Counted from the stretch's first letter, positions 1-64,000 are shown. The stretch is DNA of 64,000 nucleotides from Lachnospiraceae bacterium (GCA_013316825.1 WSLY01000011.1:1-64000); one strand, 5' to 3'. Notes: generated by a model from the sequence alone, not told the origin. A program made the numbers and translations.

Positions 1-342
1 CTCTCATTCTATAGTAAAAAAATTCATTTTTATTTTCAATTCTTTCATTCGGATGCTTTTGCTTTTCAAACACATATTTCCTTTGATTTTCCTCATATAT
101 TTTTTGTATTTCGTCAAGTTGAAGTCTAACTGTTACATAAGAATTCTTTATTTCCTGATAAAACAAAAACAGTTTTTCATTCAAATCGTTTATAATTGCC
201 TGCTTTGGTTCAAGAAAAAAATATAGTGCGCCACCACCCAAAAATGGTTCTATATACCTGTCATAATCTAATGGCATGTAATTTACAAAATGGGAGATTT
301 CTTTAGATTTCCCACCTCTATATTTTAACATTGGATTCATCT
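1..342 (-). CDS. DNA adenine methylase (Dam/D12 class), partial, runs off the left edge
   Basis: Minus-strand ORF from ATG at 342: MNPMLKYRGGKSKEISHFVNYMPLDYDRYIEPFLGGGALYFF...; motif YRGGK and EPFLGGG typical of D12 class N6-adenine methylases. Absent from ORF track because open at the edge. Confidence 0.88.
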
Positions 343-531
343 ATATACCTCCTTTATAGAGATGACTTTTTTAAAGTATACAACACTTTAATCTGCTTTT
401 CCATTACTTTCACTATGAAATCAAATTTTATCAGTTGAATTTATTTTTCGAAACTGCTACTATAAATAAAGATTGCGGAACCATACGAAAATTTATCTGC
501 AAAACAACATTTTGACGTGGAGGAGATTACG

Positions 532-1125
532 ATGAAAAAACGGATTTTATTTTTTGCCTGCGCTTTTATTCTGATGACGGTTTTCCTTTTGGGCTGCGGA
601 GAATCAGGAACGCCGCCTGTGCTGACTGTTGATGGAAAGGACATTACCGTTGGCGAATCCACCCCTTTCAGTCTGCCGGAAGGTTTTGAGTTTACCTTTG
701 CCGGAAATTATCTGCCCATTGGCACAATGCCCGGCAATAGCTGGATGTCAGACCTCTTATCCGCCAAAAAAGACGGTGAGACCTATGCTTATGTTTATGT
801 CTATAATCCCTCAAAGGAAGATGTCACCTACTTAGGCGCTACAATCTATAAAGCAAGCTTTACCATGAACTCAGAGGATGCTTCTTATTGGGCAGTAAAC
901 AATATTCTGGTAAACGGAATCAATTTTTACGGCATGAATATCGAGGAAGTAAAGGCTGCCATGCAGGAATACAAAGCACCGTCTGAATCTACTTACGGTG
1001 ACCGGACCACCTTGCTTTACAAAGACGGAAGTTATTACTATACCATCCGCTTTGGCGAAAACGGTCTTGTCGATGAAGTTCAGGTAGAAAAGACAATTGC
1101 AAAGAGCTACTCTGAGATATCATAA
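532..1125 (+). CDS. small lipoprotein, tandem paralog 1
   Basis: Lipobox-like VFLLGCGES after MKKRILFF; RBS ggagg upstream; shares GTPPVLT.DG, GTMPGNSWMSDLL and NNILVNGINFYGMNI with the next ORF. The ATG at 532 preferred over 517. Confidence 0.8.
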   Translation: MKKRILFFACAFILMTVFLLGCGESGTPPVLTVDGKDITVGESTPFSLPEGFEFTFAGNYLPIGTMPGNSWMSDLLSAKKDGETYAYVYVYNPSKEDVTYLGATIYKASFTMNSEDASYWAVNNILVNGINFYGMNIEEVKAAMQEYKAPSESTYGDRTTLLYKDGSYYYTIRFGENGLVDEVQVEKTIAKSYSEIS

Positions 1126-1142
1126 GAATGGAGGAAATCACC

Positions 1143-1724
1143 ATGATAAAACGAATTTTAACTTATGCCTGCATCATTGTTATGCTAACAACCTGTCTTA
1201 CCGGCTGTGGCGGTAAAAAGGGTACGCCGCCTGTGCTGACCTTTGACGGAACCGACATTACCATCGGCAGCTCCAGTCCCTCTGCATTGTCCGGTCAAGG
1301 CTTTGCTCTTACTTTTATCGGAGGTTACGAGCTCACCGGCACAATGCCCGGCAACAGTTGGATGTCCGACCTGCTAATTGCCGGCAAGGATGATGAAAGA
1401 TACGGGTATTTCTACATTTATAATCCTGAACGTGTAGAAACTTCTTGCTTAAACGCTACTATTTATCAGGTAAGCTTTTACATACATTCGGAAGAGTATG
1501 CCGATTGGACCAAAAACAATATTCTGGTAAACGGAATTAACTTTTACGGCATGAATATTGACGACGTAAAGGCTGCCATGGCTCCCCTTACAACCTCAAG
1601 CAGCGGTCCTTATCTGGTTTTCAACGACGGGGACTATACCTATCTTATCACCTTAGGCGCCGACGGGCTGGTAGAAGAAGTGGAAATAGAACTGAACTTT
1701 TCAAAAAGCTTCGATCAAATTTAA
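1143..1724 (+). CDS. small lipoprotein, tandem paralog 2
   Basis: Signal peptide and lipobox CLTGCGG; extensive identity with the preceding ORF. Confidence 0.8.
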   Translation: MIKRILTYACIIVMLTTCLTGCGGKKGTPPVLTFDGTDITIGSSSPSALSGQGFALTFIGGYELTGTMPGNSWMSDLLIAGKDDERYGYFYIYNPERVETSCLNATIYQVSFYIHSEEYADWTKNNILVNGINFYGMNIDDVKAAMAPLTTSSSGPYLVFNDGDYTYLITLGADGLVEEVEIELNFSKSFDQI

Positions 1725-1735
1725 TCTATCATCAA

Positions 1736-1786
1736 AGAGGGTACGCCTCCCCCGATTCATGATTTGCATCGGGAGGGATACCCTCT
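1736..1786 (+). terminator. intrinsic terminator downstream of lipoprotein pair
   Basis: Inverted repeat agagggtacgcctcccccgat / atcgggagggataccctct, moderate T content afterwards. Confidence 0.6.
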
Positions 1787-1949
1787 CTGATTCTATTTCT
1801 TTCAAACAATACCGCTTCAAAGTTTCCTTAAAATTCTGTCACGAGTTCGCTTTTCATGCAGCTTGCTGATTATGATTTCCGAGATGGTATACATGATAAC
1901 GAGTCCTCATTGAGTTTCCTGCTGACTGTCGGCTTTCGGATACCGTCCT

Positions 1950-2712
1950 TTAATAGTTGCATATAATCACTTCCTCTCCCACTCTGTTCGAGGCATCGGA
2001 GTTAATCATACGTTTTACACTCACAACATCTATTCGATAACCCTTATTGCCATACAATTCATTTATCAAATCTGTATTATGATTGGTATGCATACAATAA
2101 CAGCCTTTCGCTGTCAGTTCATCATAAAGGCTTGCCAATCTCCTGTGGCTTTCTATCGAAAATCCCTCTTTGGTAAACGCTGTTAAAGAGGTAGGGTTAA
2201 GAGGTGCATAGGGACTATCCAGAAATATAAAATCGTACTTTTTTGCAGTCTTGCAGGCTGCTTCAAAATCTCCGGCTGTTATTATACGGAACATTAAAAA
2301 GCCCCTTGCCATTTACCCGATACAAACCGTTAAAACAATGCTTATTGATAAATACAAACAAGGCAGCCAACTCTGCATCATACTCTGCCCGCACCAGCTT
2401 ATCATTGTAACGTTCCCTGAGAGAATAGTAATACGCTCTGCCATCCTCCCACATTTTTGCATCCAGTTGTTTTATTTCCTTTAAAAATACTTCCGGTGCA
2501 TTACCTATCTGCTTGTATGCATTTATCAATGCCTTGTTACTGTCATTTATCAGCGCATTTTCAGGCAGCAATTCAAATACTACCGCGCCTCCGCCTACAA
2601 ACGGCTCATAGTAGCCATTATATTTTTCGGGCATTCTCTCTTTTATCTGCGGAAGCAACTGGCGCTTTCCGCCGGCCCATTTCACAAATGGAACCGCTTT
2701 TGCATCACTCAT
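1950..2712 (-). pseudogene. Dam-like DNA adenine methylase disrupted by an internal deletion
   Basis: N-terminal half in ORF 2263..2712 (FVKWAGGKRQLLPQI, EPFVGGGAV, CFNGLYRVNGKGLFNVPYN); C-terminal half in another frame in 1950..2312 (ITAGDFEAAC, DFIFLDSPY, NHNTDLINELY). Residues between NVPYN and the DF motif are missing. Confidence 0.82.
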
Positions 2713-2864
2713 TTCAAATCCTCTTCCTTATGCCATAAAAGAACTTCTTTTCACGTATTCATTATACTTGCAAACTTACAGAATAACAACCTGAACTTCA
2801 CTCTTTATAAATTCATTTTCTTCTGAAACAGAAATGGAAGCAAAACCTGTTCCCGCCTTTTTTA

Positions 2865-2903
2865 TAAAAAAACCCACAAACGAACTCCGTCTGTGGGTTT
2901 TTC
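2865..2903 (-). terminator. intrinsic terminator after rpsI
   Basis: aaaacccacaaacgaactccgtctgtgggttttt stem-loop with T-run on the minus strand. Confidence 0.85.
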
Positions 2904-2928
2904 ATATATTTTCTTTTGAAACTCAAAA

Positions 2929-3324
2929 TTATCGCTTGCTGAACTGCGGAGCGCGACGAGCCGCCTTGAGGCCGTACTTCTTACGCTCTTTCATACGAGG
3001 GTCACGGGTTAAGAAGCCTTCCTTCTTGAGGATAGGTCTGTAGTCCGCGTCTGCCTGACAAAGCGCTCTTGCAACACCATGACGGATTGCGCCTGCCTGA
3101 CCTGTCGTACCGCCGCCGCAGACATTTACCAAAATGTCAAACTTGTCAACGGTTTCTGTTGCTGTCAGAGGCTGGCGAACGATAACCTTTAAGGTCTCCA
3201 GTCCGAAATAGTCGTCAATGTCCCTTTTATTTATGGTAACTTTGCCTGTTCCAGGCATTAAGTATACTCTTGCAATGGATTTCTTTCTTCTACCTGTACC
3301 GTAGTATCTTTCTGATTTAGCCAT
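2929..3324 (-). CDS. rpsI: 30S ribosomal protein S9
   Basis: [19 protein letters not shown]...[17 protein letters not shown]. Confidence 0.98.
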
Positions 3325-3348
3325 TTTTATTTCCTCCTTTCAGTCCCG

Positions 3349-3777
3349 TTAGAATGTTAATACTTCAGGCTTCTGCGCTTCGTGCTTATGCTCAGGTCCT
3401 GCGTATACATGCAGCTTGGTATACATCTGTCTGCCTAAAGGTCCTTTGGGAAGCATACCCTTTACAGCAAGCTCTACAACCTGCTCAGGTTTCTTTGCTA
3501 ATTTATCACGCAGTGTGGTCTCTTTCATACCACCTACATAATCAGAATGTCTGTAGTAAATCTTCTGGTCCAGTTTCTTTCCCGTCACCTTAATCTTCTC
3601 TGCATTGACTACGATAACATAATCACCGGTATCCATATGAGGTGTAAAAATCGGCTTGTTTTTTCCTCTCAGAACCTTGGCAACCTCAGATGCCAGACGT
3701 CCCAATGTCATGTCTGTAGCGTCTACTACATACCATTTTCTATCGATTGTAGCCGGACTAGCCATAAATGTTTTCAT
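3349..3777 (-). CDS. rplM: 50S ribosomal protein L13
   Basis: [33 protein letters not shown]...; internal ATG at 3777 preferred. Confidence 0.97.
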
Positions 3778-4005
3778 GATATTTCCTCCATACATGGTAA
3801 AATCCAAAAGCGGCATTCCACTTTGCTGCTTTTGAGAATCCTTCTTTTGCTTTTCGGGAATCTTACCCGGCAGATGTCCGGCTGCCTCATAAAATCCTTC
3901 AAAACATCTTCGTCCCTGCGGTTTTCTCCTGTGTCACCGGGGCTTTGGTTTCACATTTTGATACACCGCCACAGTAATATATTATATTATATGAAACCGA
4001 ACCTG

Positions 4006-4746
4006 TCAACTAGTAAATTCATATTTTATCAGCATAAGCCCACATGCCGGCGCTGTGGGTCCGGCTTGGGTCCTGTCACATGAGGCAAGTGCTTCTTCCA
4101 CCCTCTGCGGCTCCCATCTTCCCCTTCCGACTTCCAGTAACGTCCCCGCTATAATCCGCACCATATTATATAGGAAGCCATTGCCGCAGACACGGATAAC
4201 CACATCTGCGCCTTCCTCCGCCACCTCGATAGCATAAATCGTCCGTACCGTACTTTCCACCACGGCTGCCGCCGCGCAGAAGGCTTTGAAATCATGCTCC
4301 CCGATCAGGTATTGCGCCGCCTTACGCATTTTATCCACGTTAAGCGCATGGTAGGTAAAGCAGGAATAAAGCCGCTTTACCGGTACGGGGAACTGCCCCC
4401 TCGTAATTCGGTATTCGTAGGTTTTTCTGCTCTCACAGTGTCTTGGATGAAAGTCCGGCGCCGCCTCTTCCGATTTTTGAATCCTGATATCCTCCGGCAG
4501 CCCCGCATTTAGCGCATAGGCAAGCTTTTCTGCCGGAATGGCGGTATCCGAATCAAATACCGCCACATTGCAGAGGGCATGAACGCCAGCATCGGTCCTG
4601 CTTGCGCCGATGACACGAATCTCCTCCCGCAAAAGTCCGCTCAGGGCACGATTCAGTTCTCCTTCTATGGTCGGGCAGTTCTTTTGCACCTGAAAGCCCG
4701 CATAAGCAGTGCCGTCATATGCGACGGTCAGCATAAAGCGTTTCAA
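4006..4746 (-). CDS. truA: tRNA pseudouridine(38-40) synthase TruA
   Basis: MLTVAYDGTAYAGFQVQKN, GASRTDAGVHA, FLYNMVRIIAGTLLEVGRG. Confidence 0.96.
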   Translation of the reverse strand: MKRFMLTVAYDGTAYAGFQVQKNCPTIEGELNRALSGLLREEIRVIGASRTDAGVHALCNVAVFDSDTAIPAEKLAYALNAGLPEDIRIQKSEEAAPDFHPRHCESRKTYEYRITRGQFPVPVKRLYSCFTYHALNVDKMRKAAQYLIGEHDFKAFCAAAAVVESTVRTIYAIEVAEEGADVVIRVCGNGFLYNMVRIIAGTLLEVGRGRWEPQRVEEALASCDRTQAGPTAPACGLMLIKYEFTS

Positions 4747-4761
4747 CTCTTTTCTCTCCGG

Positions 4762-5685
4762 TTATTTTATTTTGTATATAATGGCTTGCGCCTCCACATG
4801 CAGGTCGTCGGATTCTGCACAAGTCTCCGTAAGCACCCTCTCCGTCATAACAGCCTGTTCTTCCGCAGGCGTTTTCGCTATCATATTGGGTATCCTGTCC
4901 ACCACAATACTGCCGGCTAAAAAAGTAAACAAAAGCAGGTACGCCGCTGCGTCCCGTTTTTTGTAAACAAGCGGCTTCATCTTGGTTCTGCCCTCGCCGC
5001 CCCTGTAACAGCGCGCCTCCATCGCCATCGCCAAATCGTTGGCACGGCGGAACGCCGATATAAAAAGCGGCACCAAAAGCGGCACCATGGCTTTTGCCTT
5101 TTTAAATATATTGCCGCTCTCGAAATCCGCGCCTCTGGCTATCTGCGCCTTCATGATTTTGTCCGTCTCTTCCATCAATATCGGGATAAACCGGAGCGCA
5201 ATAGACATAATCATGGCAATTTCATGCACCGGCAGGTGAAACAGCCTTAAGGGGCGCATTGCCTTTTCCATGCCGTCCGTCAGATTGTTGGGCGTTGTCG
5301 TCAGCGTCATCAAGGAGGAACCGATAATCAGCATAGTCAGCCTGATTACCATAAACACGGCTATCCGAATGCCTTCCTTTGTAATATGCAGCTTCCAGAT
5401 GGTAAGCACCGTCTCCCCAGGCGTCAAAAACAGGTTAAACACCACGGTTATCAACAGCAGAAACAAAATGGAACGCATACCTTTTATCATAAACTTAAAC
5501 GGCACCTTGGAAAGCTTCACAACGGCAAACAAAAACAGTGCCGCGCACAAATATCCCCATACATGATGAAAGCAAAACAAAGATATAATATAGATAACAG
5601 TGCCAGCCAGCTTTACGCGCGGGTCAAGCCTGTGTATGACGGATTCCGTCTGATAGTATTGTCCTAACGTAATATCCCTAAGCAT
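4762..5685 (-). CDS. ecfT: energy-coupling factor transporter transmembrane protein
   Basis: Polytopic protein with SVIHRLDPRVKL and AMEARCYRGGEGRT; directly after two ECF ATPases. Confidence 0.93.
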   Translation of the reverse strand: MLRDITLGQYYQTESVIHRLDPRVKLAGTVIYIISLFCFHHVWGYLCAALFLFAVVKLSKVPFKFMIKGMRSILFLLLITVVFNLFLTPGETVLTIWKLHITKEGIRIAVFMVIRLTMLIIGSSLMTLTTTPNNLTDGMEKAMRPLRLFHLPVHEIAMIMSIALRFIPILMEETDKIMKAQIARGADFESGNIFKKAKAMVPLLVPLFISAFRRANDLAMAMEARCYRGGEGRTKMKPLVYKKRDAAAYLLLFTFLAGSIVVDRIPNMIAKTPAEEQAVMTERVLTETCAESDDLHVEAQAIIYKIK

Positions 5686-6548
5686 TACAATGTCCGTGTC
5701 CTTTCCGTCAGCACGCGGTAAATTTCCTGTGCGGCTTCCTTTATGGTTGTGGCATTCTCGTCCACACGAAGACCCGCTTCTTTCAGATTATGCATAATAT
5801 AAGTCACCTGCGGGGCGGCAAGTCCGACCTCCTCCAGCTCCTTATAGTGCTTAAATACCTCCTTCGGTACATCATCATACATAATGCGCCCCTGATTCAT
5901 CACCAGAATACGCTCCACATACTCTGCCACATCCTCCATACTGTGTGACACCAAAATGACCGTGATATTGCTCGCTTCCTTTAATTTGCATATCTGCCCC
6001 AGAATTTCTTCCCTTCCTTTTGGGTCGAGCCCTGCCGTAGGCTCATCTAATATCAGCACCTGCGGTTTCATGGCAAGCACGCCGGCGATTGCCACTCTCC
6101 GCTTTTGCCCGCCGGAAAGGTCAAAGGGCGACTGGTAAAAACACTCGTCCGGCAGCCCCACTTTTTTCAGGGCTTCGTATGCCAGAAGCTCCGTCTCTTT
6201 CTTCGACAATCCTAAATTTTTAGGTCCAAAGCATACGTCCGAAAACACATCGACTTCAAAAAGCTGATGCTCCGGATACTGAAATACCAGCCCCACCTTG
6301 CTGCGCAGCTCTTTTTTATGAAAATCTTCGTCGTCTATATCCTGCCCGTTAAAATAAATATTGCCTGACGTTGCACGTAAAAGCCCGTTTAAATGCTGCA
6401 CCAGCGTAGATTTTCCTGAGCCGGTATGTCCAATCAATCCGATAAACTGCCCGTCCGGTATCACCAGACTGATGTCGTCCAGTGCCTTTACAGCAAGGGT
6501 GGTATCGTCACCATAGACATGGCTTACATGGTCTAATATAATCGGCAT
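5685..6548 (-). CDS. ecfA2: energy-coupling factor ABC transporter ATPase
   Basis: Walker A GHTGSGKST, LSGGQKRR signature, ILDEPTAGLDP. Confidence 0.93.
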   Translation of the reverse strand: MPIILDHVSHVYGDDTTLAVKALDDISLVIPDGQFIGLIGHTGSGKSTLVQHLNGLLRATSGNIYFNGQDIDDEDFHKKELRSKVGLVFQYPEHQLFEVDVFSDVCFGPKNLGLSKKETELLAYEALKKVGLPDECFYQSPFDLSGGQKRRVAIAGVLAMKPQVLILDEPTAGLDPKGREEILGQICKLKEASNITVILVSHSMEDVAEYVERILVMNQGRIMYDDVPKEVFKHYKELEEVGLAAPQVTYIMHNLKEAGLRVDENATTIKEAAQEIYRVLTERTRTL

Positions 6549-6550
6549 GG

Positions 6551-7417
6551 CTACCTCCCTTCTTTGCGGCTGTATTTTACGATTTCATCTGTCAGCTCTT
6601 CTATGCTGAGAATGCCATCCGGCAGCGCAATTCCTTTTTTTTGTAGTTCATAGGCTAAAAGTGTAACCTGCGGCACATCAAGCCTAAGTTCCTTCAGCTC
6701 CTCCACTTTAGAGAAAATCTCTCTCGGCGTCCCCTGCATGGCTATTCTGCCCTTATCCATGACAAATACCTTGTCCGCATGGATAATTTCTTCCATGTAA
6801 TGCGTAATCAGAATAACCGTCACATTTTCCACGTCATTCAGCGCGCGCACGGCACGTATCACTTCTTTTCTGCCGTTGGGGTCAAGCATGGCAGTGGGTT
6901 CGTCTAACACAATGCATTTGGGGTGCATCGCCAAAACGCCCGCAATGGACACCCGCTGCTTCTGCCCGCCTGACAGCTTATTGGGCGAATACTTTCGGAA
7001 TTTGTACATACCGACGGCTTTTAGGCTCTCCTCCACTCTTTCCCAGATTTCGGCGGTGGGAACGCCCATATTTTCGGGTCCGAATCCTACATCTTCCTCT
7101 ACCACCTGCCCAATTATCTGGTTATCCGGATTTTGAAAAACCATACCTGCCGTCTGCCTGATATTCCAGACCTCCGATTCCTCCCTTGTATCCCTGCCGT
7201 CCACCCATATACTGCCCTCCGTAGGGCAGAGTATGGCATTCATATGCTTTGCCAGCGTGGACTTGCCTGAGCCATTATGCCCTAAAATAGCAATAAAGTC
7301 ACCCTGCTTAATCTTCAGCGTCACTTCATCCACTGCGCGGGTGATGCCCTCCACATTGCCGTCCTCATCCCGCCTGATATATTCAAATACAAGCTTATCC
7401 GTTTTTATAATACTCAT
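6551..7417 (-). CDS. ecfA1: energy-coupling factor ABC transporter ATPase
   Basis: Walker A GHNGSGKST, LSGGQKQR, VLDEPTAMLDP; start MSIIKTDKLVFEY at 7417. Confidence 0.93.
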   Translation of the reverse strand: MSIIKTDKLVFEYIRRDEDGNVEGITRAVDEVTLKIKQGDFIAILGHNGSGKSTLAKHMNAILCPTEGSIWVDGRDTREESEVWNIRQTAGMVFQNPDNQIIGQVVEEDVGFGPENMGVPTAEIWERVEESLKAVGMYKFRKYSPNKLSGGQKQRVSIAGVLAMHPKCIVLDEPTAMLDPNGRKEVIRAVRALNDVENVTVILITHYMEEIIHADKVFVMDKGRIAMQGTPREIFSKVEELKELRLDVPQVTLLAYELQKKGIALPDGILSIEELTDEIVKYSRKEGR

Positions 7418-7547
7418 AATACCACCTCTGCTTTCAGACATGGCGCCGGTCAGATTCCCTCGGGATACCTGCGCGCTTTCTATTGTACTAAACTTTTTCG
7501 GGAAATACAACCATTTTACAAAATAGCAGGATAATGATACACTTATC

Positions 7548-8606
7548 ATGTGCGGCTATACAGTTCCTAAACACTGCCCCACGGAAATGAGGATTTACTT
7601 GAAAAAAAATGTGTGGAAAAAATATATAAAAAGCCTGCCAAAGCTGACGCCGGCAGGGAAAAAAGCGCTTCTAAAATATGGCGCCATATTACTTTTTATT
7701 ATATTGGGATTTTCTCTTTTATCGCGCGCCCTGACCCATAACGGGCAGACGCTTGCCCAATACGGCGAAGCCAATCCCTCTCTGCAGGGAAGCCTTTCTG
7801 TTTCCGGCGGCGATGCAGCGCCTGCAGGCGGCAGCTCAGGCAATGCCGGCGTATCAGGAAACAGCGCGGACATGCTGACAGACAGTGCCGGTACTGATGC
7901 CGAAGACGGACAGGGAGATAACGGGCAGGAACATGAGGATACCGCATGGCAGGTCTCTGCAGATGGACTAACCGGCAATGGCGGTACAGAAAGCCCGAAA
8001 CGCGTTACCTACAAACCTGATTTTTATTACGAGCCCCTATCGGAAAACCTTATCGGCTACATCACAGGCTGTTCGTATCCTGATGATGATTCTGCTGAAA
8101 TCAGCCTGTCAGAATTAAACTATGTGCACATTCTGCATTATAATTTTGAGGGAAATATTGCAGAGGGAGAGTTAATCTGCAACAGTGCCATTGCACAGGA
8201 TTTGGTGGAAATTTTTTACGAGCTGTATACTGCTGAATACCGGCTTGAGCGGGTGCTGCTGATAGATTACTACGATGCGGATGACACCACCTCCATGATG
8301 GCAAACAATACTTCCTGTTTCAACTACCGGAATATAGACGACACGGACAAGCTGTCCCGACACGCCTTCGGTCTTGCCATAGATGTCAATCCTTTTTACA
8401 ATCCCTACATCCGCTTTACAAAAGACGGCGGTCAAATCATCTCACCGGAAAGCAGCGAAGCCTACGCCGACCGTACACAGAGCTTTCCTTACAAGATTGA
8501 CGCCGACGATTTGTGCTGCCGCCTCTTTTTGGAACATGGCTTTACATGGGGCGGAAACTGGAACTCCAGCAAAGATTACCAGCATTTTCAAAAAATAATA
8601 GATTAA
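7548..8606 (+). CDS. membrane-anchored M15-family (D,D-carboxypeptidase-like) peptidase
   Basis: One N-terminal TM, low-complexity linker, SRHAFGLAIDVNPFYNP and DYQHFQ zinc-ligand motifs. Start could be 7590. Confidence 0.85.
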   Translation: MCGYTVPKHCPTEMRIYLKKNVWKKYIKSLPKLTPAGKKALLKYGAILLFIILGFSLLSRALTHNGQTLAQYGEANPSLQGSLSVSGGDAAPAGGSSGNAGVSGNSADMLTDSAGTDAEDGQGDNGQEHEDTAWQVSADGLTGNGGTESPKRVTYKPDFYYEPLSENLIGYITGCSYPDDDSAEISLSELNYVHILHYNFEGNIAEGELICNSAIAQDLVEIFYELYTAEYRLERVLLIDYYDADDTTSMMANNTSCFNYRNIDDTDKLSRHAFGLAIDVNPFYNPYIRFTKDGGQIISPESSEAYADRTQSFPYKIDADDLCCRLFLEHGFTWGGNWNSSKDYQHFQKIID

Positions 8607-8640
8607 AAACAGCCGTCAGGTTTGTCCTGACGGCTGTTCC
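8605..8640. terminator. bidirectional terminator between convergent genes
   Basis: aaaacagccgtcaggtttgtcctgacggctgtt perfect stem-loop. Confidence 0.85.
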
Positions 8641-8682
8641 TGTATCCGCAAATGCTTGTGTTCTGAAATGCCACACCTTTGT

Positions 8683-10380
8683 TTACAATTTAAAGATTGC
8701 CATGCTCTCGTCCATCTTGTCCGCGATGCCCTTCAACTGTTCTGCACGCGCCGATATATCAGCAACCGCATTGGCAATTTCTATAATGGAAGCGGAAGTC
8801 TCTTCTGTGCTTGCCGCATTTTCTTCTGCTATGGCTGTTAAATTCTGCACCGAATCCACCACGCTTACCTTCGCACCATTCATCTTTTCTGCCTTATCCG
8901 CAATCCCGCCTATGGTTTCAATGGATCTTTCAATGCCTTTTAACACCTCCCCGAAGCACTCGTCCGTCCGCACCACATTCTGACTCTGCTTGTCCATAAT
9001 ACCTCTCACAATATCCATCGTCTCCACAGACTTGTCAGAATCTGCAATTAAGTCGGATATAATATCTTCAATCTGCTTTGCGGATTCATTGGACTGCTCT
9101 GCGAGCTTTTGAATCTGAGAAGCCACCACTGCAAATCCGCGTCCCTGTTCTCCTGCTCTTGCCGCTTCAATCGCAGCATTGAGGGAAAGAAGATTGGTCT
9201 CTTCCGCAATGGAAGTAATTAGATTCGTTGCCTCCTTAATCTTCTGCGCAGACTGGTTTGTCGTATTGGTCTGCTCATAAATCACATCAATGGATTGCTT
9301 TGCCTCTTCATTGATGCGCTGCAGTTCATGCAGGGTATCAAACGCTTCCTGTCCCAGCTTACGCATATTCTGTGCGCTTTGGTTCATTTCATCTGCTTCG
9401 TTTGCCGTCTCTTCTACCATATGACCCATATTGACAACATTGTCCGTCGCCATCTGCGTCTCTTCTGCCTGGTTGGTTGCCCCTTCCGCAACCTCACCGA
9501 CAGCCCGCTCTACCTGTAACAGAGAATCGGAGGTTTCCGCCGTTCTGTTCTGCAGGTAAGCCGCTGCGCCGTTCAATTCATCGCTCTGGGTCTTAATCAC
9601 CGCGATTGTACCTGACAGCTCTTCCTTCAGGCGCATAATTGCCCTGCTGATATTGCCGATTTCATCTTTTCTCTTGAGCACGGCTTTGTCAAGCTCCACA
9701 TTCAAATCGCCATGCGCAACCTGTTCCAACGCAACAGAGCCCTTTCGCAGAGCCTGTACCAGCCTGCGCACAATAAACACCAGAAAGATTGCGGCAAGCA
9801 CAGCCGTGGCGAGTACGATGCCAACCATCACCAGTAGTATACGCAGAATCTGCGCCTTGGCATCTGCCTGCGGAATCCCGGCAAAAACCATCCCTACAGG
9901 AGTTCCTTCATTATTGTACAAGGGAATGTAATAGCCGAAATACTTTTCACCATATACATCTACATTTTTGGAAAAATATTCATTGCCGTTCTCTATAACC
10001 TCCTTTACCACCTCGTCGCCTGCTCTTGTACCAATCATGCGGTTGTCTGAGCTGTCAAGCAGAGAAGTCATGTAACGGATATTTCCATAAAATATCGTAA
10101 TGTCAATGTCGGATGCCTCTTTGATGTTATCTACAAGCTCAGGGCTTTTGCTGATATTAAACTCTCCCTTACAAAACTTGTTGTTTCTGTCAAACCCATA
10201 GTCGCCTTCGTCCACGTATGTCAGCGTATCGCGCACTGCGACTGCGGCGCTTTTCAGACCGATCATTATACTGTCTGTCACCACAGTATTAATGCGCGCA
10301 TTGCTGAGCAGTACAATGATAATGCCCAGTACGGCAAGCGGTCCTAACGCAACCATCAAAATTTTTGATTGTATCTTCAT
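8683..10380 (-). CDS. methyl-accepting chemotaxis protein
   Basis: N-terminal TM, Cache-like periplasmic region, HAMP-like region, [43 protein letters not shown] hairpin. Confidence 0.95.
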
Positions 10381-10507
10381 CGTAATTCTCCCCTCCCGTT
10401 TGTCTAACTTGTCTCTATTATAATCTAATTATGAGATTCTTTCTACATATTTCACAAATTTTTTTAAGAAAGTGAAAAAAGCCATTTGCAGCAATATTAC
10501 GCCTGCA

Positions 10508-10550
10508 TAAAAAAACGTGGAAAGGGTTCAAAACTCTTTCCACGTTTTGC
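10508..10550 (-). terminator. terminator downstream of rplQ
   Basis: aaaaaaacgtggaaagggttcaaaactctttccacgttttgctt stem-loop. Confidence 0.85.
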
Positions 10551-10663
10551 TTATTATTAAGCTTATTTACATATCTGACGACATTATAGCATGTGCTCCG
10601 CACATACTATGCGCTTTGCGATGCACACTCGCTTCGCTCGGCGCAGTATAATGTAGTTAGACA

Positions 10664-11269
10664 TTATACCAACTCAAGAACAACTTCTAATGCGCCGTCA
10701 CCTTTCCGCTGTCCGATTTTGATGATTCTGGTATAACCGCCGTTGCGTCCTACATATTTGGGCGCTATCTCGTCAAACAGCTTCGCTACCATGTCAACTT
10801 CCTTGGTATTTCTCTTCTTACCTGCATTGGCAGCCGGAACCTCGGTCACAGGGTTTAACACCTTTAACATCTGATGTCTTGCATGCAGTCTGGAAGGCAT
10901 ATCCTTTTTGATTTCCTTCTCCACCTCATCGAAAACCGTAACGGTAACGCCGTTTTCGATTCTCAGGATTTTGCCGTCCTTATCGCGATGGGTTTCGGAA
11001 AGCACCTTGCCGGTATCCTTATCCACAATCTGTTTCACCCTCTTGCCGTCCTTGTCCTTGCGGGGAACCTTCGCGGTAACCTTAACGGTCTCAAAATTGT
11101 CCTTTTCCTTTACAGCCATTGCAATCAGGCCTTCCGCAATCTTGCGTACTTCCTTTGCCTTTGCTTCCGTGGTAACAATTTTACCTCTGTACAAAAGAGC
11201 TGTAACCTGATTTCTCAGTAACGCTTTTCTCTGGCTGCTGGTTCTGCCAAGTTTTCTGTATTTTGCCAT
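10664..11269 (-). CDS. rplQ: 50S ribosomal protein L17 (with internal extension)
   Basis: [34 protein letters not shown]...[38 protein letters not shown]. Confidence 0.96.
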
Positions 11270-11419
11270 TTTCTTAAATCCTTTCTCATTTCATGGTGCA
11301 TCCGGCTATGCTCCTTGGTCTTACTTGCCGAATACAATTTCTAATGCCAATCATGATACATGCCCGCGCACCCTTTGGCTTTACCGCAGACCGTATTCAT
11401 ATAAATTCCCGTGTCCTAA

Positions 11420-12379
11420 TTATTCATCACTCGGGTTAAGCTGAAGTCCTAACTCTTTTAACTTTGCAAGTACTTCCTCCAAAGACTTGCGGCCCAGATT
11501 ACGAACCTTCATCATATCTTCAGAAGTCTTGTTGGTAAGCTCCTCTACCGTATTGATTCCTGCTCTCTTTAAGCAGTTGTAGGAACGAACGGACAGCTCC
11601 AGCTCATCAATGCTCATCTCCAGCACCTTTTCTTTTTCATCATCTTCTTTTTCTACCATTACCTCTGCGGTCTTGGCATTTTCGGATAAATCGATGAAAA
11701 GACTCAGATGTTCGCTCAGCACTTTTGCCGCCAGACTTACCGCTTCGTCAGGAACAAGCGTACCATTGGTATATACATCCAAAGTAAGCTTATCATAATC
11801 TGTAATCTGACCAACACGGGTATTTTCTACTGTAACATTTACTCTTTCTACCGGAGTATAGATAGAATCGATTGCAATTACGCCGATAGGCAAATCCTCG
11901 TGCTTATTCTTGTCCGCACTGATATAGCCCCTGCCCTTTGTAATCGTCAGCTCCATGTATAGCTTTGTTTCTTTACCGCCGCACAAAGTTGCAATCACCA
12001 AATCAGGATTTAATATCTCAATATCCTGATCTGCCTGAATGTCGGATGCCCTTACAATTCCTTCGCCATCATACTCGATATATGCAGTTTTCGGCTCATT
12101 GGTGTCACTTATGTTTCTAATAGCAAGACTCTTGATATTCATGATAATCTCAGTCACATCTTCCTTAACACCCGGAATGGAACTGAACTCATGCAATACG
12201 CCTTCTATCTTGACCTGACTGACTGCCGCGCCAGGCAGGGAAGAGAGCATGATTCTCCGAAGAGAGTTACCAAGTGTGATACCGTATCCTCTTTCCAAAG
12301 GCTCTATCACAAATCTGCCATACTTTTTGTCTTCAGAAATTTCAGCAACCTCAATATTAGGTCTCTCAAAATCAAACAC
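11420..12379 (-). CDS. rpoA: DNA-directed RNA polymerase subunit alpha
   Basis: [25 protein letters not shown]-terminal [16 protein letters not shown]. Confidence 0.98.
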
Positions 12380-12416
12380 TGCAAATACCCTCCTTTACGA
12401 ACTATGTCATCACGGC

Positions 12417-13010
12417 TTATTTGGAATATAATTCGACAATAAGCATTTCATTTACAGGAACATCAATCTGTTCTCTGGTAGGAAGTGCTTTTACAGTTCC
12501 CTTCAGGTTTTCAATATCTACATCCATCCACTCGGGAGTCAATCTGCCTGCAGTTACCTCCAAAATATCCTTATATCTCTGTAAGGATCTGGATTTTTCT
12601 CTGATTTCAACGACATCCCCTGCCTTAATCAGATAAGAAGGTATCTGAATTCTCTTGCCGTTTACAAGCACATGCTTATGTCCGACAATCTGTCTTGCTT
12701 CCCTTCTGGTTCTCGCAAAGCCCATTCTGAATACTACGCTGTCCAGCCTTCTCTCCAGAAGAACCATCAGGTTTTCACCGGTCATACCCTTCATTCTGTC
12801 TGCCTTCTCATAGTAATTTCTGAAAGGCTTCTCCAAAACGCCATAGATAAATTTTGCTTTCTGCTTCTCTCTAAGCTGCAGACCATATTCACTCATCTTC
12901 TTGCCGGCTCTTGCATTGGTTCTGTTGGATTTTTTGTCATAACCAAGATATGCCGGCTCCAATCCTAAACTTCTGCATCTTTTCAGTACAGGTACTCTAT
13001 TTACTGCCAT
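12417..13010 (-). CDS. rpsD: 30S ribosomal protein S4
   Basis: [19 protein letters not shown]..., S4 domain [31 protein letters not shown]. Confidence 0.98.
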
Positions 13011-13106
13011 GATTCATATTCCTTTCTGCGGGACTTCGTCCCAATTATTGTTTACAGCATCCGCACGCAGATGCTTTCTTCCAACGGGTTATTTGAACTT
13101 TCCATA

Positions 13107-13145
13107 GATATTCTTAGGCGGCGTCTTTCGGCGCCTTAGAATATC
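13107..13145 (-). repeat. post-stop-codon hairpin element, copy 1 (after rpsK)
   Basis: GATATTCTTAGGCGGCGTCTTTCGGCGCCTTAGAATATC; shares TTCTTAG...CTTAGAA with copies at 20165 and 20743. Confidence 0.7.
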
Positions 13146-13153
13146 CTTTTGCA

Positions 13154-13555
13154 CTAGACGCGGCGTCTCTTGGGAGGACGGCATCCATTATGAGGTACGG
13201 GAGTTACGTCACGGATACTGGTAACTTCCAGTCCACATGCCTGCAATGCACGGATTGCTGCCTCACGTCCTGAACCGGGACCTTTTACAAATACATCCAC
13301 GGTCTTTAAGCCATGAACCAGCGCAGCCTTGGTTGCAGTCTCTGCTGCCATCTGTGCTGCATACGGAGTAGATTTCCTTGAACCTCTAAAACCAAGACCA
13401 CCGGCACTTGCCCAGCTAAGTGCATTGCCTTCCGCATCAGTCAATGTAACAATGGTATTGTTAAAAGAAGACTGAATATGTGCCTGTCCACGTTCAACGT
13501 TTTTCTTTACGCGCTTTTTAGCGACTTTCTTATTAGCTGCTACTTTCTTAGCCAT
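13154..13555 (-). CDS. rpsK: 30S ribosomal protein S11
   Basis: [46 protein letters not shown]. Confidence 0.98.
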
Positions 13556-13615
13556 TTAAACTAACCTACTTTCTCAAAATTGTTTGCAGTTCCACAAGTT
13601 ATTTGCAATTTGGGG

Positions 13616-13694
13616 TTATTTCTTCTTATTTGCCACAGTTCGCAAAGCGAACGGCATGCGACTCTGCTATTTCTTCTTATTTGCCACAGTTCGC
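13616..13694 (-). repeat. 51-bp-offset in-frame tandem duplication of the rpsM 3' end
   Basis: tatttcttcttatttgccacagttcgc occurs at 13617..13643 and 13668..13694; both copies end with an in-frame stop on the minus strand. Confidence 0.88.
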
Positions 13695-14038
13695 TTTGGT
13701 CCCTTGCGAGTTCTCGCATTGGTCTTTGTTTTCTGACCGCGAACCGGAAGGCCTTTACGATGACGAACGCCGCGATAGCAGCCGATTTCCTGTAATCTTT
13801 TGATGTTAAGGGCAATTTCTCTCTTCAAATCACCTTCCACCATAATGTCCAGCTTCTCGATTGCTTCACTGATTTTCTTTACTTCATCATCGGTTAATTC
13901 TCTGACACGGGTATCAGGATTTACTCCTGCCTCTGCCAGAATCTTATTGGAGCTTGCCCTGCCGATACCATAAATATAAGTCAGGCCAATTTCCACGCGC
14001 TTCTCTCTGGGTAAGTCTACACCTGCGATACGAGCCAT
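13667..14038 (-). CDS. rpsM: 30S ribosomal protein S13
   Basis: [30 protein letters not shown]...[28 protein letters not shown]. Confidence 0.98.
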
Positions 14039-14319
14039 TTACGTTTCCTCCATTTTCTTTTCATTACTAAGTTGACTGGGGCTTTCACCCAATCGGACAG
14101 TCCTCCGACCTTTCCATGACAGCTTCTGCCATGGTATCAACAAGTAATCTCCCGTAAGCTCTTCCATTATATATAAACTGCACCTTCTCGCCTGTTTGCT
14201 GCCACCGCTCCGTACCGAAGACAGAGGAAAGACAAAAAGAGCCAAAAGGATGCACTTTCAGCCGCATACAATAATGGGACAAGAACTCACATACTTAAAT
14301 TGCAAATTTAAGCCGGTGA

Positions 14320-14433
14320 TTATCCTTGTCTCTGTTTGTGTTTCGGATTCTCACAGATTACTCTGATACGTCCTTTTCTTTTAATGATTTTGCACTTTTC
14401 GCAAATCGGTTTTACTGATGATCTAACCTTCAC
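14320..14433 (-). CDS. rpmJ: 50S ribosomal protein L36
   Basis: GTG-start 37-aa [40 protein letters not shown], not in ORF track; RBS upstream. Confidence 0.97.
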
Positions 14434-14512
14434 GTTAAACCCTCCTTTCAAAAAAGACCGTTTTACATTATAGCATGTAGTTTCCTTATTTACAAGTGTT
14501 TTTTAGGGATTT

Positions 14513-14731
14513 TTACTTATCTCTCCAAATAATACGTCCTTTGGATAAATCATAGGGGGATAACTCCAAGGTCACCTTATCTCCCGGAAGAATCCGGATG
14601 AAGTTCTGCCGCAGCTTACCGCTGATATGTGCCAAAACTCTGTGCCCGTTTTCCAGCTCCACCTGAAACATGGTATTGGGCAGCTTTTCCACAACCGTTC
14701 CTTCAATTTCAATTACATCCGCTTTCGACAT
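14513..14731 (-). CDS. infA: translation initiation factor IF-1
   Basis: [53 protein letters not shown]. Confidence 0.98.
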
Positions 14732-15008
14732 CTGCGTCCTCCTTGCACATAAAATCTTTTATTGCTTTTTTAATCTCCTCGTTTCGCACCGGCAATCCGC
14801 GCCTTATACGCTCTCCCAAAGCTTCATCACAGCACTTTTTGACAAGCTGGATATGCTTCTTGTTTTTTTTCTTGGGATTTTCTATGGGTCTGCGCTTTCC
14901 GTCGCTTACATATACATATTCCGCCTCTTCGCCCGTTATCATATAAACTGACTGCTTATCATGACCGGCTTTGGAAAATGCCAGCATACCTATCATAAAT
15001 CTTACCAC
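14709..15008 (-). CDS. KOW domain RNA-binding protein (L14e-like)
   Basis: Conserved position between map and infA; ORF begins [47 protein letters not shown]. Confidence 0.8.
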
Positions 15009-15056
15009 ACCTTCCCGGTCTCTGACAGGCGGCTTCCCGCAGAATATTTCCCCCGC

Positions 15057-15806
15057 CTAAAGCGTCAGTATCTCAGGTTCGCCATCCGTAATCAGAATCG
15101 TATTTTCATAATGGGCTGACAGAGAATCATCCTCCGTCACGACCGTCCAGTCGTCGTCCATCCAGCAGACATCCGCCCTTCCCATATTGATCATGGGCTC
15201 TATGGCAAGCGTCATACCCGCACAAAGCTTTATTCCTTTTCTTCTTTGGGCAAAATTCGGGATTTCCGGCGCCTCATGAAGCTTCCTTCCGATACCATGC
15301 CCAACCAAATCCCTGACGATTCCATAGCCAAACCCTGACACATAGGCGTCTATGGCATTGGAAATATCATGCAGATGATTGCCCGCTTTTGCTTTCTTTA
15401 TACCTTCAAAAAAACTCTGGCGCGTCACATCAATCAATTTCTGTGCTTCGGGAGAAATCCGGCCGACAGCATGGGTTCTTGCTGCATCGGAATGATAGCC
15501 CTTATAAATCAGTCCTGCATCGAGACTGATAATATCCCCTTCCTCCAGAATCCTTTTTTTGCTCGGAATGCCATGCACTACCTCGTTATTGACAGAGGTG
15601 CAGATAGAAGCAGGATATCCGTTATAGTTTTTAAAATTGGGAATACACCCCATCTTTCTGATAAGGGAATCACCCAGAATATTAATATCCATCGTGGATA
15701 TTCCGGGTCTGATGGCATTGCCGAGCTCATTGTGTACCTCGGCAAGCAGCCTGCAGGATTCCCTCATCAATTCAATTTCTTCAGCAGATTTAATTGTCAC
15801 CGGCAT
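15057..15806 (-). CDS. map: type I methionine aminopeptidase
   Basis: MPVTIKSAEEIELMRESCRLLAEV, NEVVHGIPSKK, DLVGHGIGRKLHEAPEIPNF. Confidence 0.96.
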   Translation of the reverse strand: MPVTIKSAEEIELMRESCRLLAEVHNELGNAIRPGISTMDINILGDSLIRKMGCIPNFKNYNGYPASICTSVNNEVVHGIPSKKRILEEGDIISLDAGLIYKGYHSDAARTHAVGRISPEAQKLIDVTRQSFFEGIKKAKAGNHLHDISNAIDAYVSGFGYGIVRDLVGHGIGRKLHEAPEIPNFAQRRKGIKLCAGMTLAIEPMINMGRADVCWMDDDWTVVTEDDSLSAHYENTILITDGEPEILTL

Positions 15807-16446
15807 TGTCCAAAATCTCCACAATGGCATCAAATACGTCCTTCATATCCACCGTACCGTCTACCGTTTTCAGCACGCCCTTTTCACTATAGAAGTCAAT
15901 CAGCGGCTGTGTCTGCTCATGGTACACATGCAGCCTGTTCTGTACGGTTTCCGGTTTGTCATCATCGCGAAGCACCAACGGCTGTCCGCATTTGTCGCAC
16001 ACGCCTTCCGTCTTGGGCAGAATATGCTCGATATGGTACGTAGCGCCGCAGGAAAGACATGCGCGTCTGCCTGACATTCTCTTAATGATATTCTCATCAG
16101 GCACATCTACGTTAATGGCATAATCAATGGCATCTCCCAGCTCCACAAGCGCTTCGTCAAGCACCTTTGCCTGCGGAATGGTTCTGGGAAAACCGTCCAG
16201 CACATATCCGTCCTTGCAATCCGGCTGTGCCACCCTGTCAAGCAGGATTTTTACGGTGAGCTCATCCGGAACCAGCAATCCCTGATCCATATACTTCTTT
16301 GCTTCCATCCCCAGTTCCGTTCCGTTTTTGATATTGGCACGGAAAATATCCCCTGTGGAAATATGGGGAATCTGATACTTGTCTGCAATCATTTTCGCCT
16401 GCGTGCCTTTTCCCGCGCCCGGCGCACCCAACATAATAATTTTCAT
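15790..16446 (-). CDS. adk: adenylate kinase (zinc-LID type)
   Basis: MKIIMLGAPGAGKGTQAKMIADKY; LID CLSCGATYH...CDKCG. Confidence 0.98.
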   Translation of the reverse strand: MKIIMLGAPGAGKGTQAKMIADKYQIPHISTGDIFRANIKNGTELGMEAKKYMDQGLLVPDELTVKILLDRVAQPDCKDGYVLDGFPRTIPQAKVLDEALVELGDAIDYAINVDVPDENIIKRMSGRRACLSCGATYHIEHILPKTEGVCDKCGQPLVLRDDDKPETVQNRLHVYHEQTQPLIDFYSEKGVLKTVDGTVDMKDVFDAIVEILDNAGDN

Positions 16447-16521
16447 ATGATACCATACCTTTCTAGCAATCTAGTAGTAACATTTTACCGTTATTTCAGC
16501 CTTTTTGCAATAAGATAATGT

Positions 16522-16557
16522 AAAAAGTATCCGGAGAAAACGACTTCTCCGGATACT
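16522..16557 (-). terminator. intrinsic terminator/attenuator between secY and adk
   Basis: AGTATCCGGAGAA-aacgac-TTCTCCGGATACT followed by TTTTTAC on the minus strand. Confidence 0.75.
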
Positions 16558-16575
16558 CTGCTCACCTTCAGGCAA

Positions 16576-17889
16576 TTAATCATTCAAGAAGCCTTTGTAA
16601 TTACGCACCAGCATCTGTGACTCAATCTGCTTCATCGTCTCAAGCACAACACTCACGATAATAATCAGGCTGGTTCCACCAAAAGAAACGCTTGCCTTGA
16701 AAAGCCCGTTAAATACAAAGGGCAGCACACCGATAATCGTAAGTCCTACCGCACCGATAAAGATAAGATAGTTCAACACCTTCGTCAAATAATCACTGGT
16801 AGGCTTGCCCGGTCTGATACCCGGTATGAATCCACCCTGCTTCTTCATATTGTCTGCAACCATCAATGGATTAAATGTGATGGATGTATAGAAATATGCA
16901 AAGAAGATAACCAGTACGATATACAGCAATAATCCGATGGAATAAAGCGGTTTCTGGGTATTGCACCAGTTTTCCGAATTGAGTCCCGCCAGCACCTCTC
17001 CCCAGAAGCCTGTTCCCTGATACCCCACAAAAGAGCATATGATAAGCGGGAACTGCATAAGGGACTGTGCAAAGATAATTGGAATCACGCCTGCCGTATT
17101 TACCTTTAGGGGAATACTGGAGGATTGTCCGCCCACCATCTTTCTGCCCTGCACCTTCTGCGCATACTGTACGGGAATTTTACGTGTACCGCCGTTCAGG
17201 AAAATAACCATCACGACCATCGCAATAATAATTGCCAAAATAATAACTACAGCCAAAGCCTGCGTTGCAAAAGGCTTGCCCTTTACAAACTGTTCAAACA
17301 GCTTCTTCAAATCCTCAGGCAGGCGGGAAATAATATTGATAACCAGAACAATGGAAATACCATTTCCTACGCCCTTTTCCGTAATTCGTTCGCCAATCCA
17401 CATCAAAAATGCACTTCCGGCTGTCATTGCCGCGACTGCCGTAATAATGCTCATTGCATTGTAGTTGACTAAAAGCCCCTGTCTGCCAAAGCCTACCGAC
17501 ATCGCCGTGCCCTGAATCAGCGCCAGAGCCACCGTGACATATCTGGTGATAGCAGCGATTTTCTTTCTGCCGTCCTCGCCGTCCTTCTGCATTTCCTCCA
17601 GCTTCGGAATTGCAATCGTCAAAAGCTGCATGATAATGGAAGAAGTAATGTATGGGTTGATACCTAGCGCCAACAGCGACATGCTGGCAAAGGAACCACC
17701 GGTAATGGCATCGAAAAATCCCAAGGCGCCTCCGGCATTCTGCTCAAAAAAGCTCCGAAAATAAGCTCCGTTTACGCCCGGCACAGGAAGCTGTGATCCG
17801 ATACGAATCACAACCATCATGAGGAACGTAAAAAACAGCTTCTGTCTTATTTCTTTTATTTTAAATGCATTCTTAAGGGTTGTAAGCAT
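16576..17889 (-). CDS. secY: preprotein translocase subunit SecY
   Basis: MLTTLKNAFKIKEIRQKLFFT..., IGSQLPVPGVN, PFVFNGLFKASVSFGGTSLII. Confidence 0.97.
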   Translation of the reverse strand: MLTTLKNAFKIKEIRQKLFFTFLMMVVIRIGSQLPVPGVNGAYFRSFFEQNAGGALGFFDAITGGSFASMSLLALGINPYITSSIIMQLLTIAIPKLEEMQKDGEDGRKKIAAITRYVTVALALIQGTAMSVGFGRQGLLVNYNAMSIITAVAAMTAGSAFLMWIGERITEKGVGNGISIVLVINIISRLPEDLKKLFEQFVKGKPFATQALAVVIILAIIIAMVVMVIFLNGGTRKIPVQYAQKVQGRKMVGGQSSSIPLKVNTAGVIPIIFAQSLMQFPLIICSFVGYQGTGFWGEVLAGLNSENWCNTQKPLYSIGLLLYIVLVIFFAYFYTSITFNPLMVADNMKKQGGFIPGIRPGKPTSDYLTKVLNYLIFIGAVGLTIIGVLPFVFNGLFKASVSFGGTSLIIIVSVVLETMKQIESQMLVRNYKGFLND

Positions 17890-17890
17890 A

Positions 17891-18349
17891 TTACATCTCC
17901 TCTGCTGTTCCACCAAGCGCCCTAATCTTTTCCTCAGCAGCTTTGCTGAACAAGTCAACTCTTACATCAAGCTTTTTAGTCAGTTTTCCTTTTGCAAGAA
18001 CCTTCACGCCGTCTTTTCTTGCATGGATAATGCCTGCCTCCAGCAAGGTATTGATATCCACAAGGCTGCCGTCTTCAAACCGCTCAAGCTGACCGATATT
18101 CACAATTACGATTTCCTTCTGGTTTCTGGGCGTAAAGCCTCTCTTCGGAATACGTCTATACAAAGGCATCTGTCCGCCTTCAAAGCCGGCTCTGGGTGCT
18201 CCTGAACGAGCCTTCTGTCCCTTATGACCTTTGCCGGCAGTCTTGCCGTTACCTGAACCGTGCCCGCGGCCTCTTCTGAAATTATTGCTATGCTTTGAGC
18301 CTTCTGCAGGTCTTAAATTCGATAATTCCAATGAGTGCTCTGTACTCAT
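17891..18349 (-). CDS. rplO: 50S ribosomal protein L15
   Basis: [43 protein letters not shown]. Confidence 0.97.
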
Positions 18350-18369
18350 ATTGCCACCTCCTTATCCGT

Positions 18370-18564
18370 TTATACTTCTTCTACTTTAATCAAATGACTA
18401 ATCTGGCGAATCTGTCCTCTTGTCGCTGCATTATCCGGCAGGATAACAGACTTGTTCAGCTTTCGCAGTCCCATGGATATTGCCGTAGCCTTGTTCTTGG
18501 GAACAGCGCCAATCGTGGATTTAACCAAAGTAATTTTCAACATCTTTTCATTCTTTTCTGCCAT
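18370..18564 (-). CDS. rpmD: 50S ribosomal protein L30
   Basis: KITLVKSTIGAVPKNKATAISMGLRKLNKSVILPDNAATRGQIRQISHLIKVEEV. Confidence 0.96.
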   Translation of the reverse strand: MAEKNEKMLKITLVKSTIGAVPKNKATAISMGLRKLNKSVILPDNAATRGQIRQISHLIKVEEV

Positions 18565-18608
18565 CGTCTTCTCTCTCCTTTCAAGCCATAAAGCGAAACG
18601 ATTTCGCC

Positions 18609-19118
18609 TTAAGCCATAACCTCGTCTACAGCTTTACCGCGGTTTTTCGCCACTTCTTCCGGAGACTTTAACTGGCTCAAGCCCATAATGGTTGCAAGAA
18701 CTACATTCTGCTTATTGTTGGAGCCTAAAGACTTTGTACGGATATTCTTGATGCCGGCAAGCTCGCACACAACACGGGCAGGACCGCCTGCAATAATACC
18801 GGTACCTTCGGGAGCCCTCTTTAAAAGAACGCTTGCAGAACCGTATTTACCAATAAAATCATGTGTAATACTATTGTTATCGTCTAACGCAACATTTACA
18901 AGATGCTTCATTGCATCCTCTTTTCCCTTGCGGATTGCCTCGGGAATTTCCGTTGCCTTTCCAAGACCGGCGCCCACATGACCGTTACCATCGCCAACAA
19001 CTACCAAAGCTGTGAAACGGAAGTTACGACCACCCTTTACAACCTTAGTTACACGTTTGATTGTAACAACTTTTTCAGTCAATTCCAACTGACTCGCATC
19101 AATGATTGCATGTTTCAT
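18609..19118 (-). CDS. rpsE: 30S ribosomal protein S5
   Basis: [42 protein letters not shown]. Confidence 0.97.
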
Positions 19119-19136
19119 GGTTTCTTTCTTCCTTTC

Positions 19137-19511
19137 CTAGAATTGCAGGCCAGCTTCTCTGGCTGCTTCAGCTAATGCTGCGATTTTTCCGTGATATATA
19201 TAGCCGCCTCTGTCAAAGACCACTGTTGTAATACCTTTTTCCATTGCTCTCTTTGCAATAACAGTTCCTAAATATGCTGCCGCATCAACGTTATTGGTTT
19301 TTTCAAGCTCAGCCTTTACCTCTTTTTCAAGGGTAGAAGCAGAAACCAGAGTGTTTCCAACGGTATCGTCGATAATTTGAGCATACATATGATTATTGCT
19401 TCTGAACACAGCCAGACGCGGTCTTTCAGCAGTACCGCTGAAACGGTTACGAATTCTCTTGTGCTTTTTCACACGAACTTCTTGTCTTGATTCTTTTCTA
19501 ACCATTTTCAT
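19137..19511 (-). CDS. rplR: 50S ribosomal protein L18
   Basis: [31 protein letters not shown]...[26 protein letters not shown]. Confidence 0.97.
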
Positions 19512-19525
19512 ACTCTCCTTATCTG

Positions 19526-20068
19526 TTATTTCTTACCAGTCTTACCAACTTTACGTCTGATAGTCTCATCAGCATATTTGATTCCTTTGCCCTTATAAGG
19601 CTCAGGTCTTCTCTTATCTCTGATTTCAGCAGCGAATTGGCCAACTTTTTCTTTATCAATGCCCTTAACGATGATTACATTCTGTCCTTCCAGAACGGTT
19701 TCAATTCCTTCAGGATCCGTCATCTCTACCGGATGGGAATAGCCTAAGGATAAGGTCAGAACCTTACCGGACTTTGCTGCCCTGTAACCAACACCATTTA
19801 CCTCAAGCTTCTTCTCGTAGCCCTCGGTAACACCTACAACCATATTGTGAATCAGTGTTCTGGTCAATCCGTGAAGGGACTTCATTTTCTTTAAATCATT
19901 CGGTCTTGCTACAGTTACTTCCGCACCCTCAAGTTTGATTTCCATCTCCTGAGGAAGCACTCTTTCCAGAGTACCCTTGGGACCTTTTACGGTCACTTTG
20001 TTATTTTCTGCAATCTCCACAGTTACGCCTGCAGGAATCGCGATTGGCATTCTACCTATACGTGACAT
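19526..20068 (-). CDS. rplF: 50S ribosomal protein L6
   Basis: [32 protein letters not shown]...; start ATG at 20068. Confidence 0.97.
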
Positions 20069-20123
20069 GCCCGTACCTCCTATTATTTTCTTGTTTAACA
20101 AATTACTGCTCTTTTTCACTGCG

Positions 20124-20210
20124 GAGAATTTGCTTTGCAAATTCTCTTAGGGACGAAACATAGTATTTCTTAGGCGATGTTCTTTATCGCCTTAGAAATT
20201 CTTTTCGTCC
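20124..20210 (-). repeat. composite two-hairpin intergenic element, copy 2 (directly after rpsH stop)
   Basis: GAGAATTTGC-TTT-GCAAATTCTC (20124..20146) plus ATTTCTTAGGCGAT-gttcttt-ATCGCCTTAGAAAT (20165..20199), the latter enclosed by GGACGAAA/TTTTCGTCC. Confidence 0.8.
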
Positions 20211-20606
20211 TTACCAGACGAACGCCAACACTTCGCCGCCAACCTGCAGCTCTCTTGCTTTTTTATCCGTGACAACACCCTGATTGGTGGAAATAATGGC
20301 AATCCCGAGACCGCCTAACACCTTAGGCAGTTCATCCTTGCCGGCATACACACGAAGTCCGGGCTTGCTGATTCTCTTGATGCCGGAAATAATTCTGTCG
20401 TTCTTGTCCGCGCCATATTTGATGGTAATGCGGATGGTCTTGAAAGCTCCGTCATCAATCACATCATATTTCTTGATATAACCTTCTTCCAACAGAATCT
20501 GGGCAATCGCCAGCTTCATCTTGGAAGCAGGAACATCTACTGTATCATGCTTTGCAGTATTTGCATTACGGATTCTTGTAAGCATATCTGCAATAGGATC
20601 ACTCAT
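20211..20606 (-). CDS. rpsH: 30S ribosomal protein S8
   Basis: [31 protein letters not shown]...[26 protein letters not shown]. Confidence 0.97.
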
Positions 20607-20666
20607 TGTCATGATTTAGTTTCCTCCTTATCTACTTTTGACTTGAATCATGCTCCTCTTTTCATC

Positions 20667-20717
20667 GGAGAATTTGCTCCTTCGGAAAATTTGCTCCTTC
20701 AGAGAATTTGCTCTGCA
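20667..20717. repeat. three tandem degenerate 17-bp repeats (ggagaatttgctccttc)
   Basis: aatttgctc[c/t] recurs at 20671, 20688 and 20705. Confidence 0.65.
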
Positions 20718-20787
20718 AATTCTCTTATAGGCAAAACATAGCAATTCTTAGTCAGCGTTTTTTGCTGACTTAGAATTTCTTTTTGCC
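20702..20787 (-). repeat. composite two-hairpin intergenic element, copy 3 (directly after rpsN stop)
   Basis: GAGAATTTGC-TCT-GCAAATTCTC (20702..20724) plus AATTCTTAGTCAGC-gtttttt-GCTGACTTAGAATT (20743..20777), enclosed by AGGCAAAA/TTTTTGCCT. Confidence 0.8.
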
Positions 20788-20788
20788 T

Positions 20789-20974
20789 TTACCAACTGGC
20801 TTTCTTCACCCCGGGAATCTGTCCTTTATAAGCCAGCTCGCGGAAGCAAATTCTGCAGATTCCATATTTTCTCAAAACAGAATGAGGACGACCGCAAATC
20901 TTGCAGCGTGTATATGCCCTTGTGGAGAATTTCGGTTTGCGCTGCTGTTTTAATTTCAAAGATGTCTTAGCCAT
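20789..20974 (-). CDS. rpsN: 30S ribosomal protein S14 type Z
   Basis: 61 aa; [38 protein letters not shown] zinc ligands. Confidence 0.97.
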
Positions 20975-20988
20975 TCATTTACCTCCTG

Positions 20989-21528
20989 TTATTTTGCGAA
21001 AGGCATGTTGAATAATCTCAGCAATTCACGCGCCTCTTCGTCTGTCTTTGCAGTTGTTACGAAAATGATATCCATACCTCTTACTTTGTCAATTTTATCA
21101 TATTCGATTTCAGGGAAGATAATCTGCTCCTTGATGCCAAGCGCATAGTTGCCTCTTCCGTCAAATGCATTCGGGTTTACGCCCCTAAAGTCACGTACAC
21201 GAGGTAATGCCAGATTTACAAGGCGATCTAAAAACTCATACATCTTCTCACCGCGCAGGGTTGTTTTACAGCCAATCGACATACCTTCACGGATTTTAAA
21301 GTTTGCTACCGATTTCTTTGCCTTAGTCAGAACCGCTTTCTGTCCGGTGATGGTTTCCATATCCTTGACAGCGCTTTCCAGAACCTTTGCATTTTCCTTT
21401 GCCTCGCCAACGCCCATATTGACAACAATCTTGTCAAGCTTCGGAATTTCCATCGTATTCTTGTAGCCAAACTTCTTCGTCATAGCTGCAGCGATTTCGT
21501 TTTTATATAAATCTTTTAGTCTGCTCAC
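20989..21528 (-). CDS. rplE: 50S ribosomal protein L5
   Basis: GTG start [24 protein letters not shown]...; [24 protein letters not shown]. Confidence 0.97.
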
Positions 21529-21550
21529 GTTTGTTTCCTCCTCCCTGCTG

Positions 21551-21862
21551 TTAGTCAATCACTTCACCGGTAGACTTGGCAAAACGTACTTTCTTTCCGT
21601 CTTCCACCTTGAAACCGATTCTGGTTGCTTTTCCCTTATGAACATACATAACATTGGATATATCAAGCGGCGCTTCCTTCTGCATAATGCCGCCGTTGGG
21701 ATTTGCCTGTGTAGGCTTCGCATGTTTTGTAATCATATTTACGCCTTCCACAATAACCCTGTTCTTTTTTCTGTCAATGGCAATTACTTTGCCCTCTTTG
21801 CCATTATCTTTACCGGTAATTACTTTTACAGTATCACCTTTTTTGATTTTTAACGTAGCCAT
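21551..21862 (-). CDS. rplX: 50S ribosomal protein L24
   Basis: [38 protein letters not shown]. Confidence 0.97.
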
Positions 21863-21873
21863 GCAGTACCTCC

Positions 21874-22242
21874 TTATAATACTTCGGGAGCGAGGGAAAC
21901 AATTTTCATGAACTGTTTCTCACGAAGCTCTCTAGCTACCGGTCCAAAGATACGAGTTCCTCTCGGGGTCTTGTCATCCTTGATAATTACGGCAGCATTT
22001 TCATCAAATTTGATGTAGGAACCATCTTTACGGCGTGCGCCTTTCACGGTGCGAACGACAACAGCCTTTACTACATCGCCCTTCTTTACAACGCCGCCTG
22101 GTGTTGCATCCTTAACAGAGGCAACTATAATATCGCCAATCTGTGCATATCTTCTTGTTGAGCCGCCCATAACCCTGATGCAGAGAAGTTCCTTGGCGCC
22201 TGTGTTATCAGCAACTTTCAGTCTGCTCTCCTGCTGAACCAT
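21874..22242 (-). CDS. rplN: 50S ribosomal protein L14
   Basis: [44 protein letters not shown]. Confidence 0.98.
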
Positions 22243-22275
22243 ATTTATTCTCCTTCCAATATAGTAACCGTACGA

Positions 22276-22530
22276 TTATTTCGCTCTTTCAACAATTTCA
22301 ACAAGTCTCCATCTCTTATCCTTGGACAAAGGTCTTGTCTCCATTACCTTGACAGTATCGCCGATATTACATTCGTTGTTCTCGTCATGTGCCTTCAGCT
22401 TGTAGGTATCCTTTACAATCTTTTTGTAAAGAGGATGCTTTACGCGGTTCTCGATAGCAACAACGATTGTCTTATCCATTTTATTGCTTACCACCTTACC
22501 GGTACGTGTTTTTCTTAAATTTCTTTCCAC
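22276..22530 (-). CDS. rpsQ: 30S ribosomal protein S17
   Basis: [37 protein letters not shown]. Confidence 0.97.
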
Positions 22531-22598
22531 GGTTAAATCTCCTTTCTGAAATCCCGCCCACGATATGGGCTATCTGAGTGATAGGGAACGCTCCAAAA

Positions 22599-22802
22599 TT
22601 AAGCATTGGCTTTTTGTGTCATAATCGTCTGAATACGGGCAATGTTCTTTCTCACTTCTTTAATTCTTGCCGTATTATCCAACTGGTTTGTCGCGTTCTG
22701 GAATCTCAAATTGAAAAGCTCTTTTTTCGCAGCAACTAATTCGTTTGCCAATTCTGCTTCTGATTTATTTCTCAAATCTTCTACATACTTACTCTTTTTC
22801 AT
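22599..22802 (-). CDS. rpmC: 50S ribosomal protein L29
   Basis: [43 protein letters not shown]; start at 22802 overlaps rplP end. Confidence 0.95.
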
Positions 22803-23229
22803 TTGACACACCGCCTTCCAAATCTGCTTTAGAAACAATCTTACACTTACAAGGGAGTTTGTGCATTGCAAGACGTAATGCTTCTTTTGCGGACTCCTCG
22901 GGAACTCCTGCGATTTCAAACATTACACGTCCAGGTTTCACAACTGCCACCCAGTATTCCAGGGAACCTTTTCCGGAACCCATACGTGTTTCTGCCGGTT
23001 TTGACGTAACCGGTTTATCCGGGAAAATCTTTATCCATACTTTACCGGTACGCTTTGTATAACGTGTCAGAGCGATACGGGCTGCTTCTATCTGATTGGA
23101 CTTAATCCAGCAGGGCTCCGTAGCCACCAGACCGTACTCGCCATAAGTAAGCGTATTGCCTCTTAAAGCCTTGCCTGCCATACTGCCACGGAATTGTTTA
23201 CGACGTTTTACTCTCTTAGGCATTAACAT
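22789..23229 (-). CDS. rplP: 50S ribosomal protein L16
   Basis: [37 protein letters not shown]. Confidence 0.98.
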
Positions 23230-23231
23230 AA

Positions 23232-23885
23232 CTATTTCTCGCTCCCTTCCTTGTTTTTAGTGGGAAGAACTTCGCCTTTGTATATCCATACCTTAACGCC
23301 AACCTTGCCGTATGTGGTATCAGCCTCAGCGAAGCCGTAATCAATATCTGCTCTCAATGTCTGAAGGGGAATGGTTCCCTCGCTGTAAAACTCAGTACGA
23401 GCCATATCAGCGCCGCCCAGACGTCCGGAGCAGGATGTTTTAATTCCCAGTGCGCCCGCCTTCATTGTTCTGCCCATGCAGGATTTCATGGCGCGTCTGA
23501 AAGATACACGGTTCTCAAGCTGCTGCGCAATATTTTCCGCAACAAGCTGTGCATCCTTATCCGGTCTCTTGATTTCTTTGATATCAACGAGAACCTTCTT
23601 GTTGGTAAGCTTTGCAAGCTCATTTTTGGTCACTTCAATCTCAGCGCCGCCCTTGCCGATTACAACACCGGGCTTTGCTGTGTAAATCACGACTTTAACC
23701 CTGTCGGATGCTCTTTCGATTTCAATTTTGGAAACACCGGCAGCATACAATTTCTTTTTCAGGTACTTTCTGATATTGTAATCTTCAACTAAATAGTCTG
23801 AGAATTCTGCTTCAGCGTACCATTTGGAATCCCAATCTTTAATAACGCCGACTCTAAGGCCGTGAGGATTAACTTTCTGTCCCAT
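23232..23885 (-). CDS. rpsC: 30S ribosomal protein S3
   Basis: [25 protein letters not shown]..., KH motif [14 protein letters not shown]. Confidence 0.98.
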
Positions 23886-23905
23886 AAATACTGCTCCCTT
23901 CCTTC

Positions 23906-24295
23906 CTACTTCTTCTCATCCAAAATGATGGTAATGTGGCTCATCTTCTTCTCAATCCTGTAAGCCCTGCCCTGCGCTCTGGGCCTTACGCGCTTCATGG
24001 TAGGTCCTTTGTTGGCAAAGCACTCTGCAACATACAGGTTTTCCGGATTGCAGCCATTGTTATTTTCGGCGTTTGCAATCGCTGATTCCAACAGCTTCTT
24101 TATCACGCTGGAAGCGTATCTGGGATTGTATGTCAGTACTGCAATCGCAGTCTGCACATCCTTGCCTCTGATGGCGTCCAGTACGAAACATGCCTTCTGA
24201 ACAGAAACCCTTGCGTAAGATAACTTTGCTGAAGGTCTTGTATCTTTTACGGCATTTCTTTCTCTCTTAATTTGACTTCTATGTCCTTTAGCCAT
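23906..24295 (-). CDS. rplV: 50S ribosomal protein L22
   Basis: [27 protein letters not shown]...[29 protein letters not shown]. Confidence 0.97.
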
Positions 24296-24350
24296 AGAAT
24301 TTGTCCTCCTTTCAACTTGCCGTCCGCTTGAAGCTTATCGACGGACGTTT

Positions 24351-24632
24351 CTATCTTACCTTGGATTTCTTTTCGTCTTTTCCATGTCCTCTGAAAGTTC
24401 TGGTTGCAACAAACTCTCCAAGCTTGTGTCCTACCATATCTTCCGTTACATATACCGGAACGTGCTTTCTGCCGTCATGTACTGCAAATGTATGTCCCAC
24501 GAAAGAGGGGAATATTGTGGAGCGGCGGGACCAGGTTTTAATAACCTGTTTCTGCCCCGAAGCATTCATGGCGTCTACCTTTTTCAGTAAGCTTGCGTCA
24601 GCGAACGGTCCTTTTTTCAGTGATCTAGACAT
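24351..24632 (-). CDS. rpsS: 30S ribosomal protein S19
   Basis: [74 protein letters not shown]. Confidence 0.98.
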
Positions 24633-24648
24633 TGTCTTTCCTCCTTAA

Positions 24649-25491
24649 CTATTTGATAGCCTTGCCGTCTCTTCTTCTCACAATCAGCTTATTGGACTTG
24701 TTTTTCTTCTTACGAGTCTTATAGCCGAGTGCGGGCTTGCCCCAAGGTGTGCTGGGACCCGGACGTCCGATACCGGTCTTTCCTTCACCACCGCCATGAG
24801 GATGGTCGTTGGGGTTCATAACAGAACCGCGTACTGTGGGGCGAATGCCCATATTGCGCTTACGGCCTGCTTTACCGATATTAACCAGATTGTGGTCGGC
24901 GTTGCCTACAATACCCACCGTTGCCCTGCATACCAGAGGAACCATTCTCATCTCGCCGGAGGGAAGTCTCAGGGTAGCATACTTACCTTCTTTTGCCATG
25001 AGCTGTGCGCTGTTGCCTGCAGAACGAACAAGCTGTCCGCCCTTGCCGGGATACAATTCAATATTGTGTAACTGCGTACCTACGGGAATCTCGGATAAAG
25101 GAAGGCAGTTGCCCACTCTTACTTCCGCCGTAGCGCCGTTCATTACCTTCATGCCATCGGTCAGTCCCTGCGGTGCAAGGATATAAGCCTTCTGTCCGTC
25201 CGCATAGCAGATTAACGCGATGTTGGCAGACCTGTTAGGGTCATATTCAATACCGATTACCTTTGCAGGGATACCATCCTTGTTTCTCTTGAAATCGATA
25301 ATTCTGTATTTTCTTCTGGAACCGCCTCCGCGGTGTCTTACCGTGATTTTACCTTGATTGTTGCGACCAGCATTCTTTGCCAAAGATACGCAAAGGGATT
25401 TCTCCGGTTCCTGCTTGGTAATCTCAGAGAAATCAGAGCCTGTCATATGCCTTCTGGAAGGTGTATATGGGTTATATGTCTTGATTCCCAT
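24649..25491 (-). CDS. rplB: 50S ribosomal protein L2
   Basis: [21 protein letters not shown]...[35 protein letters not shown]-like C-terminus ([18 protein letters not shown]). Confidence 0.98.
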
Positions 25492-25568
25492 CGTTATATC
25501 TCCTTTACTTGTGATTATTTGCGCAGCGCTCTGCGCCGCATACCTTAACCTGCCGGATATCTTTTATT

Positions 25569-25868
25569 TTACAAACCGGCAAAAATCTCGATATCCTTGC
25601 TGTCGTCCGTAAGCTGTACGATAGCCTTTTTGGTCTTCACCGTTTTACCGTAAGTCATGCCGCGTCTTTTGGTTTTACCTGCGCAGTTCATGGTGTTGAC
25701 TTTCTTTACCTTGGTGCCTTCGAACATCTTCTCGACAGCTTCCTTAATCTGTGTCTTGTTTGCTTCCGGATGAACCAGAAAAGTATACTTCTTCTCGCTC
25801 ATACCAGCCATACTCTTTTCAGTGATAACCGGTTTGAGGATTACGTCATAATATTTAACATCTGCCAT
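25569..25868 (-). CDS. rplW: 50S ribosomal protein L23
   Basis: [54 protein letters not shown]. Confidence 0.97.
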
Positions 25869-26505
25869 TACCGTATACCTCCTCAATCTTTTCAACAGCC
25901 GCCTTGGTTACCACCAGCTTGTCGGCGTTCATCACATCATATACATTGATGGTATTTGTCATCGCCGTCTTTACCTCGGGAAGGTTCCTTGCGGAAAGAA
26001 CCACGTTTTTATAACGGTTGTCAGTGATATTATCCTTTGATAACACAACCAGCGCTTTGCCTGCATTCAGGTTATCCATTACTGCTTTAAACTTCTTCGT
26101 CTTAATTTCATCAAGCTGCAGCTCGTCGACCACAATCAGCTTGTTGTCAACCACTTTGCTGGTAAGTGCGGATGTCAGCGCCGCCCTCTTTTCCTTTTTG
26201 TTCAGCTTAAAGGAATAGTCTCTCGGCACGGGAGCAAATACCACGCCGCCGCCCTTCCACTGGGGAGCTCTGATAGAACCCTGTCTTGCATGACCGGTTC
26301 CTTTTTGTCTCCAAGGCTTTCTTCCGCCGCCGGATACCTCGGAACGTGTCTTTGCTTTCTGTGTGCCCTGACGCTTATTTGCAAGGTGCTGTACGACTGC
26401 CATATGCACCAAATGCTCGTTTATCTTGGCTCCGAAGACAGCATCGCTCAAATCCATCGTGCCGACTTCCTTGCCTTCCATGTTGTAAACAGATACTTTT
26501 GCCAT
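25855..26505 (-). CDS. rplD: 50S ribosomal protein L4
   Basis: [44 protein letters not shown]. Confidence 0.98.
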
Positions 26506-26544
26506 CTCTGTTAAGTCCTCCTTTCATCCAGACCATCATTAAGC

Positions 26545-27222
26545 TTACGCCTTAACGGTTTCTTTGATTGTTACTAAAGCCTTCTTAGGTCCGGGTACCG
26601 CACCTTTTACCAAAAGTAAGTTCTTGTCAGCATCCACTCTTACTACTTCCAGATTCTGAACCGTTACTTTTACACAACCCATATGTCCGGGCATTCCTTT
26701 TCCCTTAAACACACGGCTGGGTGAGGAGCAGGCGCCGTTGGAACCCTGATGGCGGTGGAATTTGGAACCGTGCGCCATAGGTCCTCTGTGCTGTCCGAAT
26801 CTCTTGATAGCACCCTGAAATCCTTTACCCTTTGAAATTGCGGAAGCGTCTACCTTATCGCCTGCGGCAAAAATGTCCGCCTTAATCTCTGCGCCAAGCG
26901 TATACTCTTCTGCATTTTCAAACTTAAACTCTCTCAGATATCTCTTGGATGTCACGCCCGCCTTTTTGAAATGTCCCTGCATAGCCTTGTTTGTACCATG
27001 CATATGGATAATTTCCTTTTTGCCGCTTGCATCCTTGTTGATGATTCTGTCCTTCTTATCAACGAATCCTACCTGTACGGCACTGTAACCGTCATTCTCA
27101 AGCGTCTTAACCTGCGTCACGACACAGGGACCTGCCTGAAGCACCGTTACGGGAACCAGCACACCGTCTTCATTGAAGATTTGGGTCATTCCGACTTTTG
27201 TTGCCAAAATTGCTTTTTTCAT
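26545..27222 (-). CDS. rplC: 50S ribosomal protein L3
   Basis: [40 protein letters not shown]...[23 protein letters not shown]. Confidence 0.98.
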
Positions 27223-27303
27223 GTTTTCCTCCTGTTTTTTCTACAGCGGGACGCTCTGCGTCCATACTAGTAGGGGATATGATTTTGTTTCATCAAGAAA
27301 AAC

Positions 27304-27624
27304 TTATTTGTTTTTCATCTTGATATCGATGTAAACACCCGCAGGCATTTCCAATCTCTGCAGCGCATCCACCGTCTTCTGTGTCGGTGCAATGATATCA
27401 ATCAGCCTCTTGTGGGTTCTCTGCTCAAACTGCTCGCGGGAATCCTTGTACTTATGCACTGCCCTTAAGATAGTAATCACTTCCTTCTTGGTGGGAAGGG
27501 GTACCGGTCCGCTCACCTGAGAACCGTTCTTCTTAACTGTTTCGATGATTTTTTTGGCAGATGCATCAACCAACTGATGATCATAAGCTTTCAGTGTAAT
27601 TCTCATTACTTGACTTGTTGCCAT
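27304..27624 (-). CDS. rpsJ: 30S ribosomal protein S10
   Basis: [71 protein letters not shown]. Confidence 0.98.
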
Positions 27625-27663
27625 AAAAAAAGTCGCCTCCTTTTCGCACTTTTACTTGAAGTA

Positions 27664-27797
27664 CGACAAGCGGTGACTGTACACTCTCCCGTGTGTATCC
27701 CGATTGCAGATATAACTACTCACTCTGCTTTCTTCGTTTCTCACGGTTGTTTCTGCCCTACGGCAGACTTTATTGTCTGTACAGTGACTTGTCGTCA
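27664..27797 (-). promoter_or_regulatory. candidate structured 5' leader of the S10 operon
   Basis: Minus-strand GACAAGTCACTGTACA near 27790 can pair with TGTACAGTCACCGCTTGTC near 27670 (8-bp and 6-bp helices with an asymmetric internal loop), enclosing smaller hairpins such as CTGCCGTAGGGCAG. Confidence 0.6.
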
Positions 27798-27896
27798 GTT
27801 TCCTAACTTGACATTCGCTCCACGGAAAACCTGCCATCCGGCATTACCATTGGCAGCAACCTCGCGTTTCATCGCTATCATGCCACAGCAAAAATT

Positions 27897-27925
27897 AGTA
27901 TACATGGTATTTTCTTGGATTGCAA
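27897..27925 (-). promoter_or_regulatory. sigma-A-type promoter of the S10 operon
   Basis: Minus strand TTGCAA - 17 bp - TATACT upstream of the leader. Confidence 0.7.
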
Positions 27926-27999
27926 GGGGTTTTTTAGAAAAATTGTATTTTTTTACGTACAACTTCAAATTATTCCTCATATCCCTTTGTGGTTTTGTC

Positions 28000-29049
28000 T
28001 TACGGAAAATATTTTTTGATATCGCTTTCCGTCATTCTTTCCACCAATGCGCCAAGCCGCGCCATCTCTTCTTTATAATTCTCTTCTGTCAAAAGATACT
28101 CGCTTCCATTAAGCTGCCCCACTATCCACTGATTGATATCTGCCGAAAAATGCATGGAATCCATATAAAAGTTCAGGTCGCAGACAATATCCTCCTCTGC
28201 CAGAAAGCTGTATAAATGTACATTCCCGCAGCCTGTCAGCGCCTCCGCCGCCCTGCCTGCCGCATAGAGGAATGTTTCCGTCCTGCCGTCCCTGTTCACC
28301 GTATCCCACCACAGCAGGGAATACGGCGGATAAAAAAAGTAAAACTCCGTCTCCGGATGCGATTTGGCCATCTGTACCAACAACGCCACATTCGCATCGA
28401 TTAACCGCTTTTCTTCTTCCCCCATTCCTTTTTCCTCCGAAATGGGAGAACGCTCATAATGCAGCAGCGCAGCCTCCTCCGAAAAGGTTTTGTACTGCGC
28501 CCAGTTATAGCTCGCCCCTTCGTCATAATCCTGCTTCAAAGAGGAAGCAAGCTGATAGGGAATATATTCAAACAGCACATCTTTATTGAACAGATAGCTC
28601 ACATCATCCAGAATCGTATCATTATATAAATAGAGCGGCATCCCCTCATCCGCAAAATGGTGTTTTAATTCCGCATTCAGGGCAAACAGGTCCAGATTAT
28701 AAAACACATACCCGAGCGCATGGTTCCGATACGCTTCCTCCAGATAATACAGCAAATCCATCGTAGTCGCCGAGCTTTTAATTCCCTTGATTGTGGTACA
28801 GCCAAAAGCTTCGTCAAACCACCTGTTATTATAGTTTTCCGCCATTGAAGAGCCAAGGAGGAGTCCGTCATATTTAAAATTGCGGATTGTCCCGATACAC
28901 TGGTATTCTGCTTTATTGACAACTGCCTTAAGGCCCGCTGCCGGCGCGTGGTAATGGTAGAACGGGTCTGTGTACGCCACAACAGCGCCAATCAGCAGCA
29001 GAAGCGACAGCGATTGTATCAGGAAACGTTTGGTGAATTTTTTTTCCAT
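28000..29049 (-). CDS. SGNH/AlgX-like protein partnered with MBOAT acyltransferase
   Basis: N-terminal TM, LLLGSSMAENYN nucleophile-type GSS motif, DSMHFSADINQWIVGQL C-terminal motif; adjacent to MBOAT gene. Confidence 0.75.
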   Translation of the reverse strand: MEKKFTKRFLIQSLSLLLLIGAVVAYTDPFYHYHAPAAGLKAVVNKAEYQCIGTIRNFKYDGLLLGSSMAENYNNRWFDEAFGCTTIKGIKSSATTMDLLYYLEEAYRNHALGYVFYNLDLFALNAELKHHFADEGMPLYLYNDTILDDVSYLFNKDVLFEYIPYQLASSLKQDYDEGASYNWAQYKTFSEEAALLHYERSPISEEKGMGEEEKRLIDANVALLVQMAKSHPETEFYFFYPPYSLLWWDTVNRDGRTETFLYAAGRAAEALTGCGNVHLYSFLAEEDIVCDLNFYMDSMHFSADINQWIVGQLNGSEYLLTEENYKEEMARLGALVERMTESDIKKYFP

Positions 29050-29071
29050 GGAGGGCTCCTTTTCCTATTTT

Positions 29072-30577
29072 TTAAAAGTTAAAGTACAAAAATGTGCTGA
29101 CGCCTGTGAGGGAAATGACGGACCATACAAAAAGGATTGTCATTTTCCATGAAAGCGCTGCGGTCAGCTTTCTGTTCTCGAGGCGTTCCTTCGTCGTCTT
29201 TCCAAATGCCAGAAGCATACTCACAAAAAGAATTGCAAGGCAGACATACATGCGATAATCTCTAAGAAAAGCGGGAAACATCATGGTAATTATCTTGGTC
29301 GGAACATACAGCTCCGCATAAGACAGCTCGTCCGCAATGTATTTTACAAAATGATAGCTGTCTCCGGAAAACAGCCGTTTCATAAAGAGAAAACCGTCCG
29401 CAACGGAATCGCTTCTAAAAAAAACAAAGGCAAGGCATACGAATCCAAAGGTAACTGCCTGACAGACAAAGCGGCGCAGCCGTTTTAAAAAGCCGCTTTT
29501 CTCCTGTTCCGTTTCCTTTTTCTGCGCGGGGACAAACCGCCTCCATATCACGTTTGCAGAAACCCCCAGCCCGTGCAGAAAGCCCCACAGGACAAAGCTC
29601 CAGTCCGCGCCATGCCACAGCCCGCTCAAAAGAAAAACAATCATGGTGTTGAAAACGGTCCTGAATGTACCTTTTCTGCTGCCGCCAAGCGGAATGTAGA
29701 CATACTGCGTAAAAAATCTGCCCAGCGTTATATGCCATCTTTTCCAAAACTCCTTTACAGAAGCCGATCGGTACGGGGCATTGAAATTGTCCGGTATCCT
29801 GATGCCAAACATCCTGCCAATTCCAATCGCCATGTCGCAATAACCGCTGAAATCAAAATACAGCTCCAGTGCAAAAGAAACCGCAACCATGGCCGCCGCC
29901 GGCGTATCCAGCTTTGCAATTTCCGAAAACCCATAGTTTACGACGCCGGCAAGCGTATCCGCAAGCAATACTTTTTTTGACAGCCCAAAGACAAAATAAC
30001 AGATGCCATACGCAAAATCATTCACCTCAAATTTACGTCTGTCCACATTCTGAAACTGCGGGATAATTTCCGTATGCAGCACAATCGGTCCGGCTATCAA
30101 CTGCGGAAAGAAGGTCACAAAACTCAAATAATCCGTCAGACCATAATGAGGCGCTTTCTCCTTGCACCTATCTATTACAAAAGAAAGCTGTTGGAAAGTA
30201 AAAAAGCTGATTCCTAACGGCAGAAGAATGTTTTTGCCTGTAAAACCCGCATGAAATACCGCATTCAGGTTTTCTACACAAAAATCATAGTATTTAAACA
30301 CACCAAGGATTCCCAGATTCACGATACAGCCCGCAAGCAGTACGACCCTATGCAGCGCAGGCTTCTTTGCGAGAATAAAGCTGAAAAAATAGTTTATGGC
30401 ACAGCTTCCCAGAATCACAGCAAGATAATAGCTGTTAAAATACGCATAAAACCACAGGGACATGGCAATCAAAAAAATTTGTGCCGTCTGATATTTCTTT
30501 ATTCTGTTAAGCCCATACCAGCCAAGCAGTGAAATGGGAAGAAACAAAAAAATAAAGATGTAAGAATTAAATAACAT
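29072..30577 (-). CDS. MBOAT family O-acyltransferase (AlgI/DltB-like)
   Basis: MLFNSYIFIFLFLPISLLGWYG..., YFDFSGYCDMAIGIGRMFGIRIPDNFNAPYRSASVKEFWKRWHITLGRF, LSGLWHGADWSFVLWG. Confidence 0.95.
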   Translation of the reverse strand: MLFNSYIFIFLFLPISLLGWYGLNRIKKYQTAQIFLIAMSLWFYAYFNSYYLAVILGSCAINYFFSFILAKKPALHRVVLLAGCIVNLGILGVFKYYDFCVENLNAVFHAGFTGKNILLPLGISFFTFQQLSFVIDRCKEKAPHYGLTDYLSFVTFFPQLIAGPIVLHTEIIPQFQNVDRRKFEVNDFAYGICYFVFGLSKKVLLADTLAGVVNYGFSEIAKLDTPAAAMVAVSFALELYFDFSGYCDMAIGIGRMFGIRIPDNFNAPYRSASVKEFWKRWHITLGRFFTQYVYIPLGGSRKGTFRTVFNTMIVFLLSGLWHGADWSFVLWGFLHGLGVSANVIWRRFVPAQKKETEQEKSGFLKRLRRFVCQAVTFGFVCLAFVFFRSDSVADGFLFMKRLFSGDSYHFVKYIADELSYAELYVPTKIITMMFPAFLRDYRMYVCLAILFVSMLLAFGKTTKERLENRKLTAALSWKMTILFVWSVISLTGVSTFLYFNF

Positions 30578-30756
30578 GCCCTGCTCCGTTATCGTTACAA
30601 TTTTCACTCATTTTATCAAATTTCCTTTCTTAAGTCAAAACAAACACTCTGATTTTCGCATTGTATTTCTTGCTGCATTGTTGTATATTTACATCATGCG
30701 GTTACTCGACAAGATGTTGCATTATCATCATAATAAGAAGAAAAGGAAGCTGTCAT

Positions 30757-31617
30757 ATGTGGATTGCAGATAATTGGAAGGATTATGAAGTACTGGATAC
30801 TTCTTCAGGAGAAAAACTGGAGCGCTGGGGAAGCTATATTCTCGTCCGCCCTGACCCGCAGGTCATTTGGGACACCCCCCATGCACACAAAGGTTGGAAG
30901 CAGAAAAATGCACATTACCACCGCAGTCAGAAAGGCGGCGGTGAGTGGGAATTTATTGATTTGCCGGATGAATGGGCTATCCGCTACCGAAATCTGACTT
31001 TTCACTTAAAGCCCTTCAGCTTTAAGCATACGGGACTTTTTCCCGAGCAGGCGCTAAACTGGGACTGGTTCTTTGGTCTGATTCAGAATGCCAAGAAACC
31101 GGTCCGCGTACTCAATCTTTTCGCCTATACAGGCGGCGCAACCCTGTCCGCTGCCGCTGCCGGCGCACACGTTACCCATGTAGACGCCTCCAAAGGCATG
31201 GTGGGCTGGGCAAAAGAAAACGCCGCCGCATCCTCACTTGCAGACGCCCCCATTCGTTTTTTGGTAGACGACTGCGTCAAATTTGTGGAGCGGGAAATCC
31301 GCCGCGGCAACAAGTACGACGCCATTATCATGGACCCGCCCTCTTACGGCAGGGGGCCCAAGGGCGAAATCTGGAAAATGGAGGACAGCATCTGGCATTT
31401 CCTTGAGCTGACGGTTCAGATATTATCCGAAGAGCCGCTTTTCTTTTTGCTGAACTCCTACACCACAGGACTGCAGCCTGCCGTACTCTCTTATCTGCTG
31501 CATATGACCGTTGGAAAACGTTTTGGCGGCGTGGTGGAAGCAGACGAAGTGGGACTGCCCGTATCGGAAAGCGGGCTTGTCCTTCCCTGCGGTGCATCGG
31601 GACGCTGGCATAGATAA
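30757..31617 (+). CDS. class I SAM-dependent methyltransferase (RlmI-like rRNA m5C MTase family)
   Basis: VLNLFAYTGGATLSAAAAGAHVTHVDASKGMVGWAKEN, DAIIMDPPSYGRGPKGEIWK. Confidence 0.88.
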   Translation: MWIADNWKDYEVLDTSSGEKLERWGSYILVRPDPQVIWDTPHAHKGWKQKNAHYHRSQKGGGEWEFIDLPDEWAIRYRNLTFHLKPFSFKHTGLFPEQALNWDWFFGLIQNAKKPVRVLNLFAYTGGATLSAAAAGAHVTHVDASKGMVGWAKENAAASSLADAPIRFLVDDCVKFVEREIRRGNKYDAIIMDPPSYGRGPKGEIWKMEDSIWHFLELTVQILSEEPLFFLLNSYTTGLQPAVLSYLLHMTVGKRFGGVVEADEVGLPVSESGLVLPCGASGRWHR

Positions 31618-31641
31618 AGGGCTGCTTTTTACAGCCGCCCT

Positions 31642-32907
31642 TCACATATCAAATCCTTTAAATCTTTCATAAATATTTTCATACTGCTCGTTGATTTCCA
31701 TGTACCGCTCCATGGTCTCATTGCGCTCTTTTTCGTAATCCCGTATAATCACGTCAAAATTATCTATCACGACCTGTACGACCCGTCTGCAGATTTTTCC
31801 TTTTGCTGCATCCGTAACAAGAATGCCCTGTATCTTATCTGCCGAAAAAGAATCCTTGTAGCTCCTCTTGCCATAGAGAGCACTTAAGATATCCGCCACC
31901 GCCGCAATCCGCTCAAGCTGTGAAAGATCTGCTGCTGCCAGTCCCAAAGGATATCCTGTGCCGTCGAGCTTCTCATGATGCTTGGAGGCTATATTGACAA
32001 TTTGGTCGTCAAGAACCCCCCTGAGGATTTTGTCCGTAATCACCACATGCGCCCTCATAATGCGCATTTCCTCATCCGTAAGGCGTCTTGGCGCTTCAAG
32101 GATGGAGAGCGGTATCACTATCTTGCCAATGTCATGCAAAAGCGCACCATAATAAAGCATCTGCAATTCTTCTTTTGACACCCCAACCAGCCTGCCGATG
32201 GACAGCGCAAAGGTCTTGGTTGACATGGTATGGATAACCGTCTGCTGGCTTCTGAAATCGATGGCATACACCAGCATCTCCAGAAAGCCCTTCTTTTTCT
32301 TTTCGCTTAAATGTACCCGCCCAAACAGACTTCCCAGCTCCTGCTGGTACGCATCTGTCTTCATTTTTTCCATAAAATTAAACTTTGCCTGCGCCGCCTG
32401 AAAAGTCTCCATGGCACGCGACGAAAACCGGACGTTGACCTGTCTGGCAAAATAGTCCTTTTCCATGCCGTGTCCTTCCATACGCATAAACACATCCATT
32501 TTATCCGCAAGCGCCAGAAAATCGGTCTCTTTTAAACGTCTGCTCTTGATATGGGGATATAGCTGATAAGGCAGATGGTGATACAACACAATCTCCGCCA
32601 TATCGTCCACAGGAGAAAGATATTTTAAAAACAAATACCCGTATATGGAATGCGCCCACACATTTGTAATCTCACAGTTCACAATATCGCCCTTATAGCC
32701 GGTCTTCAAAAGTCCGATATCATGCAGCATACCGATAAGCGTATATTCCGCCAGCTCCGTGTCCGTATAGTTTCCATCCGCTTTGAGCATATTGTAAAAA
32801 ATATAACCCGTAATTTCTCCGTGCAAAAGCAGCTTGCTGTCCATGCAGCCAAGCGCTCTTCTTATCACATTATATATGCTCAGCGTACTGACAAGCTCCG
32901 TTCCCAT
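31642..32907 (-). CDS. HD-GYP/HD-domain phosphohydrolase
   Basis: LHDIGLLKTGY and LLHDIGKIVIP HD motifs, SKHHEKLDGTGYPLGL HD-GYP motif. Start at MGTELVSTLS. Confidence 0.88.
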   Translation of the reverse strand: MGTELVSTLSIYNVIRRALGCMDSKLLLHGEITGYIFYNMLKADGNYTDTELAEYTLIGMLHDIGLLKTGYKGDIVNCEITNVWAHSIYGYLFLKYLSPVDDMAEIVLYHHLPYQLYPHIKSRRLKETDFLALADKMDVFMRMEGHGMEKDYFARQVNVRFSSRAMETFQAAQAKFNFMEKMKTDAYQQELGSLFGRVHLSEKKKKGFLEMLVYAIDFRSQQTVIHTMSTKTFALSIGRLVGVSKEELQMLYYGALLHDIGKIVIPLSILEAPRRLTDEEMRIMRAHVVITDKILRGVLDDQIVNIASKHHEKLDGTGYPLGLAAADLSQLERIAAVADILSALYGKRSYKDSFSADKIQGILVTDAAKGKICRRVVQVVIDNFDVIIRDYEKERNETMERYMEINEQYENIYERFKGFDM

Positions 32908-32993
32908 ATCCTTCCTCCGCCCTATTCCCACCGCCTCATTCCGGTCGGCAATATAACCATTGTAGCATATTTTCTTTCCAAAAGAAACCAAAA

Positions 32994-33027
32994 GATTTCA
33001 GCCGGCAGTACAAAACCGGCTGAAATC
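32994..33027 (-). terminator. terminator downstream of ABC exporter operon
   Basis: gatttcagccgg-cagtacaaaa-ccggctgaaatc stem-loop. Confidence 0.7.
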
Positions 33028-33048
33028 TTTACTAGGAAAGAATCCTGT

Positions 33049-34908
33049 TTATGCGCTGGCTTCTTCGAACTGCGAATTGTACAGGGACGCATAGAAGCCG
33101 TCTTTTTGAAGCAGCTCCTCGTGGGTGCCCTGTTCCACGATATCGCCGTCTTTCATCACCAGAATTACATCTGCATCTTTTATGGTAGAAAGTCTGTGGG
33201 CAATGACAAAGCTGGTTCTTCCCTTCATCAGGTTGTTCATCGCCTTCTGAATCCTGATTTCCGTTCTGGTATCCACGGAGCTGGTCGCCTCGTCTAAAAT
33301 GAGTATCGGATTGTCTGCCAGAATCGCCCTTGCAATCGTCAGAAGCTGTTTCTGCCCCTGCGACACATTGCTTGCCTCCTCGTTCAGCTCCATCTGGTAA
33401 CCGCCCGGAAGCGTCTGGATAAAGCGGTGCGCATGTGCCGCTTTTGCCGCCTCGATAACCTCCTCGTCCGTGGCATCCAGCCTGCCGTAGCGGATATTTT
33501 CCATGATGGTTCCCTTAAAGAGCCATGTATCCTGCAGCACCATGCCGAAGCCCTCCCGCAATTCGCTGCGGTTAAAGTCCTTTACGTTGTGCCCGTCCAC
33601 ACAGATGGCGCCGCTGTTGACGTCATAAAAGCGCATCAGAAGCTTCACCATGGTAGTCTTGCCCGCACCGGTGGGGCCTACTATCGCCACCGTCTGTCCC
33701 GGCTTTACATCACAGGAAAAGTCCTTGATGATAACCTTATCCGGATTGTAGCCAAACTGTACATGGGAAAAGGACACCGCCCCCTCCATTTTCGGAAGCC
33801 GCACCGGATTCTCCGCCTGCATATCCTCCTCTGCCTCGTTCAAAAATTCAAAAACACGCTCCGCGGACGCCGCGGTGGATTGTAACAGGTTGGACACCTG
33901 TGCGAGCTGCGTAATGGGCTGGGTAAAGCTCTTGACATATTGGATAAACGCCTGAATTTCACCCACGTCAATGACCCCGCGGATTGCCAGCATACTGCCG
34001 CTGACTGCCACCGCCACATATCCCAAATTGCCTACAAAGGTCATAATCGGCTGCATCATGCCGGAGATAAACTGTGATTTCCACGCGGAACGGTACAGCT
34101 CGTCATTGGTTTCCTTAAATTCCCGCAGAGATGCCTCCTCCCTGTTAAATGCCTTCACAATATTGTGGCCTCCATAGGTCTCCTCAATCTGCCCATTGAT
34201 TTTTCCAAGGGAATTCTGCTGTGCCACAAAGTATTTCTGCGAATGCTTTACCACGACGCCGATTAGCATACCGGAAACCGGCAGTATCACAAGCGCAATC
34301 AGCGTCATCAGCGGGCTGATGGAAAGCATCATCACCAGTACGCCGATAAGAGTTGTCACGGAAGTAATCAGCGTTGTAATGCTCTGGCTTAAGCTCTGTC
34401 CTAAGGTATCCACATCATTGGTAATTCGGGAGAGCACCTCGCCCACCGTTTTGGATTCAAAATACGCCATCGGCATCCGGTTGATTTTTTCGGAAATTTC
34501 CCGCCGGAAACGGTAACAAAGCTTCTGCGACACACCTGTCATAATATATCCCTGTATAAAGGAAAGCAGGGCGCTTACCACATACAATCCAAGCAAAAAC
34601 AGTAAAATCCTTGCAATACGTACAAAATCAATACTGCCTGTGCCTCCAATCTTCGCCATCAGTCCTTCAAAAAGCGCCGTTGTCGCATGGCTTAGCACCT
34701 TCGGCCCCACAATATCGAACGCCGTGCCGCCCACGGCAAATATCATGACAAAGACAATGGCAATCTTATACCTGCCCATATAAGCCAGCAGCTTCTTTAG
34801 GGTGCCCTTAAAATCCTTCGCCTTTTCCCCGGGCATCATACCGCCGTGTGGTCCGCCCATGGGCCCGCGCCTTGGAGGTCTTTTTACACTGTTTTCCTGT
34901 TCACTCAT
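33049..34908 (-). CDS. ABC exporter, fused permease/ATPase subunit
   Basis: Six-TM domain plus GPTGAGKTT, VSQGQKQL, LILDEATSSVDTRTE. Confidence 0.95.
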   Translation of the reverse strand: MSEQENSVKRPPRRGPMGGPHGGMMPGEKAKDFKGTLKKLLAYMGRYKIAIVFVMIFAVGGTAFDIVGPKVLSHATTALFEGLMAKIGGTGSIDFVRIARILLFLLGLYVVSALLSFIQGYIMTGVSQKLCYRFRREISEKINRMPMAYFESKTVGEVLSRITNDVDTLGQSLSQSITTLITSVTTLIGVLVMMLSISPLMTLIALVILPVSGMLIGVVVKHSQKYFVAQQNSLGKINGQIEETYGGHNIVKAFNREEASLREFKETNDELYRSAWKSQFISGMMQPIMTFVGNLGYVAVAVSGSMLAIRGVIDVGEIQAFIQYVKSFTQPITQLAQVSNLLQSTAASAERVFEFLNEAEEDMQAENPVRLPKMEGAVSFSHVQFGYNPDKVIIKDFSCDVKPGQTVAIVGPTGAGKTTMVKLLMRFYDVNSGAICVDGHNVKDFNRSELREGFGMVLQDTWLFKGTIMENIRYGRLDATDEEVIEAAKAAHAHRFIQTLPGGYQMELNEEASNVSQGQKQLLTIARAILADNPILILDEATSSVDTRTEIRIQKAMNNLMKGRTSFVIAHRLSTIKDADVILVMKDGDIVEQGTHEELLQKDGFYASLYNSQFEEASA

Positions 34909-37061
34909 GCCGGCATACCTCCCTTCAATTCTTTTTCGGAAAGCTGGGATTTCGCAATCTCCCTGTAAGTTTCACAGCTTTCCAAAAGCTCCTCATGCTT
35001 TCCCAGCCCCACGATGCTGCCATTGTCCAGTACGATAATCTGGTCTGCATGCAGGATGGTGCTGATACGCTGCGCCACAATGATTACCGCGGCATCTGCT
35101 ATCTTCTCGTTCAGTGCCTTTCTGAGCACCACGTCCGTCTTGTAGTCGAGCGCGGAAAAGCTGTCGTCAAACAAAAATACCTTCGGATTCTTTGCAATCG
35201 CCCTTGCTATGGAAAGCCGCTGCTTTTGTCCGCCCGATACATTGGTGCCTCCCTGTGAAATCGGACTGTGATAGCCATCCGGCTTACTCTCGATAAATTC
35301 CACCGCCTGCGCTATCTGTGCCGCTTCCTCCATCTTTTCGTCGTTAATGTCCTCCCCGCCAAATTTAATATTGGATGCAATATCTCCTGAGAACAGCACG
35401 CCCTTCTGCGGCACATACCCCAATACGCTGCGCAGCTTTTTCTGGGAAATGTCCCGTATATCCGTCCCGTCCAGCGTAATCCGCCCCTCCGTCACATCAT
35501 AAAAACGGGGAATCAGATTCAGCAGCGTCGATTTGCCGCATCCGGTACTGCCGATAATTGCCGTCGTCTGCCCGGGCTTTGCCGTAAAGGTTAAATGGTG
35601 CAGCGCATTTTCCTCCGCCCCCGGGTACTTAAAGCAGACGTCCTCAAAAGCAATTTCTCCTCTTACCGCTTCCAAATGTCCATCCTGTACATTTTCTTTA
35701 TCATGAATGGTAACCTCCGTTGCCAGTATTTCCTCGATACGCCCCGCGGCAACGCCCGCTCTGGGCAGCATAATGGAAATCATGGTAAGCATCAGGAAGG
35801 ACATGACTATCTGCATGGTATAAGTGATAAACGCCAGCATCTCGCCCACCTGCAGGCTGCCCGCATCGATTCCATGTCCGCCAAACCACACTATCATAAT
35901 AGAAATACCATTCATAATCAGCATCATAACCGGCATCATGAAATTCATGACTCTTCCCGTAAAGAGCTGCGTACTCATCAAATCTTTGTTTGCCGCATCA
36001 AACCGCTTTTCCTCGTAAGCTTCGCGGCTGAAAGCACGAATCACCGGTATTCCCGTCAGGATTTCTCTCGAAACAAGGTTTACACGGTCTACCAGAGACT
36101 GCATTTTTTTGAATTTGGGCATGGCAACTGCCATCAGCACCAACACCAGTGCCATAATACTTCCCACCGCCACGCCGATAATCCAGCCCATGCCGGTTCC
36201 CGTCGCCGCCACCTTCATCACGCCGCCCACACCAATGATGGGCGCATACAGCACCATGCGCAGCAGCATGACAATTACCATCTGCACCTGCTGAATATCG
36301 TTGGTGCTCCTTGTAATCAGGGAAGCCGTGGAAAATTTATCCATCTCGGCACTGGAAAACGAGACCACCTTATTGTACACACGGCTGCGCAGATTCCGCC
36401 CCGTCCTAGCCGCCGTGCGGGAAGCCAGAAGACCGATAAGGATTGCCGCCGCCATCATCAAAAGGGAAAGCCCTAGCATCTTCAGTCCCGTCCGCAGCAG
36501 ATAATTTGTCTGTACCTTTCCGGTATCCATGCCCATCGCCTCATATTCTGCCTGCACAAACTGTACCGCCCTTGCGGAGACCATGGACTCACTCATATCG
36601 CCCATTCCTGCAAGCGCCTGCTCCCTGACTGCCACTATCTGTTCCTCGGTTATCATGCCGTTTTCCCGCATAAAGCGCAGCGTCTCGACATCATATTCCG
36701 ATTCCCCGCTTTCCAAAAAAGACAAAAGCACCATGGGCAGCCCCATTTTGCTGTCAATCTCCTGAAGCCGCGCCTCTTTCTTTTCCTGCAGGATAAAACT
36801 GCCGTCCGCCGCCTGCTCATAAGCTGCATCGCATACCGCCTTTTCCTCCTTTGTCATAAAAAGCTGCAGATTGGCATACGTTTCCTCCCTCATTTTTTCA
36901 GGAGCCGCGTACGCAATGCCGCCCTGCCCGATACCCACATCCACAATTCCCGAAGTATACTGCGGAAGCTGTAAGTCACAATACGCCTGCACAAACAAAA
37001 GCAGTATAATGGCAAGCACTGCCGCCCAGGACTCTTTTAAATACTTAAAAATCTTTCCCAT
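34905..37061 (-). CDS. ABC exporter, fused permease/ATPase subunit with extracytoplasmic insertion
   Basis: GSTGCGKST, VSGGQKQRLSIARAIAKNPKVFLFDDSFSALD; overlaps the partner by 4 bp. Confidence 0.95.
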   Translation of the reverse strand: MGKIFKYLKESWAAVLAIILLLFVQAYCDLQLPQYTSGIVDVGIGQGGIAYAAPEKMREETYANLQLFMTKEEKAVCDAAYEQAADGSFILQEKKEARLQEIDSKMGLPMVLLSFLESGESEYDVETLRFMRENGMITEEQIVAVREQALAGMGDMSESMVSARAVQFVQAEYEAMGMDTGKVQTNYLLRTGLKMLGLSLLMMAAAILIGLLASRTAARTGRNLRSRVYNKVVSFSSAEMDKFSTASLITRSTNDIQQVQMVIVMLLRMVLYAPIIGVGGVMKVAATGTGMGWIIGVAVGSIMALVLVLMAVAMPKFKKMQSLVDRVNLVSREILTGIPVIRAFSREAYEEKRFDAANKDLMSTQLFTGRVMNFMMPVMMLIMNGISIMIVWFGGHGIDAGSLQVGEMLAFITYTMQIVMSFLMLTMISIMLPRAGVAAGRIEEILATEVTIHDKENVQDGHLEAVRGEIAFEDVCFKYPGAEENALHHLTFTAKPGQTTAIIGSTGCGKSTLLNLIPRFYDVTEGRITLDGTDIRDISQKKLRSVLGYVPQKGVLFSGDIASNIKFGGEDINDEKMEEAAQIAQAVEFIESKPDGYHSPISQGGTNVSGGQKQRLSIARAIAKNPKVFLFDDSFSALDYKTDVVLRKALNEKIADAAVIIVAQRISTILHADQIIVLDNGSIVGLGKHEELLESCETYREIAKSQLSEKELKGGMPA

Positions 37062-37245
37062 GAAATGCGCATTCCTTTCCTTTTATTCGCAATCGCCTAT
37101 ATTCACAATCTGCTATTTATTGTATTTTTTCCCAAATCAATAGTCAATTAAGAAACTATTAAAAAAGTGAGAAAAAAAATCCGCGAAAAAGACAGGACGC
37201 CATCCTGACGCCCTGCCTTTTGGTACGGATTGTCTTTGATACCCA

Positions 37246-39513
37246 TTATCCTGCATCCTGCAGCCGGTTCAAACGCTCTATCAATTCCTCTACCTGCGCA
37301 AGCTTCACCTGTCCGCCCGAGAAAGAAAGTGCAGAACGCAGAGGCATATACTGCATCATTGCATCCACCATATCCGCTGTTCCCTCGCCCATACTGCCGT
37401 CGCTGCCGGAATCGGCAATCCCCATCTGCGCCACCAGCGCTTCCAAGATTTCCTTCGCGCCTGCAATTTTCATAATATCGCCAAACGTAGTATCCATGGT
37501 GACAAAAATACGCTTTCCGGAAGTATCCTTTACCGCCACCTTTTCCGACAAGCAGATATCCCTCGACGATTTTCCAATCTCTATCCGGTATTCCCCTGTA
37601 GGAACCCTGAAATCCGATATCTCCGTATCATAATAGGCAAAAGCGCGCTTACGCAGTTGAAAAGAAACCGTCTTTCTCTCACCAGGCGCAAGCTCTACTT
37701 TCTCAAATCCCCTAAGCTCCCTCACGGGGCGGATGATATCTCCGTCCTCCGGCGCCGCCACATAAAGCTGTACGACCTCTTTGCCCGCGCACTGTCCTAC
37801 GTTTTTCACCTCCACAGTCACAAGCAGCTCTTCCGTATCACTCATCCGTTTTTTGGAAAGCTTCAGATTGGTGTAGAGGAAGCTTGTATAAGAAAGACCG
37901 TGCCCGAAAGGAAAAAGCACTTCCATTTTCTTTTTGTCATAATACCGGTAGCCTACAAAAACGCCTTCTCTGTACTCTACCTTATCGCCCTCGCCGCTGT
38001 AGAAAATATAGGACGGATTATCCTCCAGCTTTAAGGGAAATGTCTCCGGAAGCCTTCCGCTGGGATTGACGTCCCCGTAAAGCACGTCGAGAACAGCGCC
38101 GCCTACTGCCTGCCCGCCCAGATACGCTTCCAGAACACCTTTCACCTTATCAATCCACGGCATTTCCACGGGGGAGCCGTTGTGAAGCACCACAATGGTA
38201 TTGGGATTGGCATCGCTCACTGCTTCTATCAATTCATTCTGGCACTTTGGCAGATGCATATGCACACGGTCAAAGCCTTCTGATTCATAGGCATCCGGAA
38301 GTCCGGCAAACACCACCGCAGTATCTGCAAGTGATGCCGCCCGAATTGCCTCGGAAAGCAGCGTATCATCCATCCTGTCCGCACCTGCACTGTAGCCCTG
38401 TGCATAAATCACATGGGACTTATCCGCCATTTCCCATGCGGATTCCGTCCTGCAGGTATTGATATGGGAACTGCCTCCGCCCTGAAATCTGGGTTTTTCA
38501 GCAAATTCACCGATGAAAGCAATCCTTGCCCCCTTGCGCAAAGGCAGGACGCCGTCATTTTTTAAAAGCACCATACACTCCGCCGCCGCTTTGCGCGCCA
38601 GCCTGTGATCTGCATCCATGTCGTAAACAGCCCCCTCCTTCCGGTTAGCCGCACTCTTTTCCACAATAGTCAGGATACGCTCCACTGCCTTATCCAGCAC
38701 TTCTTCCGCAAGCTCTCCCTGCTCCACCGCTTCCACAATTTTCTTATCACCAACGCCAAAGGAAGTCGGCATCTCCAAATCAAGTCCTGCCTCCAAATCG
38801 GCAGCTCTGTCGTTGACTGCGCCCCAATCGCTTACCACAAAGCCGTCGAAGCCCCATTCGCCGCGCAGCACATCCGTCAGGTATTTTTTATTCTGCGCCG
38901 CATATACGCCGTTTATCCGGTTATAAGAACACATCACGGTCCAAGGCTTCGCCGCCTTTACCGCTTCCTCAAAAGCCGGCAGGTATATTTCGCGTATCGT
39001 CCGTTCGTCCGCCTCGCTGCTGGAGCTCATCCGCCTGTGTTCCTGACTATTCAAAAGAAAATGCTTGATGCTGGTGCCGACGCCCTGACTCTGCACGCCT
39101 TTTACGTAGCTTGCAGCCGCCTGTCCCGCAAGATACGGATCCTCGGAAAAATACTCGAAATTTCTCCCGCAGAGAGGAGAACGTTTGATGTTTACCGCCG
39201 GCCCCAAAAGTACGCCGATTCCCTCCGCCTGACATTCCTTTCCCAAAGTCTCTCCCAGCAAACGAAGCAGCTTTCTGTCAAAAGAAGCGGCAGTAGCGCA
39301 GCCTGCCGGAAAGCAAACGGCTTTCACGCTCTCGTCCAGTCCCAGATGGTCTCCCGTCTCTTCCTGTTTCCGCAGTCCGTGCGGTCCGTCGCTTACCATC
39401 ATCTGCGGTACATCGAGACGCTCCACTGCTTTGGTGCGCCAAAAATCTGCGCCGGAACAAAGCCCTGCTTTTTCTTCCAGTGTCATTTTCCGTACGATTT
39501 CTTTCACATTCAT
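37246..39513 (-). CDS. glycoside hydrolase family 3 (beta-glucosidase-type)
   Basis: GVLLGPAVNIKRSPLCGRNFEYFSEDPYLAG, GFDGFVVSDWGAVNDR, fibronectin III-like C-terminal region. Confidence 0.95.
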   Translation of the reverse strand: MNVKEIVRKMTLEEKAGLCSGADFWRTKAVERLDVPQMMVSDGPHGLRKQEETGDHLGLDESVKAVCFPAGCATAASFDRKLLRLLGETLGKECQAEGIGVLLGPAVNIKRSPLCGRNFEYFSEDPYLAGQAAASYVKGVQSQGVGTSIKHFLLNSQEHRRMSSSSEADERTIREIYLPAFEEAVKAAKPWTVMCSYNRINGVYAAQNKKYLTDVLRGEWGFDGFVVSDWGAVNDRAADLEAGLDLEMPTSFGVGDKKIVEAVEQGELAEEVLDKAVERILTIVEKSAANRKEGAVYDMDADHRLARKAAAECMVLLKNDGVLPLRKGARIAFIGEFAEKPRFQGGGSSHINTCRTESAWEMADKSHVIYAQGYSAGADRMDDTLLSEAIRAASLADTAVVFAGLPDAYESEGFDRVHMHLPKCQNELIEAVSDANPNTIVVLHNGSPVEMPWIDKVKGVLEAYLGGQAVGGAVLDVLYGDVNPSGRLPETFPLKLEDNPSYIFYSGEGDKVEYREGVFVGYRYYDKKKMEVLFPFGHGLSYTSFLYTNLKLSKKRMSDTEELLVTVEVKNVGQCAGKEVVQLYVAAPEDGDIIRPVRELRGFEKVELAPGERKTVSFQLRKRAFAYYDTEISDFRVPTGEYRIEIGKSSRDICLSEKVAVKDTSGKRIFVTMDTTFGDIMKIAGAKEILEALVAQMGIADSGSDGSMGEGTADMVDAMMQYMPLRSALSFSGGQVKLAQVEELIERLNRLQDAG

Positions 39514-39612
39514 ATACCAGCCTCCTGTTCTGCTATCTTTTGGGATTTTACTGCTTCCGAACCTAAGTCTAAGTTTATTATATACGAAACGCAGATAGCT
39601 GGCAATTTGAAT

Positions 39613-41811
39613 TTAACGACTTTCATTCAAATACAACTGCACCCTGTTTTCCATAATCCCGCATACTTCTTCCAGACTTTTGCTGCCATTAAAATAATCT
39701 GCCGCCTCTTCATAAATAATATCGAGGATGGGTGTGGTGCGTATCGGGTATGCACGCGCTTCCTCCAGCGCCTTTTTGTATGCCTCTATTTTCTCCTCCG
39801 TAATGTCCTCCGCAGTATAAACCTCCGTCCACTGTTCACCCGCCGCACCGTTTTCGCCTATCATTGTAACCGTAATGACAACCTTCTTTCCGCCTGCCAC
39901 CCTTTCCTTCTGCCCGTCCATCAACAAGTCAAAAGCGCTTTTAAGAGCCGGCATATTACCCTGCGCAGCATAAGTATTCTGCGCCTCCTCTTCCAACAGA
40001 AAACAGATAAATTCCCAAGCGCCTTCCTTGTGGGCAGAATTTGCATTGACTGCCAGCGCTGAAAACGGAAAAAACGCCATATGACATCCGTCATCGAACA
40101 GAACGCCCAACGTTACCATTTCTCTTTCTTCCTGCTCCTTGGGACCATGAAAATAAAAAATATCCGAATAATTGCGTCCTAAGTCCTGTGCCAGACTCGG
40201 AAAGCGTCCTCCTCTGCCGTCATCCCCATACCGCTTTGCAAGCTCCAGTATATTCCGAAACAGCTCCCCGCTGAAATCGCAGGTTCCCTGTTCCCAGTCC
40301 ACGCTTCCCCACAGCGTTTCCGTTCCGCCTAAAAACACCTCCAAAAGCTTCTGGGGACCATAATTTTTCATGTATACCGCCTCTTCCTGCCAGGAAAGCA
40401 GGGCATCCACCAGTGTGCGGATATCCGGCTTACGTCCGCCCAGAACCTCTTCTGCAATCTCCGCCCCTTCTCCGCCGGAAAATCTTGGACAGATTCCATA
40501 GATTCTGCCCTCCTCCCGCCAAAGATTGAACGTAAAGGGAAAATAATCCTCCTCCCTGATACCGCTCTCTTCTACATAAGGGCTTAAATCCTCCAAAGCT
40601 CCTTTTTCCAGCATACCGGTAAGATAGTCCTCCAGCAATTCCCCGCACAAAATATCCGGTCCTTCCCCTGTAGCAATCTGAACGCTGGTTAATCTTGCAT
40701 AATCTGCTATATCGCCCGGTCCGCAGCTTTCTATTACCACATGGTAGGTATCGCTTCTTGCATTAAACAAAGCTGCCTGTCCGGAAATCCAGCCGTCGAC
40801 GGCAATGCCGCCCCTGATAACAATCGGAATTTTATCCACCTTTTTTATCTGCAGTCTGTCGCATATGGCTTTCGTGCCATCCCGTTCGGCATACAAAAGC
40901 TCCACGCTTCCATCCTCCAGCACTCTGAAATCCCAACGCTCCATTTCATAGGAATCATAGGTATATTGAGGATTATAGGATGTTCCCTCAAAAGAAAAGA
41001 GACTGTTTTCTGTTCCATCCGCCATGTTCAGCTCTGCAATTTCTCTGCCCCGTATAAAGCTGTTATTGTACAGAAGCAGCGTATCGCTTCCCGCTCCAAG
41101 ACTCTGTTCGCCCTCTCCCGGGTTTGCCAGCCTGACCTGTTTTACTTCCTCCGTCTGACCTGTCGCAGGGTCAAGCTCCATCAGCCGCCTTACCCGCGCC
41201 TCTTCCAGAATCAGATACACTCTGCCATCCGGCAGGCTGCAAATATCCTTTATCTCTCTGCCGTCCGTCCATTCCCTTGTAAAAAGAATTTCCCCCTCCG
41301 GCAGATATTTGACAAGCGCAGAACGGACCGCCTTTGCCGCCGCCCCTTCTCCCTCATAGGTATTCCCCCAGCAGTAGCCATTTCCTTTTGTATCAAGATA
41401 CACCTCATAAATAAAGTCCAAAGAAGTCTGCCATAACAGCTCGCTGCTTCCGTCATTCCTGTACAAATACACATCCGAATGGGAATAATTGCCTGTATCG
41501 TCACGGCAGATTTTTTCCCAAAGCTGTACCGGCTCGCCCTGATAAAACTGCATACCACGCAAATACATTTCCGAATCGGACAAGGGAGATTCCCTTTCGC
41601 TTTCCTCCCATGCAAAAATGACCTGCGGCTCTGCATAAATATCGTAATATTCTGCCTGTCCCAAAGGCTCTTCATCTGCCGCTCCCGAAGCCAAATCTTT
41701 TGCTGCAGGTTTGGTATCCTGCACCCCTTCCGCTTCATGCGTCTCCTGCTTTCCGCAGCCTGTAAAAAGCAAAACGCACCATATCCATAATAAAAAACAA
41801 AATTTTTTCAT
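39613..41811 (-). CDS. lipoprotein with N-terminal repeat/propeller-like region and C-terminal solute-binding-protein-like domain
   Basis: Lipobox LLFTGCGK; C-terminal half (IATGEGPDILCGELLEDYLTGMLEKGALEDLSPYVEES..., ALAVNANSAHKEGAWEFICFLL) resembles family 1 extracellular SBPs; start overlaps blaR1 stop. Confidence 0.78.
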   Translation of the reverse strand: MKKFCFLLWIWCVLLFTGCGKQETHEAEGVQDTKPAAKDLASGAADEEPLGQAEYYDIYAEPQVIFAWEESERESPLSDSEMYLRGMQFYQGEPVQLWEKICRDDTGNYSHSDVYLYRNDGSSELLWQTSLDFIYEVYLDTKGNGYCWGNTYEGEGAAAKAVRSALVKYLPEGEILFTREWTDGREIKDICSLPDGRVYLILEEARVRRLMELDPATGQTEEVKQVRLANPGEGEQSLGAGSDTLLLYNNSFIRGREIAELNMADGTENSLFSFEGTSYNPQYTYDSYEMERWDFRVLEDGSVELLYAERDGTKAICDRLQIKKVDKIPIVIRGGIAVDGWISGQAALFNARSDTYHVVIESCGPGDIADYARLTSVQIATGEGPDILCGELLEDYLTGMLEKGALEDLSPYVEESGIREEDYFPFTFNLWREEGRIYGICPRFSGGEGAEIAEEVLGGRKPDIRTLVDALLSWQEEAVYMKNYGPQKLLEVFLGGTETLWGSVDWEQGTCDFSGELFRNILELAKRYGDDGRGGRFPSLAQDLGRNYSDIFYFHGPKEQEEREMVTLGVLFDDGCHMAFFPFSALAVNANSAHKEGAWEFICFLLEEEAQNTYAAQGNMPALKSAFDLLMDGQKERVAGGKKVVITVTMIGENGAAGEQWTEVYTAEDITEEKIEAYKKALEEARAYPIRTTPILDIIYEEAADYFNGSKSLEEVCGIMENRVQLYLNESR

Positions 41812-44372
41812 GGTATCTCCTCGAGCTTCCTATCCTTCAGACTCAACGTCTCATAATTATATTTATCTGCTTCCGATATCTGCTCTGTCCGTATCTCTCC
41901 ATCCTGCGTGCTCAGAATCAGACGGCTGTGCTCCAGATAATATGTCATGGGCGCTACCCATTCTTTCAATAAATCGTCCCTGTATTCCGTCGCAAGTCCC
42001 CATTCAAACAAAGAACTCGCTATCAGCCGGATTTCTCCCTCTGCGGAAAGCCTGTATACCCAGTATCTATACGCGCCGGTATCGTACCTGTCTTCTATAT
42101 GCACGCCCATAATAAAGCCTGTGCCGTCTATCTCTCCCAGATAAACATTATTCCAGTCCACCCGTGCCACATGTGCAAATTCAGAATGCAGCAGGCTGCC
42201 GGACGCATCCCGAAACAGCACCCAGCCGCTGTCGCCGTCTCCTGCATCGCCGATATATATCTCTATCTGCTCATCACCCGCACTGTCCGCCACATCAAAG
42301 GTTTCCGTTCCGACAAGCGTATAATACCTCTCCAGCATATCCTCGCCATAAACTTCCTGCGTATAGTACGAATAAATGGGATCCGCCGGCTTTGGCACAT
42401 ACTCTATGCCATACATGCATAACGGACTCATCACTGCAGCTTCCACAATCACATTATCTATCAACGTAATCCTGACGCCATCATAAACACCATTCTCCCG
42501 CCTTGGCAGGGTATCTATAAACTCCTCGCAGGAGACCTCCTTGTAGTTTACGGTTTCCATTGCCGTATTCACCTTATAAACACAGTCCTCTGCAAATACA
42601 AGAGACTCTCCTTTGTCCGCAAGCTGTTCTCCGGTATCCATGTACAGACTATACGATGCAATTGTCATCGGCTCTTTCTCTGACAGCTCGCTGAAATATA
42701 CCGTCCCCGTCACCGCCTCTTTTTGACTGCCGCCCGCTCCTCCATTCTCTCCGCCGGCTTTATCCGCACCGCCGTCTTCCTCTGACCCGCTATTCTCCGG
42801 CAAAGCGTTTCCCCCCTCATCCTGCGCCTTGATATAAACCCGCGACATGGTATAGCTTATTTCTGCAAGAAATATCTTAGTATCCTCAGCAGAAAGCTCT
42901 ATCGTAGCCTGATTCTTTTCCTTATCTACTTCCAGAACCGGCACCATGCGCCAAGGCTCTTCCTTTTCCCCTGATATGTCAGTCCGGTAGATTTGCAGCA
43001 TATCTCCCGCCTCCACTTCTTCACCGCCTATCACTGCCGGTCCTTCTATAGGAAATGAAATACGGTAGCGGTCTTCCCCTTCATAAGAAAGCGCCACGCC
43101 GCGCCGCATAATATAGACATGCTCCACAGGCTCCGAAAAGGTTGCCGGAAACGTTTCCCGTACCAGCACATCCGCTCCCGGGGCAAACAAAAGCTCTACC
43201 AAATCTCCCTCTCGCAGGTCCTGTCCATCCTCGCCGGGCTCAAAATAAGTTTCAATTTCATCTGCATGCAGTTCCACTACACCAAGCACCGGAATCACCA
43301 CCACATGCCTGCCGTCATACTCTTCGACAACGCCATAAAGCGCCTCCGGTACGGTCTGCGTCTCCCCGTCCGCCAAATTCTTCTCATCCTGTGCGCCACG
43401 TTTGGAAGGATTGGCAATCAGCACCACCCCCACGGCAGCCGTCGCCAAAGCCGCTATGCAGAGAATTGCGATTGCCGGTTTTTTATAGCGGAGCACATTT
43501 TGAATCCTGCTGCCCGTATCTCCCTCTCCAAAGGCAAGCGGCACGCCGCCCACAATCTGTCTGCCCGTGGCAAGATTTAACAAGGAAGCAGAATATTCCT
43601 TTTTGACGCCGCTTCCCATTTTTCGGATAACCGCCTCGTCGCAGGACATTTCCATATCCCTGCCGCACAAGAAAAACGCTGCCCACACCAGAGGATTAAA
43701 CCAGTGCACGCACAAAGCCAGCCAAAAGAAAGCCTTAACAAGATGGTCTCCCCTCCTGATATGTGTCTGCTCGTGCAATAAAATATACGCCCTCTCCTCT
43801 CCTGCAAACGCTTTAGGCAGATAAATTTTCGGCAGGAAAATGCCGCACACAAAAGGCGTCTCCAAATTCTCCTTTGTATATATATTGCCTCGTTCATGTT
43901 CCGCCGACTTTAATTTTCTCTTGAGTCCCGCCAGCGACGCCACACTATATACCAAAAGAGCCAGCACGCCCAGCAGCCAAATCCGTGAGCCCGCCGTAAG
44001 CGCCGTCTGCATTCTATTTGCGGCGGGCATCTTATCGGGCGCCCCTCCCTGCAAATCTGCCGTTCCCTGTACTGCTGCCGCAATCGGCGGCGTATCCGCC
44101 GCAGGCAAAGTCATTTCACCCTCGTTTACCGAAATATAAGCAATCTGTCCCCCCGCCGTCTTCGGCGCATCCAAAACCCCCAGCAGGGAAAACGCCGCCG
44201 AAAAAGAAAACGGACAAATCAGGCGAAACAGCACTACTGCCCACAAAACATAGGAAAAAATCTTTGGCGCCCTTCTCAGCAGAAGCCTAAGCGCCATGAC
44301 AAAAGGTATAATGATTCCAGCCGTCAGGCTCATATTCAAAATCCCTATAAAAAGCTTCTCCAACATTGACAT
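41808..44372 (-). CDS. M56-family BlaR1-like sensor protease with long C-terminal extension
   Basis: YILLHEQTHIRRGDHLVKAFFWLALCVHWFNPLVW (HExxH), four N-terminal TM segments, ~500-residue C-terminal extension lacking obvious penicillin-binding motifs. Confidence 0.9.
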   Translation of the reverse strand: MSMLEKLFIGILNMSLTAGIIIPFVMALRLLLRRAPKIFSYVLWAVVLFRLICPFSFSAAFSLLGVLDAPKTAGGQIAYISVNEGEMTLPAADTPPIAAAVQGTADLQGGAPDKMPAANRMQTALTAGSRIWLLGVLALLVYSVASLAGLKRKLKSAEHERGNIYTKENLETPFVCGIFLPKIYLPKAFAGEERAYILLHEQTHIRRGDHLVKAFFWLALCVHWFNPLVWAAFFLCGRDMEMSCDEAVIRKMGSGVKKEYSASLLNLATGRQIVGGVPLAFGEGDTGSRIQNVLRYKKPAIAILCIAALATAAVGVVLIANPSKRGAQDEKNLADGETQTVPEALYGVVEEYDGRHVVVIPVLGVVELHADEIETYFEPGEDGQDLREGDLVELLFAPGADVLVRETFPATFSEPVEHVYIMRRGVALSYEGEDRYRISFPIEGPAVIGGEEVEAGDMLQIYRTDISGEKEEPWRMVPVLEVDKEKNQATIELSAEDTKIFLAEISYTMSRVYIKAQDEGGNALPENSGSEEDGGADKAGGENGGAGGSQKEAVTGTVYFSELSEKEPMTIASYSLYMDTGEQLADKGESLVFAEDCVYKVNTAMETVNYKEVSCEEFIDTLPRRENGVYDGVRITLIDNVIVEAAVMSPLCMYGIEYVPKPADPIYSYYTQEVYGEDMLERYYTLVGTETFDVADSAGDEQIEIYIGDAGDGDSGWVLFRDASGSLLHSEFAHVARVDWNNVYLGEIDGTGFIMGVHIEDRYDTGAYRYWVYRLSAEGEIRLIASSLFEWGLATEYRDDLLKEWVAPMTYYLEHSRLILSTQDGEIRTEQISEADKYNYETLSLKDRKLEEIP

Positions 44373-44396
44373 TTTCTCCTCCCATCCTTCTATTCT

Positions 44397-44753
44397 CTAT
44401 TCACTTTCCTCTATCATTCTTTTCAGCTCCGCGATTTCCTTCTCTCCCAGCTTATTTCTTCTGGAAAACGCCGCCAGAAAGCGGGGCAGGGAACCGCCGA
44501 AGGTCTCTTTGATAAACTGTTCTCCCTGTGCCGCTTCAAATTCCTCCTTAGAAGTCAGCACTGTAACCGTACCGTTTTCGTTGACAAACAGCCCCCGCTC
44601 GCACAGCCTTTTTAACATCGTGTACGCCGTCGTCCGCTTCCAGTCAAATGCCTGTTCACACAGCTTTGCCAGCTCCCCCGATGCAAGCGGAGCGTTCTCC
44701 CATATCAATTCCGCAAGCCTGCGCTCCATCTCTCCCAGCTTATACCGTTCCAT
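44397..44753 (-). CDS. BlaI/MecI/CopY family repressor
   Basis: LGEMERRLAELIWENAPLASGELAKLCEQAFDWKRTTAYTMLKRLCERGLF. Confidence 0.93.
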   Translation of the reverse strand: MERYKLGEMERRLAELIWENAPLASGELAKLCEQAFDWKRTTAYTMLKRLCERGLFVNENGTVTVLTSKEEFEAAQGEQFIKETFGGSLPRFLAAFSRRNKLGEKEIAELKRMIEESE

Positions 44754-44827
44754 AAAATCCTCCGTTTCCTATCCTGTTTCCTATCATGTCAAAAACTTGT
44801 TTTCTCCTTGTTATGTATCGCAAGCAA

Positions 44828-44884
44828 AAACTGTCTAATACCATTAGACAGTTTTAGTCTAACAGTATTAGACAGTTTTGTCAA
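44828..44884 (-). promoter_or_regulatory. promoter with BlaI-type operator dyads
   Basis: Minus strand TTGACA (44879..44884) - 17 bp - TAGACT (44856..44861). Overlapping dyads AAACTGTCTAAT-acc-ATTAGACAGTTT and GTCTAAcagtaTTAGAC. Confidence 0.85.
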
Positions 44885-44885
44885 T

Positions 44886-44931
44886 ACTTCCGTCAAATTC
44901 AGGTCAAAACTTCCGTCAAATTCAGGTCAAA
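44886..44931. repeat. two tandem copies of a 23-bp repeat upstream of the blaI promoter
   Basis: acttccgtcaaattcaggtcaaa at 44886..44908 and 44909..44931, perfect. Confidence 0.9.
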
Positions 44932-44933
44932 AC

Positions 44934-45140
44934 TTACTCCGAAAGCAGCTCTTCCACACCCTTATATCCATAAAGCTCCAACGTATTTTCTATCCCCGCT
45001 TTTATCTCCTCTCTGGAAAAATCCGCCTTTTCCAAAAATGCATCCGAATAAGTGTTAAGATGCCCGTAAAAAAGAAGTGCCAGTTTCAGCCGCTCCATAT
45101 CGTGAATCAGGCGCATAATATAATCCTGCTCATAATACAT
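44934..45140 (-). CDS. small protein (possible DUF6483-like)
   Basis: MYYEQDYIMRLIHDMERLKLALLF...; N-terminus resembles YEQDYIMR proteins of Lachnospiraceae. Confidence 0.5.
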   Translation of the reverse strand: MYYEQDYIMRLIHDMERLKLALLFYGHLNTYSDAFLEKADFSREEIKAGIENTLELYGYKGVEELLSE

Positions 45141-45190
45141 TGCACGTTCTCCTGTCTGCCGTATGTCTGTAGAAACTGCCGCAAACCATA

Positions 45191-47244
45191 CTACTCCAGA
45201 ATAAAGCTGTCCACAATTTCTTTCAGACTGCCGGCATTGCTGCGGTTCATCTTCGCCAGCTCTTCTTCATCCGCCATGCGCTGTACAATGTCGGTGGTCT
45301 TCTCCGCAATATGGGAAATCCCTACCGCAGACTCTCCGGTCATACGTCCGATTACACCGCTCGCCTCTCTGATATCCTCAATGGCTTCCTCCAGCGTATG
45401 TACCGCCTGCATAATATCTTTCATACTCTTTTCATAGTTTTCTGCGTCAAAAGCATACTGCTCGCCGACATGCATAAATTCCCCATAATCCTCCAGCACC
45501 GTTTTTTCCAAAAACTCCGTGGAGGAATGCAGACATGCCGACATGCCTTTTACCGCCGCATAGACCTCTTCAATAATCACATTAATATTTTTCACCGTAT
45601 TCTGCGTCTGGCTGGCAAGACTTCCGATTTCCTCCGCCACCACCGCAAATCCGCGCCCTGCGTCACCGGCGCGCGCCGCCTCTATGGAAGCGTTCAGGGC
45701 AAGCAGGTTGGTCTGGGCGGATATCTCCAGAATATTCTGCGTCAGCTCATTGATTTTTTCTACTGCCCTTGATTTTGCAATCGCCCCTTCCGTCTCCTGC
45801 CGCATCTGCTCATACATCGCCTTGGTGCGCTCCGTCGCCTCCCTTGTCGTATGGCTGAGCGCCTGCGCGCGCTCCGATATCCTTCCTGCATCCGCCTCGC
45901 CATTCCGGGAAAGCCTTGCTATCGTGGATGCCTTGTCATCAACCGTCGCCACATCCCTGTTGATAGTCTCTGCCGTTGCTGCCGCTTCCTCCATGGCTGC
46001 CGCAAGCTCCTCGGTGGTAGCAGAATTGTCGCTGCACATTTCGCCTACTCTGCCGGAGCTTTCATTAATCTGCTCCGCACTGGACAGCACCAGCTCGCCG
46101 GTTCCCTCTAAACGCTTTACAATTCCCCGCAGCCGGTCGTTCATCTCCTTGACGGCTCTCGCCATCGCTCCCGTCTCATCCTTCAGCTTTTCCAATTTTT
46201 CCAGTCTGTTATCCGGTTTCAGATTAAGCTGCGCATTCTTTCTTACAATTTCCGTCATCTGCTTTAGCGGTTTTGCAATACCGCTGCTTAAAAAGAACCC
46301 TACAAGCGCGGAAAAGACCACCGCCAGAACGCCGGAAAGCAATATCGTTAAAAGCAGCCTTCCCGACTCTGCCCTGACCTCCGACTTTGGTGCGGTCAGC
46401 ACAAATTTCATACCATTTGCAAGCGACTTATAACAGCCGATTTTCTGTACCCCGTTATAGCTGTAACGAATCTCACTGCCTTCCTTCGAGGCATCCAAAA
46501 GTGCTGCATAAAGCGCTGAAAGACTGCTGCCTTCTATGTCCGCAATGGCGGTGCCAAATGCCACTTCGTCATGGTATACCACCTGATTGCCGGAATTGAC
46601 AAGAAATGCAGAGCCCGTATCATATATTTTTACACTGCCCGTCAAATTCTCTATACTGCCAAAATCAATATCCATGCCCACAATTCCCACAGAAACACCG
46701 TCCACAAAAATGGGAACCACATAAGAAATCATGTAGACGTCAATATTTGCGTTCAGATATGGATCCATCCAAGTGGCGGTTCCGTTCTGCACCGGTATGT
46801 AATACCAGCCTACATGCGCTGTATCACTAGGGTCATACATCGAAAAATCCGTGGGGACAAGCTGCTCAAATTCCTCAGCCGCTGAGCTTCTGCTGGCAAA
46901 AATACCGGAAGTCTATTGTTTGCAAATTCCAGTGCGACAGAGCGCAGGGATTCCGTATACTTTTCCACATAGCGGGAATCTGTTTTAAACTTGTCAATAT
47001 CCGTCAGCGACTGCTCCATAATCCGCGCCAGCGTATCCACGGACTGCTCCACCCGAATCAGCGTCGTATCGATTTCCTGTCCGCTGTTCTCACACTGCAT
47101 TGCCATTTGCTTCGCCATATTCTGATTGGAAACAGACTGCGTCCGCAAAAGACTCAAACCTCCGCAGATACACGTCGAGACGACAGCGCAGATTATCACC
47201 AGCGCCACCACTTTTGCCTTTAATGATTTCATATTTTCCTCCAT
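45191..47244 (-). pseudogene. methyl-accepting chemotaxis protein split by an internal deletion
   Basis: N-terminal 46810..47244 (TM, ...VALEFANN) then frame change; the rest in 45191..46840 frame (TSGIFASRSSAAEEFEQLVPTDFSMYDPSDTAHVGWYYIPV...[33 protein letters not shown]). Confidence 0.82.
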
Positions 47245-47327
47245 TCCCCTTGTTGTATCTTTTTGAGGATTTTTATCCCCCTATATCCATTAAACCACAA
47301 AACCGGCACTTTTCAAGCCTTGCATTT

Positions 47328-48575
47328 TCATAAGTGAAAATAAGCTTTTACAAGCAGGCAGAACATGGAATTTGCCCACGCAAACCAAGGACGTGTATAC
47401 CGCTGCGGTTCATCCGCATCCACACCCTCATGCATATACCCGGTGCCCGCCGTCGTACTCACCAGCATATCGAGCATCTCCTTCTGCTCCTTGCGGCTCT
47501 GCGCCGTCAGCCCTCTTATCGCGACTGCAATATGCCAGACATAGCCCTTAGGCGTGTGGGGACTCCCCACCCCTTCTGCCGCCCTTCCTTTATAATAATA
47601 CGGATTGCTCTCACTCAGCACAAAACGCCTTGTATTCCGGTAAATCCCATCTTCCTTTTCGCAAAAGCCAAACCACGGCGCCGCCAGCAAACTCGGCACA
47701 TTGGCGTCATCCATCAGATTATAATGCCCCATTCCATCCGTCTCATAGGCAAAGATTTCACCATATGCCGGATGCCTGACAATCCCATAACGGTAAATCC
47801 CCTCCGCAATCTCCTCCGCAAGCTTTTCTGCCCTGCATGCAGTCTCCTTCCCCACGGACAGCTTGCACAGCCTTCTTAGGGCGCTAACCGCCAGCATATT
47901 AGCGGGTAATAGATAGTGATACCGGCAGGCGTCATCGCTGGGTCTGAAACCGGACCAAGTCATGCCCGTGTAGGAGACAGGCGTTCCTCTGCCCTGATTC
48001 TGCAGGGTTTCCGTCTCCAATTCGCTGTCACGTTCAAAAGTATAAGAAGAGGATTCATGATGCTGCTCCGTTTCCCAGACCTCCAAAATTCTTTTCAGCG
48101 CAGCAAGCACACGCTCCGTAAAAATGTCCTGTCTGCCCGTCGCCGCAATATATTCTGCCAGCAGTAAAATCGGAAAAGCCAGCGAGTCCACCTCATATTT
48201 TCTCTCCCAGATAAAGGCGCCCATCTTTGTTTTATCGCGGCTGTAGCAGCTAAAATCCCCCTTCTTGTTAAATGCGTTGGCATAGGCATCCGTCAGAATC
48301 AGCTCCGCCTGCTTTCGGATAAGCCCTCTAAGCGCCCGCTCCACCGTCTCATCCGAAACCGCCCTGAAATAAGGCAGCACCTGCATGGAGCTGTCCCGAA
48401 GCCACATCGCCCCAATATCTCCGGTAATCACAAAGGTACTGCCGTCCTCCTCCATGGAAAGCGTCGTCTCCCAAGTGCTCCGAAAGCATTTTTGGTAAAC
48501 CTGGCAAATCTTTTCGTCCCCTATTTTTTCACAGTCTGCACGCAGCAGCTCCTGTAGTCCCTCTGTCAATTCCAT
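47328..48575 (-). CDS. glycoside hydrolase family 125 (alpha-1,6-mannosidase type)
   Basis: FVITGDIGAMWLRDSSMQVLPYF, GMTWSGFRPSDDACRYHYLLPANM, DDANVPSLLAAPWFGF. Confidence 0.93.
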   Translation of the reverse strand: MELTEGLQELLRADCEKIGDEKICQVYQKCFRSTWETTLSMEEDGSTFVITGDIGAMWLRDSSMQVLPYFRAVSDETVERALRGLIRKQAELILTDAYANAFNKKGDFSCYSRDKTKMGAFIWERKYEVDSLAFPILLLAEYIAATGRQDIFTERVLAALKRILEVWETEQHHESSSYTFERDSELETETLQNQGRGTPVSYTGMTWSGFRPSDDACRYHYLLPANMLAVSALRRLCKLSVGKETACRAEKLAEEIAEGIYRYGIVRHPAYGEIFAYETDGMGHYNLMDDANVPSLLAAPWFGFCEKEDGIYRNTRRFVLSESNPYYYKGRAAEGVGSPHTPKGYVWHIAVAIRGLTAQSRKEQKEMLDMLVSTTAGTGYMHEGVDADEPQRYTRPWFAWANSMFCLLVKAYFHL

Positions 48576-48597
48576 AATTCCCGTCCTCTCCCATTCG

Positions 48598-49683
48598 TCA
48601 GTCAGAACGCCTATAAAAATCTTCCATCATTCGAAACTCCTCAAAGGGAATGACAATATCCGTCGCCCCCTCTGCATAGGAAGCAAGCTCATAAACATCA
48701 TAGCTTAAGCCAATCCCGTCCCCCGTCAAACACATAACAGTTGCTCTCGTACATGCCATGAGCGCCCGGAAACCAGTAAGCTTCATGCGTCAGGTATAAC
48801 GAATTTACCCCCGCCGTGAACCCCTCGGGCAGCGTAATTTCTTCCCATTCCTCACTGTCCGCCGCAACCCGTCCCAGCCCGCCTTCCTCATTGTATACAA
48901 GAAAGAAACCAAAGTTTCTTGCACAGTAAGGAAACGTATAGCAGTCCGGATAATATTTCGACCGTGATACAGAATAGCCGTAGGGCATTGATGGTGGTAT
49001 CCTATAGGGCAGATCGGTGGTAATGTCAGCCGGTTCCACTTCTCCTGCCCCATTCAACCGATGACAAGTTATCTTATCTCCTCTCACCAAATATAAAACA
49101 TTCTCGCAAATATCCATCGTTAGATAGCTTTGATATTCGTATCCGTCGTAAAGCTGTCCGGCATCAGGCACATTCTCATCCAGCAAGGTAAGCTCCGTTC
49201 CATCCTTCCTTACCCTGTACAGCAGTATCTTTTTTCCGTAGGGGCTGATGTCCGGCACCTCCAAAAAATAAACCCAGTCGCCGTAAAGACAAAACCATTC
49301 GCCCCGCTGCTCGGAAGCCGCCTCATACAGTACGGTCCTTTCCAGCGTGTCCGCATCATACCGCCCCAGTATCCGTAAAAGTATCCGTCCTCCGTCTGCA
49401 CAAGCCTTCCCGTATTATCCTGAAAGTACGGCACGCTGCCAAAGACCGGCTCATTTTCCGCCCCGCCCGTTTCCTGCACAGCATTCTCTTTTCCGTCCGG
49501 CAGCCCTGCCATACAGCCATTTTCCCCGTCCGGCAGCCCTTCCACACCGCTGTCGAAGATGGAAGTCTCTTCCTTGTTTTCTTTGAAAGGCATCACACAT
49601 GCGGCAACTGCTGCCGTCATCAAGCAGGCTGATATAAAAAACACTGCTTTTTTCATCTGTATTCTCCTTTTCTTTTTAATCAC
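48598..49683 (-). pseudogene. decayed paralog of the 49764..51725 lipoprotein-like gene
   Basis: Three frame fragments (49210..49683, 48698..49264, 48598..48786) align in order with the intact neighbour: VPYFQDNTGRLVQTEDGYFYGYWGG, VPDISPYGKKILLYRV, YWFPGAHGMY, YDVYELASYAEGATDIVIPFEEFR. Confidence 0.88.
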
Positions 49684-49763
49684 TTTTTAGGCGTTTGCAA
49701 AACTCAGTAATTATTCTGTTGTCATTGTGCGCCTTGTATATTCTAACGCAGACGCGCTTCCGT

Positions 49764-51725
49764 CTATGGCATCATGCCCTCTTTTATCCGAAACGCCTCA
49801 TAGGGGATAATGATATCCTGCGCGCCGTCCGCATAACTGGAAAGCTCATAAACGTCAAAATGTATGCCGATGCCCTCCTCCGTTAGGAAAAAACGCTCCG
49901 GCTCCTGTGCAATTCCCTTTGCCTCCGACGGCAGTCCGCACAATTCCAGATATGTCGAAACAAGCGCCTCGACTTCTTCCTCTGTATTATCGACAAAGTC
50001 CAGAAGAGCAAGACGATCCCCCGTTCTTCTGTCAAACACGTAATAGTCATCCCAATACATGCCGTGCGCCCCCGGAGACCAGTAAGAATATTGCGATATA
50101 TCCACCACAAGGTACCTTTCACTTACATAGGATACAGACGCGCATATGGTGACAGTGCTTTCTTCTGCAACTGCCCTCTTCTCCTCTTCTTCTATATCCG
50201 GATTTTCTTCCAAAACCTTACAAAATACCTCATTTGCTTCTGCAAGAACCGCTTCATGCTCCCGATACAGTTTCTTTAAAAAAGCATTGATTTTTCTGTC
50301 TGCCTCCCCCTGTTCATACAAATACAGCTTGTCAAGCTGTGTGGGCAGGGCTATCACATCGCCCTTCGGCCCTGTCTTTACACTCTCTGTATAGCCAAGT
50401 TCATTCGTTTTATCCTCATCATAAATACATACAAGCTGCGGCCAAACATCCGCTCCTCGTTCCGCCTCTGCAAGCGGCAGCCGATAAATACTCCCGCCTT
50501 GCTCCGTCACAGCAAAATAGTACAAGTAATCTCCCAGCACAAAAAAACGCTTCATCGGAAATCCCATTGGGTATTCCGAGAAATAGTGTTCGCCCTCCAT
50601 GGAAAACAGGCAGGTACGCTCCCCCTCCCAGTTTATCCGGTAAAGCAGCCACACGCCCTGCTGCTCTTCTTCTCCTTCCATCCATGCCTCAAAGTACATG
50701 CCGCTTTCGTCATAACTGCAAAAGCGAAGCTCCTGCTCAGATTCATACCACACTTCCCACTCACTTTCGCTTTCCTGCCCGCGCCGCATCCAAATCTTTT
50801 GGTCCACACTGTAAAATAAAGAATTATGGGTAAACAGCAGATGGTCGGAATAACGCAGGCTTTCCGGCAGACCCGCCGTTATATTTTCCACGATTCCGCT
50901 TTCCGCATTCACGCGGATTAACCACCCATATTCCTCGCTGCAGGCAAAGAAATAGCCCAAGTTTCTCACACAGTAAGGAACCGACGGCATGTTCCAGTAA
51001 GAAAGGTAGGTGTCGCTTGTATGAGGCGCACGAAATCCTTCCGGCACCATGCCATACAGGGTATCCGCCATATCTATCCGCTCCACGCCGCCGTCCGGTT
51101 TTATCCGGTAGCAGACTACCGCTTCGTCATGCATCAGGTACAGAATATCTTTCTCTATGTCCATCGCCGTATACTGCCGATAGCTTGACCCGCCGGCATA
51201 CATACCCGTATCCGGCACATTTTCATCCAGCGCCGTAAGCCCTGTCCCGTCCTTTTTTACACGGTACAGGATACTCTTTTTCCCATAGGGACTGATATCC
51301 GGTATTTCCAGAAAATAAATATACGACTCGTCCATGCAGAACAGCCTGCCATTCTGCTCGGAAGCCGCCTCAAACAGCACTTCCCGTTCCAGTGTATCCG
51401 CATCATACCGCGCCAGCACACCGCCCCAATAACCGTAAAGATATCCGTCCTCCTCCTGTAAAAGCCCTCCCGTATCATCTCGAAAATACGGCACATCGGA
51501 AAAAGAGCTGCGCACTAAATAAGTGCGGCAGCTCTCAGACAAACCCTTTTTCTGCATATCCCATGCTGCCCGCAGGGATTCTCCCTGTCCGGTGACAGAA
51601 TCCCAATTTGCCACAGCAGCTCCCATCAAAAATACTGTTGCCCACAGCGCCGTTTTTTGCCACATCATATATTGCCTTACCCTTCTCTTTTGTCGCCTGA
51701 TTTTATCATACCTGATTTTTTCCAA
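49764..51725 (-). CDS. membrane-anchored propeller-like extracellular protein (unknown function)
   Basis: N-terminal TM anchor, repeated tyrosine/tryptophan-rich motifs (GYLYGYWGGVLARYDADT); paralog of adjacent pseudogene. Confidence 0.65.
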   Translation of the reverse strand: MEKIRYDKIRRQKRRVRQYMMWQKTALWATVFLMGAAVANWDSVTGQGESLRAAWDMQKKGLSESCRTYLVRSSFSDVPYFRDDTGGLLQEEDGYLYGYWGGVLARYDADTLEREVLFEAASEQNGRLFCMDESYIYFLEIPDISPYGKKSILYRVKKDGTGLTALDENVPDTGMYAGGSSYRQYTAMDIEKDILYLMHDEAVVCYRIKPDGGVERIDMADTLYGMVPEGFRAPHTSDTYLSYWNMPSVPYCVRNLGYFFACSEEYGWLIRVNAESGIVENITAGLPESLRYSDHLLFTHNSLFYSVDQKIWMRRGQESESEWEVWYESEQELRFCSYDESGMYFEAWMEGEEEQQGVWLLYRINWEGERTCLFSMEGEHYFSEYPMGFPMKRFFVLGDYLYYFAVTEQGGSIYRLPLAEAERGADVWPQLVCIYDEDKTNELGYTESVKTGPKGDVIALPTQLDKLYLYEQGEADRKINAFLKKLYREHEAVLAEANEVFCKVLEENPDIEEEEKRAVAEESTVTICASVSYVSERYLVVDISQYSYWSPGAHGMYWDDYYVFDRRTGDRLALLDFVDNTEEEVEALVSTYLELCGLPSEAKGIAQEPERFFLTEEGIGIHFDVYELSSYADGAQDIIIPYEAFRIKEGMMP

Positions 51726-51756
51726 AACCGCAACAAAGAACGTTATTTGCCGGCGC

Positions 51757-54123
51757 TTAATCTTCCGAAAGCATCTTTACCGGTTCTATCCGGCGTATTC
51801 TTGCCGCACTGATAAAGCAAGAGGCAACTGCAATCACTAAAATTCCTAAAACCGTGACCCAAAGCCATACAGACGCAATCTGTATCTCGCATTTTTGAAT
51901 ACCAAAACCGGAGAGAAATACCGTGACAAGCCTGCTGATGCACACGCTCCCTATTGCAGCTCCCAAAATGGCTCCTGCCAGTATCACCGGTATATTGACA
52001 AGCAGCGTCTGCATAATAAGCTGCCCCGTCGTAAATCCAAGCGCCTTGTCGATGCCGTAATTCTTCCTTTCTTTTGTAATTTTCGCTTTTACCAAAAGCA
52101 GCTCCACCATAACCACTACTACAATCGTAATACTCACAAAAATAAGGCAAATCAGCTTCATTGCAAAACAAATCGTGAACATAGAATCCTCTGTCAGCTT
52201 TTCCGATTCAGAAATATTCAAATCCGGAAATGCCTCCGTCAGTTTTTGCTGCACATCCGCAAAAGAAATCCCCTCCTTCAGATACACGTAAAGCGTCACG
52301 GACGGCATTTCCCCATTCAGGCGCCGCGCACCCTCGCTGTTCATCATCGCCTTGATTCCGGCATTGTTAAATTTCTGGTCCACACCCGAAACCATATAGT
52401 CTTTACGTTCGCCGATACCCTCCGCGTAAATCATATCGCCTACCCCGACGGAAAGCCTTTCTGCCACTATCGTCGTTACCACAATCTCATTGTCATACAG
52501 TGGAAGCCGTCCCTCCAGCAGCATTTCATTTTTGATATCCTGCGGTGCATTGTATACGTCGCAGGTCAGGCTGATCTGCTCTTCTCTTTCATTATAAAGC
52601 CGAACAGAACAGTTATTGTAATAAAGCACCTTTTCTACCTCCTGCCAGTCCTCTAACAGCCTGCCCACGTCATCAAGATTTTCCCCCGTCACAAAAACAT
52701 CCCCTACTTCAAGACCGCTCATCTGCATGAGTTTATCCTGATTTGCCGCAAAATTCTGATACATGCCAAATCCGATTACCGTCACAAACGCCTGCAATGC
52801 AATAATACAAAATACTGACAGATTTTTTCGTTTCTCTCCCAATATGCTTTTTCCTGCAATGGCAAGGTTTTTCGGCAGCCTGCAGGTATGAAGCGGAAAA
52901 TGGTTTTTCTTAAAATTATGCGTGTGAACGCCGCCCCGCAGCGCGTCAAGCACCGTAACCCGGCCGTATACCCGCCCCGCCCAAAACGTTGTCAGGAAAA
53001 CTACGCCCAAAAGCATAAAAAGAGAAGTACCCGCTGCCGGCAGCGAAATCCCCATTTCCCAGCTAAGCCCCAACAGCATACCTTCCAGACTGCCAACCAG
53101 ACGGCTTCCCAGAACTCCGGCCAAAAGTCCAAGCACGCCGCCCAAAACGGCAATCCCCATCATTTCCAAAAGCAGCGCCGCCCGAAGCTGCACCGATGTA
53201 TATCCTGACGCTTTTAGAATGCCAATATTTTTCAAATTCAACTCCACAAAATCCCGTACGGAAAACCGGATGATAATAACCGCTACCGCCAGAATCAGAA
53301 CAGAAAACAAAAAAATAATACCCATCCCGATATCGGACATAATGGAAACACCATGGCTCATGGCTGTCCAGTTTAATCCCAAATTCATGCCATTTGCCAG
53401 CTCCGGAATTTCCTTCGTCAACAATAACGACACCTCTTCATCAAATCTCCACGCGCTTTCTCCTTTCTTCAAACGCGCCTTGTACTGACGGTAACAATAT
53501 TCTGCAATTGCCGGTTCCTCTTTCAGCATATCCCCCATACATGCATCCGTAATATAACAGCTGTAAATATTAATATTCAGAGGATTGGCAAAAAGCGGAT
53601 CGTCCACAAAGCCTGCCACCGTAAACCGGTACTCCTTCTCGTAGAGCGTCAGATAAATGGCATCACCGATTTCATATCTTCCCCCATATTTTAAATAGCT
53701 TGGCAGCAAAATCGCATCATAAGCGGGATTCTCCACCGCAGGTATCTGTCCAAGACGCCGTGTCTCTTCCATGGGCGCAAACAGAAAACCGTATTCCGCC
53801 GCTTCCATCTCCAAATCTTTCCGATACTTTGCGCCAATCACGTAGAGACAGCCGCCTGCTTCAAATTCCTCCACCTCTTCCAAATCCGTAAGCAGCGTTG
53901 TCAAGCGCTCTTCGCAGTCAATATTTGTCATATAAAACCAGTCCGGCGTATGCATCGCCTCGTATGCTTCCTCAATTACCCTTTCCGTTCCTGTCAGCAC
54001 CGATATGCTGACATACAAAAGCAATGCTGCAAGCGCCGTTAAAAACAGCAGGACAACCGTATCGCCTTTTTTCTTTTTGATATTGTTTTTGGCAATAAAC
54101 CACAGAGAACCCATCACTACCAC
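51757..54123 (-). CDS. FtsX-type ABC transporter permease
   Basis: Large ectodomain, NYGIDKALGFTTGQLIMQTLLVNIPVI and NIGILKASGYTSVQLRAALLLEMMGIAVLGGVLGLLAG repeats. Confidence 0.9.
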   Translation of the reverse strand: MVVMGSLWFIAKNNIKKKKGDTVVLLFLTALAALLLYVSISVLTGTERVIEEAYEAMHTPDWFYMTNIDCEERLTTLLTDLEEVEEFEAGGCLYVIGAKYRKDLEMEAAEYGFLFAPMEETRRLGQIPAVENPAYDAILLPSYLKYGGRYEIGDAIYLTLYEKEYRFTVAGFVDDPLFANPLNINIYSCYITDACMGDMLKEEPAIAEYCYRQYKARLKKGESAWRFDEEVSLLLTKEIPELANGMNLGLNWTAMSHGVSIMSDIGMGIIFLFSVLILAVAVIIIRFSVRDFVELNLKNIGILKASGYTSVQLRAALLLEMMGIAVLGGVLGLLAGVLGSRLVGSLEGMLLGLSWEMGISLPAAGTSLFMLLGVVFLTTFWAGRVYGRVTVLDALRGGVHTHNFKKNHFPLHTCRLPKNLAIAGKSILGEKRKNLSVFCIIALQAFVTVIGFGMYQNFAANQDKLMQMSGLEVGDVFVTGENLDDVGRLLEDWQEVEKVLYYNNCSVRLYNEREEQISLTCDVYNAPQDIKNEMLLEGRLPLYDNEIVVTTIVAERLSVGVGDMIYAEGIGERKDYMVSGVDQKFNNAGIKAMMNSEGARRLNGEMPSVTLYVYLKEGISFADVQQKLTEAFPDLNISESEKLTEDSMFTICFAMKLICLIFVSITIVVVVMVELLLVKAKITKERKNYGIDKALGFTTGQLIMQTLLVNIPVILAGAILGAAIGSVCISRLVTVFLSGFGIQKCEIQIASVWLWVTVLGILVIAVASCFISAARIRRIEPVKMLSED

Positions 54124-54872
54124 CCCATTTCCTCCAAAAACTTTTTCAACCTTTCATGCCTTTCCCCATCGCCGCTCTGATATGCGCCAAGCTGTAATTC
54201 TCCCGTAATTACGCCATCCTTTAAATACAGCACTCTGCTCCCGCGCCGCGCCGCCTTCATATCGTGCGTCACCATCACAATTGTCTGCCCGTTTTCATGA
54301 ATCTTCGTCAAAATATCCAGAAGCCGCCTCGTGTTCTCAGAATTTAGGGCGCCGGTCGGCTCGTCTGCAAAAAGTATCTCCGGTGCATTGATAATACCCC
54401 GCACCATCGCCGCGCGCTGCTGCTCACCGCCGGAAAGCTGCGTCGGAAATTTGTAAAAAGCATTTTCCGAAAGCCCGACTGCAAGAAGCAGCTTCTTCGC
54501 TTCCTCTGCAAGCTCCTTCCTGCCCCGTCCCGACAAAAAACCGCTTACCATAACATTGTCCAGAACACTCATGGTATCGTTTAAATAATTTTGCTGAAAC
54601 ACAAAACCACAGTGCTTTCTCCTGAAAACCGCAAGCTTATCATTTGTATATTTCGATATTTCTTCTCCCCTGTAGGAGATGCTTCCCAGCGTCGGTCTGT
54701 CCATACCCGACAGCGCATACAACAGCGTGCTCTTTCCGGAGCCGGAGTTTCCCATAATAACGGCAAACTCTCCCCTCTCCACCGTCAGATTCAGATTTTT
54801 TAACACATGCTGCTGCACGCTTTCATTTGAAAATGTCTTGCACAAATCCTTAGCCGTAAGTATTGCTTCCAT
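54117..54872 (-). CDS. ABC transporter ATP-binding protein (MacB/LolD-like)
   Basis: MGNSGSGKSTLLYALSGMDRPT, LSGGEQQRAAMVRGI, LFADEPTGALNSENT. Confidence 0.94.
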   Translation of the reverse strand: MEAILTAKDLCKTFSNESVQQHVLKNLNLTVERGEFAVIMGNSGSGKSTLLYALSGMDRPTLGSISYRGEEISKYTNDKLAVFRRKHCGFVFQQNYLNDTMSVLDNVMVSGFLSGRGRKELAEEAKKLLLAVGLSENAFYKFPTQLSGGEQQRAAMVRGIINAPEILFADEPTGALNSENTRRLLDILTKIHENGQTIVMVTHDMKAARRGSRVLYLKDGVITGELQLGAYQSGDGERHERLKKFLEEMGW

Positions 54873-55042
54873 ATCCGCTCCCATCTGCGCTGCTTTTATC
54901 CTGCCAGCCGTAAGGCTTACGGATTTGCGCCTCCCGTATACGGGGCTGCAGCGCACAGGCGCAAATCCTATGGGGAATTCTCCCCAGGCATCTCCATTAT
55001 AAAATGCAGCATTTAAAAAATCTTAAGCCGATTCCTGTTTAT

Positions 55043-55060
55043 TTCTTAACTGATTCTTAA
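55043..55060 (-). promoter_or_regulatory. OmpR-type direct repeat upstream of ABC operon
   Basis: ttcttaa-ctga-ttcttaa, 11-bp phased; minus-strand TATAAT -10 at 54996..55001 downstream. A second similar sequence lies at 59736..59752. Confidence 0.55.
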
Positions 55061-55160
55061 ATAAGGCGGTTTTTTGAGATTTTTCATTCTCCGGCGTATC
55101 TAAAGAAACCCTTTATTTATGGGCTTTTTCCCACATTTTCATTTTTTCTTTCATGCCGCT

Positions 55161-56135
55161 TTAAATTCTACTAGTGACATTACTAGTGACACTTTTCTTT
55201 GCCATATCCTCCAGTGCCACCCGCTCTGTTGAGCTGGTCCATGTTGTACTAAAACGCCCTGCGCCGTTTCCCCTTATACCCCTGCTGTAAATGTTGTTAT
55301 ATTCCGGAAGGAACGAACGTAGCAGCATGGAAGCCCTCGAAAGGCGGAGCCTGCGCAGCGCCTTTTGCTCTACGCTCCTAACCTTTGCCTCACCGACTCC
55401 TGTGCATGCGCCAATTTCCCGATAGGTACGCCTGCTACAATACCTCTGCCGCAGGACAAAACCCTGTTCAGCCGGCAGCCTGTCTACCTGAACCCACAGT
55501 ATACGGGCAAGCTGTTCACGCTGCAGCCGTTCCAGCACATCTATTTCCAAATTATCGGCAGCAGGCAGCAGTTCTCCCAGCTCCCTATTATGGCTGCTGC
55601 CGGCAGCAGGCGCTTCTAGGCTCTCCGCCCTTTCCATGGCGGCAAACCTTTCCAGTTCCCTTACATGGCTTACGGGCACACCCATTCTTTTAGCTGCTTC
55701 CTCCCTTGTAGGCGCCCTGCCGGCACATAGAAGGAATGCATTGAAAAACTCTTTATACCCTATAAGCTCCTTTACCGCATAATCCGGCATGCTGGCGGTA
55801 TTGCCTGCCGCTTGTGCATATCGGGACAGGCGGCGCTTTATCAGGTATCCCGCATAGGTAATGAACTGGCACCCGCGCCCCGAATCGTACCCCTCTACGG
55901 CGTCATACAGGGCAAGAAAGCCTTCCTGTGTTATGATGTAAATGCGTAAAGTGCCTATATCTCCTTTCCCTTCCGGTTGGGCTGCATATAGGTGCGTAGT
56001 GTGTGTTACCGGTTTCCGGTAACCGCCCCGTGGGAAGGTGGTGCTTCTTACGGGGCTTTTTCTTTTGTTCCGGTTCTGCCCTGCGGAAGGTGGTGCTTCC
56101 TGCAGGATGCCTTGTCCTGACTGATTATTTTTCAT
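55161..56135 (-). CDS. sigma-70-family-like protein (regions 2-4), N-terminus uncertain
   Basis: TQEGFLALYDAVEGYDSGRGCQFITYAGYLIKRRLSRYAQ (region 2), EEAAKRMGVPVSHVRELE (region 3), LPAEQGFVLRQRYCSRRTYREIGACTGVGEAKVRSVEQKALRRLR (region 4). Confidence 0.82.
   Translation of the reverse strand: MKNNQSGQGILQEAPPSAGQNRNKRKSPVRSTTFPRGGYRKPVTHTTHLYAAQPEGKGDIGTLRIYIITQEGFLALYDAVEGYDSGRGCQFITYAGYLIKRRLSRYAQAAGNTASMPDYAVKELIGYKEFFNAFLLCAGRAPTREEAAKRMGVPVSHVRELERFAAMERAESLEAPAAGSSHNRELGELLPAADNLEIDVLERLQREQLARILWVQVDRLPAEQGFVLRQRYCSRRTYREIGACTGVGEAKVRSVEQKALRRLRLSRASMLLRSFLPEYNNIYSRGIRGNGAGRFSTTWTSSTERVALEDMAKKSVTSNVTSRI
55170..55196. repeat. left direct repeat / putative att site
   Basis: ACTAGTGACATTACTAGTGACACTTTT; 26/27 identical to 59667..59693. 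Confidence 0.88.
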
Positions 56136-56304
56136 TCGTCATCAGGTACGAATGGACTGTTTACTACTTGCCGTTCCTCTCCTGCCTGCTTTGGCAGCAG
56201 CCTTATGGAATGTGGTGCTTCCAAGTAAGGCGCTTCTCCTTTCCCTTCCGCTTGTGCCGTCATGCACTGCTGCCGCCTGACCCTTTCTGTGCGGCGTCGC
56301 ACTA

Positions 56305-56517
56305 CTATTCGATGATTTCTGTTACGTCCACACCCAGAGCGGCGGCTATCTTTCCCAAAGTGGCAATTTTACAGCCACCTTGCTTCATAATGCGGCGGTA
56401 TGCCGCATAGCTGATACCTGCGGAACTGCAGAGGTCATAAGGATTCATGGATTTTCTTGCCATTGCAAGCTGAACTTTGTCCTGACTGATTTTTAGGTTA
56501 GACATTACTGTTGACAT
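56305..56517 (-). CDS. small XRE/Cro-type HTH protein
   Basis: KVQLAMARKSMNPYDLCSSAGISYAAYRRIMKQGGCKIATLGKIAAALGVDVTEIIE. Confidence 0.85.
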   Translation of the reverse strand: MSTVMSNLKISQDKVQLAMARKSMNPYDLCSSAGISYAAYRRIMKQGGCKIATLGKIAAALGVDVTEIIE

Positions 56518-56545
56518 TTGTTTTCCTCTCTTTCTAAGAAAATTA

Positions 56546-56629
56546 TTGACAGAACAATTTTGTTCTGATATACTTATTTTACAGTACATTTTTGTTCTTG
56601 TCAATACCATTTTAGTACATTTTTGTTCT
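56546..56629. promoter_or_regulatory. divergent promoter region with three 16-bp operator-like sites
   Basis: AGAACAATTTTGTTCT (56551), AGTACATTTTTGTTCT (56583), AGTACATTTTTGTTCT (56614). Plus promoter TTGACA-17-TATACT and minus promoter TTGACA-17-TAAAAT each contain a site in the spacer. Confidence 0.82.
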
Positions 56630-56679
56630 TTATATTTTCGTTTAATTATGCTATGCTACATTTACGGAGGCTTAGCATA

Positions 56680-57090
56680 ATGACAGTTGGTGAAAAAATT
56701 AAAGAACTACGGATACAAAAGGGTATGACACAAAAAGAGCTAGGTAAAAAGTGCGGTTTTGCTGATTCTGCTATAAGGCGTTATGAGTTGGGCAATGCCA
56801 ATCCCAAGCTTGAAACCATTCAAAAGATATCCAATGCTTTAGAAGTTCCCATATGGACACTTTTAGGTATATCAAAGCAGGAAGCCGTACTGGCTTACGA
56901 AAATGATTATTTCAACAAAACCGAATACGAAACTTCTGAATTATCACCAATGATAAAAAACAATATAATTCAAGAAGCCCGATTCAACAAACTAAAGAAC
57001 GCCTACAACTCGTTAAATGATTCAGGACAGCAGGAAGCAATAAAGCGAGTAAAGGAACTAACTGAAATCAGGCGTTACACTGAAAAATAG
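56680..57090 (+). CDS. XRE-family repressor 1
   Basis: MTVGEKIKELRIQKGMTQKELGKKCGFADSAIRRYELGNANPKLETIQKISNALEVP. Confidence 0.93.
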   Translation: MTVGEKIKELRIQKGMTQKELGKKCGFADSAIRRYELGNANPKLETIQKISNALEVPIWTLLGISKQEAVLAYENDYFNKTEYETSELSPMIKNNIIQEARFNKLKNAYNSLNDSGQQEAIKRVKELTEIRRYTEK

Positions 57091-57142
57091 CACCATGACA
57101 ATGTACTGTTGCCATTTGATTACCTTGTTTTCTTTTTTTGTC

Positions 57143-57227
57143 TTGACAGATGAAAAATCATCTGTTACAATATATACTATCAGATGACTTTTTATCTGTC
57201 AAGGTTTTTTTAGATGATTTTTTATCT
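57143..57227 (+). promoter_or_regulatory. promoter with three 16-bp operator-like sites (second family)
   Basis: TTGACA-17-TACAAT; AGATGAAAAATCATCT (57148), AGATGACTTTTTATCT (57182), AGATGATTTTTTATCT (57212). Confidence 0.83.
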
Positions 57228-57274
57228 TCTCTATGTTATAGTGTAGTAAGTAAGTAAGCAACAGGAGGCACACT

Positions 57275-57679
57275 ATGACAGCAGGCGAACGGATAAAAGC
57301 AGCACGAAAAAAAAATAATCTTACGCAAAAAGCACTTGGTGAAAAATGCAATATGCCAGATTCTCAAATAAGGCAATATGAACTTGGTATGGTAACTCCT
57401 AAGCTAGATACCTTACGCCGAATAGCTACCGCCTTAAATATTCCTATTAGTGACTTAATTGGCGATTGGAACGATTATTCTTATGATGAACTTAAAAAAG
57501 ATTCTATGAGAAATACTGTCCAACTTGATGAATTAACCGAATGTATAAGAAAAGGTCGAATAGATACAATAAATAGTTTTCTAGACTTGATGAATGATGA
57601 AGGTCAAAAAAAAGCCGTAGAACAAGTAGAGTTGCTTACCAAAATACCAGAGTTTCAAAAAGAAAATCCATATCAATAA
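57275..57679 (+). CDS. XRE-family repressor 2
   Basis: MTAGERIKAARKKNNLTQKALGEKCNMPDSQIRQYELGMVTPKLDTLRRIATALNIP. Confidence 0.93.
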   Translation: MTAGERIKAARKKNNLTQKALGEKCNMPDSQIRQYELGMVTPKLDTLRRIATALNIPISDLIGDWNDYSYDELKKDSMRNTVQLDELTECIRKGRIDTINSFLDLMNDEGQKKAVEQVELLTKIPEFQKENPYQ

Positions 57680-57781
57680 TTTTGTGACTTTCATTAAACC
57701 ATGACAATATAATATACTTACCAAGGAGCCGGAGGGGCGACACATTCCAGCCACCTACTACATAGAAAGGAGCTGGTGCCG

Positions 57782-57868
57782 GTGATAACATGGATAGACC
57801 TTTTTACATTTATCATCATGCTTTGTGCTGTTATAACCCTTGTCAGAAATGATAAGCATAAAAAATAG
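57782..57868 (+). CDS. type I toxin, putative holin-like/Fst-type peptide, copy 1
   Basis: GTG-start VITWIDLFTFIIMLCAVITLVRNDKHKK (alternative GTG at 57776); hydrophobic single helix plus basic tail; RBS aaaggag; not in ORF track. Confidence 0.82.
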   Translation: MITWIDLFTFIIMLCAVITLVRNDKHKK

Positions 57869-57955
57869 CGCCCTCTCCCTGACAAGGTAGGCGCTATTTT
57901 GTAGTACTGACTTGCCGGGGTGGCTGGGACGAATCCAGCTTCCGGCTCCCTTGTT
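57865..57955 (-). ncRNA. candidate antisense antitoxin RNA 1
   Basis: Minus promoter TTGACT-17-TATAAT at 57962..57990 pointing into the toxin 3' end; shared hairpin aatagcgcc...ggcgctatt. Confidence 0.72.
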
Positions 57956-58085
57956 AAGTATATTATAGGTCACACACCGTCAAAAGTCAAACAAAACCGC
58001 ACCATGACAATATGATATGATTACCAGGGGAGCCGAAGGGGCGATATGCCAGCAGCCGGACGTTTAAGGAAGGGAGCTGGTGCCA

Positions 58086-58175
58086 ATGGTTACATACAGC
58101 GATTTATTCACTTTTGTAATTATGCTTTGCGCGGTTATAACTCTTGTTTTAACTCTAAAGAAACGCAAAAAATAA
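58086..58175 (+). CDS. type I toxin, putative holin-like/Fst-type peptide, copy 2
   Basis: MVTYSDLFTFVIMLCAVITLVLTLKKRKK; RBS ggaag/ggag upstream; not in ORF track. Confidence 0.85.
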   Translation: MVTYSDLFTFVIMLCAVITLVLTLKKRKK

Positions 58176-58258
58176 GCGCCCTCGCTCTGACAAAGTAAGG
58201 CGCTTATTTTTTTAGCTATACTCTGCCGGCGGCTAGGTGTATTCTAGCTTTCGGCTCT
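58173..58258 (-). ncRNA. candidate antisense antitoxin RNA 2
   Basis: Minus promoter TTGACA-17-TATAAT just downstream (complement of attata...tgtcaa near 58270-58300); hairpin aataagcgcc...ggcgctta with T-run. Confidence 0.74.
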
Positions 58259-58462
58259 CTTGTTAAGCATATTATAGCAGTACGGCGGTTTATTGTCAAT
58301 AAAATACTGCGGCTCCCGCGCCAACGGGAACCGCACCGATAGGACTATACAGGCACTTGCAGCCGGTATATATGCCACCTCACAGGCATATTATACCATT
58401 CCTGCACCTGTTTTGTACAGGTGTATTTTTTATACCCTTCTTGCAGATAGGAGCGTGATAGA

Positions 58463-59635
58463 ATGCCACTAACCCAATGCCCCGAGTGTGCCGGCAAAAT
58501 AGGCAGCAGGGCTTTCCTATGCCCGCATTGCGGCTTTCCCCTGCTGCCTGCTGCCAGCAAGTATACAGGCAGGCAGTCAAGGAAGCGCCGCCCCAACGGG
58601 TCCGGTACAGTAGTAAAAATGTCCGGCAGGCGTAAAAACCCGTACCAGGTACGCGTAAATACCCATATCAATGAGGACGGCTACCCTGTTTATGACGTGC
58701 TTGCAAGCTATCCGGACAGGGTAAGCGCAGAGATTGCCCTTGCGGAATACAACAAGGCGCCATATAACCCACAGGACAGAAAGAAGCTGTTCAGCGAGGT
58801 ATTTGCTTCATGGTATCTCTGGAAGTACAAGGAACCCATCACGGCAGCAGGCAAAAAGACCAGCTCCCAATACTGTACCGTGTCAGCATACAGGAAATGC
58901 CCCACCCTCCACAATATGCCCATGTGGGACATACGCGCGGTTGACCTGCAGGCACTTCTTGACAATCAGGAGCTTTCACATGCCATGCTGGAGCATATGC
59001 GGAACCTGTTTAGGCAGATGTACAAATACGCCATACAATTCGAGCTGGTGCCGAAAGACTATTCGCAGTATGTGACGATAAGCAAGGCTGATGATGACGT
59101 GCATGGCGTCCCATTTACGCCTGATGAACTGCGGGCACTATGGGCGCACAGGGAAATCCCATTTGTAGATACCGTCCTGATATACTGCTACTCCGGTTTC
59201 CGGATTAACGAGCTTGCAGGCATGCCGCTTGATGATATCGACCTTATAGGGCGCACCTTCACGGGCGGGCTGAAAAACCGCTACAGCCGTAACAGGACTG
59301 TCCCTATCCATTCCGCCATCTATGACATGGTATGCCGCAGGTATAACCGGCAGTTCCCGAGCCTCATATACCACACAGCAACGGACAGCATAACCGAGCC
59401 GCGCTACAGGGAATACTTTAACAGCGCCCTGCTCTCCTGCGGTATCACTACAGGGCATACGCCCCACGACTGCAGGCACACCTTCAATGTACTGCTTGAC
59501 CGTGCCGGCGTTGAAAGAACCGTCCGCTATAAACTCATGGGGCATAAGGGACAGGACATCAACGAAAATGTATATACACACAAGGATTTAGACCAGCTCA
59601 GGGCAGCAGTCGAAGCGATAAAGGCAGGGGCATAA
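58463..59635 (+). CDS. tyrosine recombinase/integrase with N-terminal zinc ribbon
   Basis: CPECAGKIGSRAFLCPHCGFPL zinc ribbon; catalytic SGFRINELAG, HDCRHTF, LMGHKG, VYTHKDL. Confidence 0.93.
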   Translation: MPLTQCPECAGKIGSRAFLCPHCGFPLLPAASKYTGRQSRKRRPNGSGTVVKMSGRRKNPYQVRVNTHINEDGYPVYDVLASYPDRVSAEIALAEYNKAPYNPQDRKKLFSEVFASWYLWKYKEPITAAGKKTSSQYCTVSAYRKCPTLHNMPMWDIRAVDLQALLDNQELSHAMLEHMRNLFRQMYKYAIQFELVPKDYSQYVTISKADDDVHGVPFTPDELRALWAHREIPFVDTVLIYCYSGFRINELAGMPLDDIDLIGRTFTGGLKNRYSRNRTVPIHSAIYDMVCRRYNRQFPSLIYHTATDSITEPRYREYFNSALLSCGITTGHTPHDCRHTFNVLLDRAGVERTVRYKLMGHKGQDINENVYTHKDLDQLRAAVEAIKAGA

Positions 59636-59666
59636 CGCAGGCTAATGCGCTGTACCCCTGTTTTTT

Positions 59667-59693
59667 ACTAGTGACATTACTAGTGGCACTTTT
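59667..59693. repeat. right direct repeat / putative att site
   Basis: ACTAGTGACATTACTAGTGGCACTTTT. Confidence 0.88.
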
Positions 59694-59866
59694 TCTCAAG
59701 AATGCCGTATTTACTGAATTTCCAGCGATTTTCGGTTTAACTGATTCTTAAACAGCCCTGTTTTTGAGGGTTTTCTTTTTTGCGGGCTTTTCAAAATTTT
59801 CTTTTTAGAGAAATTATGATAATATGCAGACCCCATGAAAACTCATCTGCAGCATAAGCGTCCCCC

Positions 59867-60226
59867 TCATTCCAGTTCCCCGACAATCTGCCTCAGCTTG
59901 TCAATCTGCTCCGCCGAAAGCTTTTTCCTGCCAAGCAGCGCTGCAAACAATTTGTCGGCACAACCGTCGTAAATCTTATTTATCAATTCATTCGTCTCCG
60001 CCTCCTGCACCTGCTCCTTCGGTATCAGCGCATGGCACATAAAATTCGGTTCGGAGCGCGCAATCGCACCCTTTTTGATACATCTCTTAATCAGCGTATA
60101 CGTTGTGTTTATATTCCAACCCGTTTCCTCTCCCAAAACGCCCGCTATATACTTGGCTGTACAATCCCCCTCCCGCCAGAGCACACCCATCACTTTAAGC
60201 TCTGCGTCAAACAATTTGATATCCAT
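59867..60226 (-). CDS. BlaI/MecI/CopY-family repressor
   Basis: LFDAELKVMGVLWREGDCTAKYIAGVLGEETGWNINTTYTLIKRCIKKGAIARSEPNFMCHALI. Confidence 0.9.
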   Translation of the reverse strand: MDIKLFDAELKVMGVLWREGDCTAKYIAGVLGEETGWNINTTYTLIKRCIKKGAIARSEPNFMCHALIPKEQVQEAETNELINKIYDGCADKLFAALLGRKKLSAEQIDKLRQIVGELE

Positions 60227-60259
60227 CCGTTTCTTCTCCTCCTCTTTTCTCTAAAACAC

Positions 60260-60318
60260 ATAAGACTGCGGTAGTATATTTGTGCCTGTATACTACCGCA
60301 GTCTTATATGCTTGTCAA
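60260..60318 (-). promoter_or_regulatory. promoter with perfect 19-bp inverted-repeat operator
   Basis: ATAAGACTGCGGTAGTATA-10 bp-TATACTACCGCAGTCTTAT (60260..60307); minus promoter TTGACA (60313..60318)-17-TAGTAT (60290..60295) overlaps it. Confidence 0.82.
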
Positions 60319-60319
60319 T

Positions 60320-61201
60320 TTATTTTACTTTTTCATAAAAAGCAAACAGTTCTTCCAACGAATGATTCTGCAGGATGGGGACTGCCTGCCAAATCAATTC
60401 CCTATCCCAATCCCACCATCTTATCTCCAGCAGTTTTTGAATATCCGTATCGCAAAACCTTTTCTTTATCGGTTTTGCCGGTACGCCCCCGACAATGGTA
60501 TATGGCTCTACATCCTTCGTCACACATGCATTTGCAGCAATAACGCTCCCATCGCCAATGGTGACGCCGGACATAATCTTCGCGCCGCCCGCTATCCATA
60601 CGTCATTTCCAATCGTAATATCTCCTTTTGAACATGGATGTCCGGTTATATAGGAAAACTCCGGCATAATTGCGTTGAACGGGTATGTGGTACACCAGTC
60701 CGTCCGGTGTCCTCCCCCCAGCACGATTCTCACATCAGGACCTATGGAACAAAATTTCCCTATTTTCAGCCTTGTATCATCCCCATAATCCTCTATTGTG
60801 GGGATTCCATAGGTAAAATCGCCAACCTCGATATGAGGGCTGCCGTATACACTTTGATTTCTTTGCCGCAGCCTCTGCGCAAAGTAATCCATTTTAAGGC
60901 GGGGAGGCAGAAATTCTACAATTTCAATCTCCATCTTGATTGTTTCAGGCGGAAACTGCCGCAGGCACAAAATGCGGTGGTATTTCCTGTTCAGACTCAT
61001 ATCGCTGCATAAAAAAACAATATCATAACAAGGAAGTACTGCTTCCATTTCCGACACCGATTTTATTTCACATTCGAACAAGTCAGAGCTTGTTCTGTCC
61101 TCTGTCATCACAAGCTCCAGTTCAAACAGCTCTTCCGCACACGAGAGCCACTTTAACAGGCGTTCCATATCATCCATTTTTCCAATTAACAATGTTTTCA
61201 C
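60320..61201 (-). CDS. CatB/Vat-like O-acetyltransferase with extra N-terminal domain
   Basis: Left-handed beta-helix hexapeptide repeats: IGKFCSIGPDVRIVLGGGHRTDWCTTYPF, GNDVWIAGGAKIMSGVTIGDGSVIAANACVTKDVEPYTIVGGVPAK. Confidence 0.9.
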   Translation of the reverse strand: MKTLLIGKMDDMERLLKWLSCAEELFELELVMTEDRTSSDLFECEIKSVSEMEAVLPCYDIVFLCSDMSLNRKYHRILCLRQFPPETIKMEIEIVEFLPPRLKMDYFAQRLRQRNQSVYGSPHIEVGDFTYGIPTIEDYGDDTRLKIGKFCSIGPDVRIVLGGGHRTDWCTTYPFNAIMPEFSYITGHPCSKGDITIGNDVWIAGGAKIMSGVTIGDGSVIAANACVTKDVEPYTIVGGVPAKPIKKRFCDTDIQKLLEIRWWDWDRELIWQAVPILQNHSLEELFAFYEKVK

Positions 61202-61248
61202 AGTCTCACATTCCTCCCGCCGCAGATTCCTTCTGTTTTTCGCTGCCG

Positions 61249-62511
61249 CTACACCTTTTTGACATACAGTCTCACAAAAAATCCCTCGTCATTGCCGTAT
61301 TCCATGCCGCCTCCCATCCGCTCCATAAACATTTTGGCAAGATACAGCCCAAGTCCGGCGCCTTCTTTTCCCCGTGCATTCTCCCCTCGGTAAAACTTTT
61401 CGCACAGCAATGCCAATTCTTCCTCCGGCACGCCGCAGCCCTTGTCCTGAATCAGAATATACACCCCGTCATCAGCCTCTTTAAAGGAAACCGTTACGAC
61501 ACCGCCCGCGTATTTAAACGCATTGTTCACGATATTATCTATGACTTGAGACAGCCGCATCCTGTCAATATGTACAAGGCATTCGGGAATCCTGTTTAAC
61601 AGCAGGATTTCTCCATAATAGCGCAGCTCGGCAAACATTTCTTCAATCACGAGCGAGCTTTCCTCCGCCGGCTCCACCCGCAGCACCTCCAGTTCTTCAA
61701 GCGTCGCTTTTAACATATTATCCGTCAGCTTCTCCATCATCTTTGCCTTGGCTGCAATAACTGCCACCTTCTCTAACGTATCCTGATTTTTCTCCTTGAC
61801 CTGTATTACCTCGCACGCCGCCTTGATTGTGGCAATCGGCGTCTTCATGTCATGAGACAGCCCTGCCGTCAGCTCCTTTTTACTTTTGTTGGCACGATAT
61901 TCGCTCTCCTTCGCCCGCTTGAGCTCCTCTCGCATCATATCGAAGCTCTCCGTAAACGCACCAAACGTATTGTGTTTTTCCATGGGAAGCAGAAACTCCA
62001 GATTTCCTTTTGCAATCTGCGCCGCAAATATTTTCAGACGCACAAAGGGGCGGACAAACCAAAACCACACTGCAAACAACAAAAGGAACCCTGCCGCCAG
62101 AAAGAGAAGGCAAAAAAACAGACTGCCCCGCATAAGCGACTGCCTCGACTCTTCCCACAAGACGGCACTGTCATTCCATGCCGCCTTTCCTACGAGTTCT
62201 CCTTTTTCATAATAGTCCAGTATCACCGCTCCTGACTGCAGCAGTTCATTCATCTGCAGCTTATAGTCCTTGTCAGTAAAAAGAAGAAGTCTGCAGCCCA
62301 GCCTTTCCGCCCCGTCTCTCCCCTCTTTCGCAACACATTCCGACAGCATTTGCATTCTCTCATTAAATAATAGCGTATCCCGCGCCCTGTATTCCGCTTT
62401 AGAACATATCGAAAACAGGAAAAACAGTGCGCATGCTGTCACGGCAATATGCATCAGCACCAAATATCTTATCTTCAATGGTATCCCTCGCCTCACATTC
62501 CCTCTGCACAA
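61249..62511 (-). CDS. two-component sensor histidine kinase
   Basis: GLSHDMKTPIATI H-box, NIVNNAFKYAGG N-box, GAGLGLYLAK G-box. Confidence 0.94.
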   Translation of the reverse strand: MCRGNVRRGIPLKIRYLVLMHIAVTACALFFLFSICSKAEYRARDTLLFNERMQMLSECVAKEGRDGAERLGCRLLLFTDKDYKLQMNELLQSGAVILDYYEKGELVGKAAWNDSAVLWEESRQSLMRGSLFFCLLFLAAGFLLLFAVWFWFVRPFVRLKIFAAQIAKGNLEFLLPMEKHNTFGAFTESFDMMREELKRAKESEYRANKSKKELTAGLSHDMKTPIATIKAACEVIQVKEKNQDTLEKVAVIAAKAKMMEKLTDNMLKATLEELEVLRVEPAEESSLVIEEMFAELRYYGEILLLNRIPECLVHIDRMRLSQVIDNIVNNAFKYAGGVVTVSFKEADDGVYILIQDKGCGVPEEELALLCEKFYRGENARGKEGAGLGLYLAKMFMERMGGGMEYGNDEGFFVRLYVKKV

Positions 62512-62535
62512 TAAAACGCTGCAAAAGCCTCTTTG

Positions 62536-63291
62536 TCAAGTGTCAGTGGACAGCATATACCCTACTCCCCATACTGTCTGAATCAGCTTCGGTTCGCCGG
62601 GATTTTCTTCCAGCTTCTCCCGCAGCTTGCGGATGTGCACATTGAGCGTACCGTCACCATAGCATTCATCTCCCCATACCGCCAGAAAAAGCTTTTCCTT
62701 TGTCACAATTTTATTCCGGTTATCATAAAGACATTGCAGCAGGGCAAACTCTTTCGCCTTAAGCTGCACCCGCCTGTCTCCTATCACAGCCGAAAGCGTC
62801 TCTTCCGACAAAGACAGGCTCTGACTGCCGCCGTCCTTTGGCTTTTCCTCACATCCGACGCAGACCTTTCCCTCGCCGCCTGACTCCCCGCCACGTGCCG
62901 ATACCGTCCGCCCCGCTTCCATGGCACGCTGCATCCGGTTTAAAAGCACCTTCACCTTGGCAAGCAGTACGCTTAAGGAATAGGGTTTTTTGATATAATC
63001 GTCGCCGCCTATGTTGAGCGCAATCAGCACATCATCATCGCTCTGTCTTGCACTGATAAAAAGTATGGGCATATCTGTCTGCTCCCGCAGCCGTTTGCAG
63101 AGTGTAAAACCGCTCTCCTCGGACAAATTGATATCAAGCAGCAGAATATCCACCGTATTCTGCTCCAAAAAAGCAAGACACTCCTGCGCACTTTTTACAA
63201 ATGCGCAGGAGGTGTCAAACATATTAAAATATTCACATGTCATTTCAGCCAGTTCTATTTCGTCGTCCACAAGCAGGCAATTATAATGCAT
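62536..63291 (-). CDS. OmpR/PhoB-family response regulator
   Basis: LLVDDEIELAEM, DILLLDINLSEESG, KKPYSLSVLLAKV, winged-helix C-terminus NKIVTKEKLFLAVWGDECYGDGTLNVHIRKLREKL. Start may be 63303. Confidence 0.94.
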   Translation of the reverse strand: MHYNCLLVDDEIELAEMTCEYFNMFDTSCAFVKSAQECLAFLEQNTVDILLLDINLSEESGFTLCKRLREQTDMPILFISARQSDDDVLIALNIGGDDYIKKPYSLSVLLAKVKVLLNRMQRAMEAGRTVSARGGESGGEGKVCVGCEEKPKDGGSQSLSLSEETLSAVIGDRRVQLKAKEFALLQCLYDNRNKIVTKEKLFLAVWGDECYGDGTLNVHIRKLREKLEENPGEPKLIQTVWGVGYMLSTDT

Positions 63292-63346
63292 GGTATCCTC
63301 CATTACAAAGCGTTGCCCTACAAAAGGCACGTTCTTCCTTCTTTTC

Positions 63347-64000
63347 TCAGTATTCGGAACCAAGCACCGCCAGCTTCTCTTTGATTTCATTTGCCGTTCC
63401 CAGAATCATGCTGACGGATGCCGCAATCTCCTGTGCCGCAGCCGCAAGCGTCTGTGTCCTTCCGTTCACGCCGTCTACGGTGTCTAAAAGCTTGCGTGTA
63501 TCTGTGATGATACTGCTGACCGAATGCATAATCCTGCCCTGACTGGCATTGCTGCGTGTTGCCGTATCCCTTGATTCGGTAGCCAGCTTGTTGATTTCGT
63601 CCGCCACCACAGCAAATCCTCTGCCGGCCTCTCCTGCCCGCGCCGCCTCTATATTGGCATTGAGCGCAAGAAGATTGGTCTGCGAAGCAATACTGACAAC
63701 TTCATCATTATTTTGCGCAAGCTCCTTCAGGAAATCACTGATTTCATCCATAGAACGCGACAACGCTTCACAGAAAGCTGTGACATCTTTGATATCCGAG
63801 GAAATCTCTGCACTGTCCGCCGCATTGTTTTCGTTGCCCGCCGCCATATCGTCAACCGATTGGTACAAAACATCAAACTCCTGATTGATTTCCTGCAGGG
63901 TGTGCAGTATCAGCTCCTTCTGCTCCTCGATATGCTGCTTATCCGCCGCAAGCTGGGCAGCCAGCTTTTCAGCCGTCGCCTTCTGCTCTTCCACTTCTTT
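63347..64000 (-). CDS. methyl-accepting chemotaxis protein, partial at right edge
   Basis: [44 protein letters not shown]. Confidence 0.92.

What the first reader, a model, noticed from the sequence alone, without database searches (positions are those of the whole stretch)
55170..59693. Compact ~4.5 kb integrative element without visible transfer or replication genes
27-bp direct repeats (26/27 identical) bound a module of a zinc-ribbon tyrosine recombinase, a sigma-70-like protein, three XRE-type regulators and two type I toxin-antitoxin loci. No relaxase, replication protein, capsid or obvious Xis is present. It looks like a minimal self-maintaining island: integrase, regulatory switch and addiction modules. 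Seen: repeats and ORFs. Inference: the repeats are attL/attR and the island is an independent unit.
Basis: partly seen in the sequence, partly recalled or inferred. Interest (0 to 1): 0.72.

Follow-up and report, generated by a model that had tools for sequence, protein, structure and literature searches.

The report
Shrunken phage-satellite element in gut bacterium
The 4.7-kb island is a real mobile element, but it is not a minimal self-sufficient one: it is a phage-satellite element that has lost about 6 kb of replication and packaging genes, its true ends lie outside the repeats first proposed, and it sits in a promoter box upstream of a transporter operon.

Summary
The repeats and ORFs are real (26/27 identical repeats; intact tyrosine integrase; three HTH regulators; sigma-70-like ORF; two toxin-like small loci). 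The interpretation needs two corrections.

(1) The 27-bp repeats are not attL/attR. In 8 of 8 related elements a second, target-specific direct repeat lies outside them at a fixed distance (left 123-125 bp, right 67-71 bp). In the window it is TTAACTGATTCTTAAA at 55046-55061 and 59737-59752, so the element is 4,691 bp. An empty site for a relative's element, found in the window's own genome, has the outer repeat once and no 27-bp repeat. A circular 9.4-kb relative has one core flanked by both 27-bp sites, which are best read as integrase arm-type sites.

(2) It is not a primordial minimal island. Intact relatives (8.6-14 kb) carry Erf, DnaD- and DnaC-like loaders, an intact sigma factor and, variably, TerS, capsid plus scaffold, or tape-measure protein, in the PICI gene layout. 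The window copy has a TTCCTG microhomology deletion at 55922-55928 that removed about 6.4 kb and beheaded the sigma gene.

Verdict: internally deleted member of an apparently undescribed PICI-like satellite family of Acetatifactor-type Lachnospiraceae that inserts into promoter regions.

The parts
55046..55061 (+). attL core, outer direct repeat TTAACTGATTCTTAAA (true left end of the element)
   Evidence: Exact 16-bp repeat of 59737-59752; 124 bp from the inner site, as in 7 other elements; 0/1000 shuffles reach it; same box once in relatives without the element
59737..59752 (+). attR core, outer direct repeat TTAACTGATTCTTAAA (true right end)
   Evidence: 70 bp from the inner site
55170..55196 (+). 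Left inner 27-bp repeat, tandem 12-mers ACTAGTGACATT ACTAGTGACACT; probable integrase arm-type site
   Evidence: role inferred from fixed distance to the core and retention in the circular form
59667..59693 (+). Right inner 27-bp repeat; probable integrase arm-type site
   Evidence: role inferred
55161..56135 (-). Truncated sigma-70-like ORF: native residues end near 55925; the first 67 residues are read-through of regulatory DNA
   Evidence: intact relatives start MTNEEL.. and have a complete region 2
55922..55928 (.). Deletion junction at shared TTCCTG; about 6.4 kb lost relative to L076
56305..56610 (-). Small HTH_26 regulator, divergent partner of the repressor
   Evidence: conserved in L076 (89% aa, dN/dS 0.05)
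56623..57090 (+). XRE/RstR-like regulator (likely start ATG 56681), the probable master repressor
   Evidence: conserved in L076
57275..57679 (+). Second XRE regulator
   Evidence: no same-position homologue in L076, only ~40%-identical XRE proteins in relatives
57698..57968 (+). Toxin-like locus 1: 28-aa hydrophobic ORF 57782-57868, terminator, opposed promoters
   Evidence: no family hit
58001..58281 (+). Toxin-like locus 2: 29-aa hydrophobic ORF 58086-58175; this unit is widespread in the genus
58463..59635 (+). Tyrosine integrase, 390 aa, intact
54117..54956 (-). Host ABC-transporter ATPase gene just left of the element (target side)
59867..60226 (-). Host BlaI/MecI-like repressor gene just right of the element

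Best explanation
The feature is an internally deleted copy (4,691 bp) of an 8.6-14 kb phage-satellite family (PICI-like layout) found in Acetatifactor-type Lachnospiraceae. Shown by comparison: the tyrosine integrase family joins a core of form TTAA-N7-TTAA in the element circle to a similar core in a host promoter region, leaving the core duplicated at both ends. Inferred: the integrase also binds the two subterminal 27-bp sites (arm-type), which lie about 124 bp and 70 bp inside the cores. Inferred from gene layout: a divergent regulator pair holds the intact element silent until a helper phage relieves it; it then excises, replicates with its Erf/DnaD/DnaC module and is packaged through its own TerS or capsid proteins. 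The window copy kept integrase, switch, arm sites, cores and toxin-like loci. It lost the replication and packaging module, and its sigma gene was beheaded, by a deletion at a TTCCTG microhomology. It can probably still recombine but cannot replicate or package itself without help.
For: Outer repeats at fixed offsets in 8/8 elements, beyond chance in 5 of 7 tested. Empty site G000:C10 with the 34-bp core once and no inner site. Circular contig L149 with one core between two inner sites. The window target box occurs once in five relatives without the element there. Deletion junction with microhomology. Full-length relatives carry Erf, DnaD-like, DnaC-like, TerS, capsid, scaffold, tape-measure and sigma genes. 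Layout matches the PICI description in PMC6092414.
Against: Phage induction, packaging and a helper are not shown. Two relatives plus the circle carry a capsid gene, which classical PICI definitions exclude. The outer repeats of L037 and G059 are imperfect and not significant alone. The arm-site role rests on geometry; the AlphaFold model is poor (mean pLDDT 43).
Confidence: 0.8

Rival explanations
1. One reading: a complete minimal island (integrase, switch, addiction modules) bounded by the 27-bp repeats as attL/attR.
For: The 27-bp repeats are real and paired with the integrase; the integrase and regulators are intact.
Against: An empty site and a circular form place the crossover in the outer core; the sigma gene is truncated at a deletion junction; two other short copies have interrupted integrases, so shortness goes with decay.
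Confidence: 0.04
2. The family are decayed prophages rather than satellites.
For: Phage-type genes, including capsid and tape-measure proteins, are present.
Against: Several independent elements share a compact PICI-type layout with TerS or single structural genes but no large terminase, portal or lysis gene in the families searched; a circular relative exists; no listed phage carries an integrase of 60% identity or more, best 35%.
Confidence: 0.11
3. The deletion junction at 55922-55928 is an assembly chimera in the MAG; the real element is full length.
For: The genome is a 73%-complete MAG and no reads were available; the retained sigma part is still open.
Against: The junction lies inside a contig of at least 64 kb, the shared sequence is only 6 bp, and the whole-element DNA search found no second copy in the genome.
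Confidence: 0.05

Closest known systems
Gram-positive phage-inducible chromosomal islands (PICI/SaPI)
   Same: Integrase transcribed with the repressor, divergent regulator pair, replication genes on the other side, TerS in some members; accessory genes between int and repressor (PMC6092414)
   Different: Smaller (8.6-14 kb), sigma-70 gene beside attL, Erf plus DnaD/DnaC-like replication genes; capsid or tape-measure genes in some; insertion in promoter regions; helper dependence untested
SaPIbov5-type (cos) SaPIs with the capsid homologue Ccm
   Same: A satellite carrying a major-capsid homologue without the rest of the head genes (PMC8569155)
   Different: Here the capsid gene comes with a scaffold gene in L041 (and a DUF4355-like ORF in L149), is absent from L076/L040, and its action is unknown
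Heterobivalent tyrosine integrases (lambda Int, Tn916/Tn1549 Int)
   Same: Core sites at the ends plus distant directly repeated sites inside the element; closest solved relative is Tn1549 Int; arm/core logic as in PMC4880445
   Different: N-terminal Zn-ribbon-like stretch; arm binding not shown; the core including its N7 is duplicated (one mismatch in L037 and in G059)
PICMI minimalist satellites of Vibrionaceae (PMC10803314)
   Same: Small satellite with reduced gene content (abstract)
   Different: Different host group; the window copy is small by deletion, not by design

Membership tests
PICI-like phage satellite | Divergent regulator pair with integrase on the repressor side | tested here: met
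   Window 56305-56610(-), 56623-57090(+), int 58463-59635(+); same in L076
PICI-like phage satellite | Replication genes transcribed opposite to the repressor | tested here: not met
   Met in L076, L040, L041 and L149, lost by deletion in the window copy
PICI-like phage satellite | terS (only some PICIs) | tested here: not met
   Present in relative L076 (PF03592), absent from the window copy
PICI-like phage satellite | No phage structural or lytic genes | tested here: inconclusive
   Window, L076, L040: none seen; L041, L042, L149 have a capsid gene and G059 a tape-measure gene
PICI-like phage satellite | Specific att sites never occupied by prophages | tested here: inconclusive
   Specific cores found; prophage occupancy not surveyed
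PICI-like phage satellite | Induction, packaging and transfer by a helper phage | not testable with these tools
   Needs culture; only a circular contig in a viral collection was found
Integrative and mobilizable/conjugative element | Relaxase, oriT or T4SS genes | tested here: not met
   None among the proteins scanned from the window element or the intact relatives, nor in the ORF lists read; oriT not searched
Heterobivalent tyrosine integrase with arm-type sites | Core at crossover plus distant repeated sites at fixed spacing within the element | tested here: met
   8/8 elements and the circle
Heterobivalent tyrosine integrase with arm-type sites | N-terminal domain that binds the distant sites | tested here: inconclusive
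   Strand-strand-strand-helix at 49-96 in a low-confidence model; no Pfam hit there

The most novel reading that the evidence does not exclude
A satellite family whose integrase has adopted direct-repeat boxes of OmpR-type response regulators (TTAA-N7-TTAA) in promoters as its attachment site. It inserts in one orientation upstream of the next gene and regenerates the box, and its members swap single helper-phage structural genes (TerS, capsid plus scaffold, tape-measure) in the late region near attL.
Probability: 0.35. Interest if true: 0.68.

Novelty: new variant of a known kind. Interest (0 to 1): 0.52.

Why it matters
It gives a base-level definition of a satellite family in Lachnospiraceae (cores, inner sites, one empty site, one circular form); the searches of the held literature that combined satellite or PICI terms with Lachnospiraceae or Clostridia turned up no description of it. 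It shows how matching repeats near both ends can mislead att calling when they are arm-type sites. It suggests a target rule (promoter boxes, several next to two-component/ABC operons) that can be tested genome-wide, and shows that a short 'minimal island' can be a deletion derivative that may ride on intact relatives.

Tried and rejected
27-bp repeats as att: rejected by spacing, empty site and circle. tRNA target: no tRNA gene in the window. Second copy in the own genome: none found. Exact search of IMG/VR for the 27-bp motif: no hits, so the circle was found only through the integrase. Rfam scan of the element: nothing credible. AlphaFold of the integrase: too poor for a fold search. Order-wide integrase survey at 1e-90: only the window genome and one distant match, G471, in 392 genomes drawn evenly from the order, so the family looks narrow. 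Literature searches for this family and for an integrase aimed at response-regulator boxes: nothing matching; full coverage is not claimed. One search was an empty placeholder script.

Full report
Observation. The sequence is as described: two 27-bp direct repeats, 26/27 identical, at 55170-55196 and 59667-59693, with a tyrosine integrase, three HTH regulators, a sigma-70-like ORF and two small hydrophobic-peptide loci between them. A scan of 146 relatives for the 19-bp heart of the repeat found pairs only in genomes that also hold the same integrase, so the repeats belong to the element and are not chance.

Relatives. Searches with the element and with the integrase gave relatives in the same genus, which includes Acetatifactor muris DSM 23669 (identified by equal contig length, L034/G041). 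They are bounded by the same inner sites but most are larger (core to core): L076 (G146) 10.5 kb, L040 (G017) 10.9 kb, L041 (G040) 9.7 kb, L042 (A. muris) 8.6 kb, G059 14.1 kb. Two are short and have interrupted integrase frames, L037 3.6 kb and L045 3.1 kb. Among the large ones, on the strand opposite to the repressor, are an Erf annealing protein, DnaD-like and DnaC-like loaders, a sigma factor of PHROG 351 and variably a terminase small subunit (L076, PF03592 1.1e-38), a major head protein (L041, L042, L149) with a scaffold protein (L041), or a tape-measure protein (G059, a fragment in L037). Not every member has every gene. Gene order matches the Gram-positive PICI layout described in PMC6092414. 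No relaxase, portal, large terminase or lysis gene appeared in the families searched or ORF lists read.

The window copy is a deletion derivative. Against L040 and L076 the window aligns in two pieces that meet at 55922-55928: the left piece matches the sigma gene, the right piece the leader of the replication operon, with TTCCTG shared. About 6.4 kb is missing relative to L076. The sigma ORF has lost about 48 native N-terminal residues and its first 67 residues are read-through of regulatory DNA; the Pfam region-2 match starts only at profile position 26, against position 2 in the intact relative. Integrase and switch genes are intact with dN/dS 0.05-0.13 against L076, though that divergence may mostly predate the deletion.

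True ends. Outside the inner repeats each of eight elements has a second direct repeat, different between elements except the pair L076/L040, which share a site, at 123-125 bp (left) and 67-71 bp (right) from the inner site. In window, L076, L041, L042 and L045 it is longer than in any of 1000 shuffles; in L037 and G059 it is imperfect and not significant alone, but lies at the same offsets. All fit TTAA-N7-TTAA, G059 being the loosest (TTTA-N7-TTTA). Joining the L076 flanks at this repeat gives a sequence found uninterrupted in the window's own genome at G000:C10 (86% over 1002 bp, the 34-bp core exactly once, no 27-bp site) and contiguous at 70-72% in five further genomes. For the window site, five relatives without the element there have the same box TTAACTGATTCTTAAA once, upstream of the same kind of ABC gene; a sixth, G186, has it with two changes. 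The sequence right of the box differs between these relatives, so this is an empty target box rather than a base-for-base empty site. Finally, IMG/VR contig L149 has a 46-bp terminal overlap, hence is probably circular at 9,407 bp, and carries integrase end - inner site - one core - inner site - sigma gene: an attP.

What the 27-bp sites do. Each is a tandem 12-mer. Fixed distance from the core, conservation while cores vary, and retention on both sides in the circle are the geometry of arm-type sites of heterobivalent integrases such as lambda Int (PMC4880445); the closest solved relative is Tn1549 Int (6emy, with the name Tn1549 from my own knowledge, the entry says 'Int protein'). Binding is inference; the structure prediction is too weak to prove an arm domain.

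Target. In six independent sites with a readable left neighbour (window ABC, L041 ABC, L042 response regulator, L076 LTA-synthase-like, L037 DUF2975-like, L045 GntR-like; the last four named by inspection of the translations only) the core lies roughly 60-175 bp upstream of a gene reading away from the element, always on the attL side. In the window, relatives show the box in an array of TTAA half-sites next to a response regulator/kinase/ABC cluster. I infer that the target is an OmpR-type regulator box which the insertion regenerates; this is untested, and one CTTAA-N7-TTAA match per window is what chance gives.

Toxin-like loci. DNA of the second locus matches in about 20 genomes of the genus, and in G027, G175 and G017 lies at the same ABC promoter without the element, so the loci are common accessory passengers rather than a defining part. 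They show an RBS, a short hydrophobic ORF, a terminator hairpin and opposed promoters, but family support is weak.

Mechanism proposed. Intact elements: repressor-held switch; excision by integrase using arm and core sites; replication by the Erf/DnaD/DnaC module; packaging into helper particles by TerS or capsid redirection as SaPIbov5 Ccm does (PMC8569155); sigma factor perhaps as late-gene activator. Integration geometry and deletion are supported by sequence; induction, helper and packaging are inference. The window copy probably recombines if its switch opens, but depends on others for replication and spread.

Novelty. The kind (phage satellite) is known; this family, its promoter-region targeting and its changing structural-gene slot were not found in the held literature, which is not complete.

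Noticed in passing
L077 (G026:C18) position 8202: A lone inner site followed by a sigma-gene end, again upstream of an ABC/FtsX operon, about 1.7 kb from a contig end: probably another, partly assembled element or a remnant.
   Followed up: partly
G059:C31:269-4162 (L078 and L043) and L037:4911-5393: Satellite-type elements carry a tape-measure protein (fragment in L037) beside attL, in place of the sigma or capsid genes seen in relatives.
   Followed up: partly
window 58001-58281; L142, L143, L148: The toxin-like unit is widespread in the genus and also sits at the same ABC promoter in genomes that lack the element.
   Followed up: partly
G000:C10 (L141 position 1535): The target used by the elements of G146 and G017 is empty in the window's own genome, and its core is identical over 34 bp.
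   Followed up: yes
window 59867-63390 and relatives L143, L144: The stretch between the histidine kinase and the ABC operon varies between relatives: BlaI-like plus acetyltransferase in the window, acetyltransferase only in G186, a toxin-like unit in G175.
   Followed up: partly
window 56026-56222; L076 and L040: Short repeats near GGAAGGTGGTGCTTCC, with GGAAG/CTTCC ends, occur three times in the leader of the lost replication operon and recur in relatives, also near the DnaC-like gene: origin iterons or hairpins, unexplained.
   Followed up: no
window 48698-51725: A 653-aa ORF (49764-51725) is followed by a second, apparently frame-broken copy (49210-49683 and 48698-49264): a duplicated gene with one copy decaying.
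   Followed up: no
window 57275-57679 versus L076: The second XRE regulator has no counterpart at the same position in L076, although the flanking regulator and toxin-like loci match closely, which suggests module exchange.
   Followed up: partly
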